Source of the DNA: Sulfuriflexus mobilis
Lineage (GTDB): Bacteria; Pseudomonadota; Gammaproteobacteria; AKS1
Direction of reading: 5' to 3'
DNA length: 64,000 bases
Assembly (NCBI RefSeq): GCF_003967195.1
Contig: NZ_AP018725.1
Span: 2,910,001-2,974,000, forward strand
Under the pieces are notes generated by a model. It was not told where the DNA came from, searched no databases, and saw nothing but the letters and a program-made list of their open reading frames with translations. Shown piece by piece: positions 1 through 64,000 of the stretch; position 1 is the first letter of the stretch, and every line of letters begins with the position of its first letter. Made by a program: the position numbers and the translations under genes.

Positions 1-2
1 TC

Positions 3-809
3 GTCATGCGCGTGTACTTCGAGAAACCACGCACCACGGTCGGCTGGAAGGGGCTCATCAACGACCCCTACATGGATGATTCCTTCCATATCGAAAAGGG
101 CCTGTACCAGGCACGTGAGATCCTGCTGCACCTGAACGAACTCGGCCTGCCGACGGCCACTGAGGCCCTCGACCCGATCACGCCACAGTACCTGTCGGAC
201 CTGATCACCTGGTCAGCGATCGGCGCACGCACCACAGAGTCCCAGACCCACCGAGAAATGGCCAGTGGCCTGTCGACCCCGGTCGGTTTCAAGAACGGTA
301 CCGATGGCAGCCTTGATGTTGCCATCAATGCCCTGCACTCGGTCTCGCAGCCGCATAATTTTCTCGGTATCAACCAGGATGGCCAGTGCACCGTGGTCAA
401 GACCCGCGGCAATGCCTACGGCCATGTCGTGTTGCGCGGTGGCGGTGGCCTGCCCAATTATGATGCCGAGCACGTGGCCCACTGCGAGGCCGTACTCAAG
501 GCCGATAATCTTCCCCTCAATATCACGATAGACTGCAGCCATGGCAATTCAAATAAAGACCCGGGTAACCAGGCCAAGGTCGTTGAGAATTGCGTACAAC
601 AAATCCTTGCCGGCAACCAGTCCATCACCGGGCTCATGCTCGAGTCCAACCTTGGCTGGGGCAATCAGCCGATCCCAGCCGACCTCTCGCAGTTGCAATA
701 CGGTGTCTCCGTTACCGATGCCTGCATCGACTGGGACACCACCGAGGCCCTGCTGCGCAAGACCCGCGAGCAGCTCAAAGACGTACTCGGCAAGCGTTAC
801 AGCGTCTAA
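3..809 (+). CDS. aroF: 3-deoxy-7-phosphoheptulonate (DAHP) synthase, class I, 5' truncated by window edge
   Basis: This cytoplasmic enzyme condenses phosphoenolpyruvate and erythrose 4-phosphate into DAHP, the first step of the shikimate pathway. The visible 267 residues are about three quarters of a roughly 350-residue class I enzyme. They open at the conserved [16 protein letters not shown] segment and continue through [28 protein letters not shown] and [10 protein letters not shown]. Wording such as ATEALDP and the [11 protein letters not shown] stretch is closer to the tyrosine-sensitive E. coli AroF than to AroG as I remember them, so the isozyme is an inference. The ATG at 6 is internal to the family, and the true start lies before the window. 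Confidence 0.93.
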
Positions 810-1023
810 GCCCGTTTTACCCCCAGACTATTGATTTTACCGCCCTGCTGGGCGATGCTCGACTATGCCCCCTCGGAAGAGGCGTAGCGGATTTATAAAT
901 CTTTTATTTGTACAGCGTCCCACTATTTTTTAAATAGCCGTTTCTAAATACAACAAAATATACTGCTACCCAACGGCCTGAATTAAAACGGGCATTTAGA
1001 CCCAATAACTATAATTATATTTT

Positions 1024-1425
1024 ATGAAAATAACGTATTTTTCACTCATCAGTGGTTTTGTTTTAGGTGCGGCTGGCTGGGCGATAGTCCCGCTTGTATC
1101 TGACAGGTTTGAACCTTTCGACAGTGACCTCGGATTCTATATGGGCCAATCCATGTTATCTGCCTTTGCCTTTTATTTTGGCTTCAAACACGGCCTGAAG
1201 CAGGTATTTATTTTTATTCTTGGCGCCTACATTAGCGCCAATGTTTATCCCTACGTGTTTGGCTCATCCGAATCGAGGGCGTGGGCCTATTTAGCCCTTA
1301 TAACAACACTGGCCTTATGTATACTCCCCATGTTATCGGGAATACTTGGAAAACTGATGCGTGCAGGAACAATCAAATATAAGCACTGGCTAAAAAATAC
1401 GGCTACCAAACGTCCGGCCTCATAG
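1024..1425 (+). CDS. Hypothetical small integral membrane protein
   Basis: I do not recognise this 133-residue protein. It is strongly hydrophobic with about four predicted transmembrane helices (roughly residues 4-24, 40-55, 58-78 and 88-112). The C-terminal tail is basic (KYKHWLKNTATK), probably cytoplasmic. There are no obvious catalytic or metal-binding residues. The ATG start follows an AT-rich leader without a clear Shine-Dalgarno sequence. The gene stands alone between the DAHP synthase and a small DUF2892-type gene on the same strand, and codon use resembles its neighbours. Confidence 0.6.
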   Translation: MKITYFSLISGFVLGAAGWAIVPLVSDRFEPFDSDLGFYMGQSMLSAFAFYFGFKHGLKQVFIFILGAYISANVYPYVFGSSESRAWAYLALITTLALCILPMLSGILGKLMRAGTIKYKHWLKNTATKRPAS

Positions 1426-1515
1426 CCGCGACGTAAAGATTCTTATAGGGATAGGACATATACTCTAGCCTATACTTACAGCTACTATCTTTTAACCGGC
1501 GAGGGGGAAAGTGAA

Positions 1516-1707
1516 ATGAATAAACGAAAAGTGCATGATGGCATCGCAGGTGCCGTAATAACTCTGGGGGTAGTACTGGGTCACTATATTGACCCCTTGT
1601 GGTTATGGGTTCCAGGCGTTCTGGGGCTTACATTATTGCAGAGTGCCTTCACGGGTTTTTGTCCGGTCTACTACACCCTGGATAAAATCGAACCTGAAAA
1701 CCAATAG
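1516..1707 (+). CDS. DUF2892 (YgaP transmembrane-like) family inner-membrane protein
   Basis: This 63-residue protein matches the short two-helix family that also forms the C-terminal membrane part of YgaP-type rhodaneses. It has an N-terminal hydrophobic segment (about residues 10-28), a second hydrophobic segment with LWVPGVLGLTLLQSAFTGFCP, and the typical GFCPVYYTLDKI end. A purine-rich ribosome site (GAGGGGGAAAG) precedes the ATG. In other bacteria such proteins often sit near sulfur-transfer genes, but no rhodanese domain is present here. The function is unknown. Confidence 0.75.
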   Translation: MNKRKVHDGIAGAVITLGVVLGHYIDPLWLWVPGVLGLTLLQSAFTGFCPVYYTLDKIEPENQ

Positions 1708-1780
1708 GCGCTGTGGCCTGACAAATCATCCCGGCCTATGCTGGAAAACCCTACGCCTTAGCGCCATAAAGTATTCGCTA

Positions 1781-2617
1781 ATGAAATTATTTATTACAAT
1801 ACTGGTTTTCCTGCTGACAATTTCCCAACTGGCCCTGGCATCAACTGGTGAGCCAAGGATTATAGCGTTTTCGAGTGGCGAGCTGAGCCTTCGCGGTGAA
1901 TTATTTCTGCCTGAGGGGAAAGGTCCCTTCCCCACAGTGCTTTACAATCATGGCAGCGCACCGAAGATGTTGAACAGTCAGACCAGTGCTGTCATTGCGC
2001 CGATGTTTACCAAAATGGGCTGGGCCTTTTTTATGCCTTACCGCCGTGGACAAGGGCTTAGTGAGGACAAGGGTCCTTATATAATGCATGAAATCCGTGC
2101 TGCAAAATGGTCGCTGTTTGGGAGTGCCTCGGAGACAATGGTCAATTTACTCAAAACCGATCATTTGAATGATCAAATGGCCGCACTGGCCTGGCTCAAA
2201 CGGCAAGACTTTGTTCAAAAAACTCGGATAGCCACGATGGGCAACTCCTTTGGCGGGATTCAGGTCGTGCTTGGCATGGCCCGCGGCACATATTGTGCCG
2301 GTGTAGACGCTGCAGGGGGAGCGGAAAGCTGGAAAAACTCCCTCGAGTTAAGACAGCTTATGATAAGCACAATCAAGGCATTACAACGGCCTGTTTTCTT
2401 TTTTCAGGCCACCAATGATTACGATCTCTCGCCGAGCAAGATATTATCCTCAGAGATGACCAAAGTTGGCAAGATGCATCGACTTAAAATTTATCCCCAT
2501 TTCGGGGATTCGGCAAAAGAAGGACATAGCTTCCCGTATAAAGGCGTATCAATCTGGTTTAATGATGTTTTTTCTTTCTTAAATATACATTGTCCCGTAT
2601 CAATTGATGCGTCTTGA
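1781..2617 (+). CDS. Secreted alpha/beta hydrolase (dienelactone hydrolase/prolyl oligopeptidase-like)
   Basis: This 278-residue serine hydrolase probably acts in the periplasm. A signal peptide (about residues 1-20, ending LALA) is followed by an alpha/beta hydrolase fold. Visible elements are the oxyanion-loop NHGSAP, the nucleophile elbow GNSFGG (Ser near residue 150), a likely acid Asp in QATNDYDLSP and a catalytic His in EGHSFPY. The reading frame is open back to 1589, but that extension overlaps the DUF2892 gene and would bury the signal peptide, so the ATG at 1781 is preferred. The substrate cannot be told from the sequence. Confidence 0.8.
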   Translation: MKLFITILVFLLTISQLALASTGEPRIIAFSSGELSLRGELFLPEGKGPFPTVLYNHGSAPKMLNSQTSAVIAPMFTKMGWAFFMPYRRGQGLSEDKGPYIMHEIRAAKWSLFGSASETMVNLLKTDHLNDQMAALAWLKRQDFVQKTRIATMGNSFGGIQVVLGMARGTYCAGVDAAGGAESWKNSLELRQLMISTIKALQRPVFFFQATNDYDLSPSKILSSEMTKVGKMHRLKIYPHFGDSAKEGHSFPYKGVSIWFNDVFSFLNIHCPVSIDAS

Positions 2618-2819
2618 GAACAAAAGACTAATAAGAAACTCCCCATGCTTGCTTTGCGGCATAATATTCCGAAATTGCATTCAGCCGAAATCAGAGGTAC
2701 CTTACTATTTTCATACATTGTCAATGCCGTATTGGATAATTCAGGCAGCTATATAATCAGATACTACGTCACACTTACTGCTTAATGTTTTTTAATATTA
2801 CTAACTGAGGCTAAATAAA

Positions 2820-3266
2820 GTGATAAAAATTCTCCGCAGAACTTTATTTTTTCTTGTATTAGCAGGCGCTACCAACATCACCTTGGCGGGGCAATCTGGA
2901 TTGCCCGGCAATATTGAAAATGAAGATATTATTCTTCATTTTGATCAGTCTCGGATACCCATAGACAACTTAAATTTCAGACAGCGCAACCGATTAAAAC
3001 CATCAAAAAATGATTTTCGCCTAGTTGAGATGTCTTTCCTGAGCAATAACATCGGTGAACGTTGGGCTATCGTGACGATAAAAAATACCTCTCAGGGAAG
3101 GCGTTTTTTCAAAGATGATAATATTATTGCCACGCTGGCAGATGGCAGTCAGTCGCGCGCATCAGGTCTTGATGAAGCATTAGAGGGCGGCGAACTTTTA
3201 ACCAGGGCTATATATTTTGGCATTCATAAATTCCCGATTGTGAAGCTGGAGCTTGAGTATAAATAA
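2820..3266 (+). CDS. Hypothetical secreted protein
   Basis: This 148-residue protein of unknown family starts at a GTG eight bases or so after an ACTGAGG ribosome site. An N-terminal signal peptide is evident (basic MIKILRR, hydrophobic core, cleavage near ITLAG). The mature part resembles an immunoglobulin-like or beta-sandwich domain, with segments such as ERWAIVTIKNTSQGRRFFKDDNIIA, reminiscent of proteins that carry a post-translational or chaperone-like strand pattern, but this is only an impression. The 3' end overlaps the chrA start by 14 bases. Confidence 0.6.
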   Translation: MIKILRRTLFFLVLAGATNITLAGQSGLPGNIENEDIILHFDQSRIPIDNLNFRQRNRLKPSKNDFRLVEMSFLSNNIGERWAIVTIKNTSQGRRFFKDDNIIATLADGSQSRASGLDEALEGGELLTRAIYFGIHKFPIVKLELEYK

Positions 3267-4587
3267 CCAACCTACTCCCGTGACATTCTGGGAAGCCTTT
3301 GCCTATTGGCTAAAGCTGGGCTTTATCAGTTTTGGTGGACCGGCAGGTCAGATAAGCATGATGCACCAGGAACTGGTAGAGAAACGCAGATGGATCTCTG
3401 AACATCGCTTTTTGCATGCGCTGAATTACACCATGGTACTGCCCGGACCGGAGGCGCAGCAACTGGCTACCTATATCGGCTGGTTGATGCACGGGCTATG
3501 GGGCGGCATTGCTGCCGGTGTTCTGTTTGTCATACCATCATTATTCATTCTCATTGCCCTGACCTGGGTCTATCTGGCCTATGGCGATGTGACAGTGGTC
3601 GCGGGCATTTTATATGGTATCAAACCTGCTGTGACCGCCATTGTAGTGTTTGCTGCCTACCGCATTGCCTCGAGGGCCTTGAAGAATAACGTCCTGCGCG
3701 GTATAGCGGTTCTGGCGTTTATCGCCATTTTTGCCCTGGATATCCCTTTCCCCTACATTGTTCTGATGGCCGGCATTATTGGTTATATCGGTTCGGTCGT
3801 CGCCACCGATAAATTCAAGGCAGGTGGGCATCATGTGGATTCCAGCCTCTCCTATGGCCCGGCACTCATTGATGATGATAGCCCTGTGCCAGAACATGCA
3901 CGTTTTAAATGGTTCAGGTTAATTACTTATACTTTAGTAGGGCTCGCTATCTGGGCCGGTACGATGTTTATACTTTTCACCGCCTATGGTTGGGAAGGCA
4001 CGCTTACACAAATGAGCTGGTTCTTTACCAAGGCCGCACTGGTCACCTTTGGCGGTGCCTATGCGGTGCTGCCCTATGTCTATCAGGGTGGCGTGGAGCA
4101 GTTTGCCTGGCTAAGCGGCTCACAAATGATTGATGGCCTGGCACTTGGCGAGACAACTCCGGGGCCCCTGATTATGGTTGTCGCCTTTGTCGGCTTTGTT
4201 GGCGGCTGGACAAAAGAAATTCTTGGGCCAGAGATGCTACCGCTGGCAGGCGTGGCTGGCGCTGCTGTTGCCACGCTGTTCACGTTTTTACCCTCGTTTC
4301 TTTTCATATTGATCGGTGGGCCCGCTGTAGAGGCAAGCCGTGGTGATATTAAGTTTACCGCGCCGTTAACCGGCATTACCGCTGCCGTGGTAGGCGTGAT
4401 ACTGAATCTGGCTGTATTTTTTGCCTATCATGTGCTTTGGCCCCAAGGCTTTGATGCAGCATTTGAATGGCTGTCTGCTGTAATAGGCGCCATTGCCTTT
4501 ATTGCCTTGTTTAAATATAAGGCAGGGATCGTCCCGGTTATTGTTGCCTCGGCAGTTATTGGTCTGGGTTACTCGTTGTTGCTGTAA
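3253..4587 (+). CDS. chrA: Chromate transporter, long-chain (two-domain) ChrA
   Basis: This inner-membrane protein of the CHR superfamily has 444 residues and two homologous halves, the usual length for bidomain ChrA. Family signatures are GFISFGGPAGQISMMHQELVEKRRW in the first half (residues about 22-46, with the FGGPxGQ motif) and TFGGAYAVLPY plus GLALGETTPGPLIMVVAFVGF in the second. It is expected to carry chromate or a related oxyanion across the inner membrane. The only upstream start in frame is a TTG at 3253 that overlaps the preceding gene, so translational coupling is likely. No chrB regulator is present. Confidence 0.9.
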   Translation: MSINNQPTPVTFWEAFAYWLKLGFISFGGPAGQISMMHQELVEKRRWISEHRFLHALNYTMVLPGPEAQQLATYIGWLMHGLWGGIAAGVLFVIPSLFILIALTWVYLAYGDVTVVAGILYGIKPAVTAIVVFAAYRIASRALKNNVLRGIAVLAFIAIFALDIPFPYIVLMAGIIGYIGSVVATDKFKAGGHHVDSSLSYGPALIDDDSPVPEHARFKWFRLITYTLVGLAIWAGTMFILFTAYGWEGTLTQMSWFFTKAALVTFGGAYAVLPYVYQGGVEQFAWLSGSQMIDGLALGETTPGPLIMVVAFVGFVGGWTKEILGPEMLPLAGVAGAAVATLFTFLPSFLFILIGGPAVEASRGDIKFTAPLTGITAAVVGVILNLAVFFAYHVLWPQGFDAAFEWLSAVIGAIAFIALFKYKAGIVPVIVASAVIGLGYSLLL

Positions 4588-4641
4588 ACAATTACGGGCC
4601 AACAAGCCGCAATTGATGCATTTTACCTTAAGGAGTATTTT

Positions 4642-5055
4642 ATGCCCGAACAAGAATACGCCGGCTTCTGGATCAGGGCAGTAGCGGCAGTCATAGACAC
4701 ACTTTTGGCGCTAATCATTACCCTGCCAGTACTTATTGCTATCTATGGTACGGGCTACCTGCTAAGTGAATCGTATATCCAGGGCTTCTGGGATGTACTG
4801 TTCAGCTATATCTTTCCGATAATCGCTGTCATCCTCTTTTGGATTTACAAATCCGCGACCCCGGGTAAAATGATAACCCGACTAACTATTGTTGATGCAA
4901 AAACCGGCGGTAAACCCTCTATCGGCCAGTTTATCGGCCGTTATTTTGCCTACTACGTTTCAATTATTCCGCTGTTTCTTGGGATTATCTGGGTTGGCAT
5001 TGATAAACAGAAACAAGGCTGGCACGACAAGCTGGCCGGTACGGTGGTAGTATAA
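4642..5055 (+). CDS. RDD family membrane protein
   Basis: This 137-residue integral membrane protein has the RDD layout. The N-terminal FWIRAVAAVIDTLL segment supplies the first Arg and Asp, and a second block reads SATPGKMITRLTIVDAKTGGKPSIGQFIGRYFAYYVS. The ending (WHDKLAGTVVV) is typical of the family. An AAGGAG ribosome site precedes the ATG. RDD proteins have been linked to sodium/proton exchange or treated as uncharacterised membrane proteins, and nothing here points to a substrate. It follows chrA on the same strand after 54 bases and could be co-transcribed. Confidence 0.88.
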   Translation: MPEQEYAGFWIRAVAAVIDTLLALIITLPVLIAIYGTGYLLSESYIQGFWDVLFSYIFPIIAVILFWIYKSATPGKMITRLTIVDAKTGGKPSIGQFIGRYFAYYVSIIPLFLGIIWVGIDKQKQGWHDKLAGTVVV

Positions 5056-5211
5056 AATACTACGCCTGAACCTGTTACATTTGATAAGCCTGTATAATAA
5101 ATCGGTTTATCAACGGGCCATGCTAATCGTACAATCCCTTATCTCATAATCTATGCCCTTATGTTTGGCATTCAAATGAATGATGAGAAATAATAAAAAG
5201 GACTTATTCTC

Positions 5212-5979
5212 ATGCTGCGCAAACTACGTATCCTGATCGCCCTGCTGGTATTGTTTTTCGTTGCCGGCACCGCTGCCCTGACGCGCTTTCAGACTACTGA
5301 CTGGAATAATACGCTGTATGTCTCCATCTATCCGGTGAATGGTGATAAGAGCCCCGCTACCACTAACTATATCAAGAGTCTCAGTCATGTAAGCTTTGCT
5401 GATATTGAACAGTATCTTGCACGCCAGGCCCTAAGCTACCGCAATATCCAGAATAAGCCCTTTGCCATCACCCTGGCCCCTGAGGTCAGTGAAGTACCGC
5501 CAGCGCCACCCCGTGACGGTAATGTCCTGCAGATCATGGTCTGGAGTATGAAAATGCGTTACTGGGCCTGGGCCCATAACAGCCAGCCAGGGCCTGATCC
5601 GGATATCCAGCTCTACGCGGTCTACTATGACCCAAAAGTTTATGGCCGAGTAGGCCATTCATTCGGTCTGCAGAAGGGCCTGGTCGGCGTGGTTTATGCC
5701 TTTGCCAGCCATGCCGAAGGCAAACGCAATAATGTCGTCATCGCCCACGAATTGCTGCATACCCTAGGCGCCACGGATAAATATGACCTGAGCACCAATC
5801 AGCCGATCTTCCCCATCGGCTATGCCGACCCCGATCAACAGCCGCGGTACCCGCAAAGGCGTGCCGAGCTCATGGGCGGGCGGATCCCGATCACCGCGCA
5901 TCGGGCCGAACAGCCTGAGCACCTGCGTCAGACGGTCATCGGCAAGGTCACTGCTATTGAGATCGGTCTTCTCAACTAG
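5212..5979 (+). CDS. Putative secreted zinc metalloprotease-like protein (HELLHTLGATDKY)
   Basis: This 255-residue protein has an uncleaved signal anchor or signal peptide at residues about 7-24. Near residues 178-190 it has HELLHTLGATDKYD, which matches the metzincin-like HExxHxxGxxD/H zinc-binding pattern. The family is not one I can name. The ligand set (His, His, then Asp or another residue) and the catalytic Glu are present, so peptidase activity is plausible but unproven. A good ribosome site (AAAAAGGAC) precedes the ATG, and a strong bidirectional terminator follows 20 bases after the stop. Confidence 0.65.
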   Translation: MLRKLRILIALLVLFFVAGTAALTRFQTTDWNNTLYVSIYPVNGDKSPATTNYIKSLSHVSFADIEQYLARQALSYRNIQNKPFAITLAPEVSEVPPAPPRDGNVLQIMVWSMKMRYWAWAHNSQPGPDPDIQLYAVYYDPKVYGRVGHSFGLQKGLVGVVYAFASHAEGKRNNVVIAHELLHTLGATDKYDLSTNQPIFPIGYADPDQQPRYPQRRAELMGGRIPITAHRAEQPEHLRQTVIGKVTAIEIGLLN

Positions 5980-5998
5980 TCCCTTGCCGGCACCCATA

Positions 5999-6030
5999 AA
6001 AAAACACCTCCATAAATGGAGGTGTTTTTT
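5999..6030. terminator. Bidirectional rho-independent terminator
   Basis: A nearly perfect inverted repeat centred on CACCTCCAT-AA-ATGGAGGTG is flanked by A-tracts on the left and T-tracts on the right. It can therefore terminate the metalloprotease transcript from the left and any minus-strand transcript coming from the right. Confidence 0.9.
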
Positions 6031-6048
6031 CAGCGCGTTTGAATTGAC

Positions 6049-6159
6049 TTAGTCTTCCTTTTTCTCTACTTCGACATTGTCTTTCTCGATCTCATAGGCG
6101 TCTTTTTCTTTCTTCGCCACGTCTTCGGCAATTATCGCCTGCTTGCGTGCCTCGAAGGG
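6049..6159 (-). pseudogene. Remnant of a minus-strand gene (C-terminal 36 codons only)
   Basis: An open stretch of 36 codons ends in TAA at 6049 and has a strongly charged, protein-like composition (KQAIIAEDVAKKEKDAYEIE and further Glu/Lys). It has no start codon and is preceded in frame by a TAG at 6160-6162. Another frame just upstream reads KRFWDDIFKVS, which suggests a frameshifted or decayed gene. The parent family is not recognisable. It abuts the terminator at 5999-6030, as expected for the 3' end of a former transcription unit. Confidence 0.4.
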
Positions 6160-6388
6160 CTAGATGCCACCGATACCTTGAAAATATCATCCCAGAAGCG
6201 TTTGAGCACTCAATGGTACTAAGCGCATGAGTGTTCACGAGAGTTAAGCAAGTCCAACGTTGCTTAACCCGGTGCCCGGGAAACCGGGGTTACCTCAGTC
6301 CGACCCATAGATTTTTCACTGTAGGTATCAAAATAGAGAAGCCGCGCGACCTTCCAGGTACACGCGGCTAATCGGCTTACGGCTTCCG
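6160..6388. other. Intergenic stretch with GC-rich folded segment, no gene seen
   Basis: No open frame with coding character is present. The stretch has short self-complementary pieces (GTGCCCGGGAAACCGGGGTTACC near 6271-6293 and AGCCGCG...CGCGGCT at 6340-6369) that could fold in RNA. I could not match it to a known riboswitch or small RNA. It may be further debris of the gene remnant at 6049-6159. Confidence 0.4.
6340..6369. terminator. Possible terminator hairpin downstream of the 54-residue minus-strand gene
   Basis: A seven-base stem AGCCGCG/CGCGGCT lies about 20 bases after the stop of the small gene at 6389-6553, read on the minus strand. Downstream on that strand the sequence (TTCTCTATTTTGATAC) is only moderately T-rich, so termination is plausible but not strong. 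Confidence 0.45.
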
Positions 6389-6553
6389 TTAAGGCTTCTT
6401 CGGAGTGCTGTAGGGTACTTCTTTTTGGAAACTTTTCCAGGTGGTGGTATAACCAACATGGAACTGTCCCGGTACAATCTCTTTCTGTGTTGTTGTCACA
6501 TACTCTGTTACGCCTTCGGGAACCTTAGGTCGGGTAAAAGGTGCAGTACTCAT
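6389..6553 (-). CDS. Hypothetical small protein (54 residues)
   Basis: This is an uncharacterised soluble small protein. The frame is open to 6589, but the ATG at 6553 (MSTAPFTRPKVPEG) has a TAGGAG ribosome site eight bases upstream, whereas the upstream starts have none. The product has no membrane segment or cysteine. It has a Tyr/Thr-rich middle (EYVTTTQKE, HVGYTTTWKS) and a basic tail. Ribosome-site quality is the main reason to think it is real. Confidence 0.55.
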   Translation of the reverse strand: MSTAPFTRPKVPEGVTEYVTTTQKEIVPGQFHVGYTTTWKSFQKEVPYSTPKKP

Positions 6554-6634
6554 AATCATTACTCCTATTAATACGGGGAGGAATTTCAACAGGGTTGTCA
6601 GCCCCTCCCACTCAAACTGACTAAATTATACTCT

Positions 6635-7048
6635 CTATCGCGTGTAATGTGCATTCTTCGGAATCACATGCCGCACGCCCCCCTGGGGATTCTCAACATC
6701 ACCCTCGTAGCGGGGAATGATGTGAATATGGACATGGTAAATACTCTGCCCGGCCGCTGTACCCACGTTAACGCCTATATTGTAGCCATCAGGCTTGAAT
6801 TTCTCGTCCAGCAACTTGCGTTCCTCAGTTATCAGCGCCATGCAGGCACTGACCTCTTCGGGCGCCAGGTCAAAAAAGCTGGCGACATGCCGACGCGGAA
6901 TAACCAGTGTATGGCCCGGGCTCACCCCGTAGGTGTCGAGGGCACTGTATGCCAACTCATTCTGCAGCGATACCCCACGTGGATCAGTACAAAACAGGCA
7001 CGGGTTATTTGGGTCTCGCTTTTTTTCTAGTTTATTTTCAAGCGGCAA
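6635..7048 (-). CDS. HIT family protein (histidine triad nucleotide hydrolase)
   Basis: This 137-residue cytoplasmic protein carries the HIT signature HVHIHIIPRY near residues 105-114, the histidine-triad active site of nucleoside phosphoramidate or dinucleoside polyphosphate hydrolases. An N-terminal CLFC pair (PCLFCTDPRG) and HTLVIPRRHV segment fit the Fhit/HinT branch. The length is normal. It is transcribed alone, divergently from the DUF4279 gene, and the physiological substrate is unknown. Confidence 0.9.
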   Translation of the reverse strand: MPLENKLEKKRDPNNPCLFCTDPRGVSLQNELAYSALDTYGVSPGHTLVIPRRHVASFFDLAPEEVSACMALITEERKLLDEKFKPDGYNIGVNVGTAAGQSIYHVHIHIIPRYEGDVENPQGGVRHVIPKNAHYTR

Positions 7049-7361
7049 ACTTCAACACCCTTCGTTTAACTTGCTAAATTGGCCAAATAGTACAGCACCA
7101 CTCCGATGGGCACTGCACAAAATAGTCGCTGAAAACCGTCCTGTCATTTTAGCACCCTTATTCCATTTAAAGCAGGCACATAGCAGGTTATTTACATACT
7201 ATTTTTTTATTAAGGCATTGTTATATCTAATAAAACTGCTTTTTTACAGTGAATTCGACAACTTCAGTCCTGTCTGCTGCTTCAGAGTAATCTCCAATCA
7301 GGGCATCACATGTATTCAGCCTAATACGCTATAATTCCGTCTCGTATCGACTATCTTATTG
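7049..7361. other. Divergent intergenic region without recognised sites
   Basis: About 310 AT-rich bases lie between the divergently transcribed HIT and DUF4279 genes and must hold both promoters. I see T-rich runs and TATAAT-like pieces (for example TATAATTCC at 7330-7338) but no clear operator, hairpin or small gene. Confidence 0.4.
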
Positions 7362-7805
7362 ATGAGGACACTATCCGTGGCATCTAACAAAGGACGAGCT
7401 TATTTTGGGCTCTCTGGCTATCACTTCGACCCTAGAGTAGTCACACAATTCATTGGCCTGGAACCGACATCATTCGATGATGCTGGAATGCGCGGTGATC
7501 TGGATAAACCCGTCATTAGCTCTTGGGAATTCTCAACAGAAACCATAACGTCTGACACTCAAGAGCTCGATATTTACAAACTTCTCGATGATGAAATTCT
7601 TAAAAAAATCGAACCCACCAAGGATAAAATTATCGAGATCTGTAAGAGCCATAATCTATCCCCAAGAATCGGTATCGTGTTGACCCTGTCTATTGATAAA
7701 GATGAAACGACACCAGATGTTGGTTTTGGCGCTCGCGTTATCAAGTTTTGTTCTGAGATAGGCGCATTTATTAATATCGACTATGAGCTTTCCGAACGGA
7801 TTTAG
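7362..7805 (+). CDS. DUF4279 domain-containing protein
   Basis: This is a cytoplasmic protein of about 147 residues. It opens with RAYFGLSGYHFDPRVVTQFIGLEPT, the characteristic beginning of DUF4279, and continues with a short sheet-forming repeat around WEFSTETI and GIVLTLSIDKDE. The function of the family is unknown. The start is uncertain. ATG at 7362 lacks a ribosome site, while GTG at 7377 (beginning ASNKGRAYF) has GAGGA nine bases upstream and may be the real one. It is monocistronic. Confidence 0.75.
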   Translation: MRTLSVASNKGRAYFGLSGYHFDPRVVTQFIGLEPTSFDDAGMRGDLDKPVISSWEFSTETITSDTQELDIYKLLDDEILKKIEPTKDKIIEICKSHNLSPRIGIVLTLSIDKDETTPDVGFGARVIKFCSEIGAFINIDYELSERI

Positions 7806-7835
7806 GTTATAGGTGCGAATTCATTCGCACCTACG

Positions 7836-8900
7836 TTACGCAGCAGAAATTCCTGCTATCTTCTTCGCATGATCAAATTGCTCATCACAATGCTTTTGGC
7901 AAAGTGGCTGTAAAGCATGTGGGAAACATTCCATAATTATTTCAAACTCATCAGCAACATCTTCTGCAAGCACGGCATCGTTTGTTAATTCCGCCAGTTC
8001 GCACTGTGCTGTTGCCTTGTTTACCCTGCAGAGCACCGACAGGTGAACAGGACGTTGCTGCTCCATACAGACTTTCCAACCTGTCTCATACGACCTTACC
8101 GCCTCTTCAAAGCGTTCAGGGTTTTCCTCCGATTCCGCCAGGTTAAGTAATACCGCACCACAATTATTATGTGCTGCGGCCAATTCAACTGGGTAATTGT
8201 CGGCATCGAGCTCTGCAAGCGCATTTTTGTAGGCCACAACGGCTTTTTGAAACGTGCGATTGCCTTTCAGGAGTGTTCCGTAGATGTGAAATGTCATGCC
8301 CAGTTGCAGCATGATCAGCTTCCATTCTTCCGGTGTTTCTTTTTTCGTATATACCAATAACGCTGCAGTATAGGCATCAGTTGCCGTATTCAGTGCTTTT
8401 GCATCTGATTCGAGTCGACCCAGCGCCTGTAATGCAGTAGCCAGGTTCGCCTGTGTCGCTGCCCACTCTAGCGGAGAGTCTTCCTGCTTATATTCTTCCA
8501 GCGCAAGTGTGAAACACTCAACAGCCTTCTGGAAGATCTCAGGATCGTGCTGCTGTTGCCCGATAGCGCCAAGAATATTCCCCAGCCGGTTCTGTGTTTC
8601 AGCCCATGCTAGCGGGTCTTTATGACGTAATTCATCTGTCAGCGTAGCCTCAAGTGCATCGCGTAAACTTTCAAATATATTCGCACTAAAACTATGCTGT
8701 TCAAAATTACCCCGTGTGTAAAGAAAATTATCGGCAACCGGAACACTTCTGTCAGGCGTTGCTAGTTTCAGTGTTTCTTCATCAATTAGCCTGAGTGAGC
8801 CGGCAATAGCGCGCTCGAGTGCACGGTTCACCGGGTATATAATGTATGGCTTACTGTAATTCATTGGGAGTAATTCATTCTGCGCGTTCAAGAATTTCAT
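7836..8900 (-). CDS. Tetratricopeptide-repeat protein
   Basis: This 354-residue soluble protein has at least four degenerate TPR units of the 'PLxWAxTQxxLGxxLxxxG' type, for example PLAWAETQNRLGNILGAIG, PLEWAATQANLATALQALG, PEEWKLIMLQLGMTFHIYG and PVELAAAHNNCGAVLLNLA. It probably acts as a protein-interaction scaffold, and no catalytic domain is fused. The first ATG (8900) overlaps the 3' end of the SlyD-like gene by 26 bases. An internal ATG at 8864 would avoid the overlap, and neither has a good ribosome site. It is the last gene of a run downstream of the apr operon. Confidence 0.8.
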   Translation of the reverse strand: MKFLNAQNELLPMNYSKPYIIYPVNRALERAIAGSLRLIDEETLKLATPDRSVPVADNFLYTRGNFEQHSFSANIFESLRDALEATLTDELRHKDPLAWAETQNRLGNILGAIGQQQHDPEIFQKAVECFTLALEEYKQEDSPLEWAATQANLATALQALGRLESDAKALNTATDAYTAALLVYTKKETPEEWKLIMLQLGMTFHIYGTLLKGNRTFQKAVVAYKNALAELDADNYPVELAAAHNNCGAVLLNLAESEENPERFEEAVRSYETGWKVCMEQQRPVHLSVLCRVNKATAQCELAELTNDAVLAEDVADEFEIIMECFPHALQPLCQKHCDEQFDHAKKIAGISAA

Positions 8901-9384
8901 TTAAATCCGGATCGGCATCAACTGCCCCACCAAGATCGATTTCTTCATCAGTTGCTTCACGTATAGAAAGCACTTCCAGTACGAAAGTCACGTCTCTGCC
9001 ACAAAGTGGGTTATTACCGTCAACGGTCAAGGTCTTGTCATCAAAACGCGTAACGATGAAGCTTTTAGGTTCACCCTTTTCATTTTCCATGGTGATGGTC
9101 ATACCTATCTCACGATATTCCTCAGGAACATTTTCGATGGCGTCGGTAAACACCAGAGACTCATCTCTTTCACCATATAACAGAGTTGTATCAATCGGCA
9201 CTTCGATGACGTCACCTACCTTTTTGCCATACAGATGTTTTGTTACGTCTTCTGACATCACATCATTGACACCATGGACATAACCCAGTGGATAGTCCAC
9301 CGTGATCAGTACATCACCGGTTTTGTCATCGACGACTTTGTAATTTAATTCAACGAATTTTTCGTCTTCAATTATATCTGACAT
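8875..9384 (-). CDS. FKBP-type peptidyl-prolyl isomerase, SlyD-like
   Basis: This 169-residue cytoplasmic protein has the SlyD arrangement. An N-terminal FKBP strand (VELNYKVVDDKTGDVLITVDYPLGYVHG) is followed by an inserted IF domain (VGDVIEVPIDTTLLYGERDESLVFT to VTRFDDKTLTVDGNNPLCG) and the returning FKBP segment (LCGRDVTFVLEVLSIREATDEEI). The NPLCG motif is the SlyD-family NPLAG equivalent. The His-rich metal-binding tail of E. coli SlyD is absent. It lies 33 bases after the 116-residue gene upstream and overlaps the TPR gene, so the three probably form one operon. Confidence 0.85.
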   Translation of the reverse strand: MSDIIEDEKFVELNYKVVDDKTGDVLITVDYPLGYVHGVNDVMSEDVTKHLYGKKVGDVIEVPIDTTLLYGERDESLVFTDAIENVPEEYREIGMTITMENEKGEPKSFIVTRFDDKTLTVDGNNPLCGRDVTFVLEVLSIREATDEEIDLGGAVDADPDLNEILERAE

Positions 9385-9417
9385 ATCTATTAAAGCCTTT
9401 GTTTAGGTTACGTTGGC

Positions 9418-9768
9418 CTAGAACAGGGTAGCACCAAAGATTTTTACCTTGTCCTTTTCATAACCCAGCACGAGCCTACCAAGCCATTCGCCTTTGTCCT
9501 TTTTATTAATGACTTTATATAGAACGGTGACATGTTCGCCACGACGTATCATGCCAAGATAGGAATAATCTTCTGACAGATTTTTTGCAAGGTCGCTTCT
9601 GGCAAACTGTTTACCCATTTCAACTTCATTCGCGCCCTGCATAAATGAAGACGAGAAATTACGTGTGAAAGCGCCGTAGTTTCCTTCATTAGAGTACTTG
9701 ACAAGATCCGCCCACATTGGATGGGCATGCTCTAAAATTTCTTCATCTGTTTTTTCAATAATGTTCAT
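9418..9768 (-). CDS. Hypothetical protein downstream of the apr operon
   Basis: This 116-residue soluble protein has no signal peptide. The N-terminal half is helical and acidic (IIEKTDEEILEHAHPMWADLVKY) and the C-terminal half looks like a small sheet (EHVTVLYKVINKKDKGEWLGRLVLGYEKDKVKIFGATLF). The layout resembles small NTF2-like/SnoaL-like domains, but I cannot confirm this. It heads the short operon with the SlyD-like and TPR genes, and a terminator separates it from aprA, so it has its own promoter in 9770-9838. Confidence 0.6.
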   Translation of the reverse strand: MNIIEKTDEEILEHAHPMWADLVKYSNEGNYGAFTRNFSSSFMQGANEVEMGKQFARSDLAKNLSEDYSYLGMIRRGEHVTVLYKVINKKDKGEWLGRLVLGYEKDKVKIFGATLF

Positions 9769-9838
9769 CTAAAACTCCATTAAAAAACATCGTTGTTTTT
9801 TAATATTATCCTCAGAGCTAATTTTCAAGTCTCAGAGT

Positions 9839-9878
9839 AAAAAAAAGGACCAACATTATACATGTCAGTCCTTTTTTT
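9839..9878 (-). terminator. Rho-independent terminator of the apr operon
   Basis: An inverted repeat with AAAAAAGGAC on the left and GTCCTTTTTTT on the right surrounds a 16-base loop. It lies 46 bases beyond the aprA stop on the minus strand. Both sides carry A/T tracts, so it can work in either direction. Confidence 0.8.
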
Positions 9879-9923
9879 ATCGCAAATAAATTTTCAGGCC
9901 TGCAAAATCAAGCCTGTATTTGC

Positions 9924-11831
9924 TTAGTGGTGACCTTCTGCTTTCAGTTTAGCCAGGTCTTTGTCCTCGATATCACCTACAAGGTGGTACAGAGGAGCCT
10001 TCTCCATAGTGTACTCACCAGTCTTAGGGTCACGGCGAGAAACTGTCAGTACATGCCAGTTCTCATCATCAACCTTCATGGCATCACCACGGTAGTAGTA
10101 ACCAGGCCAGCGTGTTTCCTTACGGAACATCGTGTGCTGGAATACCGCTTCGGATGTCAGGAAGCGGTGCTTCAGTTCCCATGCACGTAACAGTTCATGG
10201 ATATCTGAGGCAGCAACTTTTTCCAGGTCTTCACCCAGAATAGCCATCTTCTTCAGACCGATGCTCAGGAGCTTATCGTTGGTCATGTAGTTAACACCAA
10301 AACCACCACAGTACTCATCCATCAGTTTCTGCAGACGATCCAGACCCTGACGCGGGTTGATGTAGTTCGGGTTAACAGAACCCGCAACAATCTCGTTACG
10401 GCCAACAGTGTATGTTTCCAATGGCTTGTAGATTTCTTCCTTGCGGCGAGAAATCTGGGCGTCAGTAACAATGATTCCGTTAGCTTTGCCGTCATCAATG
10501 TACTTACAGGCAGCCTTGGCAGCCAGACGACCTTCAGTGAAGGAACCGGATGAGAATGCGTGTGGTGTACCACCCACGGCATCACCTGCACCAAACAGAC
10601 CTTCAATGGTTGTCATACGGTTGTAACCCCAGAAGTATTCATCTGGAGATACATCCTCAGGACCTGAACACCATGCGCCACAACCGGTTGCGTGTGAGCC
10701 CATTACGTATGGCTCAGATGTTGTCAGTTCTGGGTTTTCGTACTTTGGATCAACGTCTGTCGCTGCCCACAATACGGCCTGACCGACGGTCATACCCAGG
10801 AAGTTGTGCCAGCCAATCTCTTCAAGATGCGGATCCTGGAAGGCTTCCATGGTAACCATGTGAATCGGACCACGACCGGCATTAACTTCGTTAATGATTG
10901 CGTGGTTACGCAGACAGGTTGGAATTGGACGGTGAGTAGCGTGTGAAGCTTCTGGATCCAGGTATTCCTTACCGACCATTTCTTGCAGAGCTGGGAACCA
11001 TTTTGATTCGTACTCTTCACCATAAGCATTCTGAGTGTAGGTTTTCAGATGCAGGAAGTAAGCACCAACAGGACCGTAACCATCTTTGAAACGAGCCAGT
11101 ACGATACGGTTTTCCATCTGTGTCATTTTCGCGCCTGCTTCGATCATCAAACCGTATGCAGAGCCTGAAGACCATGGAGCGTACCAAACACGACCAGCAC
11201 CTTCACCGACTGAACGTGGTTTGAAGATGTTAGACGCACCACCAGCACCACAGATAACAGTCTTAGACTTGAATACGTGGTAGTTACCAGTACGAACGTT
11301 GAAACCAACGGCACCCGCTACGCGGTTTTCCTTGGATTCATCCATCAACAGGTGAGTGACACAAACACGGTTGAATACCTTGTCAGCTGAGTTCTTGGCG
11401 GCTTCAGCAACGATTGGCTTGTATGATTCACCGTGAATCATGATCTGCCAGCGACCTTCGCGCAGGTATGCGCCGGTCTTTTCGTTACGCATGATAGGCA
11501 GACCCCATTCTTCAAACTGGTGTACTGCGGAGTCAACGTGACGTGCCATATCAAAGGCCAAATCTTCACGGACCATACCCATCAGGTCGATACGTGCATA
11601 GCGAACGTGATCTTCCGGGTTATTCTCACCGAAGCGAGTACCCATGTAACAGTTAATCGCATACAGACCCTGTGCAACCGCACCGGAACGATCAATGTTT
11701 GCCTTTTCAGCGATAACGATCTTCTTGTTCTTACCCCAGTATCTGGCTTCGAAAGCAGCACCTGTACCACCAAGGCCAGCACCTGCGACGAGAATATCGA
11801 TATCGTCTTCAATAATTGTCTTGTAGCCCAT
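9924..11831 (-). CDS. aprA: Adenylylsulfate (APS) reductase, alpha subunit
   Basis: AprA is the FAD-containing catalytic subunit that interconverts sulfite plus AMP and APS. In a sulfur oxidiser it works in the sulfite-oxidising direction in the cytoplasm. The 635 residues have the dinucleotide-binding start DILVAGAGLGGTGAAFEARYW, the substrate-region block GRGPIHM, and HATGCGAWCSGPEDVSPDEYFWGYNRMTT, all typical of AprA. The length is normal. The start codon overlaps the aprB stop (TAATG-type junction at 11831), so the two subunits are translationally coupled. Sat, the next enzyme of the pathway, is encoded at 47282-48466. Confidence 0.97.
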   Translation of the reverse strand: MGYKTIIEDDIDILVAGAGLGGTGAAFEARYWGKNKKIVIAEKANIDRSGAVAQGLYAINCYMGTRFGENNPEDHVRYARIDLMGMVREDLAFDMARHVDSAVHQFEEWGLPIMRNEKTGAYLREGRWQIMIHGESYKPIVAEAAKNSADKVFNRVCVTHLLMDESKENRVAGAVGFNVRTGNYHVFKSKTVICGAGGASNIFKPRSVGEGAGRVWYAPWSSGSAYGLMIEAGAKMTQMENRIVLARFKDGYGPVGAYFLHLKTYTQNAYGEEYESKWFPALQEMVGKEYLDPEASHATHRPIPTCLRNHAIINEVNAGRGPIHMVTMEAFQDPHLEEIGWHNFLGMTVGQAVLWAATDVDPKYENPELTTSEPYVMGSHATGCGAWCSGPEDVSPDEYFWGYNRMTTIEGLFGAGDAVGGTPHAFSSGSFTEGRLAAKAACKYIDDGKANGIIVTDAQISRRKEEIYKPLETYTVGRNEIVAGSVNPNYINPRQGLDRLQKLMDEYCGGFGVNYMTNDKLLSIGLKKMAILGEDLEKVAASDIHELLRAWELKHRFLTSEAVFQHTMFRKETRWPGYYYRGDAMKVDDENWHVLTVSRRDPKTGEYTMEKAPLYHLVGDIEDKDLAKLKAEGHH

Positions 11832-12313
11832 TAGTAGTAAACCCCTTCTTTAATTTCCAAGCCGTTTGATTCCAGCGTCATTAAAGCATTGTCATTCATA
11901 GCGACATACTTAGGCTCGTTATATAGCAGCTGTGTGTCACGCATGCTGTCAGCTGGTGCTGCTTCGTTAGCCAGCTGAGGAATACAGGTACCCCAAGGCT
12001 TGGTTGTAATCGGTGCTAAAAGATCAAAGTCTTTCTTGCCGTTGCGGAACTTGATGCGCCATGCAATGGTGCCTTTCTCTTCATCACGATGTACACGCAC
12101 TGAGTGACCCAGAGGGGCGAAATCAGCATAACCGCGGACGTCAATAGCGTGATGAGGGCAGGCCTTCACACAGGAATAACATTCCCAGCACATGTTAGGT
12201 TCAATGTTGTAAGCACGGCGAAGTGTTTTATCGATGTGCATAATGTCAGATGGGCAGATATCAACGCACTGTCCGCAACCATCACATCGAGTCATATATA
12301 CAAAAGTTGGCAT
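11831..12313 (-). CDS. aprB: Adenylylsulfate (APS) reductase, beta (iron-sulfur) subunit
   Basis: This 160-residue electron-transfer subunit carries two [4Fe-4S] clusters bound by C10xxC13xxC16xxxC20 and C42xxC45xxC48xxxC52 (CDGCGQCVDICP and CWECYSCVKACP). The tail after residue 100 is the extension that wraps around AprA in known structures. It passes electrons between the AprA flavin and the membrane partner AprM. The position between aprM and aprA is the order known from purple sulfur bacteria such as Allochromatium. Confidence 0.97.
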   Translation of the reverse strand: MPTFVYMTRCDGCGQCVDICPSDIMHIDKTLRRAYNIEPNMCWECYSCVKACPHHAIDVRGYADFAPLGHSVRVHRDEEKGTIAWRIKFRNGKKDFDLLAPITTKPWGTCIPQLANEAAPADSMRDTQLLYNEPKYVAMNDNALMTLESNGLEIKEGVYY

Positions 12314-12349
12314 AATATTTTCTCTTATACTTTGTAAGTTAAGTAAATG

Positions 12350-13201
12350 TTAGTAGTGGTTTGCAGGCTCACGTCTGATACCAGCGCCCATATTGGGTGG
12401 ATTCTTACCCATGTACATTGGTACGTCCGGGTATCTTGCATGTACTGCAGGATCTGACAGATCATAATCAGCAGGCAGGTTCAAATTTCCGCCATCTGCA
12501 TGTGCAACGCGCTTCTGGAATGCTGCAGCAGGTTTGAAGAACATATGTGCGAACTTCGACCACATTACAGTAGAGAAAAGCACTGTGTTTGAAAGGATGA
12601 ATAAGGCGAAGAACAAAGTTGTCCAACCCATATCAGCAACTGCACCGGCACCTGAAGATTGCAGGTAAGACCAGATTAATGCAAACGTTGCTGTTGTGAG
12701 CAAGGAAACGATAAAGATATCTGCACGACGCAGTTGATACCACTTTACACCTTCTGAATTCACATCAACGCGGATAAAGAACCAGAACCAGTAGCCACCA
12801 AGACAAAGCATGAGTGCACCGGTATGCCAAAGATTCGCGACAAGCGCGTCAGTTGACCAACCAAAGATCATGGTTGCAGTTGATGCGACAAAGAGAATGA
12901 AGCCATACATGGTTAGCATGTGTGAAATTCTGCGCTTCGTATTGCAGAATTCAGCCGACGTTAAAATTTCGTTGGCGACCACTGCAATCGCAATACCAGC
13001 TTTCTCGCCAGTACCTACAGAACGCTTGGCGTTCTTATTATTCTTTTCAGTATCTAGGGCAAAGTACTTGGCACTCTTTTTATGCATCATATCTAGCACA
13101 GTACCCACGAACACCAGGATGGCCATTAATATAATGTAGCCCTGCTGGATGTCAGTAGATATTAATGCTGTCACTGCATCGAATGGGTTGGTGTTGAACA
13201 T
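12350..13201 (-). CDS. aprM: APS reductase membrane anchor AprM
   Basis: This 283-residue integral membrane protein has about six helices (near residues 20-38, 92-112, 125-145, 160-185 and 195-215, with a further amphipathic region). It is the product expected immediately upstream of aprBA in many sulfur oxidisers that lack the QmoABC complex. It is thought to accept electrons from AprBA and pass them to the quinone pool. Conserved-looking His residues sit in the NLWHTG and RRISHMLTMYG segments. It is the first gene of the operon, with its promoter in 13202-13635. Confidence 0.92.
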   Translation of the reverse strand: MFNTNPFDAVTALISTDIQQGYIILMAILVFVGTVLDMMHKKSAKYFALDTEKNNKNAKRSVGTGEKAGIAIAVVANEILTSAEFCNTKRRISHMLTMYGFILFVASTATMIFGWSTDALVANLWHTGALMLCLGGYWFWFFIRVDVNSEGVKWYQLRRADIFIVSLLTTATFALIWSYLQSSGAGAVADMGWTTLFFALFILSNTVLFSTVMWSKFAHMFFKPAAAFQKRVAHADGGNLNLPADYDLSDPAVHARYPDVPMYMGKNPPNMGAGIRREPANHY

Positions 13202-13635
13202 ATCGACACTTCCTCGGTTTATATTTCTATTGGATTTATATCTATTTTATTTAACTGCGGTTAATACCCGCTACACCGCGCAGTTACGGATGTAACGCTC
13301 GAGACTAAACTTTTTTCGGGTGACTATCTTCTAGCTACCCCGGATTACGAGCCATGCCCCAAAAACTCTCGCAACCCATTGTTATTAAATCACTTCTTCT
13401 CTTTCTCAGGCGGGCTTATATAACCTCACCACAGCCCTTTCACAGACTTACCCGTTAATAGGGAGGGTTACCTTAATCCTTTGGCGCGAACAGTCCAAGC
13501 AGTAATATCTTTGCATACTATAAATATCCTTTATTGTATTTTTTATGGCCAATGAGGCAGAAAATCTCGGGAAATGATCACGCTGGATCTGTTTTATCAG
13601 GTTGATTCAATGTTAATCACGTATCCAATTGTTAT
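13202..13635. other. 434-base intergenic region: apr promoter region and 3' end of the nap-like cluster
   Basis: No gene is visible. The region separates the end of the nap-like cluster from aprM, both on the minus strand, so it should hold the terminator of the first and the promoter of the second. An imperfect hairpin (AACTGCG...CGCAGTT, about 13254-13286) lies 50-85 bases upstream of aprM and may be a regulatory site. I find no convincing Fnr box, and only short T-tracts near 13520-13545. Confidence 0.45.
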
Positions 13636-14256
13636 TTATATAGATTTAGCCGAATCCAACGACCTCAACAACACTGCTGAAGGGTCAGCAATACAGACTG
13701 CACGGCACAAACCACAACCCACGCAGTAATCCATATCGATACGCGGGCGCGTGTCGTCCCAGACCAGAGCTCCCGGCACCGGGCAGCTGCCCTCGCAGGC
13801 CCCACATTCCGGTCCCTGGTAGGGCAGGCAATCAGCCGTATTGATCTCGGCATAGGCCAACTTCGGAAACAGCTCCGGGGCACTGCCTGTGCTCCCCCCC
13901 TCGCCCGTCATCTCCTCTTTAACCTCTGGCAGGCGCAAGGCCGCCGGTTCGCAGGCCGTCACACAGGGCCAGTCCTCGCAGAGATGACAGCCGCCGTCCA
14001 GCACGTCGAGTGCCGGGGTTAAGGCAACGTCGGCGCCATAGCTGGCCGGCAGGGGAAACAGCACGTCGTGCGGGCAGGCCTTGATGCAGGCATCGCAGCG
14101 CGTACAGGCGAGCATGAATTCCAGTTCCGGCCGGGCCCAGGGCGGACGTATCCAGCGTGAGGCGCGCGCCGCGTACCGTGCATCGGCCTCTTCGACTACA
14201 TGTTTGGCGGCCTTGCCCGCGGCACGGCGGAAGAAGGCCCGACGACTCTCATCCAT
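13636..14256 (-). CDS. napF: NapF-type ferredoxin with four [4Fe-4S] motifs
   Basis: This 206-residue iron-sulfur protein starts MDESRRAFFRRAAG, a Tat-like start without a clear hydrophobic core, as in cytoplasmic NapF. Four cysteine groups follow: CTRCDACIKACP, CHLCEDWPCVTACE, CLPYQGPECGACEGSCP and CVGCGLCRAVC. NapF is thought to help mature or load NapA before export and interacts with it in the cytoplasm. It is the last gene of the minus-strand cluster, 6 bases after napC. Confidence 0.85.
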   Translation of the reverse strand: MDESRRAFFRRAAGKAAKHVVEEADARYAARASRWIRPPWARPELEFMLACTRCDACIKACPHDVLFPLPASYGADVALTPALDVLDGGCHLCEDWPCVTACEPAALRLPEVKEEMTGEGGSTGSAPELFPKLAYAEINTADCLPYQGPECGACEGSCPVPGALVWDDTRPRIDMDYCVGCGLCRAVCIADPSAVLLRSLDSAKSI

Positions 14257-14262
14257 GCTTAG

Positions 14263-14952
14263 TTACCATTCGATCTTTTCATCGGCCTGGGCCAGGTTCT
14301 TGTGGCAATCACCGCAGGGGCGACCACTTGCCTTGAATGCGGCATGCAGCTTGCCATCGGCATCAAAGTCCTTCGGCAGGGTATGCGCAATACCGCGGTG
14401 ACAATTGATACAGGTTATGCCCTCTTTCACACCGCGCGCATGCTTTTGCTGCGAGAGCTTGCTCTGACTGGCCAGTTGCATAAATTCATTGGCGTGACAG
14501 TTGCGGCACTCACGTGAGTCGGTATCTTCCATTCCTTTCCAGACATGCTGCGCCAGCTCCAGGCGTTTGGCCTCAAATTTTTCCGGCGTATCAATTGATC
14601 CTACCAGCTTATGGTAAAGCTCATTGGTGGCGCCAATCTTGCGTACTACCATGTGTTGCCATTCACGTGGCACATGACAATCCGGGCACGTGGCACGCAC
14701 GCCGGTGCGATTGGTGTAATGGATGGTGTGTTTATATTCCTGGTAGACGTTATTTTCCATTTCATGACAGCTGATACAAAAAGCCTCGTTATTGGTCATT
14801 TGCATGCCGGTATTGAACGCACCCCAGAACATAATGCCAAGGGCAAACATACCGATCATGAAGATGAGCGGTGCACGCTCGACCCATTTGCATAACCAGT
14901 CGCGCAAACATTGTTTACGTGTTGAACAGCTGTCTTTGTTTGATACCGACAT
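14263..14952 (-). CDS. napC: NapC/NirT-family membrane-anchored cytochrome c with five CxxCH motifs
   Basis: This quinol-oxidising cytochrome feeds electrons to periplasmic reductases. A single N-terminal anchor (around LIFMIGMFALGIMFWGAF) precedes the haem motifs CISCH, CPDCH, CRNCH and CINCH of the NapC/NrfH fold. A fifth motif, CGDCH, sits 15 residues from the C-terminus and is not in classical four-haem NapC. The frame is open to 15000, but that would overlap the upstream gene. The ATG at 14952 (MSVSNKDSC), with a GAGAAG ribosome site, leaves an 11-base gap and 229 residues. Some TorC/NirT relatives also have a fifth haem. Confidence 0.9.
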   Translation of the reverse strand: MSVSNKDSCSTRKQCLRDWLCKWVERAPLIFMIGMFALGIMFWGAFNTGMQMTNNEAFCISCHEMENNVYQEYKHTIHYTNRTGVRATCPDCHVPREWQHMVVRKIGATNELYHKLVGSIDTPEKFEAKRLELAQHVWKGMEDTDSRECRNCHANEFMQLASQSKLSQQKHARGVKEGITCINCHRGIAHTLPKDFDADGKLHAAFKASGRPCGDCHKNLAQADEKIEW

Positions 14953-14963
14953 CGTCTGCTTCT

Positions 14964-16499
14964 CTACATGCGCATAACCATAGGCTGCGCCAGCAGCCAC
15001 AGGTTAAAGACGGTGATGACAAGAATAAAGGCCACACCCGGCAACAGATGCCAGGCATGCAGGCGCTGCGCTTCGCTCAGCACATCTGTGCTGCGTTGTT
15101 TTAGTACCTGCAGCGCGAGCCAGAAACCAAATGCAATCAATATCGCCTGCAGGCCAAACAGCAACTGTTCAGGTATCAATGGATTCATATGCCGCATATG
15201 CAATTCATTACTGCTCAGCGGCAAGGTATCTCGTCCGAGCGGGTTCATCAGCACACTGGTAAAGCCCCTGCTTTCACGGATGAGGTGATTCAGGTTATGC
15301 GCAATATGATAGGTAAAGGCCAGCGGCAAACTGACAAAGGCCAGGCGTGCAAATAATTGCTGGAAGGCAATCTTCTCGGGCAGTAAGACCTGCATAAACC
15401 TGATCAAACCGGCATAGAGCAGGATGGGCACAATCAGGATGATCAGCATGCCAAGACTGAAGCTCCACAACAACTGCCCCGAGTCGCCGATGAGTTGCGC
15501 GAAAGTCGACATGCCCTGCTCCCAGAACGGCATCATGGTGATGCCGTGAAAGGTTGTCAGGGCCATCAGGCCGAGCATAAACCAAGCCTCGTCCCAGTGC
15601 GGGCGGGCGTGTTGTATGGCCTCTACGGCCGGACTACGCAGACGCCAGCCGACATTGTCGTGCGGGCACGACATGGTGCAGGCGCTGCAGGCCGTGCAAT
15701 AGGTACTCTGTGTCAGGCGCCCCATCACCAGGTGGGTTGGGCAGGGCTCAATCTCCTCCGTGCCGTGGTAACACTCGAGGGTCTTGCAGTCCGCACAGGT
15801 CTGTGTCGAACGCGGCCGTAGCTCGACCATGGCCAGTTGTGAATAGAAACCCACGGTGCGGCCAACCGGGCAAACATGTTTACAAAAGGCCTTGCCTTCA
15901 AACACGGCCATGTAGATAGTCGCCAGTACCACCATGATCAAGGCCAGTACGGCGGTCATATAGGGATTGGTGGTCACGCCTACACCCAGTTCCAGCCAGG
16001 TCAGGCCGATAAACATGGCCAGCGCCGGCCAGACGCTACGCCACAACTTCGGGACACGCAGGCCCAAGCTCGCGCCCGCATCGGCACGTCGCCAGAGTTT
16101 ACGCTTTACCAGCCAGCTGGCCAGCGTGTCCCACGGGCACACCGCACACCAGGCGGACCCAAGAAAGAAGATCACGATGACGATCCCGGCCCACCATAGC
16201 GTCCAGGTCAGGGTCGTGGCCAGATTGCGCTCGGGGACCGGGGTGCCGAACAGACCGGCGGCGATGACCAGCAGGAACAGGCTGGCGACAACGGCCTTCA
16301 GAAACAGCAACGGCCAGGGGCTGGCATTAAAAAACCGCGCCAGTGACCCCAGTAATGGCAGACGATTAACATCCATCGTAGCCGACCTTGCCATAAGGGT
16401 CCCCGGCCGCTGTAACAAAATCCGCAGCAGGGCGAAAAGCATGAAAACGGCCACCAACCACTGCCAGGCCTCCGGCAGGCCAGGGTGCGTCATGGTCAT
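14964..16499 (-). CDS. Membrane polyferredoxin of the NapH/NosR/CcoG type
   Basis: This 511-residue membrane protein has about ten hydrophobic segments. It carries the paired loop cysteines found in NapH and NosR (CAVCPWDT near residue 120 and CKHVCPVG near residue 210), then ferredoxin-like groups CADCKTLECYHGTEEIEPCP and CTACSACTMSCPHDN. The C-terminal half adds more transmembrane helices with His-rich stretches (YHIAHNLNHLI), which could bind haem or quinone. It is larger than NapH and has no flavin domain like NosR. A role as an extra quinol-to-periplasm electron conduit is inferred. Its start overlaps the upstream gene by 4 bases. Confidence 0.75.
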   Translation of the reverse strand: MTMTHPGLPEAWQWLVAVFMLFALLRILLQRPGTLMARSATMDVNRLPLLGSLARFFNASPWPLLFLKAVVASLFLLVIAAGLFGTPVPERNLATTLTWTLWWAGIVIVIFFLGSAWCAVCPWDTLASWLVKRKLWRRADAGASLGLRVPKLWRSVWPALAMFIGLTWLELGVGVTTNPYMTAVLALIMVVLATIYMAVFEGKAFCKHVCPVGRTVGFYSQLAMVELRPRSTQTCADCKTLECYHGTEEIEPCPTHLVMGRLTQSTYCTACSACTMSCPHDNVGWRLRSPAVEAIQHARPHWDEAWFMLGLMALTTFHGITMMPFWEQGMSTFAQLIGDSGQLLWSFSLGMLIILIVPILLYAGLIRFMQVLLPEKIAFQQLFARLAFVSLPLAFTYHIAHNLNHLIRESRGFTSVLMNPLGRDTLPLSSNELHMRHMNPLIPEQLLFGLQAILIAFGFWLALQVLKQRSTDVLSEAQRLHAWHLLPGVAFILVITVFNLWLLAQPMVMRM

Positions 16500-17077
16500 G
16501 CAGATTTTTCCGGCTGGTGGCGCTGTGCCTTGAGACGAAAACGACGTTTGCGTTGCACAACATTGACGATCACCAGCACGCTCACCAGTACCGCCAGGGT
16601 AATACCGATTGGCCCGACAGCGGCCGGCTCACCGATACGCAAGGGAAAGTCGATAGTATATGGCTCACCCCCTGAGGCAAACTCGGCCGTGATAATGTAG
16701 TTGCCTTCTTTATTAAAGACAAAACCCTGTCGATAGACATTGTCATCAATGGCCTGGATACCGAGGGTTTCTTCATCAGCGGAAAACCAGCTATCGTCAC
16801 GCACCTTGAAGGTCACCTTGCCATCAAACGGTACGCCATTATCAATCCGCGAGGCATACAGGTTAACCCGACCCTGTTCGTTAGGTTTGGGAAAAGCCGG
16901 AAAGGCCATATAGGTGACAAAGAATTCACCGATCTGGGTCTCTACCTGCATGCTTGGCGGGGTATTCGAGTCGGCGCTCAGGCTGTAGGCAGGGCGACCC
17001 AGCACATGGTGTGCCTGAACGGTGAATGCACAGAACCAGAGTAAAACCATTACCGAAATAGTATGAGCCAACCTCAC
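16496..17077 (-). CDS. FixH-like periplasmic protein with C-terminal membrane anchor
   Basis: This 193-residue protein has a signal peptide (residues 1-22, ending VQA) directly followed by HHVLGRPAYSL, then a beta-sandwich-like domain (GKVTFKVRDDSWF, NYIITAEFASGGEPYTIDFPLRIG). A single membrane helix sits at about 157-177 with a basic cytoplasmic tail. The architecture resembles FixH/YtkA-type copper-handling or redox-assembly proteins. The mature N-terminus begins with two His, which could bind copper as in N-terminal His sites. It lies inside the nap-like operon, so a role in assembling or supporting the redox complex is inferred. Confidence 0.6.
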   Translation of the reverse strand: MRLAHTISVMVLLWFCAFTVQAHHVLGRPAYSLSADSNTPPSMQVETQIGEFFVTYMAFPAFPKPNEQGRVNLYASRIDNGVPFDGKVTFKVRDDSWFSADEETLGIQAIDDNVYRQGFVFNKEGNYIITAEFASGGEPYTIDFPLRIGEPAAVGPIGITLAVLVSVLVIVNVVQRKRRFRLKAQRHQPEKSA

Positions 17078-17125
17078 AAATCGTACTCCCTGATTAATAT
17101 CGAGTTATTAACGCAAAAAACCAAT

Positions 17126-17755
17126 TCAATAAGAACGTCTACGTGCCGCAACGCCATGCTTGGCGACAGTACCTTCACTGCGATTTACAATCCAGATCGG
17201 CAAACTCGGTTCAGGACACACTTCCACACACTGACCGCAACCGACACAACCTTCCCGGACGGCCGGTTTATAGATATTCGCAAATTCGAAGCCAATTGCC
17301 TCCTCACCCAACGGGCAAATCGCTACACAAGCGCCGCAGATGCCTTCACCCACCCAGGGGTAACAGGCGGCGCGGTCTATCTGGGCAATACCCATATCTA
17401 TTTCGCGGATCGGTGTAATCGTTAGCGCATCGGTCGGGCAGACCTCCATGCACTTGTTACACAGGATGCAGGCCTTCTTCGCCGGGTCGATATAGGGTGT
17501 GTTCAAGCCATCAGCACCCTCGCGCTTCTCGAACTCTACACAACGTGGTGGACAGACCTCGCCACACAGGCCACAGCCGATACAGGCACGGTTAAACGCG
17601 TCGATGTCTGGTAAGGCACCCGGCAGGGGAATATGCCGGTGTGGATCGGCGTAGACTTTTGGTGCCAGCAAGCGCACCAGCCCGTAAGGCGTGGCGGCAG
17701 CAAAGATCAACGCTGCATAGGCACCGAACCGCTTCAGGAAGGCCCGCCGTCTCAT
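17126..17755 (-). CDS. napG: NapG-type ferredoxin, periplasmic, first paralogue (next to napH)
   Basis: This 209-residue iron-sulfur protein has a Tat-type start (RRRAFLKRFGAYAALIFAA) and four [4Fe-4S] groups: CIGCGLCGEVCPPRC, CILCNKCMEVCP, CYPWVGEGICGACVAICP and CVGCGQCVEVCP. In known nap systems NapG and NapH form a quinol dehydrogenase that supplies NapA. Its start overlaps the napH stop by 4 bases, so the two are translated together. A second NapG-like gene lies on the other side of napH. Confidence 0.9.
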   Translation of the reverse strand: MRRRAFLKRFGAYAALIFAAATPYGLVRLLAPKVYADPHRHIPLPGALPDIDAFNRACIGCGLCGEVCPPRCVEFEKREGADGLNTPYIDPAKKACILCNKCMEVCPTDALTITPIREIDMGIAQIDRAACYPWVGEGICGACVAICPLGEEAIGFEFANIYKPAVREGCVGCGQCVEVCPEPSLPIWIVNRSEGTVAKHGVAARRRSY

Positions 17756-18741
17756 GACTCCGCCTCAGCCTTTTCTGCGCGACGGTATGTTTGTCCCAGG
17801 TGCCCCGGTCCCTGATAGGGAATGTCTTTTATCGCGATCCTGAACTCAAGCGCATCGGTCGGACAGACCGCGATACAGGCCGTGCAGTTATTACACTCCT
17901 GGCCAAAACCATCCTGTAAGGGGTCAAGGCCAAACTCGCAGACCACGTTACACTTCTTGCAGTCATTACACTGACTGACCACACGCTGAATACGCAACAG
18001 GCGATAACGTCCGAGCAGGGAATAGAGGGCGCCACCGGCACAGACGTAGCGGCAAAAACCCCGGCGTGCCACCAGCAGGTCAAAGAGGATGGTGAGGATA
18101 AAGAATACCGCACCGACACCAAAACCACCCTGGGCGATTGCATAATACAGTTCACGACCGATGATCGCCGGCGGATAGATCGCTGCCGTGACAACACTGC
18201 CGAGTAACATCGATAAGACCAGGCCGACCGCCAGCACCAGGTACTTGGTGCGTTTATCAAACTCCTTATCACCGAGCGGCACACCGGCGCGGCGCAACCA
18301 GCCGGCCAGAGTATCGTTCAGTTCATATATAAAGGTGGCTGGACAAATCCAGCCACAAAAGACGCGACCCAGGACAGCGGTCACGACGAGAGGGACCAAG
18401 GCCGTTAATACGAATGGCCAGTATATAGAGAGTGAGGCACTGATCTGACTGAGCACTGCCAGCGGGTCACTGATCTGCAGACCAAACAGGTTTCCTGACC
18501 AGGTCGTACCCTTGATGACATCCAGGTCATGCTCGGCATCACTGACAAACGGCGCGGTCAGCCATTCCATGCTGTCATAGATCAGTTTTTCGTTCGGGTA
18601 CAGCAGGTCATAGGCGTGGGCTGCCACATAGGTTTGATAGAGGTGGATAAACGGCAACAGCACCAGCATTAAAAATATACTGGTCAATACCAGCCAACGC
18701 AATTTGTTCAGGTGACGTAAAATAACGGGTTTGGCAATCAT
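17752..18741 (-). CDS. napH: NapH quinol dehydrogenase membrane subunit
   Basis: This 329-residue membrane ferredoxin has four main helices, the loop motifs CGWICPATF and CRYVCAGGALYS that mark NapH, and two C-terminal [4Fe-4S] sites (CNDCKKCNVVCEFG and CNNCTACIAVCPTDAL). With NapG it takes electrons from the quinol pool toward NapA. The region from residue 60 to 95 contains a periplasmic loop of moderate length. It is flanked on both sides by NapG-like genes, 11 bases from the upstream one. Confidence 0.92.
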   Translation of the reverse strand: MIAKPVILRHLNKLRWLVLTSIFLMLVLLPFIHLYQTYVAAHAYDLLYPNEKLIYDSMEWLTAPFVSDAEHDLDVIKGTTWSGNLFGLQISDPLAVLSQISASLSIYWPFVLTALVPLVVTAVLGRVFCGWICPATFIYELNDTLAGWLRRAGVPLGDKEFDKRTKYLVLAVGLVLSMLLGSVVTAAIYPPAIIGRELYYAIAQGGFGVGAVFFILTILFDLLVARRGFCRYVCAGGALYSLLGRYRLLRIQRVVSQCNDCKKCNVVCEFGLDPLQDGFGQECNNCTACIAVCPTDALEFRIAIKDIPYQGPGHLGQTYRRAEKAEAES

Positions 18742-18752
18742 CTTTTACATAC

Positions 18753-19334
18753 TCAGACTTTTTTATGGCGGTTATGATCTGGAATAATCCGTATGGCCTG
18801 TGGGATCTGGATACAGGAACGTTCACACAGGCCGCAACCGACACACTGTTCCAGTACATGCGGTTGTTCAAGACGACCAATACGGATCGCCACATCCGCC
18901 AGGGGGCAGGCGCGGTAACAAACCCCGCAGGTCTTGCCCTGCCATGACAGACACAGTGATTGATCCACGCGTGCCTTGCCCATGCTGACCTTTTCCAGGA
19001 TTGGTTCGGCCTCGCGGGGAATCGATTCGATCGCCCCGGTTGGGCAAACATCACCACATTTCATACACAGGATACAGGCCTGCTCACGAGGCACGATGTA
19101 CGGCGTATCGAGTGACTCGATACCATTTTCCGTGCCATGGTATTTAATACAGCGGTTCGGGCAGACCTCACCACACTTACCGCAGTGAATACACGTCGAG
19201 AGAAAATCATCCTCTGCCAGTGAACCCGGGGGACGAAGAAAACGGAAGCTCGGCCGATTCGCTGCCTGGACCTGTGGCCAGGCCTGAATCATCGCAGTAC
19301 CGATCAGCGCCTGAATAAACGTTCTACGTTGCAT
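18753..19334 (-). CDS. NapG-type ferredoxin, second paralogue (directly after napA)
   Basis: This 193-residue protein has a Tat-like start (MQRRTFIQALIGTAMIQAW) and four iron-sulfur groups (CIHCGKCGEVCPNRC, CILCMKCGDVCP, CLSWQGKTCGVCYRACP, CVGCGLCERSC). It is similar to but clearly diverged from the product of 17126-17755. The frame is open to 19373, but the ATG at 19334 places the twin arginines at residues 3-4, as required. The ribosome-site purines lie inside a strong hairpin (19337-19374). It may be a donor dedicated to NapA or to the dihaem cytochrome. Confidence 0.85.
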   Translation of the reverse strand: MQRRTFIQALIGTAMIQAWPQVQAANRPSFRFLRPPGSLAEDDFLSTCIHCGKCGEVCPNRCIKYHGTENGIESLDTPYIVPREQACILCMKCGDVCPTGAIESIPREAEPILEKVSMGKARVDQSLCLSWQGKTCGVCYRACPLADVAIRIGRLEQPHVLEQCVGCGLCERSCIQIPQAIRIIPDHNRHKKV

Positions 19335-19336
19335 GG

Positions 19337-19374
19337 CTTGCCCCTGCCAGCCCCTGACCCATGTCAGGGGCAAG
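19337..19374 (-). promoter_or_regulatory. Intercistronic hairpin that buries the ribosome site of the second napG
   Basis: A perfect 10-base inverted repeat, CTTGCCCCTG (19337-19346) and CAGGGGCAAG (19365-19374), lies between the napA stop and the napG start. On the mRNA the right arm is CAGGGGCAAG, just two bases before the ATG, so the only AGGGG-like ribosome site is in the stem. It may cap the napA message or make napG translation depend on ribosomes finishing napA. Confidence 0.7.
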
Positions 19375-19390
19375 CAGTTGGAGTGACGCC

Positions 19391-22093
19391 TTATACCTTT
19401 TCGATGCGACAGGCGAGCTTCTTGAAATCAACCTGTCCTGAAACGATATCCCAAACACGGCTCGATACACCGTTGACGAGCCACTTGTTCTTCTTCGGAT
19501 CCGCACTGTCGGCCACCGACAGGTTCCAGGGACTGAACATATAACCCCGTGGCACACTGTTACGCGCCGGTTTGACCAGGCTCTTGACACCGACCTGCGC
19601 CTTCGCCTCATAAAAACCACGTCGTGTGACGAGGCGCACCTTGTCACCGTCCTTGATGCCGAGTTCCTTGGCATCTTCGACATGCATCTCGACATACATC
19701 TCCGGTACCAGACGACGCGTGGTCGGGCTGCGATTCGACTTGGCGGTGTGGAAGTGCTCGTACACCACGCCGAGACCGAGCCAGTACGGGTACTTGCCGG
19801 CCGGTACCTTGTCCCAGGTCTGGCCGCGTTCGGCCTCGTCCGGCAGGTCCGGGGTCAGACCCATGTCTCGCGCCTGCTTCAGCAACGGGATATTGTCGAT
19901 GGTGTAGACGCCTTCCTTGTCACCGAATTCCATGAGCTTCTTCGTGATCTCCTCACGCTGTGAGTAGTCCTGCAGACACAGCTTCATGTGCACCTTGCCA
20001 TCCTGGGTGCGGAAGTAACCATACGGCTTGTTCGCCCACTTGCCTTCCTGCAACATGTAACGGCGCTTGGTGCCACCCGCCTTGGCGGCCTCGTAGCTTG
20101 GTGCCGGCCACTGGATACCACGCAGGTCCCGCAGTTGCTGGTACGGCGTCTTGCCATCGATCTTCTCGACCTCGAGCAGGCCGGTTAGGTCGGTATCGGT
20201 ACCCTCCGAGGCGGCACACACGGCACGGAAGATCTCCTGTGCATCATAGAAACCGTCCTCCTTGCGCTGCCAGGGGAAGATCTTGTCGGCATCCATCCCC
20301 AGCAGGTGGGCGATCTCCTTGCCCTTGTCGATCACCATGTCCATGTCCGGCAGGCAGCCCGGAGGGGCTTCGGCAGCCTTCTCGACCCGGTTAATGCGGC
20401 GCTCGGAGCTGATGTAGACACCATCGACCTCGCCCCAGGTGGCGGCCGGGAAGATCACGTCGGCATACAGGTTGTTCGGCGCATGCCGGTAGATCTCCTG
20501 CACGACATTGAAGGTCTTCATCATCGCCGGGCGTACCAGCTTGTGTTGATCCGGCAGGTCGATATGCGTGGCATAGACGAGGAACATGGCCTTCACATCA
20601 CCTTTCAGGGCACGCTCCATCATGCCGACCGCGAAACCCGGGTTCTCAGAATTCATGGCCTTGATGAGGTTTTCTTCCGGCACATTCCAGTGGCGCGCCA
20701 TGTGCTTGCGGTGGCTGGTGTTCTTTAGCGGCTGGTTGAACGGCAGACGGTCGGTCAGGCCACCGGTGAAACGTTCGCCCATAGCGTTCGGCTGGCCGGT
20801 CATGGAGAACGGTCCGCAACCCGGCTTGGCGAGATTACCGGTCAGGGTCAGCAGGTTAACGATAGAGATCACGTTGTGCTGGCCGTGGATATGCTGGTTA
20901 TAACCAATACCCCACATGATGATGACACCACCATAACCCTCATCGGCCTGTTTGCCCTTACTGCGGGCAAGACGCTTGCGCGTCGCATCGGCGAACATAC
21001 CGGCGACTCTGCGGATGAGCTCCGGTGAGACATCATGGTTCGGTCCGCCCATGCGGTCCTGTACCTGTTCAGGGCTGTAGTTATTTAGAACACCATCGGT
21101 GTATTCCTTCCAGCCTGTCGTGTGCGCCTTGAGGAAATCCCAGTCAATCACATCTTTATGGTCTTTCAGCAGCACATGGGCGATGGCATTGAGGAAACTG
21201 ATATCACCGTTAAGGATCGGCACATGCACCGAGTTATCCTTATTGATATCTTCATAGCCTTTAGATGTGCCGGTATAGCGTGGGTCAACCACCACGGTCG
21301 GGATGTCAGCCTTTCGCTTGTGATCGGCAATACGCCAGAAGATGATCGGATGCGCCTCGCGGGCGTTGTGCCCGAAGTGCATAACCATGTCGGCCAGTTC
21401 GATATCCTCATAGGCCAGCGGCGGCGTATCTGAACCCAAGGTGGCGAAATAACCGGTTACCGCCGAGGTCATGCACATGCGTGCATTCGCCTCAATCGTA
21501 TTGGAACCGAGTACGCCCTTCATGAACAGGTTCTCGAGGTACTGGCCTTCCATGGTGAGCTGACCGGAGCCGTACAGGGCGATCGAGTTACCGGTATATT
21601 TCTTGGCCAGGTGCGCGATCTTGTGCGCAGTCATATCAGAGGCCTCTTTGTACGGTACGCGGACAAAGTGCTCCTCATCGAAAGAACCCTTGGTCTTGCT
21701 GATGTACTCCATGTCACCATGGTTGGGTTTGTTCCACTCCGCCCAGACGTCCTTACGCACGTAGGCATCGCCTTCCATACGGTCAACATAAATCGGTTCG
21801 GCGGCGGTCAGGCCCTTGATGCACTGCAGGCCATAGTTGGTCGGGTGGTCCTTGTCAGGACGCATGGAGACGATCTTACCGTTTTCGGCCTGGATAATCG
21901 TGCCGCAGCCGACGCCACAGTATGGACACTGGGCAATCGCCGTCTTGCGCGAGGCAGTGGCCTTTTCCGGCGTTGCCGGGGCGGCCTCAAGTTCCGGGTT
22001 GGCACCGACCATGAGACTGGAACCGGCTACGGTACTGGTGATAAATGCGCTACCCTTAAGAAAGTCGCGGCGATTCATTTTGATGCGTTTCAT
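19391..22093 (-). CDS. napA: NapA-like periplasmic molybdopterin oxidoreductase (probable nitrate reductase)
   Basis: This 900-residue catalytic subunit of the DMSO reductase superfamily has a Tat signal (RRDFLKGSAF, residues about 8-17), an N-terminal [4Fe-4S] site (CPYCGVGCG, then CIKG) and the NapA-type molybdenum-ligand region NARMCMTSAV. Further Mo-bis-MGD contacts include GYNQHIHGQHN and SMTGQPNAMGERF. The length slightly exceeds E. coli NapA (about 830). The first-cluster wording CPYCGVGC is closer to assimilatory NasA/NarB, yet the Tat signal makes it periplasmic. The frame is open to 22258, and the ATG at 22093 with GAGGGAGA upstream is preferred. napB and napD are missing from the cluster, so nitrate as substrate is likely but not certain. 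Confidence 0.85.
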   Translation of the reverse strand: MKRIKMNRRDFLKGSAFITSTVAGSSLMVGANPELEAAPATPEKATASRKTAIAQCPYCGVGCGTIIQAENGKIVSMRPDKDHPTNYGLQCIKGLTAAEPIYVDRMEGDAYVRKDVWAEWNKPNHGDMEYISKTKGSFDEEHFVRVPYKEASDMTAHKIAHLAKKYTGNSIALYGSGQLTMEGQYLENLFMKGVLGSNTIEANARMCMTSAVTGYFATLGSDTPPLAYEDIELADMVMHFGHNAREAHPIIFWRIADHKRKADIPTVVVDPRYTGTSKGYEDINKDNSVHVPILNGDISFLNAIAHVLLKDHKDVIDWDFLKAHTTGWKEYTDGVLNNYSPEQVQDRMGGPNHDVSPELIRRVAGMFADATRKRLARSKGKQADEGYGGVIIMWGIGYNQHIHGQHNVISIVNLLTLTGNLAKPGCGPFSMTGQPNAMGERFTGGLTDRLPFNQPLKNTSHRKHMARHWNVPEENLIKAMNSENPGFAVGMMERALKGDVKAMFLVYATHIDLPDQHKLVRPAMMKTFNVVQEIYRHAPNNLYADVIFPAATWGEVDGVYISSERRINRVEKAAEAPPGCLPDMDMVIDKGKEIAHLLGMDADKIFPWQRKEDGFYDAQEIFRAVCAASEGTDTDLTGLLEVEKIDGKTPYQQLRDLRGIQWPAPSYEAAKAGGTKRRYMLQEGKWANKPYGYFRTQDGKVHMKLCLQDYSQREEITKKLMEFGDKEGVYTIDNIPLLKQARDMGLTPDLPDEAERGQTWDKVPAGKYPYWLGLGVVYEHFHTAKSNRSPTTRRLVPEMYVEMHVEDAKELGIKDGDKVRLVTRRGFYEAKAQVGVKSLVKPARNSVPRGYMFSPWNLSVADSADPKKNKWLVNGVSSRVWDIVSGQVDFKKLACRIEKV

Positions 22094-22106
22094 TTCTGTA
22101 TCTCCC

Positions 22107-22838
22107 TCAATTCTGGCTAGGTACGGTGCGCAAGTAGGCGATGATGTCGTCGATTTCACGCTCCGACAGGTCGGCCATCTTGCTGGGACCGGCACCGAAG
22201 AAACCGAGCATGCGTGTGTTTGAACGGCCTTCCTTGATGGTGGTGCGGATAAAGCCATCAGAGGCCTTGCTCAGGAAACCGGCCTTGCCGATCGCCGTGC
22301 CGGTACCCCCGGCGGAATAACCATCGCCATGGGTGCCATGGCAGGTCAGGCAGAGCTGATCAAACCAGAGCTTGCCGAGGCGTGGATCGCCCTGCGTAGC
22401 GGGTTGTGCATCAACCTCCGCAGAGCGATCGGTAAGTGTTGCATGATCACGCAGGTAGGCCACAATGGCCTCAATGTTTTCCTTACCCAGGTGTGAATAC
22501 GGCGGCATACCGGTACCGACACGGCCATCACGGATGGTACTGAGCAGGAACTTGTTCGAGGCCACACTCAGGAACTCTTTATTCGTCAGTGAGGGGGCGA
22601 TACCCGGCTTGCCAATCGCATCTGCCTGATGGCAGAAGATGCAATTCTGTTCATACAGACGTTGCCCCTCTGCTGCGAGCTGGGGGTCTATAACTGGCGG
22701 GCTCTCCACCCTGGCTGCCATAGGCTCGGCAGATTGCTTTTCCTCGGCTTGTTTTGCACTGTCAGCAGGTTTATCACAGGCCGTGATAAACAAGGATGCC
22801 GCCATCAGTGCACTGAGTGTGATTAACTTGGCCATCAT
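22107..22838 (-). CDS. Dihaem cytochrome c lipoprotein
   Basis: This 243-residue protein has a lipoprotein signal (AASLFITAC, lipobox Cys near residue 21), a low-complexity linker, then two cytochrome c domains with CIFCH (about residue 72) and CLTCH (about residue 165). Each is followed by a late Met that could be the sixth ligand (VGTGMPPYS and NTRMLGFFG). It opens the nap-like operon, 13 bases before napA. With no napB in the cluster, it could be the immediate donor to NapA. Alternatively it serves the GMC/subunit-3 dehydrogenase encoded upstream, since such enzymes often use a cytochrome c. Confidence 0.8.
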   Translation of the reverse strand: MMAKLITLSALMAASLFITACDKPADSAKQAEEKQSAEPMAARVESPPVIDPQLAAEGQRLYEQNCIFCHQADAIGKPGIAPSLTNKEFLSVASNKFLLSTIRDGRVGTGMPPYSHLGKENIEAIVAYLRDHATLTDRSAEVDAQPATQGDPRLGKLWFDQLCLTCHGTHGDGYSAGGTGTAIGKAGFLSKASDGFIRTTIKEGRSNTRMLGFFGAGPSKMADLSEREIDDIIAYLRTVPSQN

Positions 22839-22924
22839 ATTTCCCTCTAACCTCAGTAACGTTACGGATATTTATTATTTTCTTACTAGCCAGTATGTTT
22901 ATACGCCAACTGGTTCTGCTAGCC

Positions 22925-22938
22925 TTGATCCAGGTCAA
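22925..22938 (-). promoter_or_regulatory. Predicted Fnr/Anr/Dnr box upstream of the nap-like operon
   Basis: TTGAT-CCAG-GTCAA matches nine of ten fixed positions of the Fnr/Dnr consensus TTGAT-N4-ATCAA. It lies 87 bases before the dihaem cytochrome start on the minus strand, a spacing that allows a class II promoter with the start site near 22890. An Fnr-family regulator is encoded 3.5 kb away (26475-27200). Confidence 0.65.
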
Positions 22939-22991
22939 GTTACAAAAATTTCAGGCAATTCCCTCTCCTTGGAAGAGGCATTGGCACGGGC

Positions 22992-23624
22992 CTAACCGAC
23001 CACGTCCAGTACGCGACGGCGAAAGGCGACGCCTAAGTCGGCGGCAATGGCCTCGCAGGCCGAGATATCGACGCCCTCGAGGCCGTCAATGGCGGTCAGG
23101 GTCACCTCGGCGATGTGCCGCCGGGCGCAACAGGTGAAATCGAGCATGCCAGCAAAGGCATCGGGGTACTGTGGTCGGCAATGCTGTTCGTATAGCTCGG
23201 CATTGTGGGCATTCAGGGAAATTGACACGGCATCGATGACCCCACCCAGTTGCGGCGTAACATCCCGGCCATAGACGAGATTGGCCATGCCGTCGGTATT
23301 CAGGCGGAGCCTCGCACCCTGCTCATGCAGGCGAGCGGCGACCGCCAGTAGCGTATCCAGACGCTGGGTCGGCTCGCCCAATCCACAAAAGACGATCTCT
23401 TTATATGCTGCCGGGTCACCCACAGCGACGAGGATTTCCTCAACATCCGGCTCGTGGTGCAGGCGCAGGGAATAATCCTGCACGTCCCAGACCTTGTTGA
23501 ACTTCGGACAAAACCGGCAACGCAGGCTACAGCGGTTGGTGATGTTCAGGTAGCGATTGCCATGCAGGGTATAGGCGACGACATCGGCGGTGTGTGTACT
23601 CTGAGTACTGTCAGACATAACCAT
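22992..23624 (-). CDS. TatD-associated-type radical SAM protein
   Basis: This 210-residue radical S-adenosylmethionine enzyme has the cluster motif CSLRCRFC (C-x3-C-x2-C near residues 33-40), the GGE-like GLGEPTQR stretch and conserved SISLNAHN. It resembles the short radical SAM proteins encoded beside or fused to TatD nucleases, as I recall that family, but no TatD gene is in view. The reaction is unknown. It lies 8 bases after the GMC gene and is likely co-transcribed. It could modify a peptide or cofactor of the neighbouring redox enzymes, which is speculation. Confidence 0.75.
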   Translation of the reverse strand: MVMSDSTQSTHTADVVAYTLHGNRYLNITNRCSLRCRFCPKFNKVWDVQDYSLRLHHEPDVEEILVAVGDPAAYKEIVFCGLGEPTQRLDTLLAVAARLHEQGARLRLNTDGMANLVYGRDVTPQLGGVIDAVSISLNAHNAELYEQHCRPQYPDAFAGMLDFTCCARRHIAEVTLTAIDGLEGVDISACEAIAADLGVAFRRRVLDVVG

Positions 23625-23632
23625 ATTATTTA

Positions 23633-25318
23633 TTATTTGGCTTTCCCGAGTCGCTGCAGGATCCTGTCCGCGACACGAAAGGCGTTCGCATAAATGGTCC
23701 AGGTATAGGGTACGCTACCACCGGTGGGCATGAAGCTGCCATCGGTGACATAGAGGTTATCAGCGGAATGTACCTGGCAGTCTGCGTCCAGCACCGAGGT
23801 CTTCGGGTCATCGCCGAAGCGACAACCGCCGGCAACCAGGTTGGCCGGTGGCGCGCCGCTGACACCGGAACGGATGTTGTCCGCACCCATTTGCCGGAGG
23901 ACCTGCTCGGCCTTTTCGGTCAGAAACCCGGCGACCTTCAAATCATGCTGGTGATAACCGATGCGTACCCGCGCCACCGGCGTGCCCCACTTGTCTTTGA
24001 CCTTGGGGTCGAGGCTGACAAAACAGTCATCTGTCGGCAGCCAGTCGCAAAACACCTCGAATCGCAGGGTCTGTGCCCCGGTCATGGCCGATTTGAGTTT
24101 GTCCTGCAGGACCTTGCCCCACACCAGCTTGTCATCATCCCACTTCTGCGCACTGGCGCGAGACATAATGTTCGGGTGCCGCAAGAGAAAATCGATCGTG
24201 CCGCCCTTGGCGCGCCCGGCAAAGCGACTGTCATTAATAAAATACCAATCCTGCAGGCCACGGTTCACAAACGGCCCACGGGTCTTCATGCGTTCGGCGT
24301 CTTTTTTGTCCAGCTTGTCGTAAACAAAATCACCGCTGCCGGTACTGCCCGCCGAAAAGATCAGGTTCTTGCCTACCTGGCCATACTGATTGCCCAGGCC
24401 ATCCGGATGCCTTGGCCCGGTCGAGAGCAATAACAGCCGCGAGGTCTCTATCGCATGACAGGCGACAACAAACAGGTCCGCCGTGACGTTTTGCCGGGCA
24501 TTGTCTTTATCAAAATAATGGGCGGCGGTAACGCGTCCCTGCTGATCACTTTCCAGCTGATACACTTTCGAGTGCGGACGAATCTCGCAATGCCCCGTCG
24601 CCAGGGCACGATTCAGCAAGGCAGCGCGTGAACTGCCCTTGGCCCCCGAGGAACAACCATAGCTGCCACAAAAACCGGAATACTCACAACCACGCCGACC
24701 CTTGTCGGCATAGGGCAATACAGCGCGCGCAGTCGTCAGCGAGTGAAAATCTAATTCCTCACAGGCCTGGTCGATATTTTTAACAATCGGGTGTTCCCTT
24801 GTCGGTGGATAGGGAAAGTCTTGCGTCGAACGGGGTTCGGAAAATTTATGCTCGACCACGTGGCCGGAAATACCCACTTCCGTTTCTGCTTTTGTATAGT
24901 ATGGTTCCAGATCGGCATAGCTGATCGGCCAGTCGGCGATATTGGCACCCTCGATCCCGCCAAAGGTCGAACGCAGGCGAAAGTCATCCGGCTTGAGGCG
25001 ATAAAAAAAGCCACTCATGAAATTTGTGGCACCACCTACACAACTACCGTTCCAGAAATCCCAGCCCGATTCCGCGGTAGGCGTCGCGTCCCAACCCTCA
25101 CGACCTCCATCTTCGATGACGTGTTGCTCGTCCTTCAACTTTGGTGTGTAGACACTGCGCCGACAACAGGCCAGTTCGTCTTTGTAGAAATCTTTTTCAG
25201 TAAACCACGGGCCTTTTTCCAGCACCAGTACCGAGTAACCCGCCTCTGACAAGGCCAATGCCACCGGACCACCCCCGGCGCCACTACCAACAATGCAAAT
25301 GTCATAGTGCTTGTTCAT
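23633..25318 (-). CDS. GMC-family FAD oxidoreductase (gluconate 2-dehydrogenase large-subunit type)
   Basis: This 561-residue flavoprotein starts with the FAD-binding DICIVGSGAGGGPVALALSEAGYSVLVLEKG. It carries the GMC signature SCVGGATNFMSG and ends with CRFGDDPKTSVLDADCQVHSADNLYVTDGSFMPTGG and the His/Asn region expected for the active site. No signal peptide is present. In this family export occurs by hitch-hiking on the Tat signal of subunit 3, which is encoded just upstream with an ATGA overlap. The ATG at 25318 is preferred over the longer frame to 25384. The alcohol or sugar-acid substrate is unknown. Confidence 0.88.
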   Translation of the reverse strand: MNKHYDICIVGSGAGGGPVALALSEAGYSVLVLEKGPWFTEKDFYKDELACCRRSVYTPKLKDEQHVIEDGGREGWDATPTAESGWDFWNGSCVGGATNFMSGFFYRLKPDDFRLRSTFGGIEGANIADWPISYADLEPYYTKAETEVGISGHVVEHKFSEPRSTQDFPYPPTREHPIVKNIDQACEELDFHSLTTARAVLPYADKGRRGCEYSGFCGSYGCSSGAKGSSRAALLNRALATGHCEIRPHSKVYQLESDQQGRVTAAHYFDKDNARQNVTADLFVVACHAIETSRLLLLSTGPRHPDGLGNQYGQVGKNLIFSAGSTGSGDFVYDKLDKKDAERMKTRGPFVNRGLQDWYFINDSRFAGRAKGGTIDFLLRHPNIMSRASAQKWDDDKLVWGKVLQDKLKSAMTGAQTLRFEVFCDWLPTDDCFVSLDPKVKDKWGTPVARVRIGYHQHDLKVAGFLTEKAEQVLRQMGADNIRSGVSGAPPANLVAGGCRFGDDPKTSVLDADCQVHSADNLYVTDGSFMPTGGSVPYTWTIYANAFRVADRILQRLGKAK

Positions 25319-25917
25319 AAGCGATAGTAGACCTTGCTGGCCGGTGGTTGCGGAAAACCCGGCTGATGTTCGAGCCAACGCCAACCGATGCCGTTCGTGT
25401 TGCCGCCATATGCAGGTGCGGTTAATAAGGCCTCGATGAGGTAGGTCAGCAGGGTCGATAACCAGTTCTCACCGGCACGGCTCTGCGCGACCTTACGCAA
25501 GACTGATTCCTTTGCCGCAGTATTCAGTTCAACAAACCTTAGCGAAAACTGTTCTTTGGCAAGCCCATTCAGCCACTTTACCCCGCTTTGAATAAAGTCT
25601 TTTTCTGACTGTTCAATATCATGATGATCAATGACATTTTTCAGGTATTGCGTGGCATTGATCTGTCTGGCCCCCGGGGCCTCGGCATTGGAAGGGAATA
25701 AGTGTTCCTGCACGGCAGCCAGGGTCAGCCAGGGTTCTTTTACTCGCCAGGCAGGTGTCTCGCCGGCAATGGCATCGACAGGGGCCGCGCTCACAAAGGG
25801 TAAGGCGGCCGTGCCGGCACAGGCGGCCAGGAAACGACGGCGCGCATTCAGGCGCTGCTGTTTGGCGAGTACCGATGCCGGTACCTGCTTGTCCCACTCG
25901 TCGAGTCGCTTACTCAT
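25315..25917 (-). CDS. Gluconate 2-dehydrogenase subunit 3 family protein (Tat-exported)
   Basis: This 200-residue small subunit carries a Tat motif (NARRRFLAACAG, about residues 25-36) and the subunit-3 region LTLAAVQEHLFPSNAEAPGARQINATQYL. A characteristic C-terminal half ends at GWRWLEHQPGFPQP. It is needed for export and stability of the GMC flavoprotein encoded next, with which it shares an ATGA overlap. Periplasmic location of the pair is inferred. It lies 6 bases after the thioredoxin-like gene. Confidence 0.85.
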   Translation of the reverse strand: MSKRLDEWDKQVPASVLAKQQRLNARRRFLAACAGTAALPFVSAAPVDAIAGETPAWRVKEPWLTLAAVQEHLFPSNAEAPGARQINATQYLKNVIDHHDIEQSEKDFIQSGVKWLNGLAKEQFSLRFVELNTAAKESVLRKVAQSRAGENWLSTLLTYLIEALLTAPAYGGNTNGIGWRWLEHQPGFPQPPASKVYYRL

Positions 25918-25923
25918 GTGCGT

Positions 25924-26448
25924 TCAATGCAGTTTGTTTGTGGTCTTAGCCGTTTTTGTTTTCTGCCGCCAGCGTTCGATAAACGCCAGAAAACGTTGTG
26001 CCGAATACTCCCCGTTTTCCAATAACTCGGCCGTGTCTTTTGAGTACAGTACTGAACCATCACTCCTGGAAACATAAAAATGCGGATAACCAATCACCCT
26101 GGGGAAGGCGGAAAGAAACTCACGGTTCTCGTTCTCGTCACTGACGTTGACTTTTAAGACGACAAAGTTTTCGTAAAGTTTCGCTTTTACTGTTTTGTTG
26201 CCGGCAATGAACCGCTCCAGCTTGTTGCACCATGCACACCAGTTACCCCCCAGCTCAATCAGGATACGGCGCTGTGTAGCCTGGGCGTTGGCAATGGCCT
26301 CGCGACCATCAACAAAGGGATCACGATTCGGGTCGTAGATGCGACTGTATTCAGGCAGGCGCTCAACGTCGGCGGCTGCCGCGGTGGTAATAAAAAAGGC
26401 AATAATCAGGAGGAGGTGTTTCATAAGCCGCATGTGTTTTACATACAC
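25924..26448 (-). CDS. Periplasmic thioredoxin-like protein (WCAWC)
   Basis: This 174-residue protein has a signal peptide (LLLIIAFFITTAAAA) and a thioredoxin-fold domain with active-site GNWCAWCNKLERF near residue 75 and the cis-Pro region GYPHFYV. It belongs to the thioredoxin_7/DUF255-like branch. It could handle disulfides or cytochrome maturation for the neighbouring periplasmic redox enzymes. Several starts are possible (26448, 26433, 26424). The last gives the cleanest signal peptide, but none has a strong ribosome site. Confidence 0.75.
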   Translation of the reverse strand: MYVKHMRLMKHLLLIIAFFITTAAAADVERLPEYSRIYDPNRDPFVDGREAIANAQATQRRILIELGGNWCAWCNKLERFIAGNKTVKAKLYENFVVLKVNVSDENENREFLSAFPRVIGYPHFYVSRSDGSVLYSKDTAELLENGEYSAQRFLAFIERWRQKTKTAKTTNKLH

Positions 26449-26474
26449 CCCGCAGGCCCGGATTAAATCTGTTG

Positions 26475-27200
26475 TCAGGCGGCGAGGCTTTCCAGTCCAC
26501 CGATGTCGAGCAGGCGTATGTTTTTGTTATCAATATGCAGCATACCAATCTCCTGCAAGTGTGCAAGCTGGCGACTGACCGTCTCGAAGGCAAGACCAAG
26601 ATAGTTACCAATATCCTGGCGTGTCATGGGCAGGCGTAGTTGATCACCATCAAAGCCACGCTTGAGCAGGCGTTCGCGAAGGTTCAACAAAAACCGGGCC
26701 AGACGTTGCTCGGCCGAGGTGCTGCCAATCATCATGAGCATACTCTGGTCACGGCGGATCTCCCGGCTCATGATACAGGCCAGGTCATGTTGCAGACTGG
26801 GCAGCTGCCGTTGAAGTTGCTCGAGTGCATCGAATGGTAGTTCACAGAACTCGGTCTTTTCCAGGGCGACGGCATTACAACTATGGGTACTGGAATCGAT
26901 GGCATCCAGACCGAGTACCTCACCGGTCAGGTGGAAACCCGTGATCTGCTCCTTGCCGTCAAGTGTTATACCATAGGATTTAACGGCCCCGTGTTGGATC
27001 GCATAAAGCGAAGTAAACTTGTCGCCACTACGATAGAGATATTCACCCTTCTTTAAGGGTGTACGACGTTTCACGAGGTGGTCCATCAGGCTTAGCGCCT
27101 CGCCATCCAGCGACACGGGCAGACACAGGCGGCGCACACCACAATCCTCACAGGCCGGCCTGACGTGAAAAACATTGTCGGTGTTAGTTGGCTTACTCAT
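26475..27200 (-). CDS. fnr: Fnr/Anr-family oxygen-responsive transcription regulator
   Basis: This 241-residue Crp-superfamily protein has the N-terminal cluster cysteines C17, C20 and C26 (ACEDCGVRRLC) plus a fourth in STHSCNAV, the ligand set of a [4Fe-4S] sensing Fnr. The effector-like jelly-roll is followed by a helix-turn-helix, TRQDIGNYLGLAFETVSRQL, whose E-xx-SR pattern reads TTGAT half-sites. It should activate anaerobic genes, probably including the nap-like operon through the box at 22925-22938. It is the first of a chain of minus-strand genes and diverges from moaA. Confidence 0.92.
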   Translation of the reverse strand: MSKPTNTDNVFHVRPACEDCGVRRLCLPVSLDGEALSLMDHLVKRRTPLKKGEYLYRSGDKFTSLYAIQHGAVKSYGITLDGKEQITGFHLTGEVLGLDAIDSSTHSCNAVALEKTEFCELPFDALEQLQRQLPSLQHDLACIMSREIRRDQSMLMMIGSTSAEQRLARFLLNLRERLLKRGFDGDQLRLPMTRQDIGNYLGLAFETVSRQLAHLQEIGMLHIDNKNIRLLDIGGLESLAA

Positions 27201-27387
27201 GCGTTTCCTGAATCTATGGCTTTTTCTTGTTTAAACACTATTGTGACTAAACACATTATATAAGTATAGCGTCTAATTGGCTGAATAACCTGTGTTATCA
27301 GGGGATATTCACCTGACCGCCTCTGTCGTAGTGTTTCCCTCTGCGATATACTCAGACAACTATTCACTGCCACAAGGCAGACGCCGC

Positions 27388-28368
27388 ATGCCCGAGCTTA
27401 TCGACAGCTTTAACCGACCCATCGAATACCTGCGTCTTTCTGTCACAGACCGTTGCGACCTGCGCTGTAATTACTGCATGCCCAGGGACTTTCATGACTT
27501 TGAGGATCAGGAACATATCCTCAGCTTCGAGGAAATTGAACGGGTAGTTGGCATATTTGGCACCCTCGGGGTGAAACGCGTCCGCCTCACCGGTGGTGAA
27601 CCACTGGTGCGCAAGGGCCTGCCCGAGCTTGCCGCGAGGCTTTCGGCACTGCCCGGCATCGAGGACCTTTCCCTCTCCACCAATGCCGTACGCCTTGCCA
27701 AACACGCCGAGGCGCTGGCGCAGGCCGGGATTTCACGGATTAATGTCAGCCTCGATTCCCTGCGTCCCGAGCGTTTTAAAGAAATCACGAGCGGCAAGCT
27801 GGAGAAGGTCATTGATGGCCTGATGGCGGCAAAACAGGCGGGATTTCAACCGATTAAGCTAAATATGGTCGCCATGCGCGGCGTCAATGACGACGAATTC
27901 GAGGACATGGTCGATTTCTGCCTCGAACACAATTTCACCCTGCGCTTCATCGAGACCATGCCAATGGGCGACACCGGCCGTGGCGCAACGGATTATTACC
28001 TCAGCCTGCAAACCGTGAAACAACAACTGTCCGAACGCTATGAGCTGGTGCCCGGCGTTATGGCCGGCGGCGGCCCGGCCAAATATATGCAGGTGGCCGA
28101 CACCGACCTGCGCATCGGCTTTATCACGCCGATCTCCCAGCACTTTTGTGAGACCTGCAACCGCGTGCGCCTGTCCGCCGACGGCACCCTTTATTTGTGC
28201 CTGGGCCAGGATGACAAACTCGAACTGCGTCCACTGCTGCGCCGGGGGGTTAGTGATGATGGCCTGCGCGAGGCCATTCTCGGCGCCATCGCCCGCAAAC
28301 CCGAAAAGCATGAATTCCGCGAAAAACCCTCACAACAAGTTAGAATTATGTCCATGACCGGGGGCTAA
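27388..28368 (+). CDS. moaA: GTP 3',8-cyclase MoaA (molybdenum cofactor synthesis)
   Basis: This 326-residue radical SAM enzyme turns GTP into 3',8-cyclo-GTP, the first step of molybdopterin synthesis. The SAM cluster motif CDLRCNYC, the second cluster CETCNRVRLSADGTLYLC and the essential C-terminal Gly-Gly (SMTGG) are all present. The frame is open to 27292, but the ATG at 27388 matches the usual start (MPELIDSFNRPIEYLRLSVTDRC). It supplies cofactor for the NapA-like enzyme, and its position next to fnr suggests co-regulation. Confidence 0.96.
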   Translation: MPELIDSFNRPIEYLRLSVTDRCDLRCNYCMPRDFHDFEDQEHILSFEEIERVVGIFGTLGVKRVRLTGGEPLVRKGLPELAARLSALPGIEDLSLSTNAVRLAKHAEALAQAGISRINVSLDSLRPERFKEITSGKLEKVIDGLMAAKQAGFQPIKLNMVAMRGVNDDEFEDMVDFCLEHNFTLRFIETMPMGDTGRGATDYYLSLQTVKQQLSERYELVPGVMAGGGPAKYMQVADTDLRIGFITPISQHFCETCNRVRLSADGTLYLCLGQDDKLELRPLLRRGVSDDGLREAILGAIARKPEKHEFREKPSQQVRIMSMTGG

Positions 28369-28463
28369 AAGCCTTGCTTGATCGGGGTAATATTAGACAA
28401 ATCTAATATACTAGCTATAATAGCCGCCCGCTTAACTAACAAACCCCGCACGGGAGCCCAGAT

Positions 28464-29012
28464 ATGAACCTCGATCGCGTCGAATCCGGCAAAAATGTCC
28501 CTGAAGAAATTAACGTCATCATTGAGATCCCTTCTCACAGTGACCCGGTCAAATACGAGGTCGATAAGACCACCGGCGCCATGTTCGTTGATCGCTTCAT
28601 GAACACGGCCATGCACTACCCCTGCAACTATGGCTACGTACCCCACACCCTGTCTGAGGACGGCGACCCGGTGGATGTACTCGTCGTCACGCCGGTGCCC
28701 TTGATCAGCGGTTCGGTTATCCAGTGTCGCCCGGTCGGCATGCTCGCCATGACCGATGAGTCCGGCCCGGATGCAAAGATCCTTGCCGTGCCGATCGACA
28801 AGCTGTGCGTGTCCTACCGCAAGGTAAAAGGCTGCGACGATGTGCAGCCAATGCTACTGGCCCAGATCGCACACTTCTTTGAGCACTACAAAGACCTGGA
28901 AGCCAATAAGTGGGTGAAGGTAGAAGGCTGGACCGGTCCGGACGAGGCCAAGGCCGAGATCATCGCCTCTATTGAACGTTACAACACCGCGCCGGAAAAG
29001 CCTTGCTTCTAA
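28464..29012 (+). CDS. ppa: Inorganic pyrophosphatase, class I
   Basis: This 182-residue cytoplasmic enzyme hydrolyses pyrophosphate to phosphate. The metal site DGDPVDVLV and the substrate residues around [15 protein letters not shown] and NYGYVPHTL are intact. The length is typical for the bacterial hexameric class I enzyme. Pyrophosphate handling also matters for the Sat/Apr pathway, which consumes it during APS-driven ATP formation. That is pathway context and no local operon link is visible. A terminator follows the gene. Confidence 0.96.
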
Positions 29013-29033
29013 AGCCAACGTCTATTCCAAAAT

Positions 29034-29067
29034 AAAAAGGGGAGCTGCTAACAGCCCCCCTTTTTAT
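29034..29067 (+). terminator. Rho-independent terminator after ppa
   Basis: AAAAAGGGGAGCTG and CAGCCCCCCTTTTT pair with one mismatch around a CTAA loop, followed by a T-rich run. It lies 22 bases after the ppa stop. Confidence 0.85.
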
Positions 29068-29167
29068 TTGCCTGTACTCTAAATGTATATAGATTAATAG
29101 ACAGGATTTAACGGGACGCTATCCGTGCCCCTTTTTCAATCTTGTGAATCCTGTCCAATTGTTTTTT

Positions 29168-30139
29168 CTAATGTTCCGGCGTGGTAAAGGCGTCCGCCGA
29201 GATGTCCTGCATGGATGCACCGGCCAGAAAGGCCTTCTTGCGCGTCTGTTGCACCATCTCCGGGGCACCACACAGGAATACCCGCCAGCCTTTCAGGTCT
29301 GGGTGTTCACCCAGGGCGATATCGGCGGCACGTCCCGCCTGCAGGCCCTCGGCCGGCTCATCGCCGCTGACACAGGCGTGGTAGTACACATTATTATGTT
29401 GCTGTGCCATCGCTAACAGGCTTTCATGCAAGTAGAGTTCGTCGTGCGTGCGCACACCATGATACAGGTGAATCGGACCGCGATGTCCCTGATGCAGAGC
29501 GTCACGCAATATACCGACCAACGGCGCCAGCCCGGTACCGGTGCCGACCATGATGAGGGGGCGCTCCGGTTCGCCATCGGTATAAAGGCAATGCCCGTTT
29601 GGTCCCTCTATCTCGATATGCATACCGACTGAAAAATGATCAATGAGCCAGTGACTCATTTGGCCATCGGGCATGCGCCGTACGTGTAGTTCCAGAAATT
29701 CATCTTCATTGGGCAGACTCGCCAGTGAATAACTGCGCACCCAACCGGCCTCGTTTTTCAGATTTAAAAACTGACCGGCGTGATAATAGATGGGCACCGC
29801 GGCCTCAAGCCGGAAGCGCCAGACTGTAGGCGATAGTTGTTCTTTCTCAACCAGTCGCGCTGAGACATAGACATCCTCATCATCGGGCAGGGCCACTTCG
29901 ACATCCTGCTCCGGCACGCACTGGCAGGCAAGAAAATACTTCAGGTTCTTCAGGGCCGGCTTCAGGTCCTTTTGCGAACGCTCGCTCACCTCGCCCTTCA
30001 GACAATGCAACATGCAGGTATGACAGGCTCCCGCACAGCAGGAATACGGCACCTCAATACCATTGCGTCGCAAGGTATCAAGGACCGTTTCATCGGGCTG
30101 ACAGGGATAGGCCTTACCCTGATAGATAATCTCAGGCAA
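29168..30139 (-). CDS. Ferredoxin-NAD(P)H reductase-type electron transfer protein (2Fe-2S + FAD + NAD)
   Basis: This 323-residue reductase has three domains: a plant-type [2Fe-2S] ferredoxin (CCAGACHTC about residues 34-42 and a later Cys in FLACQC), an FAD domain (RSYSLAS) and an NAD(P)-binding domain (VGTGTGLAPLVGILRD, then FLCGAPEMV). This is the layout of oxygenase reductases such as those of the phenol/toluene monooxygenase or CDP-6-deoxyhexose families. It lies 20 bases behind the truncated haemoglobin gene, with an NsrR-type operator upstream, so it probably reduces that globin during nitric oxide detoxification. Confidence 0.85.
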   Translation of the reverse strand: MPEIIYQGKAYPCQPDETVLDTLRRNGIEVPYSCCAGACHTCMLHCLKGEVSERSQKDLKPALKNLKYFLACQCVPEQDVEVALPDDEDVYVSARLVEKEQLSPTVWRFRLEAAVPIYYHAGQFLNLKNEAGWVRSYSLASLPNEDEFLELHVRRMPDGQMSHWLIDHFSVGMHIEIEGPNGHCLYTDGEPERPLIMVGTGTGLAPLVGILRDALHQGHRGPIHLYHGVRTHDELYLHESLLAMAQQHNNVYYHACVSGDEPAEGLQAGRAADIALGEHPDLKGWRVFLCGAPEMVQQTRKKAFLAGASMQDISADAFTTPEH

Positions 30140-30159
30140 AATTCTAAAGAACTCTTAAC

Positions 30160-30525
30160 TTAGCGGTTGAGGACGTCATCCTTGGTGCTGCCGGCAATCG
30201 CCATGACTTCACCAATCAGATCAGCGGGTACATTCAGTTCTTCGAGAGTGGCCTGCAGGTGACCGGCGACGGCATTGAAGTGGTCTTCATTCAGGCCCTT
30301 GGCCACGAGCGGCGCGTGGGCCTTGCGCATGTCTGCACCGGTGTAGTTATTCGGTCCGCCAAAGGCCATGGTCAGAAAGGCCTTTTGCTTGGCGTGCTGG
30401 GCTTCCATATCGGTGGTTTCAAAAAAATGGCTAATGCTGTCATCGGCCAACACCTTGCGGTAAAAAATATCCACGGCGGCGTTAACGGCGGCATCACCAC
30501 CGATCTTCTCGAATAATGTACTCAT
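30160..30525 (-). CDS. Truncated haemoglobin, group I-like
   Basis: This 121-residue globin opens with the MSTLFEKIGGDAAVNAAVDIFYRKVLAD of the family, including the B10-position Tyr. The proximal His is in MRKAHAPL, and the FGGPNNYTG region precedes it. Such globins can dioxygenate nitric oxide to nitrate. It is transcribed divergently from nsrR across a palindromic operator and is followed by its probable reductase, which together would do the work of a flavohaemoglobin. AGGAACAG serves as ribosome site. Confidence 0.9.
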   Translation of the reverse strand: MSTLFEKIGGDAAVNAAVDIFYRKVLADDSISHFFETTDMEAQHAKQKAFLTMAFGGPNNYTGADMRKAHAPLVAKGLNEDHFNAVAGHLQATLEELNVPADLIGEVMAIAGSTKDDVLNR

Positions 30526-30567
30526 AGTTACTGTTCCTGTCTCTTCATTGAAAAATGCAATTTATCT

Positions 30568-30592
30568 AAATATGTATATTGAATACATATTT
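30568..30592. promoter_or_regulatory. Predicted NsrR operator between the globin gene and nsrR
   Basis: AAATATGTAT-ATTGA-ATACATATTT is a perfect 10-5-10 inverted repeat of the AT-rich ATGTAT/ATACAT kind bound by NsrR and some other Rrf2 proteins. It lies 43 bases upstream of the globin start and 55 bases upstream of nsrR, so NsrR could repress both directions until nitric oxide damages its cluster. Confidence 0.8.
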
Positions 30593-30647
30593 AATTCGTA
30601 TAAGCTTAGAGCATCTAGATAAAAGTGCAAGTTACCCTGACAAGACT

Positions 30648-31079
30648 ATGCAATTAACACTTCATACCGACTACGCCTTACGTGTGCTCATGTACCTGGC
30701 TGCCCATCCCGGGCAACAGGTGACCGTCGCTGAACTCGCCGGGTTTTACGATGTTTCCCGCCACCACCTGGTCAAGGTGGTGCAAGGACTGGTTGAACAC
30801 GGCTTTGTCCGGACAACGCGTGGTAAGCACGGCGGTATGAAGCTTGCCCACAATGCGGAGAGGGTTTCTATCGGCAAGGTCATCCGCCTGCTGGAAAATC
30901 ACTTTGATATCGTCGCCTGTTTCAGCGCAGGTGCCGATGCCTGCCCCCTTGATAGCGCCTGCCGCCTGAAGGGCCTGCTCTCCCGTGCGACCGAGGAATT
31001 TCTGCAAAAACTCGATAGTGTTAGCCTCGCCGATATAACCAAACCAAAACTGCGGCAACAAATTGTCGAACTCCAATAG
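30648..31079 (+). CDS. nsrR: Nitric oxide-sensing Rrf2 regulator NsrR
   Basis: This 143-residue Rrf2-family repressor begins MQLTLHTDYALRVLMYLAAHPG with the winged-helix DNA-binding domain (TVAELAGFYDVSRHHLVKVVQGL). It carries three cluster cysteines in ACFSAGADACPLDSACRLKG, spaced C-x7-C-x5-C, as in NsrR of many proteobacteria. The longer frame back to 30579 runs through the operator region, so the ATG at 30648 is chosen. It is divergent from the globin/reductase pair that it most likely represses. Confidence 0.93.
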   Translation: MQLTLHTDYALRVLMYLAAHPGQQVTVAELAGFYDVSRHHLVKVVQGLVEHGFVRTTRGKHGGMKLAHNAERVSIGKVIRLLENHFDIVACFSAGADACPLDSACRLKGLLSRATEEFLQKLDSVSLADITKPKLRQQIVELQ

Positions 31080-31239
31080 ACCTGACAGACCCGATTAAAA
31101 ACTTTTATTTCCGCTTTTCAGGCACCGGCCTATACTTAGAGTGCGGAGTGTTTTCCTGTAGGCCGCTTCGCATACCTCATAATTCTATTTCGCCGTCTGC
31201 CTTTACGACGAACCACGACCGTTCACCGGGAGGTACACC

Positions 31240-31710
31240 ATGGCCATTGCCATTACACTTGAACGATATCTTCAGAATCAGGATATTGCCTTTGATGTCC
31301 TGCATCACAACAAGTCCCATAGCAGTCTTGAGACAGCCTCGAGCGCGCATATCTCGGGCGATTATGTCGCCAAGACCGTGATCCTCGAGGATGACGCCGG
31401 CTATGTCATGGTCGTCGTACCGGCTTCACACCAATTGGACATGGCCCGTGTACATGAACAAATGTCCCGGCCCCTGACACTGGCAACTGAAAATGAACTG
31501 CCGCGACTGTTCAGTGACTGCGAGTTGGGCGCGATCCCCCCGATCGGTGATGCCTATGGAATAGAGACCCTCGTCGATGACAGCCTTGCCGAGCAACCCG
31601 ATATTTACTTTGAGGGTGGCGATCATGAGGTTCTCGTCCACGTCGACGCGGAAAACTTTGGTTACCTGACCAGTGACGCCCTGCACGGACGATTCAGTCA
31701 CCATCTATAG
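31240..31710 (+). CDS. YbaK/ProX-type aminoacyl-tRNA deacylase domain protein
   Basis: This 156-residue cytoplasmic protein has the YbaK fold signatures: AKTVILEDDAGYVMVVVPASHQLD (with the catalytic-type Lys), ELGAIPPIGDAYGIETLVDDS, and a final YLTSDAL. Family members remove wrong amino acids from tRNA. Which tRNA this one edits cannot be told. GGGAGG is a strong ribosome site. It stands alone between nsrR and the heme A synthase gene. Confidence 0.85.
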   Translation: MAIAITLERYLQNQDIAFDVLHHNKSHSSLETASSAHISGDYVAKTVILEDDAGYVMVVVPASHQLDMARVHEQMSRPLTLATENELPRLFSDCELGAIPPIGDAYGIETLVDDSLAEQPDIYFEGGDHEVLVHVDAENFGYLTSDALHGRFSHHL

Positions 31711-31807
31711 ACGTATAAAGAGAACCAAGGGCAAACGGGACATAGGCCCATAACTTTGGTGTACAATTTCCGCGATCACAGATTGCGATATGGAAGCCTG
31801 TTACACC

Positions 31808-32857
31808 ATGAGAACTTTTCTACCTGATGAACACCGTGATAGCCGGCAACTGGCCTACTGGCTACTCATCGTTGCCGCCCTGATCTTTGCCATGGTCGTC
31901 CTCGGTGGTGTTACACGCCTGACCCATTCCGGACTATCGATGGTGGAGTGGGAACCCATCATGGGCGCGGTGCCGCCGCTTAGTGAGCAGGCCTGGGAAG
32001 AGACCCTGCAAAAATACCGCAGTTCGCCTGAGTACCAGAAGATCAACAAGGGCATGTCGATCAGTGAATTCAAATCTATCTTCTGGTTTGAATATTCTCA
32101 TCGCTTGCTTGGCCGAGCCATCGGCCTGGCCTTCCTGCTGCCGTTTCTATACTTCCTCGCCCGCGGCAAGATCCGGCGACGGCAGGTACCAACCTTTATT
32201 ACACTGTTCATCCTCGGTGGCCTGCAGGGCCTGCTTGGCTGGTACATGGTCAAGAGCGGACTCGTCGATATACCGCAGGTAAGCCAGTACCGCCTCACCG
32301 CCCACCTGATCGCGGCGATCACGATCTATGTTGTCATCCTCAGGGTGGCCATGGGCCTGCTGCGTAGCAGTACTATCGAGGTCCGTGACCGAAGCCTGCG
32401 CGGCCTCAAACGCCATGGCCAGTTCACCACTGCCATCATCCTGCTTATGATCATCTCCGGTGGCTTTGTTGCCGGCACCAAGGCTGGTTTTGTCTTTAAC
32501 AGCTTTCCACTCATGGATGGCCAGTGGTTGCCGCCGGGTGGCCTGGCCCTGCAGCCATGGTGGCTGAACCTGTTTGAGAACCTTGCCACCGTGCAATTCA
32601 CGCACCGCCTGCTCGCCATGCTTGTAGCCATTACTGTATTTAGTTATGCCCTGCGTGGCTGGCGAAGCAAGGCCATTAGTGACACGACCTGCTTCACCTT
32701 CACTCTATTGTTCATGATGCTGTTGATCCAACTGGGTCTGGGGATCAGTACGCTCGTCTATGTGGTGCCGGTTGCACTCGGTGCAGCACACCAGGCGGGT
32801 GCATTGCTACTGTTAACGATCGCGGTGATTTTAAATCACCGGCTGCGAGCGCATTAA
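31808..32857 (+). CDS. ctaA: Heme A synthase, COX15/CtaA family
   Basis: This 349-residue inner-membrane enzyme oxidises haem O to haem A for aa3-type cytochrome oxidases. Eight helices are apparent, with paired conserved histidines in FEYSHRLLGR, LTAHLIAAI, QFTHRLLAM and GAAHQAGALLLL, the four His expected for the two haem sites. The ATG at 31808, preceded by GGAAG, is preferred over 31790. The genes for the oxidase are not in the window. A terminator follows 50 bases after the stop. Confidence 0.93.
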   Translation: MRTFLPDEHRDSRQLAYWLLIVAALIFAMVVLGGVTRLTHSGLSMVEWEPIMGAVPPLSEQAWEETLQKYRSSPEYQKINKGMSISEFKSIFWFEYSHRLLGRAIGLAFLLPFLYFLARGKIRRRQVPTFITLFILGGLQGLLGWYMVKSGLVDIPQVSQYRLTAHLIAAITIYVVILRVAMGLLRSSTIEVRDRSLRGLKRHGQFTTAIILLMIISGGFVAGTKAGFVFNSFPLMDGQWLPPGGLALQPWWLNLFENLATVQFTHRLLAMLVAITVFSYALRGWRSKAISDTTCFTFTLLFMMLLIQLGLGISTLVYVVPVALGAAHQAGALLLLTIAVILNHRLRAH

Positions 32858-32907
32858 ATATAGTTTTTTCTTTTCTTGTTTTAAGTTTTTAAACGTATCT
32901 AAAAAAA

Positions 32908-32936
32908 GAAGCCCCAGGGTTAACCCCTGAGGCTTC
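32908..32936. terminator. Terminator between ctaA and a convergent secreted-protein gene
   Basis: GAAGCC-C-CAGGG-TTAA-CCCTG-A-GGCTTC forms a strong stem with an A-rich left flank. It lies 50 bases after ctaA and 10 bases before the end of the convergent gene, and may serve both. Confidence 0.8.
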
Positions 32937-32946
32937 AGGGCATGCG

Positions 32947-33540
32947 CTAGTCCAGATTCACTACAAAGATACAATCAAAACTGATCTGCCCCAATGTATT
33001 CAGTTCGGCAAGGTTCACCAGGCCTGACAGACGTACACTGCCCTGCGCACTCCTGAAACGACGTGAACCGGATATGACGTCATTACCGCCACTTGGCTCG
33101 GCCCCGGTGATATGGGTAAAGTTACTGGCACCATGCAGGATTGGTTGCACCGTGGTCAGACCACGACTAACCAGTTGTGAGCCCCCTGTGAAATTAAAAA
33201 AACTCGTAGCAACCAGTTGTATAGAACCGCCATTATCGACGATGTCTGACAGACAGTCTGTGGCCGTACCAATCTGCAGGCCATTCGATAAGTCAAACAA
33301 CTCTACATCAAAACAGGTCGCCGCCGTGGTGCCACTGCCCGCAATGGCAGGGACTTCTGCATCATAGGCGATACCGGTGCCTTTCAGGTTCAAGGTGAGT
33401 ACCTTACCCCCACCACTCGCCCGTCTGTTATCAGGCCCCGCACTGGCTGTCGCACTGGCTGCTATCAGTGCCAGCAGTGCAACGCAGAGGGTAAACAGAC
33501 CCGTGAATGATGTACCGTATCTTCCATTATAATTAATCAT
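32947..33540 (-). CDS. Secreted protein with dirigent/allene-oxide-cyclase-like barrel pattern
   Basis: This 197-residue exported protein has a signal peptide near residues 14-34 (cleavage around ASA|GPDN). The C-terminal half (GGNDVISGSRRFRSAQGSVRLSGLVNL ending in FDCIFVVNLD) resembles the repeating strand pattern of dirigent/allene oxide cyclase-like barrels, with a Cys pair elsewhere (TCFDVE, DCLSD). I cannot name its function. It is transcribed alone on the minus strand. Confidence 0.6.
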   Translation of the reverse strand: MINYNGRYGTSFTGLFTLCVALLALIAASATASAGPDNRRASGGGKVLTLNLKGTGIAYDAEVPAIAGSGTTAATCFDVELFDLSNGLQIGTATDCLSDIVDNGGSIQLVATSFFNFTGGSQLVSRGLTTVQPILHGASNFTHITGAEPSGGNDVISGSRRFRSAQGSVRLSGLVNLAELNTLGQISFDCIFVVNLD

Positions 33541-33726
33541 ATCTTCTCTCCATGGTGATTGATCGTGAATACAACTCCTATATGTATTTTCTGTTGCCTT
33601 AACGATTGCAATGTCTTGCTGTGGTCAGTTCGACTTGCCCGGCAACTTTACCAAAGTTGTCCTTGCGAGTTGAATGATTTATTTGAATAGTTGCAAACTT
33701 TCAATAACTTACCTATATTTAAAAAC

Positions 33727-34608
33727 ATGACGAAGCGCCTGAAATGGCCCATTGAGGCTAGCCGTGGGGATGCCATAAGCGGCTATCGCTGGCAGCAGGC
33801 AGATTCCAACTTGTGCCTCGATTTTCATGGCAATCCACTGGCCGCCCGCCTGGTGGTGTTTTCGGATGGCAACCATCACATGGCCCTGGAGGCCTGTTGT
33901 CAGGCCTTCAGACAGAGCAACCCCGACGTGCAGGATATCTTTTACGCCACAACCCCACCCCAGGTGATCTTACAATCTGTATTACAAGGTGGCGTGTTGC
34001 TGGGCAATCTGCAATTAACTATTCAGCCGCATGTCTTTATCAGCCCCGCGAATATTCTCGACAAACTGCTCGACAACGGCCTGATGACATCCCACCGGCC
34101 TTTCGCCAGCAGCCGTGGCAATGTGTTACTGGTAAAAAAGGGCAATCCGAAAAACATTCATGGTATTGCCGATTTATTACGCGAGGATGTACGCCTGACC
34201 CTGTCTAATCCACTAACGGAAGGCGCAAGTTACTCTGTGTATAAACAGACCCTGCTGGACGTCGCAGGGGAACAGGGCGCGGATGTCGCAGCGGTGGCCC
34301 GGTTAATTGATAAGGATTCCAGGAAAATCGTATTTGGCGAATCCATTCATCACCGCGAGGTCCCGCAGACCCTATTCTCGGGCCGCGCCGATGTGGCAAT
34401 GGTCTATTACCACCTGGCCTTACGCTATACACGCATCTTTCCGGATGATTTTGAATTGATCGAACTCGAATCAAAGGCAAACGTCTACTCGGATTATCAC
34501 ATTGGCGCCCTCCATGATGGGGGTGAGTGGGGACAAAATTTTATTGAATTTATGCTGAGTGACACCGCCGCAGGTCTTTACCAACAACATGGTTTGTCAC
34601 AGCCTTAA
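33727..34608 (+). CDS. Type 2 periplasmic-binding-protein-like domain protein without signal peptide (ModA/TupA-like)
   Basis: This 293-residue protein has the look of an oxyanion-binding protein: LVVFSDGNHHMALEACCQAF, RPFASSRGNVLLVKKGNP, TLSNPLTEGASYSVYKQTL and GRADVAMVYYHLALRY. It starts MTKRLKWPIEASRG, with no signal peptide, membrane helix or DNA-binding domain, and no ABC transporter genes are nearby. The first in-frame codon is a TTG at 33691, but the ATG at 33727 is more likely. It may be a cytoplasmic ligand-binding protein or a decayed transporter component. A terminator follows. Confidence 0.6.
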   Translation: MTKRLKWPIEASRGDAISGYRWQQADSNLCLDFHGNPLAARLVVFSDGNHHMALEACCQAFRQSNPDVQDIFYATTPPQVILQSVLQGGVLLGNLQLTIQPHVFISPANILDKLLDNGLMTSHRPFASSRGNVLLVKKGNPKNIHGIADLLREDVRLTLSNPLTEGASYSVYKQTLLDVAGEQGADVAAVARLIDKDSRKIVFGESIHHREVPQTLFSGRADVAMVYYHLALRYTRIFPDDFELIELESKANVYSDYHIGALHDGGEWGQNFIEFMLSDTAAGLYQQHGLSQP

Positions 34609-34612
34609 CAAA

Positions 34613-34636
34613 AAATGCCGCCCACAGGCGGCATTT
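34613..34636. terminator. Terminator between convergent genes
   Basis: AAATGCCGCC-CACA-GGCGGCATTT is a perfect 10-base stem with A-tracts on the left and a short T-tract on the right. It lies directly after the binding-protein gene and 33 bases from the end of the convergent DUF3604 gene. Confidence 0.85.
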
Positions 34637-34668
34637 CTTGATCAACCTACATCGTTGACGGCCCTGTA

Positions 34669-37056
34669 TTATTTGAACTTGATAAACATGGCTGAAGTCC
34701 AAACCTTGCCATCATCAATTTGGCGACCGGCCAGATACACAGGACGATGGCCATGTGGCCCATTTTTGGCATCAACCTTGAAAGAACCCGATACTTCACG
34801 CGGCATGGCTTGATCACTCAAGCGTTCCATTGCCAGGAATAGTTCGGTACCCCCCAACTCTTTACGCAAGGCACCACCTTCCAGTAATTCCTGACCAGTC
34901 ATTTCCCACTCAAAGGTCGGGCAATGTACAAAAGGATTACCATCTAAAGGGTTACCGACTTTAACGTAACCGTCTATCGTGCCCTTGACCTTGATACGGC
35001 AGTTCTCAAGATTGCTGATATCAATATCAATGGCATCAGCATCACCGTAGGTATCTGTGCGGAAACGGATCTGGGTAGCACTAATGCGTCCACAGGTTTC
35101 TTCATCATGTTCAAAGCCATGCGAGTTGAAGCTGTTGATTATGCCATTAGTGATCGTAATTGTGCCTTTCCAATCCGCCCAGCGATAGCGGTCTTTAATC
35201 CGGGCACCACCCCAACGAATGCGGATGCGGCGATCAGAATAGCCGGCTTCTTTTTGTAAATTCCGTGCCCAGATAATACCGGTATGATCATAGGCGACGA
35301 TTTCATCCCAGCCTTCATCGCCAAGGAAACGATAATTAATTTCAGCGGCACCTTTATGTTCAAACTCATCACCCTGAATATTATCGCCGCAGTGGGTTAA
35401 ACCCACCAGACGCTCGCCCGTGGTTGCCCAGGTATGGCGTGCGCGCACGGCCTCACCAACTGTCTTACGGTCCAGTTTGTCGGCAATGATCCCGGTAACG
35501 CCGCCCTTGGTACCAAATACGGCCGTACCCGGTACACCACCACCACAGCGGCCACGGTGTTCATCACCATTGGCGGAGGCTCCCAGTTTATAACCGCGTC
35601 GCATCACATCTTCATACAACCAGGGGAAGTGCCCCCAGGCCGACTCAATTTCCACCAGGCGTTCCAGTACCGGGTGATGCCAGTCCATAATACAGCGACG
35701 ACCACCAACGTGTGGCATTAACAGGTGGCCTTCCGGGTCATCTATATAGGTAGCCCAGAGTTCTTCCAGCGGCCAGGCACCGGGCATAATGGTATCGCCG
35801 ACCATATCCTCATTCCATTCGAACGAACGTGCTACGTTACCGTCTTTATCAAAAGGAAATTGCGGCGTCTCATCGCGCAGGAATACCACGTTGTGGTCAC
35901 CACCGGCACAGGAGTTGCCACACCACTCTGTTCCCGGATAACAAACAAATTCACCGTCTTTATTTAAATCATTAATCAGGTCAACGGCCTTTTCCCAACG
36001 ATCCTTGGTGATCTGGAAGTCATTTGCGGTGTAACCGAGAATATCCAGACCGGCGATATCACGACCATAGGTTAGATTATACGTCGTGTTATTCGTACCG
36101 ACCGTGTCATCGGAGTGTACATGCAGGTCACCATAGTAACTACGAGGATAAGCAAACTTGCTGTCTATTGTGATATAAAAGTTACTGGCATCCACACGCG
36201 GGTGATTAACCAGTGTCGCTGTAATTTCCAGCTCACCATCGACATTCGTCGGCAGGTCAGTGACATTCACCACCGCCCAGCCGTCACTGTTCAGGTTTAA
36301 GGTTTTGTCATAAACCTGCTTGCCGTTTAATGTCGCGATCACTTCTACCGGCTCATTATTCAAATTCCAGCAGGTATTACCCCAGTTATCTTCTGCGCGT
36401 ATTTTCAGAGGAACCTTTTCACCTTTTTTAACTAGCCTGGAACCCGCCATAACCATTTTGGAAGGTGCACCTGGCACAATATCAAAGGTGATATCACCGG
36501 GGATATCGCAAAAACGTGATGTGCCAAGGGGATCTATATAACAACGGAAGCGGAAACCTTCTTCGACAAAGGTTTGAATACGTGTGCCCGGGCCACCAAA
36601 ACGACGATCACCCAAACGAATAATGATGTGGTCACCTGGCTTCACATAACCATCAACCGTATCGACAATCACCGCTTTCTGGAACGGGCGTTCATGACCC
36701 TTTTGATCAAAGCGAACTTTTAAAGACTGTACCGTTGCTGGTGATTGACCTTCTGCGAGTGGCCCGGCCTGATATTCTGCAGATACATAGTTTGCATCAC
36801 TCGGTACGGTGGTCTGAAATAATGCCCAATCAGAATAAAACTTGAACGTGGCCTTCAGCCAGGCACCATCAGCGATACCCGATGCGCCCACCTCATAATC
36901 CAGTACAATTTCCTGCCAGCTGCCCGCCTCAAGCTGGTCGATATGACAGGTGACCTTACCCAGGAAGTCCATGTCTTTGGTTTTTCCATACAGACCAATC
37001 GGGGCAGTATAGTCACCGAGTTTTTTCTTTAATTCTGCATCAGACATCTTTTTCAT
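34669..37056 (-). CDS. DUF3604 family protein (PHP-like metal hydrolase), cytoplasmic
   Basis: This 795-residue protein has two parts. The N-terminal 310 residues look like beta-sandwich domains (FKFYSDWALFQTTVPSDANY and LTINLNSDGWAVVNVTDLP-type repeats). From about residue 312 a PHP-like domain begins with YYGDLHVHSDDTVG, the HxH metal motif, followed by GTEWCGNSC, GGDHNVVF, LMPHVGGRRC and ASANGDEHRGRCGGG, which supply more His/Asp/Glu ligands. DUF3604 enzymes are uncharacterised to my knowledge. No signal peptide is present, so it acts inside the cell. It is encoded behind a DASS anion importer, so it may hydrolyse the imported compound. The start has a GAGGTGG ribosome site. Confidence 0.82.
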   Translation of the reverse strand: MKKMSDAELKKKLGDYTAPIGLYGKTKDMDFLGKVTCHIDQLEAGSWQEIVLDYEVGASGIADGAWLKATFKFYSDWALFQTTVPSDANYVSAEYQAGPLAEGQSPATVQSLKVRFDQKGHERPFQKAVIVDTVDGYVKPGDHIIIRLGDRRFGGPGTRIQTFVEEGFRFRCYIDPLGTSRFCDIPGDITFDIVPGAPSKMVMAGSRLVKKGEKVPLKIRAEDNWGNTCWNLNNEPVEVIATLNGKQVYDKTLNLNSDGWAVVNVTDLPTNVDGELEITATLVNHPRVDASNFYITIDSKFAYPRSYYGDLHVHSDDTVGTNNTTYNLTYGRDIAGLDILGYTANDFQITKDRWEKAVDLINDLNKDGEFVCYPGTEWCGNSCAGGDHNVVFLRDETPQFPFDKDGNVARSFEWNEDMVGDTIMPGAWPLEELWATYIDDPEGHLLMPHVGGRRCIMDWHHPVLERLVEIESAWGHFPWLYEDVMRRGYKLGASANGDEHRGRCGGGVPGTAVFGTKGGVTGIIADKLDRKTVGEAVRARHTWATTGERLVGLTHCGDNIQGDEFEHKGAAEINYRFLGDEGWDEIVAYDHTGIIWARNLQKEAGYSDRRIRIRWGGARIKDRYRWADWKGTITITNGIINSFNSHGFEHDEETCGRISATQIRFRTDTYGDADAIDIDISNLENCRIKVKGTIDGYVKVGNPLDGNPFVHCPTFEWEMTGQELLEGGALRKELGGTELFLAMERLSDQAMPREVSGSFKVDAKNGPHGHRPVYLAGRQIDDGKVWTSAMFIKFK

Positions 37057-37120
37057 AAATCCACCTCAGTTCTTAAATTATTTCTGCATTGCTGTTGTTC
37101 GTCTGTCTGTGAATAACATT

Positions 37121-37168
37121 AAGAGCTTATGGAGGCAGCCATCATCGGCTGCCTCCCGTTACGCTCTT
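37121..37168 (-). other. Intercistronic hairpin between the DASS transporter and DUF3604 genes
   Basis: GGAGGCAGCC-ATCATC-GGCTGCCTCC is a perfect 10-base stem, extended by outer AAGAGC/GCTCTT pairs. It lies 13 bases after the transporter stop. No T-run follows on the minus strand, so mRNA stabilisation or partial attenuation is more likely than full termination. Confidence 0.7.
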
Positions 37169-37180
37169 GTTATTTGGCGC

Positions 37181-38734
37181 CTAGAATGGCCACGGCACAG
37201 AAGCATCCCATACTGGCAGTCCAAGGAAGGCATACCATGGCGCCATAATGAGAAGGCCATAGGCAATGGCTATCAAAATACAAACCCAGCCCGCCTTCGC
37301 ATAATCTGTGACACTAAACTCATCTGAGCCATAGGCAATCACTGCCGCCGTGATTTGCGTCGGCAACAAATAGGCAAAGGTATCGGTATCACATACCAGC
37401 AGAGTAAATGCGACTGGATGCAAATCCAAAGCAGGTGCCATGGCGAAGACAATCGGTGCCAGCATCGCAATTGCCGCCACATTGGAAAGCATGCCAATAC
37501 GGATGATATGTGTACCTACCATCATAATGAGAATGATCATCCACCAGGAATGGCCGGCCACCAGGCCATGAATGCCGTCGGCTAAAAACTGTGCCAAACC
37601 GGATTTTGACATCGCCGCCGTCATGGTGATTGCGCCACCCAATAACAGGAAGGTACCCCAAATGGTTTTAGCCTGAACCTGGTTCCAGGTGTACGGAAAT
37701 AATCCTGGGGTAAACAGAACGAGAATACCAATCAGGCCAATTACGCCGAGTTGGAACTTATGCAGCTCGTATATCGGACTACCCTTACCCATCATGAACA
37801 ACAGCGCAATCAAAACAAACACTGAAACCAGCATCCACTCCGCAGTAGACATTTTACCCAGTGCCTTATGCTCTTCCTGAATCTTGGCATGACCACCGGC
37901 AATTTTGATTCCGCCGGTTTTAAAGTGATAACGCACCCACCACTGGGTCAGGACAAACATTCCGAGATAAGGGAATTGCAATAACATCCAGTCCAGATAA
38001 CCCAGACCCTCAAAACCGTTATTGGAAAAAATCCCTATCATAATCAGGTTAGGCAGATGTGCTGTGAGGATAAACACACCACAGATCATGGTGCCATAAA
38101 CGAGAGACTGAATAATGATCGCCTTCTTGGCTTCATTCTCTTCAGGTGTATCGCCTAATAGATTGGTAATTCCCTTAACCACCGGTAACAGAGTTGCCGC
38201 ACGGGCATTTGCAGCCGGGATTAAGAAGGCGAGGATGATGTTTACAAAAAACATGCCCCAGATAACGCGGCCGACGTTGGATGCCTTGATTTTATCCAGG
38301 ATGCCTAGTGCTATGCGCCGATCCAGTTTGAGTAACTGCATCACAGCACCGATCAGAAATGCAAATAGACACAACCAGACGACATGTTTGGTAAAGCCGG
38401 AAAATACAATTTCCATGGGCGGGACAATCTTGCCCTTTTTCTCAATCCAGGGGATACCATGCGTGAGGATCAACAAGGTAGGGACGGATATACCTGTTAT
38501 ACCAACCGGTAATGCCTCCGATACCCACATGATGCTGGCCCAGACAACCACGGCCAGGACCGCCATGCCACTGGCACTCAGGCCTTCAGGTCTTGGGAAT
38601 ACCCATAATATAAGCGCAAACAATATCCACGCCGCCAGGAACCCGCTTATCACTCGCGTCGGATTTCTCCCACTGGCCTCAATATTACCGACCAAATATT
38701 GAATAAAGCTGCCTTGCGCTACAGATGTATTCAT
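37181..38734 (-). CDS. DASS (SLC13) family anion:sodium symporter
   Basis: This 517-residue inner-membrane transporter has 11-12 helices and the divalent anion:sodium symporter signatures. These include WVSEALPVGITGISVP (first half), the SNN-type stretch replaced by PAANARAATLLPVV, and RIGMLSNVAAIAMLAPIVFAMAPALDL in the second half. Known members import dicarboxylates, sulfate or related anions. It is first in an operon with the DUF3604 gene and divergent from a Crp-type regulator, so its cargo is probably the substrate of that protein. Confidence 0.88.
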   Translation of the reverse strand: MNTSVAQGSFIQYLVGNIEASGRNPTRVISGFLAAWILFALILWVFPRPEGLSASGMAVLAVVVWASIMWVSEALPVGITGISVPTLLILTHGIPWIEKKGKIVPPMEIVFSGFTKHVVWLCLFAFLIGAVMQLLKLDRRIALGILDKIKASNVGRVIWGMFFVNIILAFLIPAANARAATLLPVVKGITNLLGDTPEENEAKKAIIIQSLVYGTMICGVFILTAHLPNLIMIGIFSNNGFEGLGYLDWMLLQFPYLGMFVLTQWWVRYHFKTGGIKIAGGHAKIQEEHKALGKMSTAEWMLVSVFVLIALLFMMGKGSPIYELHKFQLGVIGLIGILVLFTPGLFPYTWNQVQAKTIWGTFLLLGGAITMTAAMSKSGLAQFLADGIHGLVAGHSWWMIILIMMVGTHIIRIGMLSNVAAIAMLAPIVFAMAPALDLHPVAFTLLVCDTDTFAYLLPTQITAAVIAYGSDEFSVTDYAKAGWVCILIAIAYGLLIMAPWYAFLGLPVWDASVPWPF

Positions 38735-38852
38735 AAATCCCTCCGATTCTACGTATGTGTGCAGGCGATAGCGTTGTTATTTCCTGCCTGTGCTGCTAGA
38801 TATATTATAGTTATGGCTACTTCCCAATATGGCGCGCTTGTTTGCATAAATC

Positions 38853-38868
38853 TGTCAGCTGGCTGACA
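38853..38868. promoter_or_regulatory. Predicted operator TGTCA-N6-TGACA for the local Crp/Fnr regulator
   Basis: TGTCAGCTGGCTGACA is a perfect inverted repeat with the 5-6-5 spacing of Crp/Fnr-family dimers. It lies in the divergent promoter region, 60 bases before the regulator start and 119 bases before the transporter start. It differs from Crp (TGTGA) and Fnr (TTGAT) half-sites, which fits a distinct family member. Confidence 0.65.
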
Positions 38869-38928
38869 ACCTGAATATTAGCGTTTAACTAAATAAGAAT
38901 ATTAATAATATAATTTTAGGCATTTTTT

Positions 38929-39624
38929 ATGGGCAATACACTCAACTGGTTTACTCAAACCTCCGACTACCTCAATAAACTATCCTTGTCGGATCGTGAT
39001 GACCTGCTGGCCATTGCTGATCAACAATATTTTTCAAAATCTGAATTTATTTTTCGTGCGGGCACGGCTTCGGAGTATGTTTACATACTTAAAACCGGTC
39101 AGGTCAAAATTTATGAGCTATCGGCACAGGCTAAAGAAGTCATCTTGTGGTTTTGTTTTCCCGGTGAGGTCTTTGGTTTGTCCGAAATCACGCGCGGCGC
39201 AAGGCGGGCTGTCTACGCACAGGCCAGTACGCCTTCCGAAGTTTATTTGATTAAACGTGTTGCTTTTAATACATTTCTGACACAACACCCCGCTGCCTCC
39301 ATGTCTATTATCGACTTGCTTTCCTGTCGCCTGCGAGGCCTGTCTGAAATGTTGTCCAATCTAACCTCGGACGACGTCACTTCACGTATTATCAAATTAC
39401 TCATTCGCATGAGTATGCTCTACGGTGCACAAAAGCAAGACATGCTTTGCTTAAACATGCATATTACGCATCAGGAGATTGCTGACATGATCGGTGCGTC
39501 CCGCCAAACGGTTAGCAGCATTATCGGACGTCTTAAACGGGAGGGGCTATTGTTTATGGATCATCATACTATTCATATTGACAAGGCCAGCCTCTCTGAT
39601 AATTTTAAATACATCCAGCCCTGA
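38929..39624 (+). CDS. Crp/Fnr-family transcriptional regulator
   Basis: This 231-residue regulator has an N-terminal cyclic-nucleotide-binding-like barrel (FIFRAGTASEYVYILKTGQVKIYEL, FPGEVFGLSEITRG) and a winged helix with recognition region HQEIADMIGASRQTVSSIIGRLKRE. No cluster-type N-terminal cysteines are present, so it is not an Fnr. The recognition helix reads SRQTVSS, unlike Crp (SRETVGR) and Fnr (E-xx-SR). It likely controls the divergent DASS-DUF3604 operon through the palindrome at 38853-38868 and may sense a small molecule. Confidence 0.88.
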   Translation: MGNTLNWFTQTSDYLNKLSLSDRDDLLAIADQQYFSKSEFIFRAGTASEYVYILKTGQVKIYELSAQAKEVILWFCFPGEVFGLSEITRGARRAVYAQASTPSEVYLIKRVAFNTFLTQHPAASMSIIDLLSCRLRGLSEMLSNLTSDDVTSRIIKLLIRMSMLYGAQKQDMLCLNMHITHQEIADMIGASRQTVSSIIGRLKREGLLFMDHHTIHIDKASLSDNFKYIQP

Positions 39625-39655
39625 ACCATCGCAATCACTATTACCCTGGAGATTT

Positions 39656-39937
39656 ATGGAAACTATTCTAGCCATTATTATTCTGCTTGATGCCTATGCC
39701 ATTATCTTTTATCGCCTGATGGTCAAGCATTATTATGAAAAAGAAAATAATACAAAGGAAAGTAACTTTGGGGCTATTTTCAGCTTGCCTCCACATAGCA
39801 AGTTATCAGACAAAGGTAAGCACTACTCAAAGCGTTACTGGCTTGCGATCGGCGTATTGGCGATCTGTATTGCCCTGCTGATCCCGGGCCGCGACTTCAG
39901 TGCATTGACGAATAGTTTTAATTCCGCAGCTTCATAA
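39656..39937 (+). CDS. Small two-helix membrane protein downstream of the Crp/Fnr regulator
   Basis: This 93-residue protein has an N-terminal helix (TILAIIILLDAYAIIFYRLMV), a charged linker (HYYEKENNTKESNF...) and a second helix (YWLAIGVLAICIALLIP). The family is not recognised. The ATG at 39656 follows a CTGGAG ribosome site 31 bases after the regulator stop, so it is probably co-transcribed with it. The frame is open further upstream inside the regulator gene, which I treat as chance. Confidence 0.6.
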   Translation: METILAIIILLDAYAIIFYRLMVKHYYEKENNTKESNFGAIFSLPPHSKLSDKGKHYSKRYWLAIGVLAICIALLIPGRDFSALTNSFNSAAS

Positions 39938-39971
39938 ACCGCGGCAACGCCAGCAAATAGGCCTACAGGGA

Positions 39972-40526
39972 TTAAAACCAATACTGCGGATAACGGCGAT
40001 GCGGTGACAGGTTATTGATCAAAATAGCGACTAGCAGCATCAACGTGGCACCCAGGGCAATCGGCGTTAACACATACCAATAGCCCAGCGCGTGAATCGT
40101 ATCACCACCAATCACGGCGATCATGGCAGTCGCCCCGCCCGGCGGGTGTACGGTGCGCGTCAGGTGCATCAACGCCAGTGACAGGGAGACGGCCACTGCC
40201 GCGCCAATGGCCGGGTAGTCACTAAAGACTGTCGCACAACCCACGCCGATAAGGGCCGAGATAACATGCCCACCCACCAGGTTACGTGGCTGTGCATAGG
40301 GGCTGGTCGGTATGCCATATAACAACACGGCACTGGCACCGAACGAACCCACCAGAAACAGCGAATCCTCAAGGCGTAGGTCCTGCTGGTGGCCAATCAG
40401 GTATACCGCCAGGATGCCGATAAAACTCCCTAGCAGTGACCAGAAAATTTCATGCCAGGGCGCGCGGGCCGGACAGCGCTTACCGCCACGCATCTTATTT
40501 ATGTAGTCCCGAAAAAGCATTGGCAA
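39972..40526 (-). CDS. HPP family integral membrane protein
   Basis: This 184-residue protein has four helices and the diagnostic HPPGGATAMIAVIGG motif (about residues 126-140), plus SPYAQPRNLVGGHVISALIGV. Plant and cyanobacterial members have been linked to nitrite transport, but the function of bacterial HPP proteins is not settled. An association with nitrogen oxide metabolism would fit this genome, though nothing local proves it. It is transcribed singly. Confidence 0.9.
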   Translation of the reverse strand: MPMLFRDYINKMRGGKRCPARAPWHEIFWSLLGSFIGILAVYLIGHQQDLRLEDSLFLVGSFGASAVLLYGIPTSPYAQPRNLVGGHVISALIGVGCATVFSDYPAIGAAVAVSLSLALMHLTRTVHPPGGATAMIAVIGGDTIHALGYWYVLTPIALGATLMLLVAILINNLSPHRRYPQYWF

Positions 40527-40708
40527 CGTCTTTACTTATCTAGTACACACCCGGATAGTACTGTATGCGGTCTGGCCGATGGAAACACTCAGGTAATTAA
40601 CACCCTCTTCCCTGATGCGCATTATCATAGCGCAAAAAACCCTTCCAGCCCTGTATTATAGATAAGCATGCTGCGCCTGCTCGAAAAAGGCGGCCAAGTA
40701 CTCATGCT

Positions 40709-41932
40709 TCAGCCATAAAGCCAGTGCCATAACTGAAACAGCAATAGTGACAGGGTAAACACCACACCCAGTACGGCCACCGCCATCGGGTAGACCCGCA
40801 CACCCTCGATAGCAGGTTCACGCCGCTTGATCACGATCAGGGAAAGATTAATGAGACTGAAGACCAGCAGGGTGATAAAACTCGTGATCTGCGCCAGGGT
40901 AAGCAGGGGTAACCACATCGCCATGCCCCAGATAAGCAGGCTTATGATCGCCGTCGCCAGCAACGGTGTCCGTGTGCGCGGATGAACCCGGCCCAGTGCC
41001 GCCGGCAACCAGCCCTGACGCGCAGAACCATAGAGGATGCGTGAGGCCATGATGATTTGCACTAGCACGCCATTGACTACAGCCACCACGCCGACCAAGC
41101 TAATAAACCATGCCGGTTCACCCGTCTGCCGCTGGTAGACTGCCGCCAACGGGGCCTGGCTAGCGGCCAGTTCGACCACGGGTATACTTAATACGACGAC
41201 CAGTGCCACCGTTGCATACAGTATCGTCGTCACGACCAGGGCAATGATGATCGCCCTGGGCAGGTTTTTTCGCGGTTCCTTCACTTCCTCGACCACGTTT
41301 ACCATATCTTCAAAACCAACAAAGGCATAAAAGGCCACAAAGGAACCCAACAGGATTGCCTGCCACACCCCGCCATCCATCCCCGGCCACAGGTCCTTGC
41401 TGTGTGCGGGTAAGTCGGTAAAATGTTCTCTGGCGACCCACAGAACGATCAACAGGCCGGCGATCTCCAGCAGCGTCAAGGCCGCAGCTAACCCGACCGA
41501 CTCGCGTACACCCCATGCGGCAATCGCCCCCAGTAACAGCACCATAGCGCCAATAACGATCTCGGCAGGGATGTCCACAAATAACTGCAAATACCCGACG
41601 ACACCACTTACCAACGTTGCACTCGATACCACGCCGATACTAATGATCAACAAACCGACAAACAGGGACAGATATTTGTGCCGAAAGGCAGCCTGTATGT
41701 AAACGGCCTCACCGGCACTGCGCGGGTAACGTGCCACCAATTCTGCGTAGGCAAAGGCGGTAAAGCTCACCAGCAGGGCTGCCACCAGAAAAGACAGGGG
41801 CGTGAAGTAACCGGCCAGACCGGCGACCTCGCCCACCAGCACATAGATACCGGCGCCAATTATCGTACCGAGACCATACAGAGTAATAAGCGGTAAGGAG
41901 AGACTGCGCCGGAGTTCGCCCTGTTCATTCAT
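40709..41932 (-). CDS. APC-family amino acid permease
   Basis: This 407-residue transporter has about 12 helices. The first helix region TLYGLGTIIGAGIYVLVGEVAG and the segment FVAFYAFVGFEDMVNVVEEVKEPRKNLPRAI are hallmarks of the amino acid-polyamine-organocation superfamily (CAT/LAT-like branch). The substrate is unknown. It is somewhat shorter than the typical 450-500 residues because the C-terminal extension is missing. It is monocistronic, with the HD-GYP protein gene 46 bases upstream on the same strand. Confidence 0.88.
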   Translation of the reverse strand: MNEQGELRRSLSLPLITLYGLGTIIGAGIYVLVGEVAGLAGYFTPLSFLVAALLVSFTAFAYAELVARYPRSAGEAVYIQAAFRHKYLSLFVGLLIISIGVVSSATLVSGVVGYLQLFVDIPAEIVIGAMVLLLGAIAAWGVRESVGLAAALTLLEIAGLLIVLWVAREHFTDLPAHSKDLWPGMDGGVWQAILLGSFVAFYAFVGFEDMVNVVEEVKEPRKNLPRAIIIALVVTTILYATVALVVVLSIPVVELAASQAPLAAVYQRQTGEPAWFISLVGVVAVVNGVLVQIIMASRILYGSARQGWLPAALGRVHPRTRTPLLATAIISLLIWGMAMWLPLLTLAQITSFITLLVFSLINLSLIVIKRREPAIEGVRVYPMAVAVLGVVFTLSLLLFQLWHWLYG

Positions 41933-41978
41933 TGTTCAAGTATGCCGTACTTACAGTGAGAATTCCTCTGCCGACCCG

Positions 41979-43094
41979 TCAGTAACCCCATAACACATGC
42001 AGGTTGAGTTTTATGTTGTCATCCAGCTCACAGACTTCCTTGATGGCGTATTCCTTGAGGCTGCAATCCCGTCGCAAGGGGTTGGCAAACATGCCGCCGC
42101 GTGGGCTGATAAAACTGCTCGCCTGAGGTTGCATACTACCTTTCTGGTTTCGTTTCGTGATCACGGCCATCTCACCGTTTATCAGTTTGACAAACGTGCC
42201 CGGCGGATAAATTCCCAGTTGTTTAATGAGTAACAGGGAGAGTTTTTCATCAAACTCCCCCCCTGCCTGCAACAGAAACTTGCGCAGCGCAGCAGTCGCC
42301 ATCATTGACTTACGATAGGAACGCGATGACACCATCGCCGTGTAGCGGTCCATCACGGCCAGCAGGTTAGCCTCTTCGATGATCAGGGGTGCCTTCAGGC
42401 CCAGGGGGTAACCTTCACCATTGATACGTTCATGGTGTTGTAACACCACATCGAGCCAGAGCTGATCATCGACACCGGCCGCCTTGAGTAGACGCACGCT
42501 CTCGGACGGGTGGGCGTGAATCTTCAATTTCTGTTCAGGACTAAGCGGTGCCTTTTGTTCATACAGCTGGTTTTGTAATTCCAGGATCGCAATATTCGCC
42601 GTCAGGGCCGCCGACATGACCGACAAGCGCCTCTCCAGTGGCAGGTCGAGCTGCGCGCCAACCAGCTCACAAAGGATGCCCCGGTGTAGCGGGTGGTAGG
42701 TGGTATACAGGTCCTCGTGCACAAGATGCACCGCCGCCAGCAAGGCATCCGGCGCCTCCTCACAGAGCCGTTGAATATCCTTACTCAGGCGGCGCATCCC
42801 CGCAGCCGCCTCCGTCTGGCCCGCCGCAATGGCCACCTGCAGGCCCGTCAGGCGCTGGCTGAGAACCTGCAGGCGGAGAAACGGGCTTTCGCGATACGCA
42901 CTCACAGCCCTGGTCCGGCTATTCTCGTCCTCACGCCGCCGGTACATGCCACGGCGCATCAGGTTATCCAGCTGATAGGCCGAGGCAATAATATATCCCT
43001 CTCTTAACAATAACTTACCATAAGCGTCATACACCGCATAAGGCAATTCCTGGCCGATGCGGACCTCACCCTTATTAAGTCTGTCGTAGCCCAT
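41979..43094 (-). CDS. HD-GYP domain protein with degenerate HD site
   Basis: This 371-residue protein has an N-terminal small domain (VRIGQELPYAVYDAYGKLLLREGYIIAS), like the PilZ/DUF3391-type sensor seen in this family, and a C-terminal HD-GYP domain with HHERINGEGYPLGL. The position where active cyclic-di-GMP phosphodiesterases have HDIGK reads TANIA, so the HD metal dyad is missing. It may bind but not cleave cyclic-di-GMP. The frame is open to 43139, but the ATG at 43094 (MGYDRLNKGEVRIG) fits the domain start better. Confidence 0.82.
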   Translation of the reverse strand: MGYDRLNKGEVRIGQELPYAVYDAYGKLLLREGYIIASAYQLDNLMRRGMYRRREDENSRTRAVSAYRESPFLRLQVLSQRLTGLQVAIAAGQTEAAAGMRRLSKDIQRLCEEAPDALLAAVHLVHEDLYTTYHPLHRGILCELVGAQLDLPLERRLSVMSAALTANIAILELQNQLYEQKAPLSPEQKLKIHAHPSESVRLLKAAGVDDQLWLDVVLQHHERINGEGYPLGLKAPLIIEEANLLAVMDRYTAMVSSRSYRKSMMATAALRKFLLQAGGEFDEKLSLLLIKQLGIYPPGTFVKLINGEMAVITKRNQKGSMQPQASSFISPRGGMFANPLRRDCSLKEYAIKEVCELDDNIKLNLHVLWGY

Positions 43095-43269
43095 ATCCTG
43101 ACCCCACCCCCGTTGCCCGCACACTAATATAACGTCCATTCAGGTTAAATGCTGTAATAAAACTGTGCTTATACCCGTAGCGTCCCCCAGACCTGCCCGC
43201 ATTCTGACGCTATACTCTGACTAGCATTCGTGCCAGCATAGCAAGTAATTCTCGAGCCTGATCACAACC

Positions 43270-45195
43270 ATGTCCGCCAATAGCCGTACATATCTAGCCT
43301 GCCTTGTTTGCCTGTGCCTGTTGCCGCTGTCGGCGCTGGCCGGCCTCGACCAACAGCGCCGGGATTTCAGCGAGGCACGCCAGGCCGCGCGCCAGGGGGC
43401 CACCCAGCGCTATGAAAAACTGCTCAAGGGTTTACAGGATTATCCTCTCAGGCCCTACCTGGAGTATGAATACCTCAAGCGTAATCTGGGCCAGCAACCG
43501 GCCAGCCGTATCCATAGCTTTCTCGAGGCCAACCAGGATTCGCCCCTGCAACGACGCCTACGCCGACAGTGGCTAAAGAAGCTGGCGCGCCAGGGCCGCT
43601 GGAAACAATTTGTCGCCGACTACCGGGACCTGGATAATACCCAGCTTGCCTGCCAGCATGCCCACGCCCTGCAAACCCTCGGCAAAAAACAACAGGCCCG
43701 CCTTGAGGCCGAGGCCCTGTGGTTAAAGGGGAAATCCCAGCCAAGTGCCTGTGATAGCGTATTTAAAAACTGGCGCGCCAGCGGTGCGGCAACGCCGGAA
43801 TTGATCTGGCAACGCATCCGCCTGGCCATGCACCAACGCCACCCAAGCCTCGCGCGTTACCTGGCCAAATTTCTCGGCCCGGCCGACCGCGTCTGGGTAG
43901 AGCGCTGGTATCGTATGTACCGCCAACCGGCGAAGATGCTTGATCATCCCTCCCTGAAAAAGGATGTGCCGCTGGTCAGGGAGATCCTGCTGCATGGCCT
44001 GGAGCGCCTGGCGCGCCTCGATGCCGCCGAGGCGACGAAACGCTGGAGTGGAATCCGTACTCGCTACACCTTTACCCAGGAAGATATTGGTAAGCTGGAA
44101 CGACGCATAGGCCTGTCCGCAGCGACACAGGGGCTCGACAATGCCCATGAACTACTCAGTCGCGTTGATATCAGCTGGACAGATGAGACCGTACAGGAGT
44201 GGCGCGTACGCAGTGCGCTACGTGCCGAAAACTGGCATGCCGCCCTGCAGGGCATCGAGGCCATGCCTGCGACCATGACAGAAAAACAAACCTGGCAATA
44301 CTGGCGAGCACGAGCGCTGGAAAAACTCGGCTTTAAAAAGCAGGCCAACGATATCTATACCACGCTCTCTACACGACATAATTATCATAGCCTGTTGGCC
44401 GCCGACCGGCTTGAGCTGCCCTATTCACTCGAGGGCACACCCCTGGTCTCCACAGAGGCCGAACTTGAACAAATACGCACACTGCCGGGCATTCGTCGCG
44501 CCGAGGAGCTTTATCATGTTGGCCTGAAGGTCGATGCCCGCCGCGAGTGGCATTACACCATAAAAGACTTCACAAAACGTCAGTTGCAAATCGCCGCCAT
44601 GCTGGCAAACCGCTGGAACTGGCATGACCGTGTCGTTTTTACGCTTGGCCGTACGGATACGCTGGATGACCTGAAATTGCGTTTTCCCATCGTTTATGAA
44701 AAACAGGTCAAGCAACATGCCAAACACAACGGTATCGATACCGCTTGGGTCTTCGGTATCCTGCGCCAGGAAAGTGCCTACATGAGCGATGCTCGCTCTC
44801 ACGCCGGGGCACTCGGCCTCATGCAGCTCATGCCGCGCACGGCCCGTTACGAGGCACGTAAACTCAAACTGCCACTGCGCAACCAACACGAGATCCTCAA
44901 CGTCGATAAAAACATTCGTCTCGGTACCGCACACCTGAAACGTGTACTCGATATCAACAAAGGCAACCAGGTGCTGGCCACGGCCTCGTATAATGCCGGT
45001 GCCCAGCGCGTAAAAAGCTGGCTGCCAAAATCCGCTGACCAGGATGCCGATATCTGGATCGAAACCATGCCTTTTAATGAAACGCGCAACTATGTAAAAA
45101 AGGTCATGGCAACCATGGCCATTTTTGAGAAACATCTCGGTGAACCCATCAGTCCACTCAAGCATCGCCTCACCGGAATAAAGCACAATCCCTAA
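43270..45195 (+). CDS. slt: Soluble lytic murein transglycosylase
   Basis: This 641-residue periplasmic enzyme cleaves the peptidoglycan glycan strand. A signal peptide (about 1-23, SALA|GLDQ) is followed by a long alpha-helical ring domain rich in paired helices. The C-terminal lysozyme-like domain has the catalytic Glu in FGILRQESAYMSDARSHAGALGLMQLMPRTA and ends with ATASYNAGAQRVKSWL. The size and order match E. coli Slt70. It precedes an NDUFA9-like gene on the same strand, a frequent gammaproteobacterial neighbourhood near cca. Confidence 0.95.
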   Translation: MSANSRTYLACLVCLCLLPLSALAGLDQQRRDFSEARQAARQGATQRYEKLLKGLQDYPLRPYLEYEYLKRNLGQQPASRIHSFLEANQDSPLQRRLRRQWLKKLARQGRWKQFVADYRDLDNTQLACQHAHALQTLGKKQQARLEAEALWLKGKSQPSACDSVFKNWRASGAATPELIWQRIRLAMHQRHPSLARYLAKFLGPADRVWVERWYRMYRQPAKMLDHPSLKKDVPLVREILLHGLERLARLDAAEATKRWSGIRTRYTFTQEDIGKLERRIGLSAATQGLDNAHELLSRVDISWTDETVQEWRVRSALRAENWHAALQGIEAMPATMTEKQTWQYWRARALEKLGFKKQANDIYTTLSTRHNYHSLLAADRLELPYSLEGTPLVSTEAELEQIRTLPGIRRAEELYHVGLKVDARREWHYTIKDFTKRQLQIAAMLANRWNWHDRVVFTLGRTDTLDDLKLRFPIVYEKQVKQHAKHNGIDTAWVFGILRQESAYMSDARSHAGALGLMQLMPRTARYEARKLKLPLRNQHEILNVDKNIRLGTAHLKRVLDINKGNQVLATASYNAGAQRVKSWLPKSADQDADIWIETMPFNETRNYVKKVMATMAIFEKHLGEPISPLKHRLTGIKHNP

Positions 45196-45259
45196 ACGCA
45201 CACTTACCCAGTAAGATTAGTAGGTTTTATTTTATCGAATTGCGTTCTATGCTCAAGGC

Positions 45260-46168
45260 ATGAAACGTATCTGTGTATTGGGTGGCAACGGTTTTGTGGG
45301 TCAATCGCTATGCCGGTTACTGGCCGGAAATAACTGGCTGGTACGCGTGCCTTCACGTCGGCATATCGGTAACCAAGAACCACTGCGCACACTGGACGGT
45401 GTGGAAATCATGCAGTGCGATATCCATGAGCCTGCCAGGCTGGAGACCCTGTTGACCGGTTGTGACGCCGCCATCAACCTGGTCGGCATCCTTAACGAAA
45501 AGGGCTCAGATGGCAGCGGCTTTCGTCATGTCCATGTCGAACTCACGCGCAAGCTCATTCACGCCTGTCAAAATCAGGGGGTATCCCGTCTCCTGCACAT
45601 GAGCGCCCTGCATGCGGATGCCGAGCGCGGGCCGAGTCACTACCTGCGCAGCAAGGGTGAGGCCGAGCAGCTTGTCGTCGAGGCAGGCCGACTCGGCTTG
45701 TCCGCCACACGATTTTGTCCCTCCATCATCTTTGGACCGGAAGACAGTTTTTTTAATCGCTTTGCCTCACTCTTGCGCTTCGCCCCGGTCTTCCCACTGG
45801 CCTGCCCGGCCTCACGCTTTGCCCCCGTTTACGTTGAAGATGTGGCACGCGCCTTTATGCTTTCACTCGTTGACGACGACACCATTGGCCAGGCCTATAA
45901 CCTGTGTGGGCCAAACACGTATACGCTAAAAGACCTGGTTCGCTATACGGCGCAGTGTTGTGGCTATCACCGTTTGATTATTGGCCTGAACGATAGTGCC
46001 TCCGCCCTGCAGGCGAGACTACTCGGCCTGCTGCCCGGCAAACCGATGAGTTATGACAACTACCTTTCACTGACTGTCGATAGTGTCTGTGCCGAGGGTT
46101 TCCCGGCCAGATTTGGTACGCCCGTGGCGATTGAAGAGGTCGTGCCGGAATATTTGTACCGAGGCTAA
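45260..46168 (+). CDS. NAD(P)-binding protein of the NDUFA9/complex I assembly-like family
   Basis: This 302-residue atypical short-chain dehydrogenase has the Rossmann start MKRICVLGGNGFVGQSLCRLL and the family block INLVGILNEKG. SRLLHMSALHADAERGPSHYLRSKGEAE with Tyr-x3-Lys-like YLRSKG follows, and then FCPSIIFGPEDSFFNRFA. It is related to the NDUFA9 subunit group, and the bacterial role may be quinone- or respiratory-chain-related. It follows slt by 65 bases and its stop overlaps the convergent lipoprotein gene by 4 bases. Confidence 0.88.
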   Translation: MKRICVLGGNGFVGQSLCRLLAGNNWLVRVPSRRHIGNQEPLRTLDGVEIMQCDIHEPARLETLLTGCDAAINLVGILNEKGSDGSGFRHVHVELTRKLIHACQNQGVSRLLHMSALHADAERGPSHYLRSKGEAEQLVVEAGRLGLSATRFCPSIIFGPEDSFFNRFASLLRFAPVFPLACPASRFAPVYVEDVARAFMLSLVDDDTIGQAYNLCGPNTYTLKDLVRYTAQCCGYHRLIIGLNDSASALQARLLGLLPGKPMSYDNYLSLTVDSVCAEGFPARFGTPVAIEEVVPEYLYRG

Positions 46169-47211
46169 TCGGGCAGCAAGGCGTTCAATTCTTGCCGACG
46201 ACGTGCTGCATCCATTTGCGCCAGTTCTTCTACCGCTTTATAAAAGGCTGGCAGATCGCCCTGGTGCTGTTCCAGTAATGCCTGGAAAAGCGGTACGTCC
46301 TGATGATAGGTGCCAACCGGCGCCAGCACGGCATTATTAAGTTTTTTAGTAAACCAATGATCATAACCAGCATAACCTTTCCAACTTTCTTTCAATGTCA
46401 GATAGGCCCGATGGAGTTGGTTTAGTATTCTCCTTTTCTCTGCTCGCTTATACCTGGTCGTGTTTTCGCTTGCGTATAGCTCCTCAAGATTTTTCCGGTA
46501 ACCCATCAACAGTAAGACAAATGTCTCGTCACGTCGTATATTCTTATTATACGCATCAAAGTATTCAGCTTGTTGTTGTTCCATCAACCAGCGTCTTACG
46601 CCTTCCAGTTGTACCGTCATGGCAAACGACTCATTGGCCTGTGAGTCATCTTTCAGATAGATCTTTTCATGCGCCAGTTCATGGAACAGGATCGCGGCAC
46701 TGTCGATGGCCGGATAACGCAGCACCGGGTTATAAATGGGATCCGCAAACCAACCTCGCGTAGAGTAGGCCGGCGAGGGCGCTACATACACATCCCAGCC
46801 CTGTGCCTGTAGTTCAGCAGCAAGTTCTTGTGCATAGGCCTCGTTAAAAAACGCCCGATAGCCCTGACAGCCAAAAAATGGGTAACACCACTGTTTCTGC
46901 TGCAATGACAAGGCCGGCGTCGCAAACACATTCCAGAGTACGTAGGGACGAGACACATCACTGTAGCTGCGGTAGCTTTCACTATCCGGCAGGTGTAAGG
47001 CGCGAATCGCAAAGGCATGCGCCCGTTCGATATACTGTAGCCGCTCACGCACGGCTGCTGGCGTTTGCGGGTCGGCGATCACCTCAGGGATGGGGCGACG
47101 ATTATTGATGACCTCAAGCTGCCCGGCCGCGGCATGACCGTAATAAGCCAGTTCGGCACAGCCGCCGAGCAGGATACTCAGGGCAAGTAATAATAAATAA
47201 GCCGGACGCAT
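46165..47211 (-). CDS. Putative zinc aminopeptidase, lipoprotein (COG4324-like)
   Basis: This 348-residue protein has a lipoprotein signal (LLLLALSILLGGCAEL, lipobox Cys near residue 18) and a zinc site HELAHEKIYLKDDSQANESFA (residues about 177-197), giving HExxH and a downstream Glu as third ligand. It corresponds to the predicted aminopeptidase family known from many gammaproteobacteria, whose substrates are unknown. Early residues YGHAAAGQLEVINNRRPI are typical of the family. It is transcribed convergently with the NDUFA9-like gene. Confidence 0.85.
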   Translation of the reverse strand: MRPAYLLLLALSILLGGCAELAYYGHAAAGQLEVINNRRPIPEVIADPQTPAAVRERLQYIERAHAFAIRALHLPDSESYRSYSDVSRPYVLWNVFATPALSLQQKQWCYPFFGCQGYRAFFNEAYAQELAAELQAQGWDVYVAPSPAYSTRGWFADPIYNPVLRYPAIDSAAILFHELAHEKIYLKDDSQANESFAMTVQLEGVRRWLMEQQQAEYFDAYNKNIRRDETFVLLLMGYRKNLEELYASENTTRYKRAEKRRILNQLHRAYLTLKESWKGYAGYDHWFTKKLNNAVLAPVGTYHQDVPLFQALLEQHQGDLPAFYKAVEELAQMDAARRRQELNALLPD

Positions 47212-47243
47212 AGGTTTTTATACCATGCCTGCAGCCACAAATA

Positions 47244-47272
47244 AAAAGGCCGCCCCAGAGGGCGGCCCTTTA
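47244..47272. terminator. Terminator of sat
   Basis: GGCCGCCC (47248-47255) and GGGCGGCC (47260-47267) pair around a four-base loop, with A-run on the left and T-run on the right. On the minus strand it follows the sat stop by 10 bases and ends in AAAGG...TTTTTAT. Confidence 0.88.
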
Positions 47273-47281
47273 TACGAGCTT

Positions 47282-48466
47282 CTATAGACTTTGGTAGTAA
47301 TCGATCAGGATCTTGGCGACTTCCGGGCGTGAGAATTCCTTCGGCGGGGCTTCACCGTTACCGAGCATTTCACGTACCTTGGTGCCTGACAGCAGCACGA
47401 AGTCTTCCTTCTCGTGGTCCGGGGCCTCGCACATCATCACCACCTTGTTCAGCTTCTTCGACCAGGCGGTGTGATCGGCCTTGAAGATCTCTATCGCCAT
47501 GGCACCGGCCGGGACTTCCTCTTCAAAGATGGTCTGCGCATCGAAGGCACCGTAGTAGTCGCCGACACCGGCATGGTCACGACCAATAATAAAGTGTGTG
47601 GCACCCATGTTCTGGCGGAAGTAGGCATGCAGCACGGCCTCACGCGGGCCGGCATAGAGCATGTCAAAACCGTAACCGGTGACCATGGCGCTGTTCGGCG
47701 GGAAGTACAACTCAACCATCTTACGAATGGCGGCATCACGCACCGGCGCCGGGATATCACCCGGCTTCAGCTTACCAAGCAGCATGTGAATGACGAGGCC
47801 GTCACAACCGAGGCGATCCATGGCCATGTGGCAGAGTTCTTCGTGAGCCAGGTGCATCGGGTTACGCGTCTGGAAGGCCACGATCTTCTTCCAGCCACGC
47901 TCCATGATCTCGTTACGGATCTCGACGGCGGTACGGAAGGTATCCGGGAATTCCTCGATAAAGTAACTGAAGTTCAGGACCTTTATCGGACCGGAGATGG
48001 CAAAACGGCCGACGCTGTTGAATGCCGCTACGCCCGGGTGTTCCACATCATCGGTGCGGTAGACCTTATCGGTCATGACCTTCATCTGCGCATCGCTAAC
48101 CTCTTCGATGGCCTCGACGTCCTGGATGGCGATCACCGGGTTACCGTCAACGTTCGGGTCACGCAGGGCGATACGCTTGGCGCCCTTGATGGCAGCGATG
48201 TCTTCAACCAGGTTCAGCACCGGCACCGGGAAGAACTTGCCATCGGTGGTCTTCATGTTTTCGGCACAACCCATGGCATCGGCCACGTTCATGTAACCTG
48301 TCAGCGGGGTAAAATAACCACCGCCCATCATCACCGCATTACCGGCGGCGGCAGAGCTGATGACCACTGATGGCAGACCTTCGGCCTCTTTGCTCAGCGC
48401 TTCGTGTTCATTAGTATCGTAAACGAACAAAGGCATGAGTTCGTCGGCACCAATAGGCTTGATCAT
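47282..48466 (-). CDS. sat: Sulfate adenylyltransferase (ATP sulfurylase), dissimilatory type
   Basis: This 394-residue enzyme interconverts ATP plus sulfate and APS plus pyrophosphate. In sulfur oxidation it regenerates ATP from APS made by AprBA. Nucleotide and substrate motifs are complete: AFQTRNPMHLAHEELCHMA, IGRDHAGVGDYYGAFDAQ and SGTKVREMLGNGE. It is the homo-oligomeric Sat rather than the CysDN type, and no fused APS kinase is present. It is a single gene with its own terminator, about 34 kb from aprMBA. An inverted repeat lies upstream (48533-48571). Confidence 0.96.
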   Translation of the reverse strand: MIKPIGADELMPLFVYDTNEHEALSKEAEGLPSVVISSAAAGNAVMMGGGYFTPLTGYMNVADAMGCAENMKTTDGKFFPVPVLNLVEDIAAIKGAKRIALRDPNVDGNPVIAIQDVEAIEEVSDAQMKVMTDKVYRTDDVEHPGVAAFNSVGRFAISGPIKVLNFSYFIEEFPDTFRTAVEIRNEIMERGWKKIVAFQTRNPMHLAHEELCHMAMDRLGCDGLVIHMLLGKLKPGDIPAPVRDAAIRKMVELYFPPNSAMVTGYGFDMLYAGPREAVLHAYFRQNMGATHFIIGRDHAGVGDYYGAFDAQTIFEEEVPAGAMAIEIFKADHTAWSKKLNKVVMMCEAPDHEKEDFVLLSGTKVREMLGNGEAPPKEFSRPEVAKILIDYYQSL

Positions 48467-48532
48467 GGGGTTTCTCCTGATATTTTCTTAATATAGTATT
48501 CGGCGCGTGCGGGGCGCATAGGCACCTACACC

Positions 48533-48571
48533 ACACGGGGATGCCTGTTGTACAACAGGATCGACCCGTGT
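48533..48571. promoter_or_regulatory. Nested palindrome upstream of sat
   Basis: CCTGTTGTACAACAGG (48544-48559) is a perfect 16-base palindrome nested inside a second inverted repeat ACACGGG (48533-48539) / CCCGTGT (48565-48571). It lies 78 bases before the sat start and about 110 bases before cca, in the divergent promoter region. It looks like an operator for a dimeric or tetrameric regulator, though a cruciform or RNA hairpin is possible. Confidence 0.6.
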
Positions 48572-48672
48572 TTCAAACAAAATTACGCTGATACGCGGGT
48601 TTACGAGATTTATAATGCCGCTATCATGCTGGCCTGACAGGCACATAGCCCGCTGCGTGGTATTCTGAACAC

Positions 48673-49887
48673 ATGAAAATTTATCTGGTTGGCGGCGCGG
48701 TCCGTGACAAATTACTCGGCCTCGAGCCCAAAGAACGCGACTGGGTCGTGGTCGGTGCCAGCCCCGAGGAGCTGCTTGCCCTGGGTTATACCCCGGTCGG
48801 CAAGGACTTCCCCGTATTCCTGCACCCCGAAACCAAAGAGGAATACGCCCTGGCGCGCACCGAGCGCAAGACCGCGCCGGGTTATACCGGCTTTACCTTT
48901 CACGCCGCGCCTGATGTCACGCTTGAGGAAGACCTCGCCCGCCGTGACCTGACCATCAACGCCATCGCCGAGGACACCAACGGTAAACTCATCGACCCCT
49001 TCAATGGCCGCCAGGACATTGAAGCAGGCATGCTGCGGCATGTCTCGGCGGCCTTTGTCGAAGACCCGGTGCGCATCCTGCGCTGCGCCCGTTTCGCCGC
49101 CCGCTTTGCCCGATTCGGCTTCAAGGTGGCGCACGGCACCAACGCCCTGATGCGCAAAATGGTCGAGAATGGCGAGGTCGATGCCCTGGTTGCCGAGCGT
49201 GTCTGGAAGGAGTTCGAAACGGCCCTCAAGGAAGACCGGCCGACGGCCTTCTTCAAGGTGCTGCGCGGCTGCGGCGCACTCGCCAGGCTGTTTCCCGAGA
49301 TCGATGCCCTGTACGGCGTGCCACAACCGGAACAGCATCACCCCGAGATCGATACCGGTGTGCACGTCATGATGGTCCTCGATCAGGCGACGCAACTGAC
49401 CACCGACCCGCGCATCCGCTTTGCCGCGCTGACCCATGACCTCGGCAAGGGCGCCACACCTAAAGAAGAATGGCCGCAGCATATCGGCCACGAGGCGAGC
49501 AGCGTCAAACTCGTCCACGAGATGTGCGATCGTCTGCGTATCCCCAACGACTATCGTGACATCGCCGCGCTGATGGCCGAGTACCACACCCACTGCCACC
49601 GTGCCTTCGAGATCAAACCGGCCACGCTGTTAAAGGTGCTCGAGGCCCTCGATGCCTTTCGCCGTGAAGAACGTCTGGAGATGTACCTGACTGCCTGTCT
49701 TGCCGATGCCCGCGGCTGCAAGGACCGAGAAGACCTCGACTACCCCCAGGCGGACCGCTTTCGCGCTGCCTTTGTCGCGGCCAGGGCCATCACCGCCAGG
49801 ACCTTCGTCGAACAGGGCCTCAAGGGTGAGGCGATCAGCAAGGCCCTGCGCGAGGCGCGCATCGAGGCGATTGCCGCACTCGATTAA
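48673..49887 (+). CDS. cca: Multifunctional CCA tRNA nucleotidyltransferase
   Basis: This 404-residue class II nucleotidyltransferase adds CCA to tRNA 3' ends and, in this subgroup, carries an HD phosphohydrolase domain. The N-terminal nucleotide-binding motif MKIYLVGGAVRDKLLG and RRDLTINAIAED are intact. The usual catalytic DxD is written ERD here (KERDWVVVG), with the first Asp replaced by Glu. The HD domain is visible as TGVHVMMVLDQ and THDLGKG. The length is that of the E. coli enzyme. The stop overlaps the convergent Cys-rich gene by 4 bases. Confidence 0.95.
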   Translation: MKIYLVGGAVRDKLLGLEPKERDWVVVGASPEELLALGYTPVGKDFPVFLHPETKEEYALARTERKTAPGYTGFTFHAAPDVTLEEDLARRDLTINAIAEDTNGKLIDPFNGRQDIEAGMLRHVSAAFVEDPVRILRCARFAARFARFGFKVAHGTNALMRKMVENGEVDALVAERVWKEFETALKEDRPTAFFKVLRGCGALARLFPEIDALYGVPQPEQHHPEIDTGVHVMMVLDQATQLTTDPRIRFAALTHDLGKGATPKEEWPQHIGHEASSVKLVHEMCDRLRIPNDYRDIAALMAEYHTHCHRAFEIKPATLLKVLEALDAFRREERLEMYLTACLADARGCKDREDLDYPQADRFRAAFVAARAITARTFVEQGLKGEAISKALREARIEAIAALD

Positions 49888-50084
49888 CCCCGGCCCGCAT
49901 CAATCTCATCACGCAAGGCCTGCAGACAGGCGGCACACAGACAGCCCTGATAACGCCCCCGGATAAGCCGGCGTTGCGCCTCGTTCAGCTCGACCGTACG
50001 GCACTGACAGGTAGCAATCGCCTCTGGCCTGCAAGGAAAGTGGCGCTGACAACGCGGGCAGGTCTGCTGTGTGTTAACGGCCAT
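49884..50084 (-). CDS. Cysteine-rich CWC-family small protein
   Basis: This 66-residue protein has a zinc-ribbon-like cysteine pattern (TCPRCQRHFPC, ATCQCRTVEL, GCLCAACLQAL), as in the Cys_rich_CWC family of gammaproteobacteria. It probably binds zinc, and its function is unknown. The frame is open to 50138, but the ATG at 50084 (MAVNTQQTCPRC) overlaps the VanZ-like gene by only 11 bases and is the natural start. It is the last gene of the uppP-vanZ run. Confidence 0.8.
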   Translation of the reverse strand: MAVNTQQTCPRCQRHFPCRPEAIATCQCRTVELNEAQRRLIRGRYQGCLCAACLQALRDEIDAGRG

Positions 50085-50478
50085 GCGACCGGAGAATGAT
50101 GCCTTCCAGATAGAGCAATAGTGTCTCGAGTCGGCCACGCATCAACAGCCCCGCGACCAGCACGCCGGAACCATTGGCCAGCATATCGGCCCATTCAAAG
50201 CTGCGTTCATTGACGAGTAATTGTGCGAACTCCAGCAACACCCCCATCATGGCAAAAATATATAACTGCCTTTGTCGAATACTCGCACGCAGGTATAGCT
50301 GCGCAAACCAGGCCGTGACCCCAAAGTAACCCGAGAAGTGCAAGACCTTGTCGGAGAATCGGCCGGGTACAATGACAGGGTGCGGACTTAGGCTGGAGTA
50401 GATGATAAACACCCACATCGCGGCACCGATTAACCACCATAAGGTAAACAGGCGTAGCGGTTGTCTTTGTTCCAACAT
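50074..50478 (-). CDS. VanZ-like family membrane protein
   Basis: This 134-residue membrane protein has the VanZ-like signature KVLHFSGYFGVTAWFAQLY and LLEFAQLLVNERSFEWADMLANGSGVLVAGLL. The Asp/Glu and Asn residues are those conserved in the family. It has about four helices. The ATG at 50478 overlaps the uppP stop by one base (TAATG), so the longer frame to 50580 is unlikely. The function is unknown; the VanZ name comes from a teicoplanin-resistance protein and does not imply resistance here. Confidence 0.85.
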   Translation of the reverse strand: MLEQRQPLRLFTLWWLIGAAMWVFIIYSSLSPHPVIVPGRFSDKVLHFSGYFGVTAWFAQLYLRASIRQRQLYIFAMMGVLLEFAQLLVNERSFEWADMLANGSGVLVAGLLMRGRLETLLLYLEGIILRSHGR

Positions 50479-51275
50479 TAATAAAAAACGATGAGCAAGG
50501 CGATACCAAGGACAAGGCGATAGACCACAAACGGCCACATCCCCATGCGGTTGATAAATGTCAGGAACAGGTGAATACACAGGTAGGCAGCCAGTGCCGA
50601 CAGGGCGGTGCCGATAACCAATGCCCGCCAGTCCGGTGCAATATCAGCCTGCACCAGCTTCACGGTCTCCAGCCCGCCCGATAACACAATCACGGGAATG
50701 GATAATAAAAACGAAAAGCGTGCCGCGGCATCACGTGTCAGGCCCAGCATCAGACCGGCGGTCATGGTAATGCCGGAACGCGAGGTCCCGGGTATCAGGG
50801 CCAGCGCCTGGGCGAGGCCCACAAACAGGACATTCCCCGCCGTCAGGGTGTGTTCATTGCGTGTACGTCGACCTTGCCAGTCGGCCCAGCCCAACAACAC
50901 ACCAAAGCCGATCGTGGTCACGGCGATCACCAGCGGTGAACGCAATTGCGTGGCGATAAAGTCATGGAACAACAGGCCACAGAGGCCGACCGGGATCGTC
51001 CCCAGCAATACCGCCCAGGCCAGGCGACTCTCACCGATGTGCGTACGGGTATAAACGGAGCCAAGCCAGTCACGGCTCATGGCGCTGAGTTGCTTGCGAA
51101 AATACGCCACCACGGCCGTCAGGGTGCCGACATGCACGGCGACATCAAAGGCCAGGCCCTGGTCGGCCCAGCCACTGAGCAGGGGGGCGAGGATCAAGTG
51201 TGCCGAGCTTGAGATGGGTAAAAATTCAGTCAGGCCCTGGATCAGGGCAAGGATAATGATCTGTTCTATCAACAT
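50478..51275 (-). CDS. uppP: Undecaprenyl-diphosphate phosphatase (BacA/UppP)
   Basis: This 265-residue inner-membrane enzyme recycles the undecaprenyl pyrophosphate carrier for peptidoglycan synthesis. Diagnostic motifs are GLTEFLPISSSAHLIL near the N-terminus and the phosphatase motif PGTSRSGITMTAGL in the middle. The eight-helix hydrophobicity pattern and length are normal. It lies 23 bases after midA and begins a run with the VanZ-like and Cys-rich genes. Confidence 0.95.
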   Translation of the reverse strand: MLIEQIIILALIQGLTEFLPISSSAHLILAPLLSGWADQGLAFDVAVHVGTLTAVVAYFRKQLSAMSRDWLGSVYTRTHIGESRLAWAVLLGTIPVGLCGLLFHDFIATQLRSPLVIAVTTIGFGVLLGWADWQGRRTRNEHTLTAGNVLFVGLAQALALIPGTSRSGITMTAGLMLGLTRDAAARFSFLLSIPVIVLSGGLETVKLVQADIAPDWRALVIGTALSALAAYLCIHLFLTFINRMGMWPFVVYRLVLGIALLIVFY

Positions 51276-51298
51276 ACTTTTATTCTCATGCCCTTATT

Positions 51299-52492
51299 CT
51301 ATAGCCGTGCACGCTGATCCTGAAAGGAGAAACCACTCAGGGCGCCATTCACAGACTGGCCCAGCCCCTTGCCAAAGGCGATCGCCTTGAATAACTCGCC
51401 CATCTCCGAGGGCAAGACGAGTTGCTTGATCTGCTGCGCCGCCTGCAGGACATCGCCGGCCTGCGCGACACGCTGTTCGATACCCAATGACAACAACAGG
51501 TGCGCCTGCGTCGTAAAACCCAGCACCTCCAGGTCACAGGCCTGGGCGGTCTCGGCCAGGGCGGTGAAATCGACATGTGCGGTGATGTCCTGCAGACCCA
51601 CTAGTATCAGCGGGTCAGGATGGGCACGATGCCGATAATGACACATGAGGGTGCCGCCGGTGCGTTGCGGGTGATAAAACTCGTGCGCCGGGAAGCCATA
51701 ATCAACAAACAGGATCAGCCCCTGCTGCATAACCTCACTGATACTCTTGAGCCAACCCAGGGCCGCGAGGTTGAGCTCGGACTCGTAACCCTCGGCAAAC
51801 GGCTCACCCCGTTGTGCCTCGATGTGTCTTACCGCACCGAGCAAGGCCTTGCCTGCCGGCCGGCCCTGATAGGCAAAACCCTCACCTTGCAGCACGACAT
51901 GAAGTTCACGCACCTCGCCATTCTCAATACGAAAGCGCGCTACCGGCATGGCATCGAGTAATTCATTCCCCAGCACCACACCGCGAAAACCGGGCAGGGG
52001 CAAGGCATCCAGCCACTCTACCTTCTCTAGTAAGTGCGGGACTTTAGCTTGCAGGGTTTGCTGTTGCCGTTGACGTAACTCGCCACTAAGTTCGAGAATA
52101 AAATAGTGCTCCGGCAACTGCCCCAGCCGTTCCAGCTCGGCGAGGATATCCGCGGCCATGACCCCGGAACCGGCACCGGCTTCCAACACATCGGCCCGCC
52201 CCAACGCGGCCAGCACCTGGGCACACTGCACGGCCAGGGACTGTGAAAACAGCGCCGAGATCTCCGGTGCCGTAGTGAAATCCCCTTCCCGGCCGAACTT
52301 GTGCAGACCGCCGCTGTAATACCCCAGCCCCGGGGCATACAGGGCCAGCTCCATAAAGCGGGCAAAGGGGATACTGCCCGCCTGCGCCTGTATTTCTGCC
52401 TTTATATACGTTTGTAGCCGCTCACTGTGTGCGGCGGCCTCGGGGCCAGGCGCGGGCAAGGCAGATTTGTTTTCATTCGGTGCATGCATCAT
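51299..52492 (-). CDS. MidA/NDUFAF7-type class I SAM-dependent methyltransferase
   Basis: This is a 397-residue protein of the family whose mitochondrial member methylates an arginine of complex I subunit NDUFS2. Visible signatures are YYSGGLHKFGREGDFTTAPEISALFSQ, the SAM-binding DVLEAGAGSGVMAADIL, VLGNELLDAMPVARF and FVDYGFPAHEFYHPQRTGGTLMCHYRH. The frame is open to 53038, but that part is antisense to the SDR gene. The double ATG at 52492/52489 is the likely start. It is divergent from the SDR gene. Confidence 0.9.
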   Translation of the reverse strand: MMHAPNENKSALPAPGPEAAAHSERLQTYIKAEIQAQAGSIPFARFMELALYAPGLGYYSGGLHKFGREGDFTTAPEISALFSQSLAVQCAQVLAALGRADVLEAGAGSGVMAADILAELERLGQLPEHYFILELSGELRQRQQQTLQAKVPHLLEKVEWLDALPLPGFRGVVLGNELLDAMPVARFRIENGEVRELHVVLQGEGFAYQGRPAGKALLGAVRHIEAQRGEPFAEGYESELNLAALGWLKSISEVMQQGLILFVDYGFPAHEFYHPQRTGGTLMCHYRHRAHPDPLILVGLQDITAHVDFTALAETAQACDLEVLGFTTQAHLLLSLGIEQRVAQAGDVLQAAQQIKQLVLPSEMGELFKAIAFGKGLGQSVNGALSGFSFQDQRARL

Positions 52493-52546
52493 CAGGAGTT
52501 TTTGCGCTACAGTTAGACTTCGATTAGACAGCTTTAAAGGATCCTC

Positions 52547-53323
52547 GTGGAGCATAATACACCGTCGGCAAACGATACAATGTCCTCCCTGAATGGCAAG
52601 GTCGCCCTCATCACCGGGGCCGCCCATCGCATTGGTGCCACCATCACGCGCATGCTGCACGCCGAGGGCATGAATATCATCGTCCACTACCGCTCCTCGC
52701 GTGAGTCTGCACAGGCCCTGCAGGAAGAACTCAATGCCAAGCGGGAAAACTCCATTGTCCTGATCCAGGCCGACCTGCACGAGACCGCCAAGATCACCGA
52801 GATGGTCCGCGAGGCCATCAAGGCCTGGGGCCGGCTTGATGTCGTGGTCAACAATGCCTCGAGCTTTTACCCGGCCCCGGTCGGCAAGATCGACGAGAGG
52901 GTCTGGGATGACCTCATTGGCAGCAACCTCAAGGCCCCGCTGTTTCTCTCGCAGGCCGCCGCGCCGCACCTGAAGGCCAACCATGGCTGCATCGTCAACA
53001 TCGTCGACATCCACGCCGAACGGCCACTGAAGAACCACACCGTCTACAGCGTCGCCAAGGCCGGGCTGGTCATGCTCACCAAGTCACTCGCCCGCGAACT
53101 AGGCCCCGAGGTGCGTGTCAACGCCGTCGCCCCCGGCGCCATCCTCTGGCCGGAAAGCGACATCGACGACTTCACCAAGAAACGCATCATCTCCGGCACC
53201 GCCCTCAAGCGTCAGGGTGAACCGAAAGACATCGCCCGTGCGGTGAGGTTTTTGATCAAACATGCGGATTATATGAGTGGGCAGGTGCTCACCGTGGACG
53301 GTGGGCGCACTTTGACGAATTGA
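52547..53323 (+). CDS. Pteridine reductase-like short-chain dehydrogenase
   Basis: This 258-residue SDR has the cofactor motif GKVALITGAAHRIGATI, the DVVVNNASSFYP region and the catalytic YSVAK with an upstream Asp/Ser pattern (NIVDIHAERPLKNHTVY) typical of pteridine reductases/FolM. It would reduce dihydrobiopterin- or dihydrofolate-type pterins with NADPH. The start is a GTG at 52547 behind AAAGGA. It is expected to sit next to folK/folB, and here the two are split by a 7.5-kb insertion. Its stop overlaps the next ATG by one base. Confidence 0.85.
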   Translation: MEHNTPSANDTMSSLNGKVALITGAAHRIGATITRMLHAEGMNIIVHYRSSRESAQALQEELNAKRENSIVLIQADLHETAKITEMVREAIKAWGRLDVVVNNASSFYPAPVGKIDERVWDDLIGSNLKAPLFLSQAAAPHLKANHGCIVNIVDIHAERPLKNHTVYSVAKAGLVMLTKSLARELGPEVRVNAVAPGAILWPESDIDDFTKKRIISGTALKRQGEPKDIARAVRFLIKHADYMSGQVLTVDGGRTLTN

Positions 53324-54630
53324 TGAATGACAAGGAAGTTACTATAGCTAACCGCATTCTGGTTGACTGTGCCTCGGCACTGCTCTCGATATTGTTCTGG
53401 ATCTATCTACTCGACTATTTACGCAGCAATGATCTTATTGGGCCTGATATCAGGATTCTTATTGGGTTGGTAATTATTAGCGTACTGACAATTGATAGGC
53501 TTTACGTAAGACTCAAGGGTGCTACTAAAGTGAGTGACAAAACAGAAAAAACATTATGCACGCCTGCCGGAGTAGCAATATTTGAATACACGAATCATCT
53601 TTTATTTGATGAATCATGTGATGGCTTCTTGATTTTCGAGAAGGTGGCGGGTCTACATATTTTTCGAATATTGAGAGATGAACAGAAAGTAGTAAAGTTT
53701 TATCACTCGTCACCTAGTTGTGGTACGAGAGTCGCATCTATTGATCTTAATAATGTAGAAGAATCAGATTCAATAAACATTAGAATTAAGTGGAATGTTG
53801 ATGAAATTTGCTTATTTATTAGGCCAGAAAAAGAAGGTGATAAAAGAGAATTTACTATTGCTAAAGGAGTTATCTCAGACATATCACTCCTCTCTGATAA
53901 AAGCGGTGTTATTTATACCGTAAATAGCTCGGCAGGAGTCAGTAGTATAACTATTTATCAAAATGGAAAACCAGTTTTAATTCCAACTTCTCTTGAAGCA
54001 TGGGAATCAACTATTAAAGCAATAGAGCCTCTCACTATAGATAACACTGAAAAAGAACATACACATGAAGTTCTAATAGCAAATATGATATTGGTTATGT
54101 TAGTCACTGGTTTTGAGGCATATTTTAAAAGAAGATTTCTTGAGCTGGAGAAGGAAGGTGTTCTACCCAATACAAGACAACTCATTAGTGCTTTTTACTC
54201 AAAAAAAGAGATTGATAGTGGAATTGTTGAGATACTAGAAGCCGAAGCAGATGAATTAAGCATTTCGTTATTAGAGCTCATTATTAATAAGAGAGTAGTG
54301 AATTTTCAAAATATGGATATATGCAAAAAAGCATATAACAAATCATATGGTGTTGTATTTGGAGATCTTGAGTTAAGTGGGAATATAATCTCTGAGGTGC
54401 AAATGTATATCAAACATAGGCATAGAATTATTCATTTTTCACCCAATGAAAGCACAATAAATCATGAAGAATTTTGCACGGGTGCCGAACCAATTTTCTC
54501 TAGTACTAAAACAGCTAAAGCGGCAATGTGTATTTTTGATGAATTTATAAAGGTATTACATAAATCCACGATCGAAAAAATGAGGCAACAGGGAAAGTTA
54601 GATGCTGCTAATACACTTGAATCAAGGTAA
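53323..54630 (+). CDS. AT-rich membrane protein with C-terminal HEPN-like motif, function unknown
   Basis: This 435-residue protein starts with two membrane helices (about ILVDCASALLSILFWIYLLDYL and ILIGLVIISVLTIDRLYV). A cytoplasmic region with beta-strand character follows, then an all-alpha C-terminal part beginning near ILVMLVTGFEAYFKRRFLEL. There the segment YIKHRHRIIHFSPNES gives the R-x4-H of HEPN RNase domains. Base composition falls sharply after about 53540 and codons favour A/T, unlike its neighbours, so horizontal acquisition is likely. The ATG overlaps the SDR stop (TGATG). A membrane-tethered HEPN RNase in defence or stress is a possibility, not a finding. Confidence 0.6.
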   Translation: MNDKEVTIANRILVDCASALLSILFWIYLLDYLRSNDLIGPDIRILIGLVIISVLTIDRLYVRLKGATKVSDKTEKTLCTPAGVAIFEYTNHLLFDESCDGFLIFEKVAGLHIFRILRDEQKVVKFYHSSPSCGTRVASIDLNNVEESDSINIRIKWNVDEICLFIRPEKEGDKREFTIAKGVISDISLLSDKSGVIYTVNSSAGVSSITIYQNGKPVLIPTSLEAWESTIKAIEPLTIDNTEKEHTHEVLIANMILVMLVTGFEAYFKRRFLELEKEGVLPNTRQLISAFYSKKEIDSGIVEILEAEADELSISLLELIINKRVVNFQNMDICKKAYNKSYGVVFGDLELSGNIISEVQMYIKHRHRIIHFSPNESTINHEEFCTGAEPIFSSTKTAKAAMCIFDEFIKVLHKSTIEKMRQQGKLDAANTLESR

Positions 54631-54642
54631 TCAAAGAGTCAG

Positions 54643-54975
54643 AGCACTGGATTGAACTGGTTTTCAATCCCCTACGATGCAGCCGAGCCGCGCAGGAAAT
54701 TTCCGGAAGGTCACGCGCAGTCGACCCCGTTTGTAGGCGCGACTGGAAGTCGCAGTAAGCCGTTAAGCAAACGGGAGGAGTTCTGCGTGTGCCGGAAATT
54801 TCTGAGCAGTGAGGGGATTTCTTTATTCAGTGATAACTGAATAAACAAGCAAATCGCGGGGCGTGCTGGTCTCAAAGCATCCCTTCGGGCTTCATTATGA
54901 GTACCCTACAACACTTCCAGTGTCGTCAGGGCATCTTTTGGTGCCTTTTCTTTGGGCGAACAAAGAAAAGACACA
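54643..54975. repeat. Complex repeat element, copy 1 (left end of accessory segment)
   Basis: This non-coding segment is highly similar to 60329-60745 in the same orientation. Shared pieces are GTCAGAG..., GGTTTTCAATCCCCT, GATGCAGCCGAGCCGCGCAGG, GAAATTTCCGGA, GCGCAGTCGACCCCGTTTGT, TATTCAGT-GATA-ACTGAATA, CCCTTCGGGCTTCATTATGA and CTTTTCTTTG...CAAAGAAAAG. It is full of hairpins and has no credible ORF. The second copy carries an additional ~75-base piece that is absent here. Confidence 0.8.
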
Positions 54976-55339
54976 CGCGCCGTGCCGGCGTGGAAAAAAC
55001 AGCTGCCTTTAATAAGATTAAAAGCTCTTGGTGCGCAAAGCACACCCTACTATTAAAATCTAAAACTAAAATTCAAGATCCACTGCCCATAACTCCTGAA
55101 CCCCCTTATTAAACCGCCCCTACATCTCGATAAAGGTCTCACCCGTAATCGGATACACCACCTAATACGGCCTAAGATTTTTTACAGACTATTTTCTCAA
55201 TTCTTCTTCAGCTTAATAAGCAACAGAAATTTTTTCTGTATTAAATAACAATATCAGGAATAAAGTTAATAGTGGCAACGCCTTGGCATTCACAGGGGCT
55301 TTAATATCAATGTCCCATATAACCATCCGGAGAAATAAT
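54976..55339. other. Leader region of the acidic-protein gene, AT-rich
   Basis: After the repeat there is about 360 bases of AT-rich sequence with no gene. Its only clear feature is the ECF-type promoter candidate at 55277-55302. A short A/T inverted repeat (CAGAAATTTTTTCTG, near 55219-55233) may act as a transcription or RNA structure signal. Confidence 0.5.
55277..55302 (+). promoter_or_regulatory. Candidate ECF-sigma promoter of the acidic-protein gene
   Basis: AACGCCTTGG (55277-55286), then 10 bases, then GGCTTT (55297-55302) has the same layout as the motif upstream of the cytochrome-propeller gene (CACGCCTTGG-N10-GGCATT at 57409-57434). The distance to the start codon is 37 bases here and 40 there. 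Confidence 0.6.
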
Positions 55340-55639
55340 ATGAATACTAATAAATTACTACACACTACCTGTGTTGCAATACTTGGCCTTAGCCTTTCAA
55401 GTGTGCAAGCTTATGCGGGTGATGTATTGTTCACCACTGATGATGATGATGACGCTATCGCAAACATTGGTGTAGATTTTGATTCTTTACCTCATACCAG
55501 CACTCTCACTATCATTCATCCAGATGATGACGCTAACGCAAATGTTGGCGAAGACCTGGAGTCATTGCCCCACACCAATACATTGTCTATTGCTCATCCT
55601 GATGATGAGGAGGAGCTTACAAATACCAGTGCTGGTTAA
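55340..55639 (+). CDS. Secreted acidic tandem-repeat protein
   Basis: This 99-residue precursor has a signal peptide at residues 1-26 (ending VQAYA) and a 73-residue mature part rich in Asp. Two tandem units follow the pattern NxGxDxxSLPHTxTLxIxHPDD, each combining a Ser-Leu-Pro-His-Thr and a His-Pro-Asp-Asp element, and the N-terminus has a run of five Asp. Metal binding (calcium, copper or zinc) by the Asp/His clusters is plausible but unproven. An AGAAATAAT-preceded GGAG ribosome site supports the ATG at 55340. It carries the putative ECF promoter upstream. Confidence 0.7.
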   Translation: MNTNKLLHTTCVAILGLSLSSVQAYAGDVLFTTDDDDDAIANIGVDFDSLPHTSTLTIIHPDDDANANVGEDLESLPHTNTLSIAHPDDEEELTNTSAG

Positions 55640-55687
55640 GAACGTCTAAAACCAAGATGCTCATAATAAAATACGTATAGCATTACT

Positions 55688-55724
55688 AACGGCGACTAAT
55701 AGACATAATCTATTAGTCGCCGTT
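55688..55724 (+). terminator. Terminator after the acidic-protein gene
   Basis: AACGGCGACTAATAGA and TCTATTAGTCGCCGTT form a perfect 16-base stem with a five-base loop, followed by TTTTC. It lies 48 bases after the stop. Confidence 0.9.
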
Positions 55725-55826
55725 TTCAATTAAAAAGCCTGATAATTCTTCTACTTTCTCGCCAGCTTAGCCAAGTTAATCCCTAGATTCTGATGCTGCA
55801 CAGCTTTGCATCAGCAAATAATAAGC

Positions 55827-55864
55827 AGCCTGATACTGAATAGAACATTATTTAGTATCAGGCT
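55827..55864 (-). terminator. Terminator for the sigma/anti-sigma operon
   Basis: AGCCTGATACT (55827-55837) pairs with AGTATCAGGCT (55854-55864) around a 16-base loop. It lies 44 bases beyond the anti-sigma gene stop on the minus strand. On the minus strand it continues as GCTTATTATTTGC, a moderate T-run. Confidence 0.7.
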
Positions 55865-55907
55865 TTATCTTTATAAAAAAATCGTATTTATATAACTAAG
55901 TGAAGAG

Positions 55908-56723
55908 TTAAAAGTCTATCTTATCTGGCGTAGGTAGTGACGCAGTTGGCCCTACAACCAGCACCCCTGTATCGCTAAGCGGGAATGCGAGCACATCTAC
56001 TTTTTTATTACTATGTTTATAGTTTCCAGAATCAGCAATAGCTTGACGGACTACCGGGTTGCGAAATAAAACTGTTTCATTTATCTGATACTGAAACACA
56101 ATATTTTGACCGCTACGTATAGCAAATACTTGTGCCGGCTCACCTGCCACGTTAGTTGTCCATGTCGCTAGCGTTCGCGCATCAGGCCAAAGAGCGGGGG
56201 CTTCAAGGCCGGAATCTTTACTTGAAACTGGAAATGCCATGTTACTCATTTTATGATATTCAGCTAGCGCATCGTTAATCATTGGGATGCCGCTACTTGG
56301 TGACTGCCACGATGATGGTAACAGCATAACGAGAGCGAACGCCATTGCAACAGCCCAGCCACTAGCGCCAAAGAGCGATTGTGGGCTAATTTGATTTAAC
56401 CAATTTTTTAATACAAAGAAACCATCAGTCCATGTATGACGCCCACAAGAATGCGATTCGGGTGATTCTTCTAACTGCATGGTTTCTATACGCTGCTGAA
56501 GCGATGATGGCATCCTTGCAGGTGTAATTGACTCAAGACGTTGACTCAACACTTGCTGCCGAGACAAATCACGCCGGCACTCTTCACAACCCGCCAAATG
56601 TGCCTCAATAATTAATGTGTCTTGAGCATCGAGTTCATTATCAGCGTAGCCCGCCAATAAGTCTTGCAAGCTTTCGTGCAGCTTGACCCATTTCATCATG
56701 GAATTATCTGATTGGCTGTTCAT
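55908..56723 (-). CDS. Zinc-finger (zf-HC2) anti-sigma factor, membrane
   Basis: This 271-residue regulator has an N-terminal anti-sigma domain with H-x3-C-x2-C (AHLAGCEECRRDL; His near residue 42, Cys near 46 and 49) that should hold the partner sigma factor in the cytoplasm. A membrane helix (GWAVAMAFALVMLLPSS, about 122-140) and a periplasmic C-terminal domain of some 130 residues (WTTNVAGEPAQVFAIRSGQNIVFQYQINE...) follow. That domain presumably senses the signal. It overlaps the sigma gene by 4 bases (ATGA). Confidence 0.85.
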   Translation of the reverse strand: MNSQSDNSMMKWVKLHESLQDLLAGYADNELDAQDTLIIEAHLAGCEECRRDLSRQQVLSQRLESITPARMPSSLQQRIETMQLEESPESHSCGRHTWTDGFFVLKNWLNQISPQSLFGASGWAVAMAFALVMLLPSSWQSPSSGIPMINDALAEYHKMSNMAFPVSSKDSGLEAPALWPDARTLATWTTNVAGEPAQVFAIRSGQNIVFQYQINETVLFRNPVVRQAIADSGNYKHSNKKVDVLAFPLSDTGVLVVGPTASLPTPDKIDF

Positions 56724-57301
56724 CGTTTTTTTCTCACATCAATACTCATTATGTCTGCTGACTTTTCTTTGTTTTCCAACTCTAGCAAAGCAGAAGCCAA
56801 CATTCTTCGTCCACGTGACAAGCGGCTCATTACCGTTCCTTTTGGAATCTCAAGGATATACGCGACTTCAAGGTAAGATAGCCCTTCAAGATCACGCAGT
56901 AATACTGCCTGGCGAAATTCTTCAGGCAAATTTTGCACAGCGGTCATAAGCTGATCATTAGTTTGTTGATTAACTGTTTTTTCAAAGGGTCCCGGTGCTG
57001 AACACGGATGTTCGTTCAAGTATTTATCCTCAACGGTTAACACCGGTGCAAGTTGATGACGACGCTTCTCTTTGCGCACATCATCCGCAGCCACATGATC
57101 AAGAATTTTCAGTAACCAGGCATAAACGGTTATGTCTTCTGATAGTTGGCTAAAATCTCGCCAGGCACGTAATAGTGCTTCTTGTACCCAATCTTCGGCG
57201 ATATGAGAATCATTGGTTTGTCTCAGTGCAGCACCGAATAACCTACCCGCCCACGGATGGGTTAACGTCTGAAAGTGCTTTTGCCTGCTTGATAAGGTCA
57301 T
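56720..57301 (-). CDS. ECF-type RNA polymerase sigma factor
   Basis: This 193-residue sigma-70 family protein has region 2 (HPWAGRLFGAALRQTNDSHIAEDWVQEALLRAWRDF) and region 4 (LRDLEGLSYLEVAYILEIPKGTVMSRLSRGRRML) and lacks regions 1 and 3, as in ECF sigmas. The ATG at 57301 has an AGGA site seven bases upstream. The longer frame to 57322 would start inside the likely promoter. It is followed in overlap by its zf-HC2 anti-sigma partner. The region upstream carries AACGCCTTGC, also found in front of two neighbouring genes, which suggests self-control. Confidence 0.92.
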   Translation of the reverse strand: MTLSSRQKHFQTLTHPWAGRLFGAALRQTNDSHIAEDWVQEALLRAWRDFSQLSEDITVYAWLLKILDHVAADDVRKEKRRHQLAPVLTVEDKYLNEHPCSAPGPFEKTVNQQTNDQLMTAVQNLPEEFRQAVLLRDLEGLSYLEVAYILEIPKGTVMSRLSRGRRMLASALLELENKEKSADIMSIDVRKKR

Positions 57302-57316
57302 TCTAGTTCCTAAGTG

Positions 57317-57342
57317 ATACATCCTTACCCAAGCAAGGCGTT
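57317..57342 (-). promoter_or_regulatory. Candidate ECF-sigma promoter of the sigma operon
   Basis: On the minus strand AACGCCTTGC (57342-57333) is followed after 10 bases by ATGTAT (57322-57317). It has the same -35-like core as at 55277 and 57409, but the -10-like part is weaker and the start codon follows after only 15 bases. It is therefore the least certain of the three. Confidence 0.4.
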
Positions 57343-57408
57343 ACCAAATCGAATTTTATTCCCGCAAACAGTATTTTAATTAATTTGGGGAATAAATGTC
57401 TTTTTCAT

Positions 57409-57434
57409 CACGCCTTGGTAGCCACCGCGGCATT
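57409..57434 (+). promoter_or_regulatory. Candidate ECF-sigma promoter of the cytochrome-propeller gene
   Basis: CACGCCTTGG (57409-57418), 10 bases, GGCATT (57429-57434) sits 40 bases before the start codon. This is the same layout as upstream of the acidic-protein gene. Confidence 0.6.
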
Positions 57435-57474
57435 GAGTTTTTACTCAGTCAATAAATATATAAGGAAAAAATAC

Positions 57475-58731
57475 ATGAAAAACAAACTATTAGGCTACTG
57501 CCTTGTTTCAATTTTGTCCACATCCGCCAGTTCAAGTGCCCTTGCAGGCGGTGACCCAATAAACGGCAAAGTTAAGGCCGACAGTTGCATTGGCTGCCAT
57601 GGCGCTAATGGAATATCTGACAACCCACTATTCCCTAATTTAGCGGGACAAAAAGAGCTTTACCTTATTAAGCAACTCAAGGCATTCAAAAATGGTTCAC
57701 GCATCGACCCTACGATGAATGCGATGGTTACTGCATTAAAAGATGACGACATCCATGACCTGAGCGCCTACTTTGCTAGCCTTGCGCCTACATCAGCACA
57801 TGTTAAGAAATCAGCCGCTAATAAAGCTAAAGTGGCTAAAGCAACAAGTAACGAATTTCCAGAAACTGTTTATATCTCAATGAAAAAAAGTGCAACGGTA
57901 GAAGAGTTCCCTAGTGAAAACACATGGGACGGTGGCCCAAACATGCTGTACACCGCCGTGACACCTGATGGCAAACGTGTACTTTCTACTAGCCCATCTA
58001 GCAATATGCTATATGTATTCGATGCATTAACAGGTAAACAGATAGCAATCATCCCTGTCGGCAAGGCGCCGAAAGGTGTCAAGGTTATGCCTAATGGCTT
58101 ATTTGCTTACGTTAGTAACCAAGACTCTGCCAACATTAGTGTCGTCAATTTAGATAGCCTTAGCGTTGTTGATACTATTCAGGTTGAAAAAGGCCCACAT
58201 AATGCTCGCTTCACTGATGATGGAAAACTCGCGTACGTTACTTTACAAGGTGGTGCCGGTATTGCTGTTGTTGATACTGCCTCACGCAAAATGATTCGAG
58301 TGATCCCTGTCCCCGGTATTACTGGCCCGCACAACCTGGATCTTTCAGCAGATGAAAAAACAGCCTATGTTCGCGATTTCGTTCATCATGTTGCAGTACT
58401 AAATTTGGACAGTGGTGAAGTCAACAAAGTAATTAAAGTTGGCAACGGCCACGGTGGCATTGATACTGCACCAAATGGCCGCTTTGTCGCGACCGCCGCT
58501 ATTGGTGATGACTTTATTTCAGTGATTGATACAAATTCACTTAAGGTCACCAATGTTAAGGTTGGTAATGGTCCACACGGTATAAGAGCCAGTAAAGATA
58601 GCCAGTGGATCTACGTCACTGTTGCTAAAGACAATATAGTTGCTGTCATCAACACTAATACGATGACTGTAGAGAAGAATATTGAAGTTGGAAAATTTCC
58701 TTTCTGGGTTGCGGTCCAGGGAAATCCATAA
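57475..58731 (+). CDS. Periplasmic cytochrome c fused to a YVTN-type beta-propeller
   Basis: This 418-residue protein has a signal peptide (residues 1-24, ALAGG). A class I cytochrome c domain with one haem motif CIGCHGANG (about residue 37) and a likely axial Met (DPTMNAMV) follows. After a Lys/Ala linker there is a propeller of roughly six to seven blades from residue 145, each with PDGKR/YVTN-like repeats (PNGLFAYVSNQDS, DDGKLAYVTLQGG, DSQWIYVTVAKDN). The layout recalls NirS/NirN, but the propeller is short and lacks recognisable haem d1 ligands, so it is not a cd1 nitrite reductase. AAGGA precedes the ATG. Confidence 0.85.
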   Translation: MKNKLLGYCLVSILSTSASSSALAGGDPINGKVKADSCIGCHGANGISDNPLFPNLAGQKELYLIKQLKAFKNGSRIDPTMNAMVTALKDDDIHDLSAYFASLAPTSAHVKKSAANKAKVAKATSNEFPETVYISMKKSATVEEFPSENTWDGGPNMLYTAVTPDGKRVLSTSPSSNMLYVFDALTGKQIAIIPVGKAPKGVKVMPNGLFAYVSNQDSANISVVNLDSLSVVDTIQVEKGPHNARFTDDGKLAYVTLQGGAGIAVVDTASRKMIRVIPVPGITGPHNLDLSADEKTAYVRDFVHHVAVLNLDSGEVNKVIKVGNGHGGIDTAPNGRFVATAAIGDDFISVIDTNSLKVTNVKVGNGPHGIRASKDSQWIYVTVAKDNIVAVINTNTMTVEKNIEVGKFPFWVAVQGNP

Positions 58732-58753
58732 TACTTTTAACTAGTAATTAAAT

Positions 58754-58797
58754 AGTGCTAACATCTGCATTAAATCTTGCATTTGTTAGCACTTTTT
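58754..58797 (+). terminator. Terminator after the cytochrome-propeller gene
   Basis: AGTGCTAACA (58754-58763) pairs exactly with TGTTAGCACT (58784-58793), followed by TTTT. It lies 22 bases after the stop. Confidence 0.85.
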
Positions 58798-58905
58798 AAT
58801 CAAGAAATATCATATTCTTTAAGTTATGAAGCTGGCTCAGCGAGGTATCCTGCACCCGTAACATTTTGTGCCAGCACGTTTACATCAACATTACCGAAGC
58901 AATTA

Positions 58906-58932
58906 GAAATAGGCACCAGAGAGCAATTGTTT
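58906..58932. repeat. REP-like 27-base direct repeat, copy 1
   Basis: GAAATAGGCACCAGAGAGCAATTGTTT matches 60280-60306 at 25 of 27 positions in the same orientation. The pair brackets the propeller gene 58999-60246. The left half of the palindrome at 58915-58960 lies inside this copy. Confidence 0.65.
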
Positions 58933-58960
58933 CTAATATTAGAAATAATTGCTCTCTGGT
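58915..58960. repeat. 46-base near-perfect palindrome
   Basis: ACCAGAGAGCAATT and AATTGCTCTCTGGT form 14-base arms around a central palindrome TTTCTAAT/ATTAGAAA. There is one mismatched pair between arm and centre. It lies 38 bases downstream of the propeller gene (minus strand) and 118 bases after the preceding terminator. It may be a terminator or a folded repeat. Confidence 0.75.
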
Positions 58961-58998
58961 ACGGTTTTATTTAGGTCAGTCCAGTCGGTACACGGACT

Positions 58999-60246
58999 TC
59001 AGTTTTGTTTATTCTGTTGTTGCATTTCATTATCGGCCGCTACCATGCGCTCGAAGAAGCGATGCAATTCGGCGCGCTCGATTTTGACCAGGCCTCCGCG
59101 ATCGCTGCCACCATTGTGATAGCCATAAGCCGTCACCCAGATATTGTTTTTATCGACCATAATATCAGAGACAATATAACCCGGTAATCCTTCTGCCTCG
59201 TCAAGCGAGTAGGCAAGCTGACTCTTCTTGTCATAGATTACCAGCGCACGTTGCTGACCGATGAGAATAAAATTATCGACTGCTGCAATCTTCACACCAC
59301 CGAGTTCAATGCCATTTCGGCTTTTCTTAACAACCTGCCAGCGGCCGGCGTTATGGTTAATAAAACTTAAGCCACGTTCTTCTTCCCAGTGTGTAACCCA
59401 GACATTTTTATCTTCACTGGCAGTAATGCCATGACAATAAGAATGGGCCAGTCCATCAGCAGTAGTGAATTGACGGCCGCGCTTGGTGAGTGGGTGCATC
59501 ATGGCAACCCCACCGCCCTTGAATCCCTTAGTGCGTCTATGATTACCCGTGTACGTCATCCATACATGACCACGATGATGCAATATGTGGCTCGGATTAT
59601 AGCCCATCGCATCGCTGTTTTCTGGCGTAAAACTACCACCAGCCCTGACTTGATGAATGGTCAGTCGGGTTTTTTCGTAGTGATTCTTCTCCGCATCAAA
59701 CCAGTACTGCCCGCCGCCGCCAAGGCTGTTTTTACCTGTCCAGTTAAGCACCTTCAGAAACAGACGATCGCCATCTGTGGCAATATCGTAGGCCGTATCA
59801 CCAGGCAGACCGTTTTTACGGTTATACAAATACCACTCTTCGGTTTTGGTATTGAATTCAAGCAGACCAATATCCGAGGCAAACCATAGTGAATCGCGCC
59901 GGCCTTCAATGTGTAGCAGGCGTGCCTTTGGCAGCAACGGCGGCAGTAAACGATACACACTCATGGAAAAAGGCTTGAATAGATCACCTTTAACAATGTT
60001 GGCGGTGACGTTTTTGGCTTTACCAGTACTCTGGTTAAAAAGCCCCTTCGGATAATCGCCGAGGTGTGAGTCAGGGACTACATTAGGTTTGATATCTTTT
60101 GAAATGTCTTCGGCTTTAGGCGAGGCTTTTTCATCATCACCAAAATGCACACGTCCCTGTTCATCAACCCAGCGATAGATACCTTCAGCACAGCTCAAAG
60201 AGCTATACAAAACCAGGGCCATGAGAATGATAGAACGACGAGGCAT
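58999..60246 (-). CDS. DUF4124 domain plus beta-propeller periplasmic protein
   Basis: This 415-residue protein has a signal peptide (MPRRSIILMALVLYSSLSCA). A DUF4124 segment (EGIYRWVDEQGRVHFGDDEKAS, about residues 21-42) comes next, then a propeller with repeats of the two-component-regulator-propeller kind (DSLWFASDIGLLEFNTKTEEWYLYNRKNGLPGDTAYDIATDGDRLFL, NVWVTHWEEERGLSFINH). The frame is open to 60513 through the repeat element. Candidate starts at 60273 and 60246 have no clear ribosome site. It is transcribed convergently with the cytochrome-propeller gene, and its role is unknown. Confidence 0.7.
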   Translation of the reverse strand: MPRRSIILMALVLYSSLSCAEGIYRWVDEQGRVHFGDDEKASPKAEDISKDIKPNVVPDSHLGDYPKGLFNQSTGKAKNVTANIVKGDLFKPFSMSVYRLLPPLLPKARLLHIEGRRDSLWFASDIGLLEFNTKTEEWYLYNRKNGLPGDTAYDIATDGDRLFLKVLNWTGKNSLGGGGQYWFDAEKNHYEKTRLTIHQVRAGGSFTPENSDAMGYNPSHILHHRGHVWMTYTGNHRRTKGFKGGGVAMMHPLTKRGRQFTTADGLAHSYCHGITASEDKNVWVTHWEEERGLSFINHNAGRWQVVKKSRNGIELGGVKIAAVDNFILIGQQRALVIYDKKSQLAYSLDEAEGLPGYIVSDIMVDKNNIWVTAYGYHNGGSDRGGLVKIERAELHRFFERMVAADNEMQQQNKQN

Positions 60247-60279
60247 AATCATATTAAATTTATTGTAGCGCATTTTGCG

Positions 60280-60306
60280 GAAATAGGTACCAGAGGGCAA
60301 TTGTTT
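60280..60306. repeat. REP-like 27-base direct repeat, copy 2
   Basis: GAAATAGGTACCAGAGGGCAATTGTTT is the second copy of the repeat at 58906-58932 (25 of 27 identical). It sits just upstream of the propeller gene start and adjoins the complex repeat copy at 60329. Confidence 0.65.
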
Positions 60307-60328
60307 ATAAAGTGAATAGGGATCAAAA

Positions 60329-60745
60329 GGGTCAGAGTACTTGATTGGACAGGTTTTCAATCCCCTTCGATGCAGCCGAGCCGCGCAGGAAATTTCCGGA
60401 TGGTTGCCCTGAACCTTTGGGACAAAGGTTAGGGTACTCATAATGAAGCCCGAAGGGGTTTTGTGAGCCAGCGCGCAGTCGACCCCGTTTGTAGGCGCGA
60501 CCAGAGGGAGCATTAGCCGTTAAGCAAATACGTGAGTTCTGCGTGTGCCGGAAATTTCTGAGCAGTGAGGGAACTTGTTTATTCAGTGATAACTGAATAA
60601 ACAAGCAAATCGCGGGGCGTGCTGGTCTCAAAGAATCCCTTCGGGCTTCATTATGAGTACCCTACAACACTTCCAGTGTCGTCAGGGCATCTTTTGGTTA
60701 CTTTCTTTGTACGAGCAAAGAAAGTAACACGCGCCCGGTGGGCGT
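60329..60745. repeat. Complex repeat element, copy 2 (right end of accessory segment)
   Basis: This is the longer copy of the element at 54643-54975. It contains a 27-base inverted repeat, AGGGTACTCATAATGAAGCC... (60431-60457) against its exact complement at 60637-60663. It also holds a perfect 14-base hairpin (60574-60605, GATA loop) and a 13-base hairpin GTTACTTTCTTTG/CAAAGAAAGTAAC (60697-60728). No transposase is encoded. Its short ORFs look spurious. Confidence 0.8.
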
Positions 60746-60812
60746 GTAAGGAACAATTGTCATTAAAAATTCAAAAAGCTCTTAAGAATAAAGAGCACTA
60801 AAAGAAAAACCT

Positions 60813-60857
60813 ATTACCCCCTCACCCTAGCCCTCTCCCCTTGCGGGAAAGGGGAAA
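60813..60857. repeat. Short GC-rich REP-like sequence before folK
   Basis: The stretch contains CCCCTCACCCTAGCCCTCTC followed by CCCTTGCGGGAAAGGGG. This kind of CCCTCACCCTAGCCC repeat recurs in many gammaproteobacterial genomes. The CCCCTT/AAAGGGG pairing can fold, and on the minus strand it may also help end the folB-folK transcript. Confidence 0.6.
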
Positions 60858-60861
60858 AAAT

Positions 60862-61344
60862 CTAAAACTCAATATCCGTCGCCCACAGATTCTGATCCCC
60901 CTTATCAAACCTCTCCCACATCTCAATAAACGTATCACCACTCACCGGATGCCGCATATCCGGCGCCAGTTCACTCAGGGGCAACAACACAAAGGCATAG
61001 GTCTCGATCTCATTGCGCGGCAGGTTCATGCCCTCATCGATCAGGTCATCGTAAAGCAGCATGTCGATATCGAGGGTTCGTGCCATAAACCTGTCCGCAT
61101 CGCGGCGACGCCCATGTGCATCTTCGATATCATCCATGAGTTCACTAATCACCTCGACACTTTCCTCGGCGGTGAAGGCCACCACCAGGTTCAGAAAGTT
61201 ATCGCCCTGAAAACCGACTGCCTCGCTTTCATAGACCGTTGATACCACCAGGTCGGAATAGAGTTCACGCAAGGTAGTGATCGCCGAGCGAATATTTTCT
61301 TCGGCGTCGATATTACTGCCGAGACTGAGAAAGACACGTGCCAT
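60862..61344 (-). CDS. folK: 2-amino-4-hydroxy-6-hydroxymethyldihydropteridine pyrophosphokinase (HPPK)
   Basis: This 160-residue cytoplasmic enzyme of folate synthesis pyrophosphorylates hydroxymethyldihydropterin. Motifs are FLSLGSNIDAEENI at the N-terminus and DRFMARTLDIDMLLYDD with the metal-binding Asp pair, then LPRNEIETYAFVLLPLSELAP. The length is normal. It lies 2 bases after folB and is convergent with the accessory segment that separates it from the pteridine-reductase-like gene. Confidence 0.95.
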   Translation of the reverse strand: MARVFLSLGSNIDAEENIRSAITTLRELYSDLVVSTVYESEAVGFQGDNFLNLVVAFTAEESVEVISELMDDIEDAHGRRRDADRFMARTLDIDMLLYDDLIDEGMNLPRNEIETYAFVLLPLSELAPDMRHPVSGDTFIEMWERFDKGDQNLWATDIEF

Positions 61345-61346
61345 GA

Positions 61347-61703
61347 TTAGCCCTTGTCACCACGTTCGATGATCACACCGACATCACGGGCGCCACGCAC
61401 GGCGCCCTGCTTGTTGATACGTACCCGCACCCACGGTACGGGAAATTCACCGAGGATGATCCCGGCGATTCGTTCGGCGAGGGTCTCGACGAGCTGGAAC
61501 TCGGCGGCCTCGACAAAGGCAATAATCCGTTTTGCCACCGATTTGTAATCCAGGGTGTCATCGATGTGGTCACTGGCGGCGGCCTTGCGGATGTCGGAGC
61601 CCATATCGAGGTCGATGACCACGTCCTGGCGGATGCGGCGCTCCCAGTCGAAAATGCCGATAACGGTATCGACCTTGAGGTTGTGCAGAAAAATAATATC
61701 CAT
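61347..61703 (-). CDS. folB: Dihydroneopterin aldolase
   Basis: This 118-residue enzyme of folate synthesis starts MDIIFLHNLKVDTVIGIFDWERRIRQDV, the FolB signature with the substrate-binding region. It also has DTLDYKSVAKRIIAFVE and LVETLAERIAGIILGEF, including the active-site Glu/Lys pattern (RINKQGAV). It makes hydroxymethyldihydropterin for FolK, encoded immediately downstream. The gene is divergent from plsY. Confidence 0.95.
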   Translation of the reverse strand: MDIIFLHNLKVDTVIGIFDWERRIRQDVVIDLDMGSDIRKAAASDHIDDTLDYKSVAKRIIAFVEAAEFQLVETLAERIAGIILGEFPVPWVRVRINKQGAVRGARDVGVIIERGDKG

Positions 61704-61803
61704 GGGTACTTACTTTACTGAATCTCTAAACATGCGCGCACTGTAGCATAAATCATTAATCTGCGGGCTTGACCCGCGAGTCCTCAGCGTTTCAAATAGC
61801 CCC

Positions 61804-62409
61804 ATGCAAATACTCGACTACAGCCTCATCCTCGCCGGTTATCTGTTTGGTTCGGTTTCCAGCGCCATTATTATCTGCAAGCTCATGCGCCTGCCCGACC
61901 CGCGCACCCAGGGTTCGAACAACCCCGGCGCCACCAATGTCTTGCGCTTTGGCGGCAAAAAGGCCGCGGCGATCGTGCTGCTTGGCGATATGGCCAAGGG
62001 TGTGATCCCGATACTGGTCGCGCGACTGGCCGGTGCCGATGCACTGGTACTGGCTGTCGTCGGCTTCGCCGCCTTTATCGGCCATCTGTATCCGGTATTT
62101 TTCGGCTTTCGTGGCGGCAAGGGGGTGGCGACGGCCTTTGGCGTGTTTGCCACTTTAAACTGGCAGGTGGGCCTGGCCCTGATCGGTACCTGGTTGCTCA
62201 TAGCCAAGGTCTTCAAGATCTCGTCCCTGGCGGCACTCACCGCCGCTGTGCTGACACCGCTTTACCTCTGGTGGCTAAGTGGTGAGCAATACTGGGTGAG
62301 TATGAGCATCATCATGAGCGCGATCCTGATCTGGCGCCACCGCAGCAACATTCAGAAGTTGCTCAGCGGCAAGGAAGACAGCATCGGCACGGATGTCGAC
62401 GAGAGTTAA
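61804..62409 (+). CDS. plsY: Glycerol-3-phosphate acyltransferase PlsY
   Basis: This 201-residue integral membrane enzyme acylates glycerol 3-phosphate from acyl-phosphate. Family motifs include YLFGSVSSAIIICKL (helix 1), RTQGSNNPGATNVLRFGGKKAA, HLYPVFFGFRGGKGVATAFG and the later loops. It has about five to six helices, as expected. The folB/plsY divergent pair is a common gammaproteobacterial arrangement. Confidence 0.95.
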   Translation: MQILDYSLILAGYLFGSVSSAIIICKLMRLPDPRTQGSNNPGATNVLRFGGKKAAAIVLLGDMAKGVIPILVARLAGADALVLAVVGFAAFIGHLYPVFFGFRGGKGVATAFGVFATLNWQVGLALIGTWLLIAKVFKISSLAALTAAVLTPLYLWWLSGEQYWVSMSIIMSAILIWRHRSNIQKLLSGKEDSIGTDVDES

Positions 62410-62418
62410 GTCTCGCTT

Positions 62419-63924
62419 TTACAAATTGAAACGGTGCAACTGGTTATGCAGCCGGTCGGCATCCGCTTCAAGCTCATTACTGGATGCGGCTGAACGCGCG
62501 ACATGCTCTGCAGCCTGTTGACTGAGGCTGCTGATGCTCACCACATTTTTGTTAATTTCTTCCGCGACATGTGACTGTTGTTCTGCGGCACTGGCAATCT
62601 GGATGTTCATGTCATTGATCAGGGCAATGGCACTGGCAATTTCGTTAAGTGATTTACCGGCTTCACCGGCCTTGTTCACGCTTTCTTGAGCCTGTTCACG
62701 CCCCTGCTCCATGACCTTCACCGCATCATGTGCGCCACTTTGTAACTGCTCGATGATTTGTTGAATTTCTTCGGTCGACTCCTGGGTGCGTCCGGCCAGG
62801 GTACGCACCTCGTCGGCGACCACAGCAAAACCTCGTCCCTGTTCGCCTGCACGCGCAGCCTCGATCGCGGCATTCAGGGCCAACAGATTGGTTTGGTCGG
62901 CGATACTCTTGATCACTTCCAGGACCACCCCGATCTTGTCACTTTGTTGTTCAAGGCGATCGATCACACTGGCCGCCTCTTCAACACGCGTCGCGAGGGT
63001 CTCAATGGTCTTAATGGTGCCGCCAACGACCTGCTTGGCCGATTCACCGGCTTCGTCGGCATCACGAGTACCTTGCGCCGCCTCGCTGGCATTACGCGCA
63101 ACTTCCTGCACCGTTGCCGTCATCTCATTAATAGCGGCTGCCAGCAGATCGGTTTGCTGGCTTTGTTCCTGCATGCTCTGGTTGGCCATGGAACTCAGGT
63201 TCTGCATTTCTGCCGTATTGGTGGCAAGGTGATCGGTTGCCGTCTTTGCATCCCGCATGGCATCGTGAATGGCCTGAATGAAGCTATTGAAGTCCACGGC
63301 AAAGCGGCTTTGCGGATCTTGCTTGCGGTAGGCGAGGTCGATACGGCCGTCGACAACCACAAGGTGCTTGCCGATCTCGAGCAACTCGACTGACTGCACC
63401 AGCTCGCTACGTAATTTAACCGCCAGATAAATCAACACGCCCGTCTCGAAGACAACATAGGCGGCGTGGATAATTACCATATTGAAACCGGCACCCGCCG
63501 TAAAAACAAAGACCGGGTAGCCGCCCTGCTGCATGAAGAAGAACGCAACATGATGGACGGCAATCACAGCGGCCGCCGTCAGTACCGGGACCCAGTCACG
63601 GTAATACAAGAGGAAGGCCAGCAGCACAAAAATGCCGAAGTGCATTTCGATCATGCCGTGTGCCTGGTGAATATGCAGTGCGCTGAACACCATGAATGCC
63701 GCGGCATGCGCGGCGCGTGACAGGCGCGTGCCACCATATAGGTAGGTCAGGATCGTCGGCACGGCTGCAGAGGACAGGCCGATGACAAGCGCCTCGGTCC
63801 ATGTGTCATACCAACCGGCAAGGCCCAGGCTGAAAACAAACAATAACCATTGCACAGCGCTCATTAACTTGTCGCCCTGCACACCATACTGTCTTAGCGC
63901 TTCATTCTGTGTATTCATCGTCAT
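62419..63924 (-). CDS. Methyl-accepting chemotaxis protein with six-helix N-terminal domain
   Basis: This 501-residue chemoreceptor has a hydrophobic N-terminal half (about residues 20-175, six helices) and no large periplasmic domain. A HAMP-like linker and the signalling coiled coil follow, with the invariant tip [47 protein letters not shown]. Histidines cluster in the membrane part ([23 protein letters not shown]), which could bind haem, metal or quinone. No CheR-binding pentapeptide is present at the C-terminus. Confidence 0.9.
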
Positions 63925-64000
63925 TCTCTTTATCTAAAAGCCATTACACATTGCCGCTTCGCTGCCAGGGGCAAAAACAACCCGTTGCAAGGGTGTTCAC
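63925..64000. other. Upstream region of the chemoreceptor gene, window edge
   Basis: About 75 bases upstream of the receptor start contain a likely ribosome-site region (AAAGAGAATGACG on the minus strand) and no other gene. Confidence 0.4.

Follow-up and report, generated by a model that had tools for sequence, protein, structure and literature searches.

The closest described relatives of the system considered here are the ECF26 sigma factors RpoE1 and RpoE4 of Sinorhizobium meliloti and SigE of Starkeya novella, which are associated with the sulfite response and with sorT/sorA. The ECF26 promoter consensus, with GGAATA as the -35 and CGTC as the -10 element, was mapped in S. meliloti and Starkeya novella, and the S. 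meliloti rpoE1 operon promoter, GGAATAAATCCATAGCCCTCCGTGTC (GGAATA...CGTGTC), spans 26 bp (PMC6180224; PMC6527743). Sinorhizobium RpoE1 and RpoE4 were found to react to sulfite formed inside the cell (PMC3511301). These sigma factors control tiny autoregulated regulons, in which the anti-sigma factor is encoded downstream and the targets are periplasmic redox proteins (sulfite oxidase, cytochrome c). A second point of reference is the membrane anti-sigma pathway of RpoE-RseA-RseB (sigma E) and MucA/MucB.

Herein, a gene cluster of Sulfuriflexus mobilis is compared with these systems; the window is the whole 64,000-nucleotide stretch analysed (contig NZ_AP018725.1, 2,910,001 to 2,974,000). The cluster has the same GGAATA -35 element, the same 26-bp geometry and the same order of sigma and anti-sigma genes as the ECF26 systems. 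We consider, with a probability of roughly 0.85, that it would form a compact autoregulated ECF sigma regulon comprising the sigma operon itself, a cytochrome-propeller gene and a gene for a small acidic protein. It differs from the RpoE1, RpoE4 and SigE systems in that its sigma factor falls in its own clade beside RpoE6, its -10 element reads CGCC or CGTC, its zinc-finger anti-sigma factor carries another periplasmic domain, and its constant target is the cytochrome-propeller, in a genome without a Sor-type oxidase.

A shared bipartite promoter element

An earlier, sequence-only reading had reported three related strings around the sigma operon, and all three were recovered: AACGCCTTGG-N10-GGCTTT at 55277-55302 (+), CACGCCTTGG-N10-GGCATT at 57409-57434 (+) and AACGCCTTGC-N10-ATGTAT at 57342-57317 (-). 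The distances of 37 and 40 bases that it gave to the start codons at 55340 and 57475 were likewise correct. By contrast, its parse of the motif, with ACGCCTTGG as the -35 and GGCTTT or GGCATT as the -10 element, had to be replaced. Alignment of the three sites revealed a GGAATAAA block 5' of each, at a fixed distance and better conserved than ACGCCTTG. Judged against the mapped ECF26 consensus (GGAATA -35, CGTC -10), ACGCCTTG contains not the -35 but the -10 half of an ECF promoter, ACGCC, which can be read as an ECF26-type -10 with C replacing T at one position, and the upstream GGAATAAA block is the putative -35. The whole element, GGAATAA-N14-ACGCC, measures 26 bp at all three promoters. 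In favour of the original parse, GGC does occur ten bases downstream in two of the three sites, at similar distances from the start codons; across 25 aligned sites, however, the GGC positions are not conserved, and neither is the N10-GGC/ATGTAT half in orthologous promoters, whereas GGAATAAA and ACG(C/T)C are nearly invariant (consensus GGGAATAAA-N9-GGTGACG(C/T)C(T/C)T). The same parse would also place the -10 of the sigma gene at ATGTAT, a few bases off the ribosome site, and we regard it as hardly credible.

The sequence-only reading had further proposed a genome-wide scan for the motif. ACGCCTTG alone proved common, with 112 copies in the 3.11-Mb genome, yet the full -35/-10 element was confined to the cluster: the pattern GGAATAAN{11,16}ACGCC matched at exactly three places genome-wide, each of them in the cluster and each with N14. 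The three other ACGCCTTG copies of the window are intragenic and without the upstream GGAATAAA block. Within the 2.2-kb region, three ACGCCTTG copies were observed against 0.078 expected (P ~7e-5, a post hoc value for a motif picked afterwards). It could be argued from the 112 copies that ACGCCTTG serves to bind some other regulator, or that its copies cluster by chance, with GGAATA coincidental. This explanation is very improbable, since the bipartite element is limited to three copies in the genome, its -35 and -10 are arranged as in mapped ECF26 promoters, and it accompanies the sigma clade from genome to genome. A chance cluster was rejected on the three bipartite sites, their conservation in orthologous loci and the P value. 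With the pattern relaxed to GGAATAAN{14,16}CGYC, 12 sites were found genome-wide, three of which are the cluster promoters, two flank a paralogous sigma gene and two are intragenic. Another two lie 5' of a Tat-type HAD-like gene and of an FMN-reductase-like gene, both being 25 bp long and lacking the A of ACGYC. The former (GGAATAAA...CGTC, 25 bp) lies just 5' of the secreted HAD-like gene, at L150:1618 (C1:1610617), and is a possible target of the paralogous sigma factor.

Conservation of the promoter was examined with a pattern built from the three sites of the window only and then run on 13 orthologous loci (181 kb). It recovered 14 held-out sites (20 with CGTC allowed), located 5' of propeller and/or sigma genes, against 0 (0.02) in dinucleotide shuffles; many of the sites belong to Marinobacter-type genomes that are close relatives of one another, and not all of them count as independent. 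Orthologous clusters of sigma, anti-sigma and cytochrome-propeller genes were identified in G058 and G251, two gammaproteobacterial MAGs from other families (sigma identity 57-59%), and in 13 of the 163 genomes of another family, presumed to be Marinobacter since one locus there is almost the same as plasmid pSMR5 of Marinobacter salarius. The genome-contig scan yielded no close sigma relatives besides those two MAGs, in which one-mismatch promoter scans gave background level only. Throughout the orthologous loci, the sigma, zf-HC2 anti-sigma and propeller genes remain together. One locus, L120, has three such promoters, before a gene for a secreted DUF7282 protein, the propeller gene and the sigma operon, and thus reproduces the layout of the window with another small secreted protein. 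In several Marinobacter-type genomes and pSMR5, a mer (mercury-resistance) operon adjoins the cluster (L095, L112, L115, L116, L118).

The sigma factor and its paralogue

The sigma gene (56720..57301, -) encodes 193 aa. The start ATG at 57301 is the likelier one, being preceded by AGGAA and opening MTLSSR..., and the orthologues align and begin there; 'ATGTAT' in the sigma leader was considered as a start and rejected as merely start-like. The protein consists of regions 2 and 4 only, with Pfam Sigma70_r2, Sigma70_r4_2 and TIGR02937 above cut-off, and on domain content it is an ECF (group IV) sigma factor, a class delimited by regions 2 and 4 only and about 200 aa. The operon promoter (57337..57362, -; GGAATAAA 57362-57355, N13, ACGCC 57341-57337) stands back to back with that of the cytochrome-propeller gene. 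As in ECF26, a membrane anti-sigma factor (zf-HC2 and one membrane segment) is encoded directly downstream, its gene overlapping the sigma gene by 4 bp, and co-transcription is predicted.

A tree built from 48 ECF proteins placed the sigma factor and its orthologues in a 17-member clade (99/98) with the L012 protein as sister. RpoE6 (ECF26) and the ECF26-like paralogue of the same genome fell in a neighbouring clade; the sigma clade stands beside this RpoE6-containing clade and not inside it, in a tree whose only named ECF26 reference, RpoE6, has a long branch. The region 4 helix GTVMSRLxRxRR is common to the sigma factor, RpoE6 and the paralogue, in agreement with their common -35, and region 2 differs. 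The -35 GGAATA and the spacing are as in ECF26; the -10 carries GCC at the three sites of the window and GCC or GTC in orthologues. Since the sigma promoter of the sister L012 is GGAATAAAAATCCTTATGATGACGTC, CGTC looks ancestral and CGCC derived. The sigma factor may thus be described as ECF26-like, its membership in ECF26 being unproven.

The paralogous ECF26-like sigma factor lies outside the window (L148:3960-6957, ~C1:2860959-2863956) and has divergent promoters, one for its sigma operon and one for a porin-like gene of 494 aa. The C-terminal domain of its anti-sigma factor is DsrE-like (sulfur carrier family), a hint that sulfur may be sensed. The presence of a second such sigma factor with a similar promoter makes cross-talk possible, and the three promoters could be read mainly or jointly by this paralogue (~2.8627 Mb), as a shared node and not a self-contained regulon. 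Its divergent promoters (GGAATAA-N15-CGTC, 26 bp) have the same -35, its region 4 helix is nearly identical, and cross-activation is documented for RpoE1, RpoE4 and RpoE6 of S. meliloti (PMC6180224). However, its -10 elements read TTCGTC and TCCGTC, against ACG(C/T)C at the three sites and in the rest of the sigma clade; the ACGYC promoter travels with the local sigma clade across genomes, and region 2 differs between the two proteins. Control by the paralogue is therefore unlikely, and the local sigma factor is retained as the probable regulator of the three promoters.

G+C content falls to 39-44% around the cluster (53000-59000 of the window), against 56-64% on the left and 55-56% on the right beyond 61 kb. 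This low G+C content, together with the lack of a close sigma orthologue in the three genus-mates searched, suggests that the cluster was acquired by transfer, likely recently. The same island, set in a region of 56-60% G+C, also encodes a protein of 436 aa (53320-54630) that weakly matches RiboL-PSP-HEPN.

The anti-sigma factor and the candidate signal

The anti-sigma gene (55908..56723, -) encodes 271 aa, with a cytoplasmic zinc-finger part, one membrane segment and a folded periplasmic alpha/beta domain. H42, C46 and C49 of the H-x3-C-x2-C motif are invariant in 13 sequences, and Pfam zf-HC2 was detected in 12 of the 12 scanned, which places the protein by motif among the ZAS/zf-HC2 (zinc-binding anti-sigma) factors. 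The periplasmic domain was predicted with a pLDDT of ~87 (67 for the whole anti-sigma model); one aligned row, from the plasmid collection, was omitted from the structure predictions. Its best fold matches were the C-terminal domains of RseB/MucB, with Z up to 7.0 and an rmsd of 3.1 over 89 residues, a Z below the level considered safe; the next unrelated folds reached Z 4.5. Sequence comparison gave no kinship to the RseB C-terminal domain (profile-profile probability 0.3%, no Pfam MucB/RseB match). The predicted likeness is thus one of fold only and offers a lead on sensing, not a family assignment. The common ground with RpoE-RseA-RseB and MucA/MucB is a membrane anti-sigma pathway and the predicted C-terminal fold; here, by contrast, domain and zinc-finger anti-sigma factor form one fused protein, and the sigma factor and promoter are of another type.

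The anti-sigma factor would presumably sense a periplasmic cue, as the sequence-only reading had supposed. Sulfite oxidase adjoins nine of the 14 Marinobacter-type clusters and that of G058, and some clusters also carry cytochrome c, a YeiH-type exporter or a mer operon. A sulfite link for this sigma factor is therefore plausible by analogy with ECF26. It is weakened by the absence of a Sor-type sulfite oxidase from this genome and from G251, which have just a short MsrP-like molybdoenzyme. In the sister lineage, the zf-HC2 anti-sigma factor (L047:277-1443, -) has a periplasmic oxyanion-binding domain of the SBP_bac_11 (ModA-like) type fused to it (E 5.6e-56), and direct sensing of an oxyanion by that protein is possible.

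Target genes and the proposed regulon

The cytochrome-propeller promoter (57389..57414, +) comprises GGAATAAA at 57389-57396, N13 and ACGCC at 57410-57414, and precedes a gene (57475..58731, +) for a 418-aa secreted cytochrome c (CIGCH) joined to a 7-bladed YVTN-type propeller. This gene adjoins the sigma gene in 17 of 17 clade loci. The cytochrome module varies by lineage, being c4/c552-like in the window (57475-58731) and Thermus c552-like in the Marinobacter-dominated profile (e.g. L120:5849-7336), which leaves the propeller as the part that is conserved. The structural model shows seven blades (mean pLDDT 81). His 242, 286, 326 and 368, invariant in 13 orthologues, lie where the inner strand begins in each of four consecutive blades, an arrangement suggestive of a central cofactor site. 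In fold comparisons the seven-bladed propeller groups with those of YVTN, NirN/NirS, NosZ and thiocyanate dehydrogenase (Z 42 for 1l0q, ~33 for NosZ and ~32 for thiocyanate dehydrogenase); the conserved His at inner-strand starts is common to YVTN, NirN, NosZ and thiocyanate dehydrogenase, and cd1/NirN are similar in fold with a cytochrome c domain likewise attached. Scores against curated enzyme models were nevertheless far below the cut-offs, with 107 bits for lactonase-type NosZ (NF052460; cut-off 700) and 96 for hydrazine synthase beta (cut-off 560). No propeller match was found in viral contigs, and no paper linking cytochrome D1-type propellers to ECF sigma factors was found in the open-licence literature.

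The acidic protein promoter (55257..55282, +; GGAATAAA -35 at 55257-55264, N13, ACGCC -10 at 55278-55282) is one of the three genome matches and precedes a gene for a small secreted protein of 99 aa (55340..55639, +). The mature form has about 73 aa, a pI of 4.05 and two Asp/His-rich repeats (SLPHTxTL...HPDD), and no homologue was detected among the places searched. A stem-loop with a short T run, read directly as ACGGCGACTAATAG ... CTATTAGTCGCCGTTTT (55689..55724, +), is the likely terminator of this gene, and a 17-pair stem (55827..55864) between the convergent acidic and anti-sigma genes is likely a further terminator.

These promoters make it very likely that the sigma factor activates its own operon and the cytochrome c/7-bladed-propeller gene; that it also drives the acidic protein gene is very likely as well, on the evidence of one site. 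The self-contained regulon that had been proposed is thus supported by a promoter limited to three sites in the genome and conserved at orthologous sigma and propeller genes; its acidic arm depends on a single site, since that protein yielded no homologue. At rest, the sigma factor would be kept at the membrane by the zinc-finger anti-sigma factor of the same operon. The sigma factor may then be freed when a signal in the periplasm, for which sulfite or some other reactive sulfur or redox species is the most likely candidate, acts on the periplasmic domain of the anti-sigma factor; this is the weakest step of the model. The freed sigma factor would guide RNA polymerase to GGAATAAA-N13-ACG(C/T)C promoters, and hence to its own operon, the divergent propeller gene and the acidic gene, a step strongly supported by conservation. 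The cytochrome-propeller would be the main effector, a redox protein of the periplasm and probably an enzyme, and the His/Asp-rich acidic protein would be an accessory periplasmic binding protein. A bolder and still doubtful proposal is that the clade represents a distinct ECF group beside ECF26, whose anti-sigma factor has its own RseB-like sensor domain and whose dedicated effector would be an undescribed periplasmic redox enzyme (cytochrome c plus a 7-bladed propeller with four invariant His round a central site) acting on sulfur or metal species.

Altogether, a complete three-promoter regulon can be defined from sequence, with one site per target, and the model is testable. The uncharacterised cytochrome-propeller family thereby gains a regulatory context, and the ECF sigma clade emerges as one that retains the ECF26 -35 element while its -10 alternates between CGTC and CGCC.
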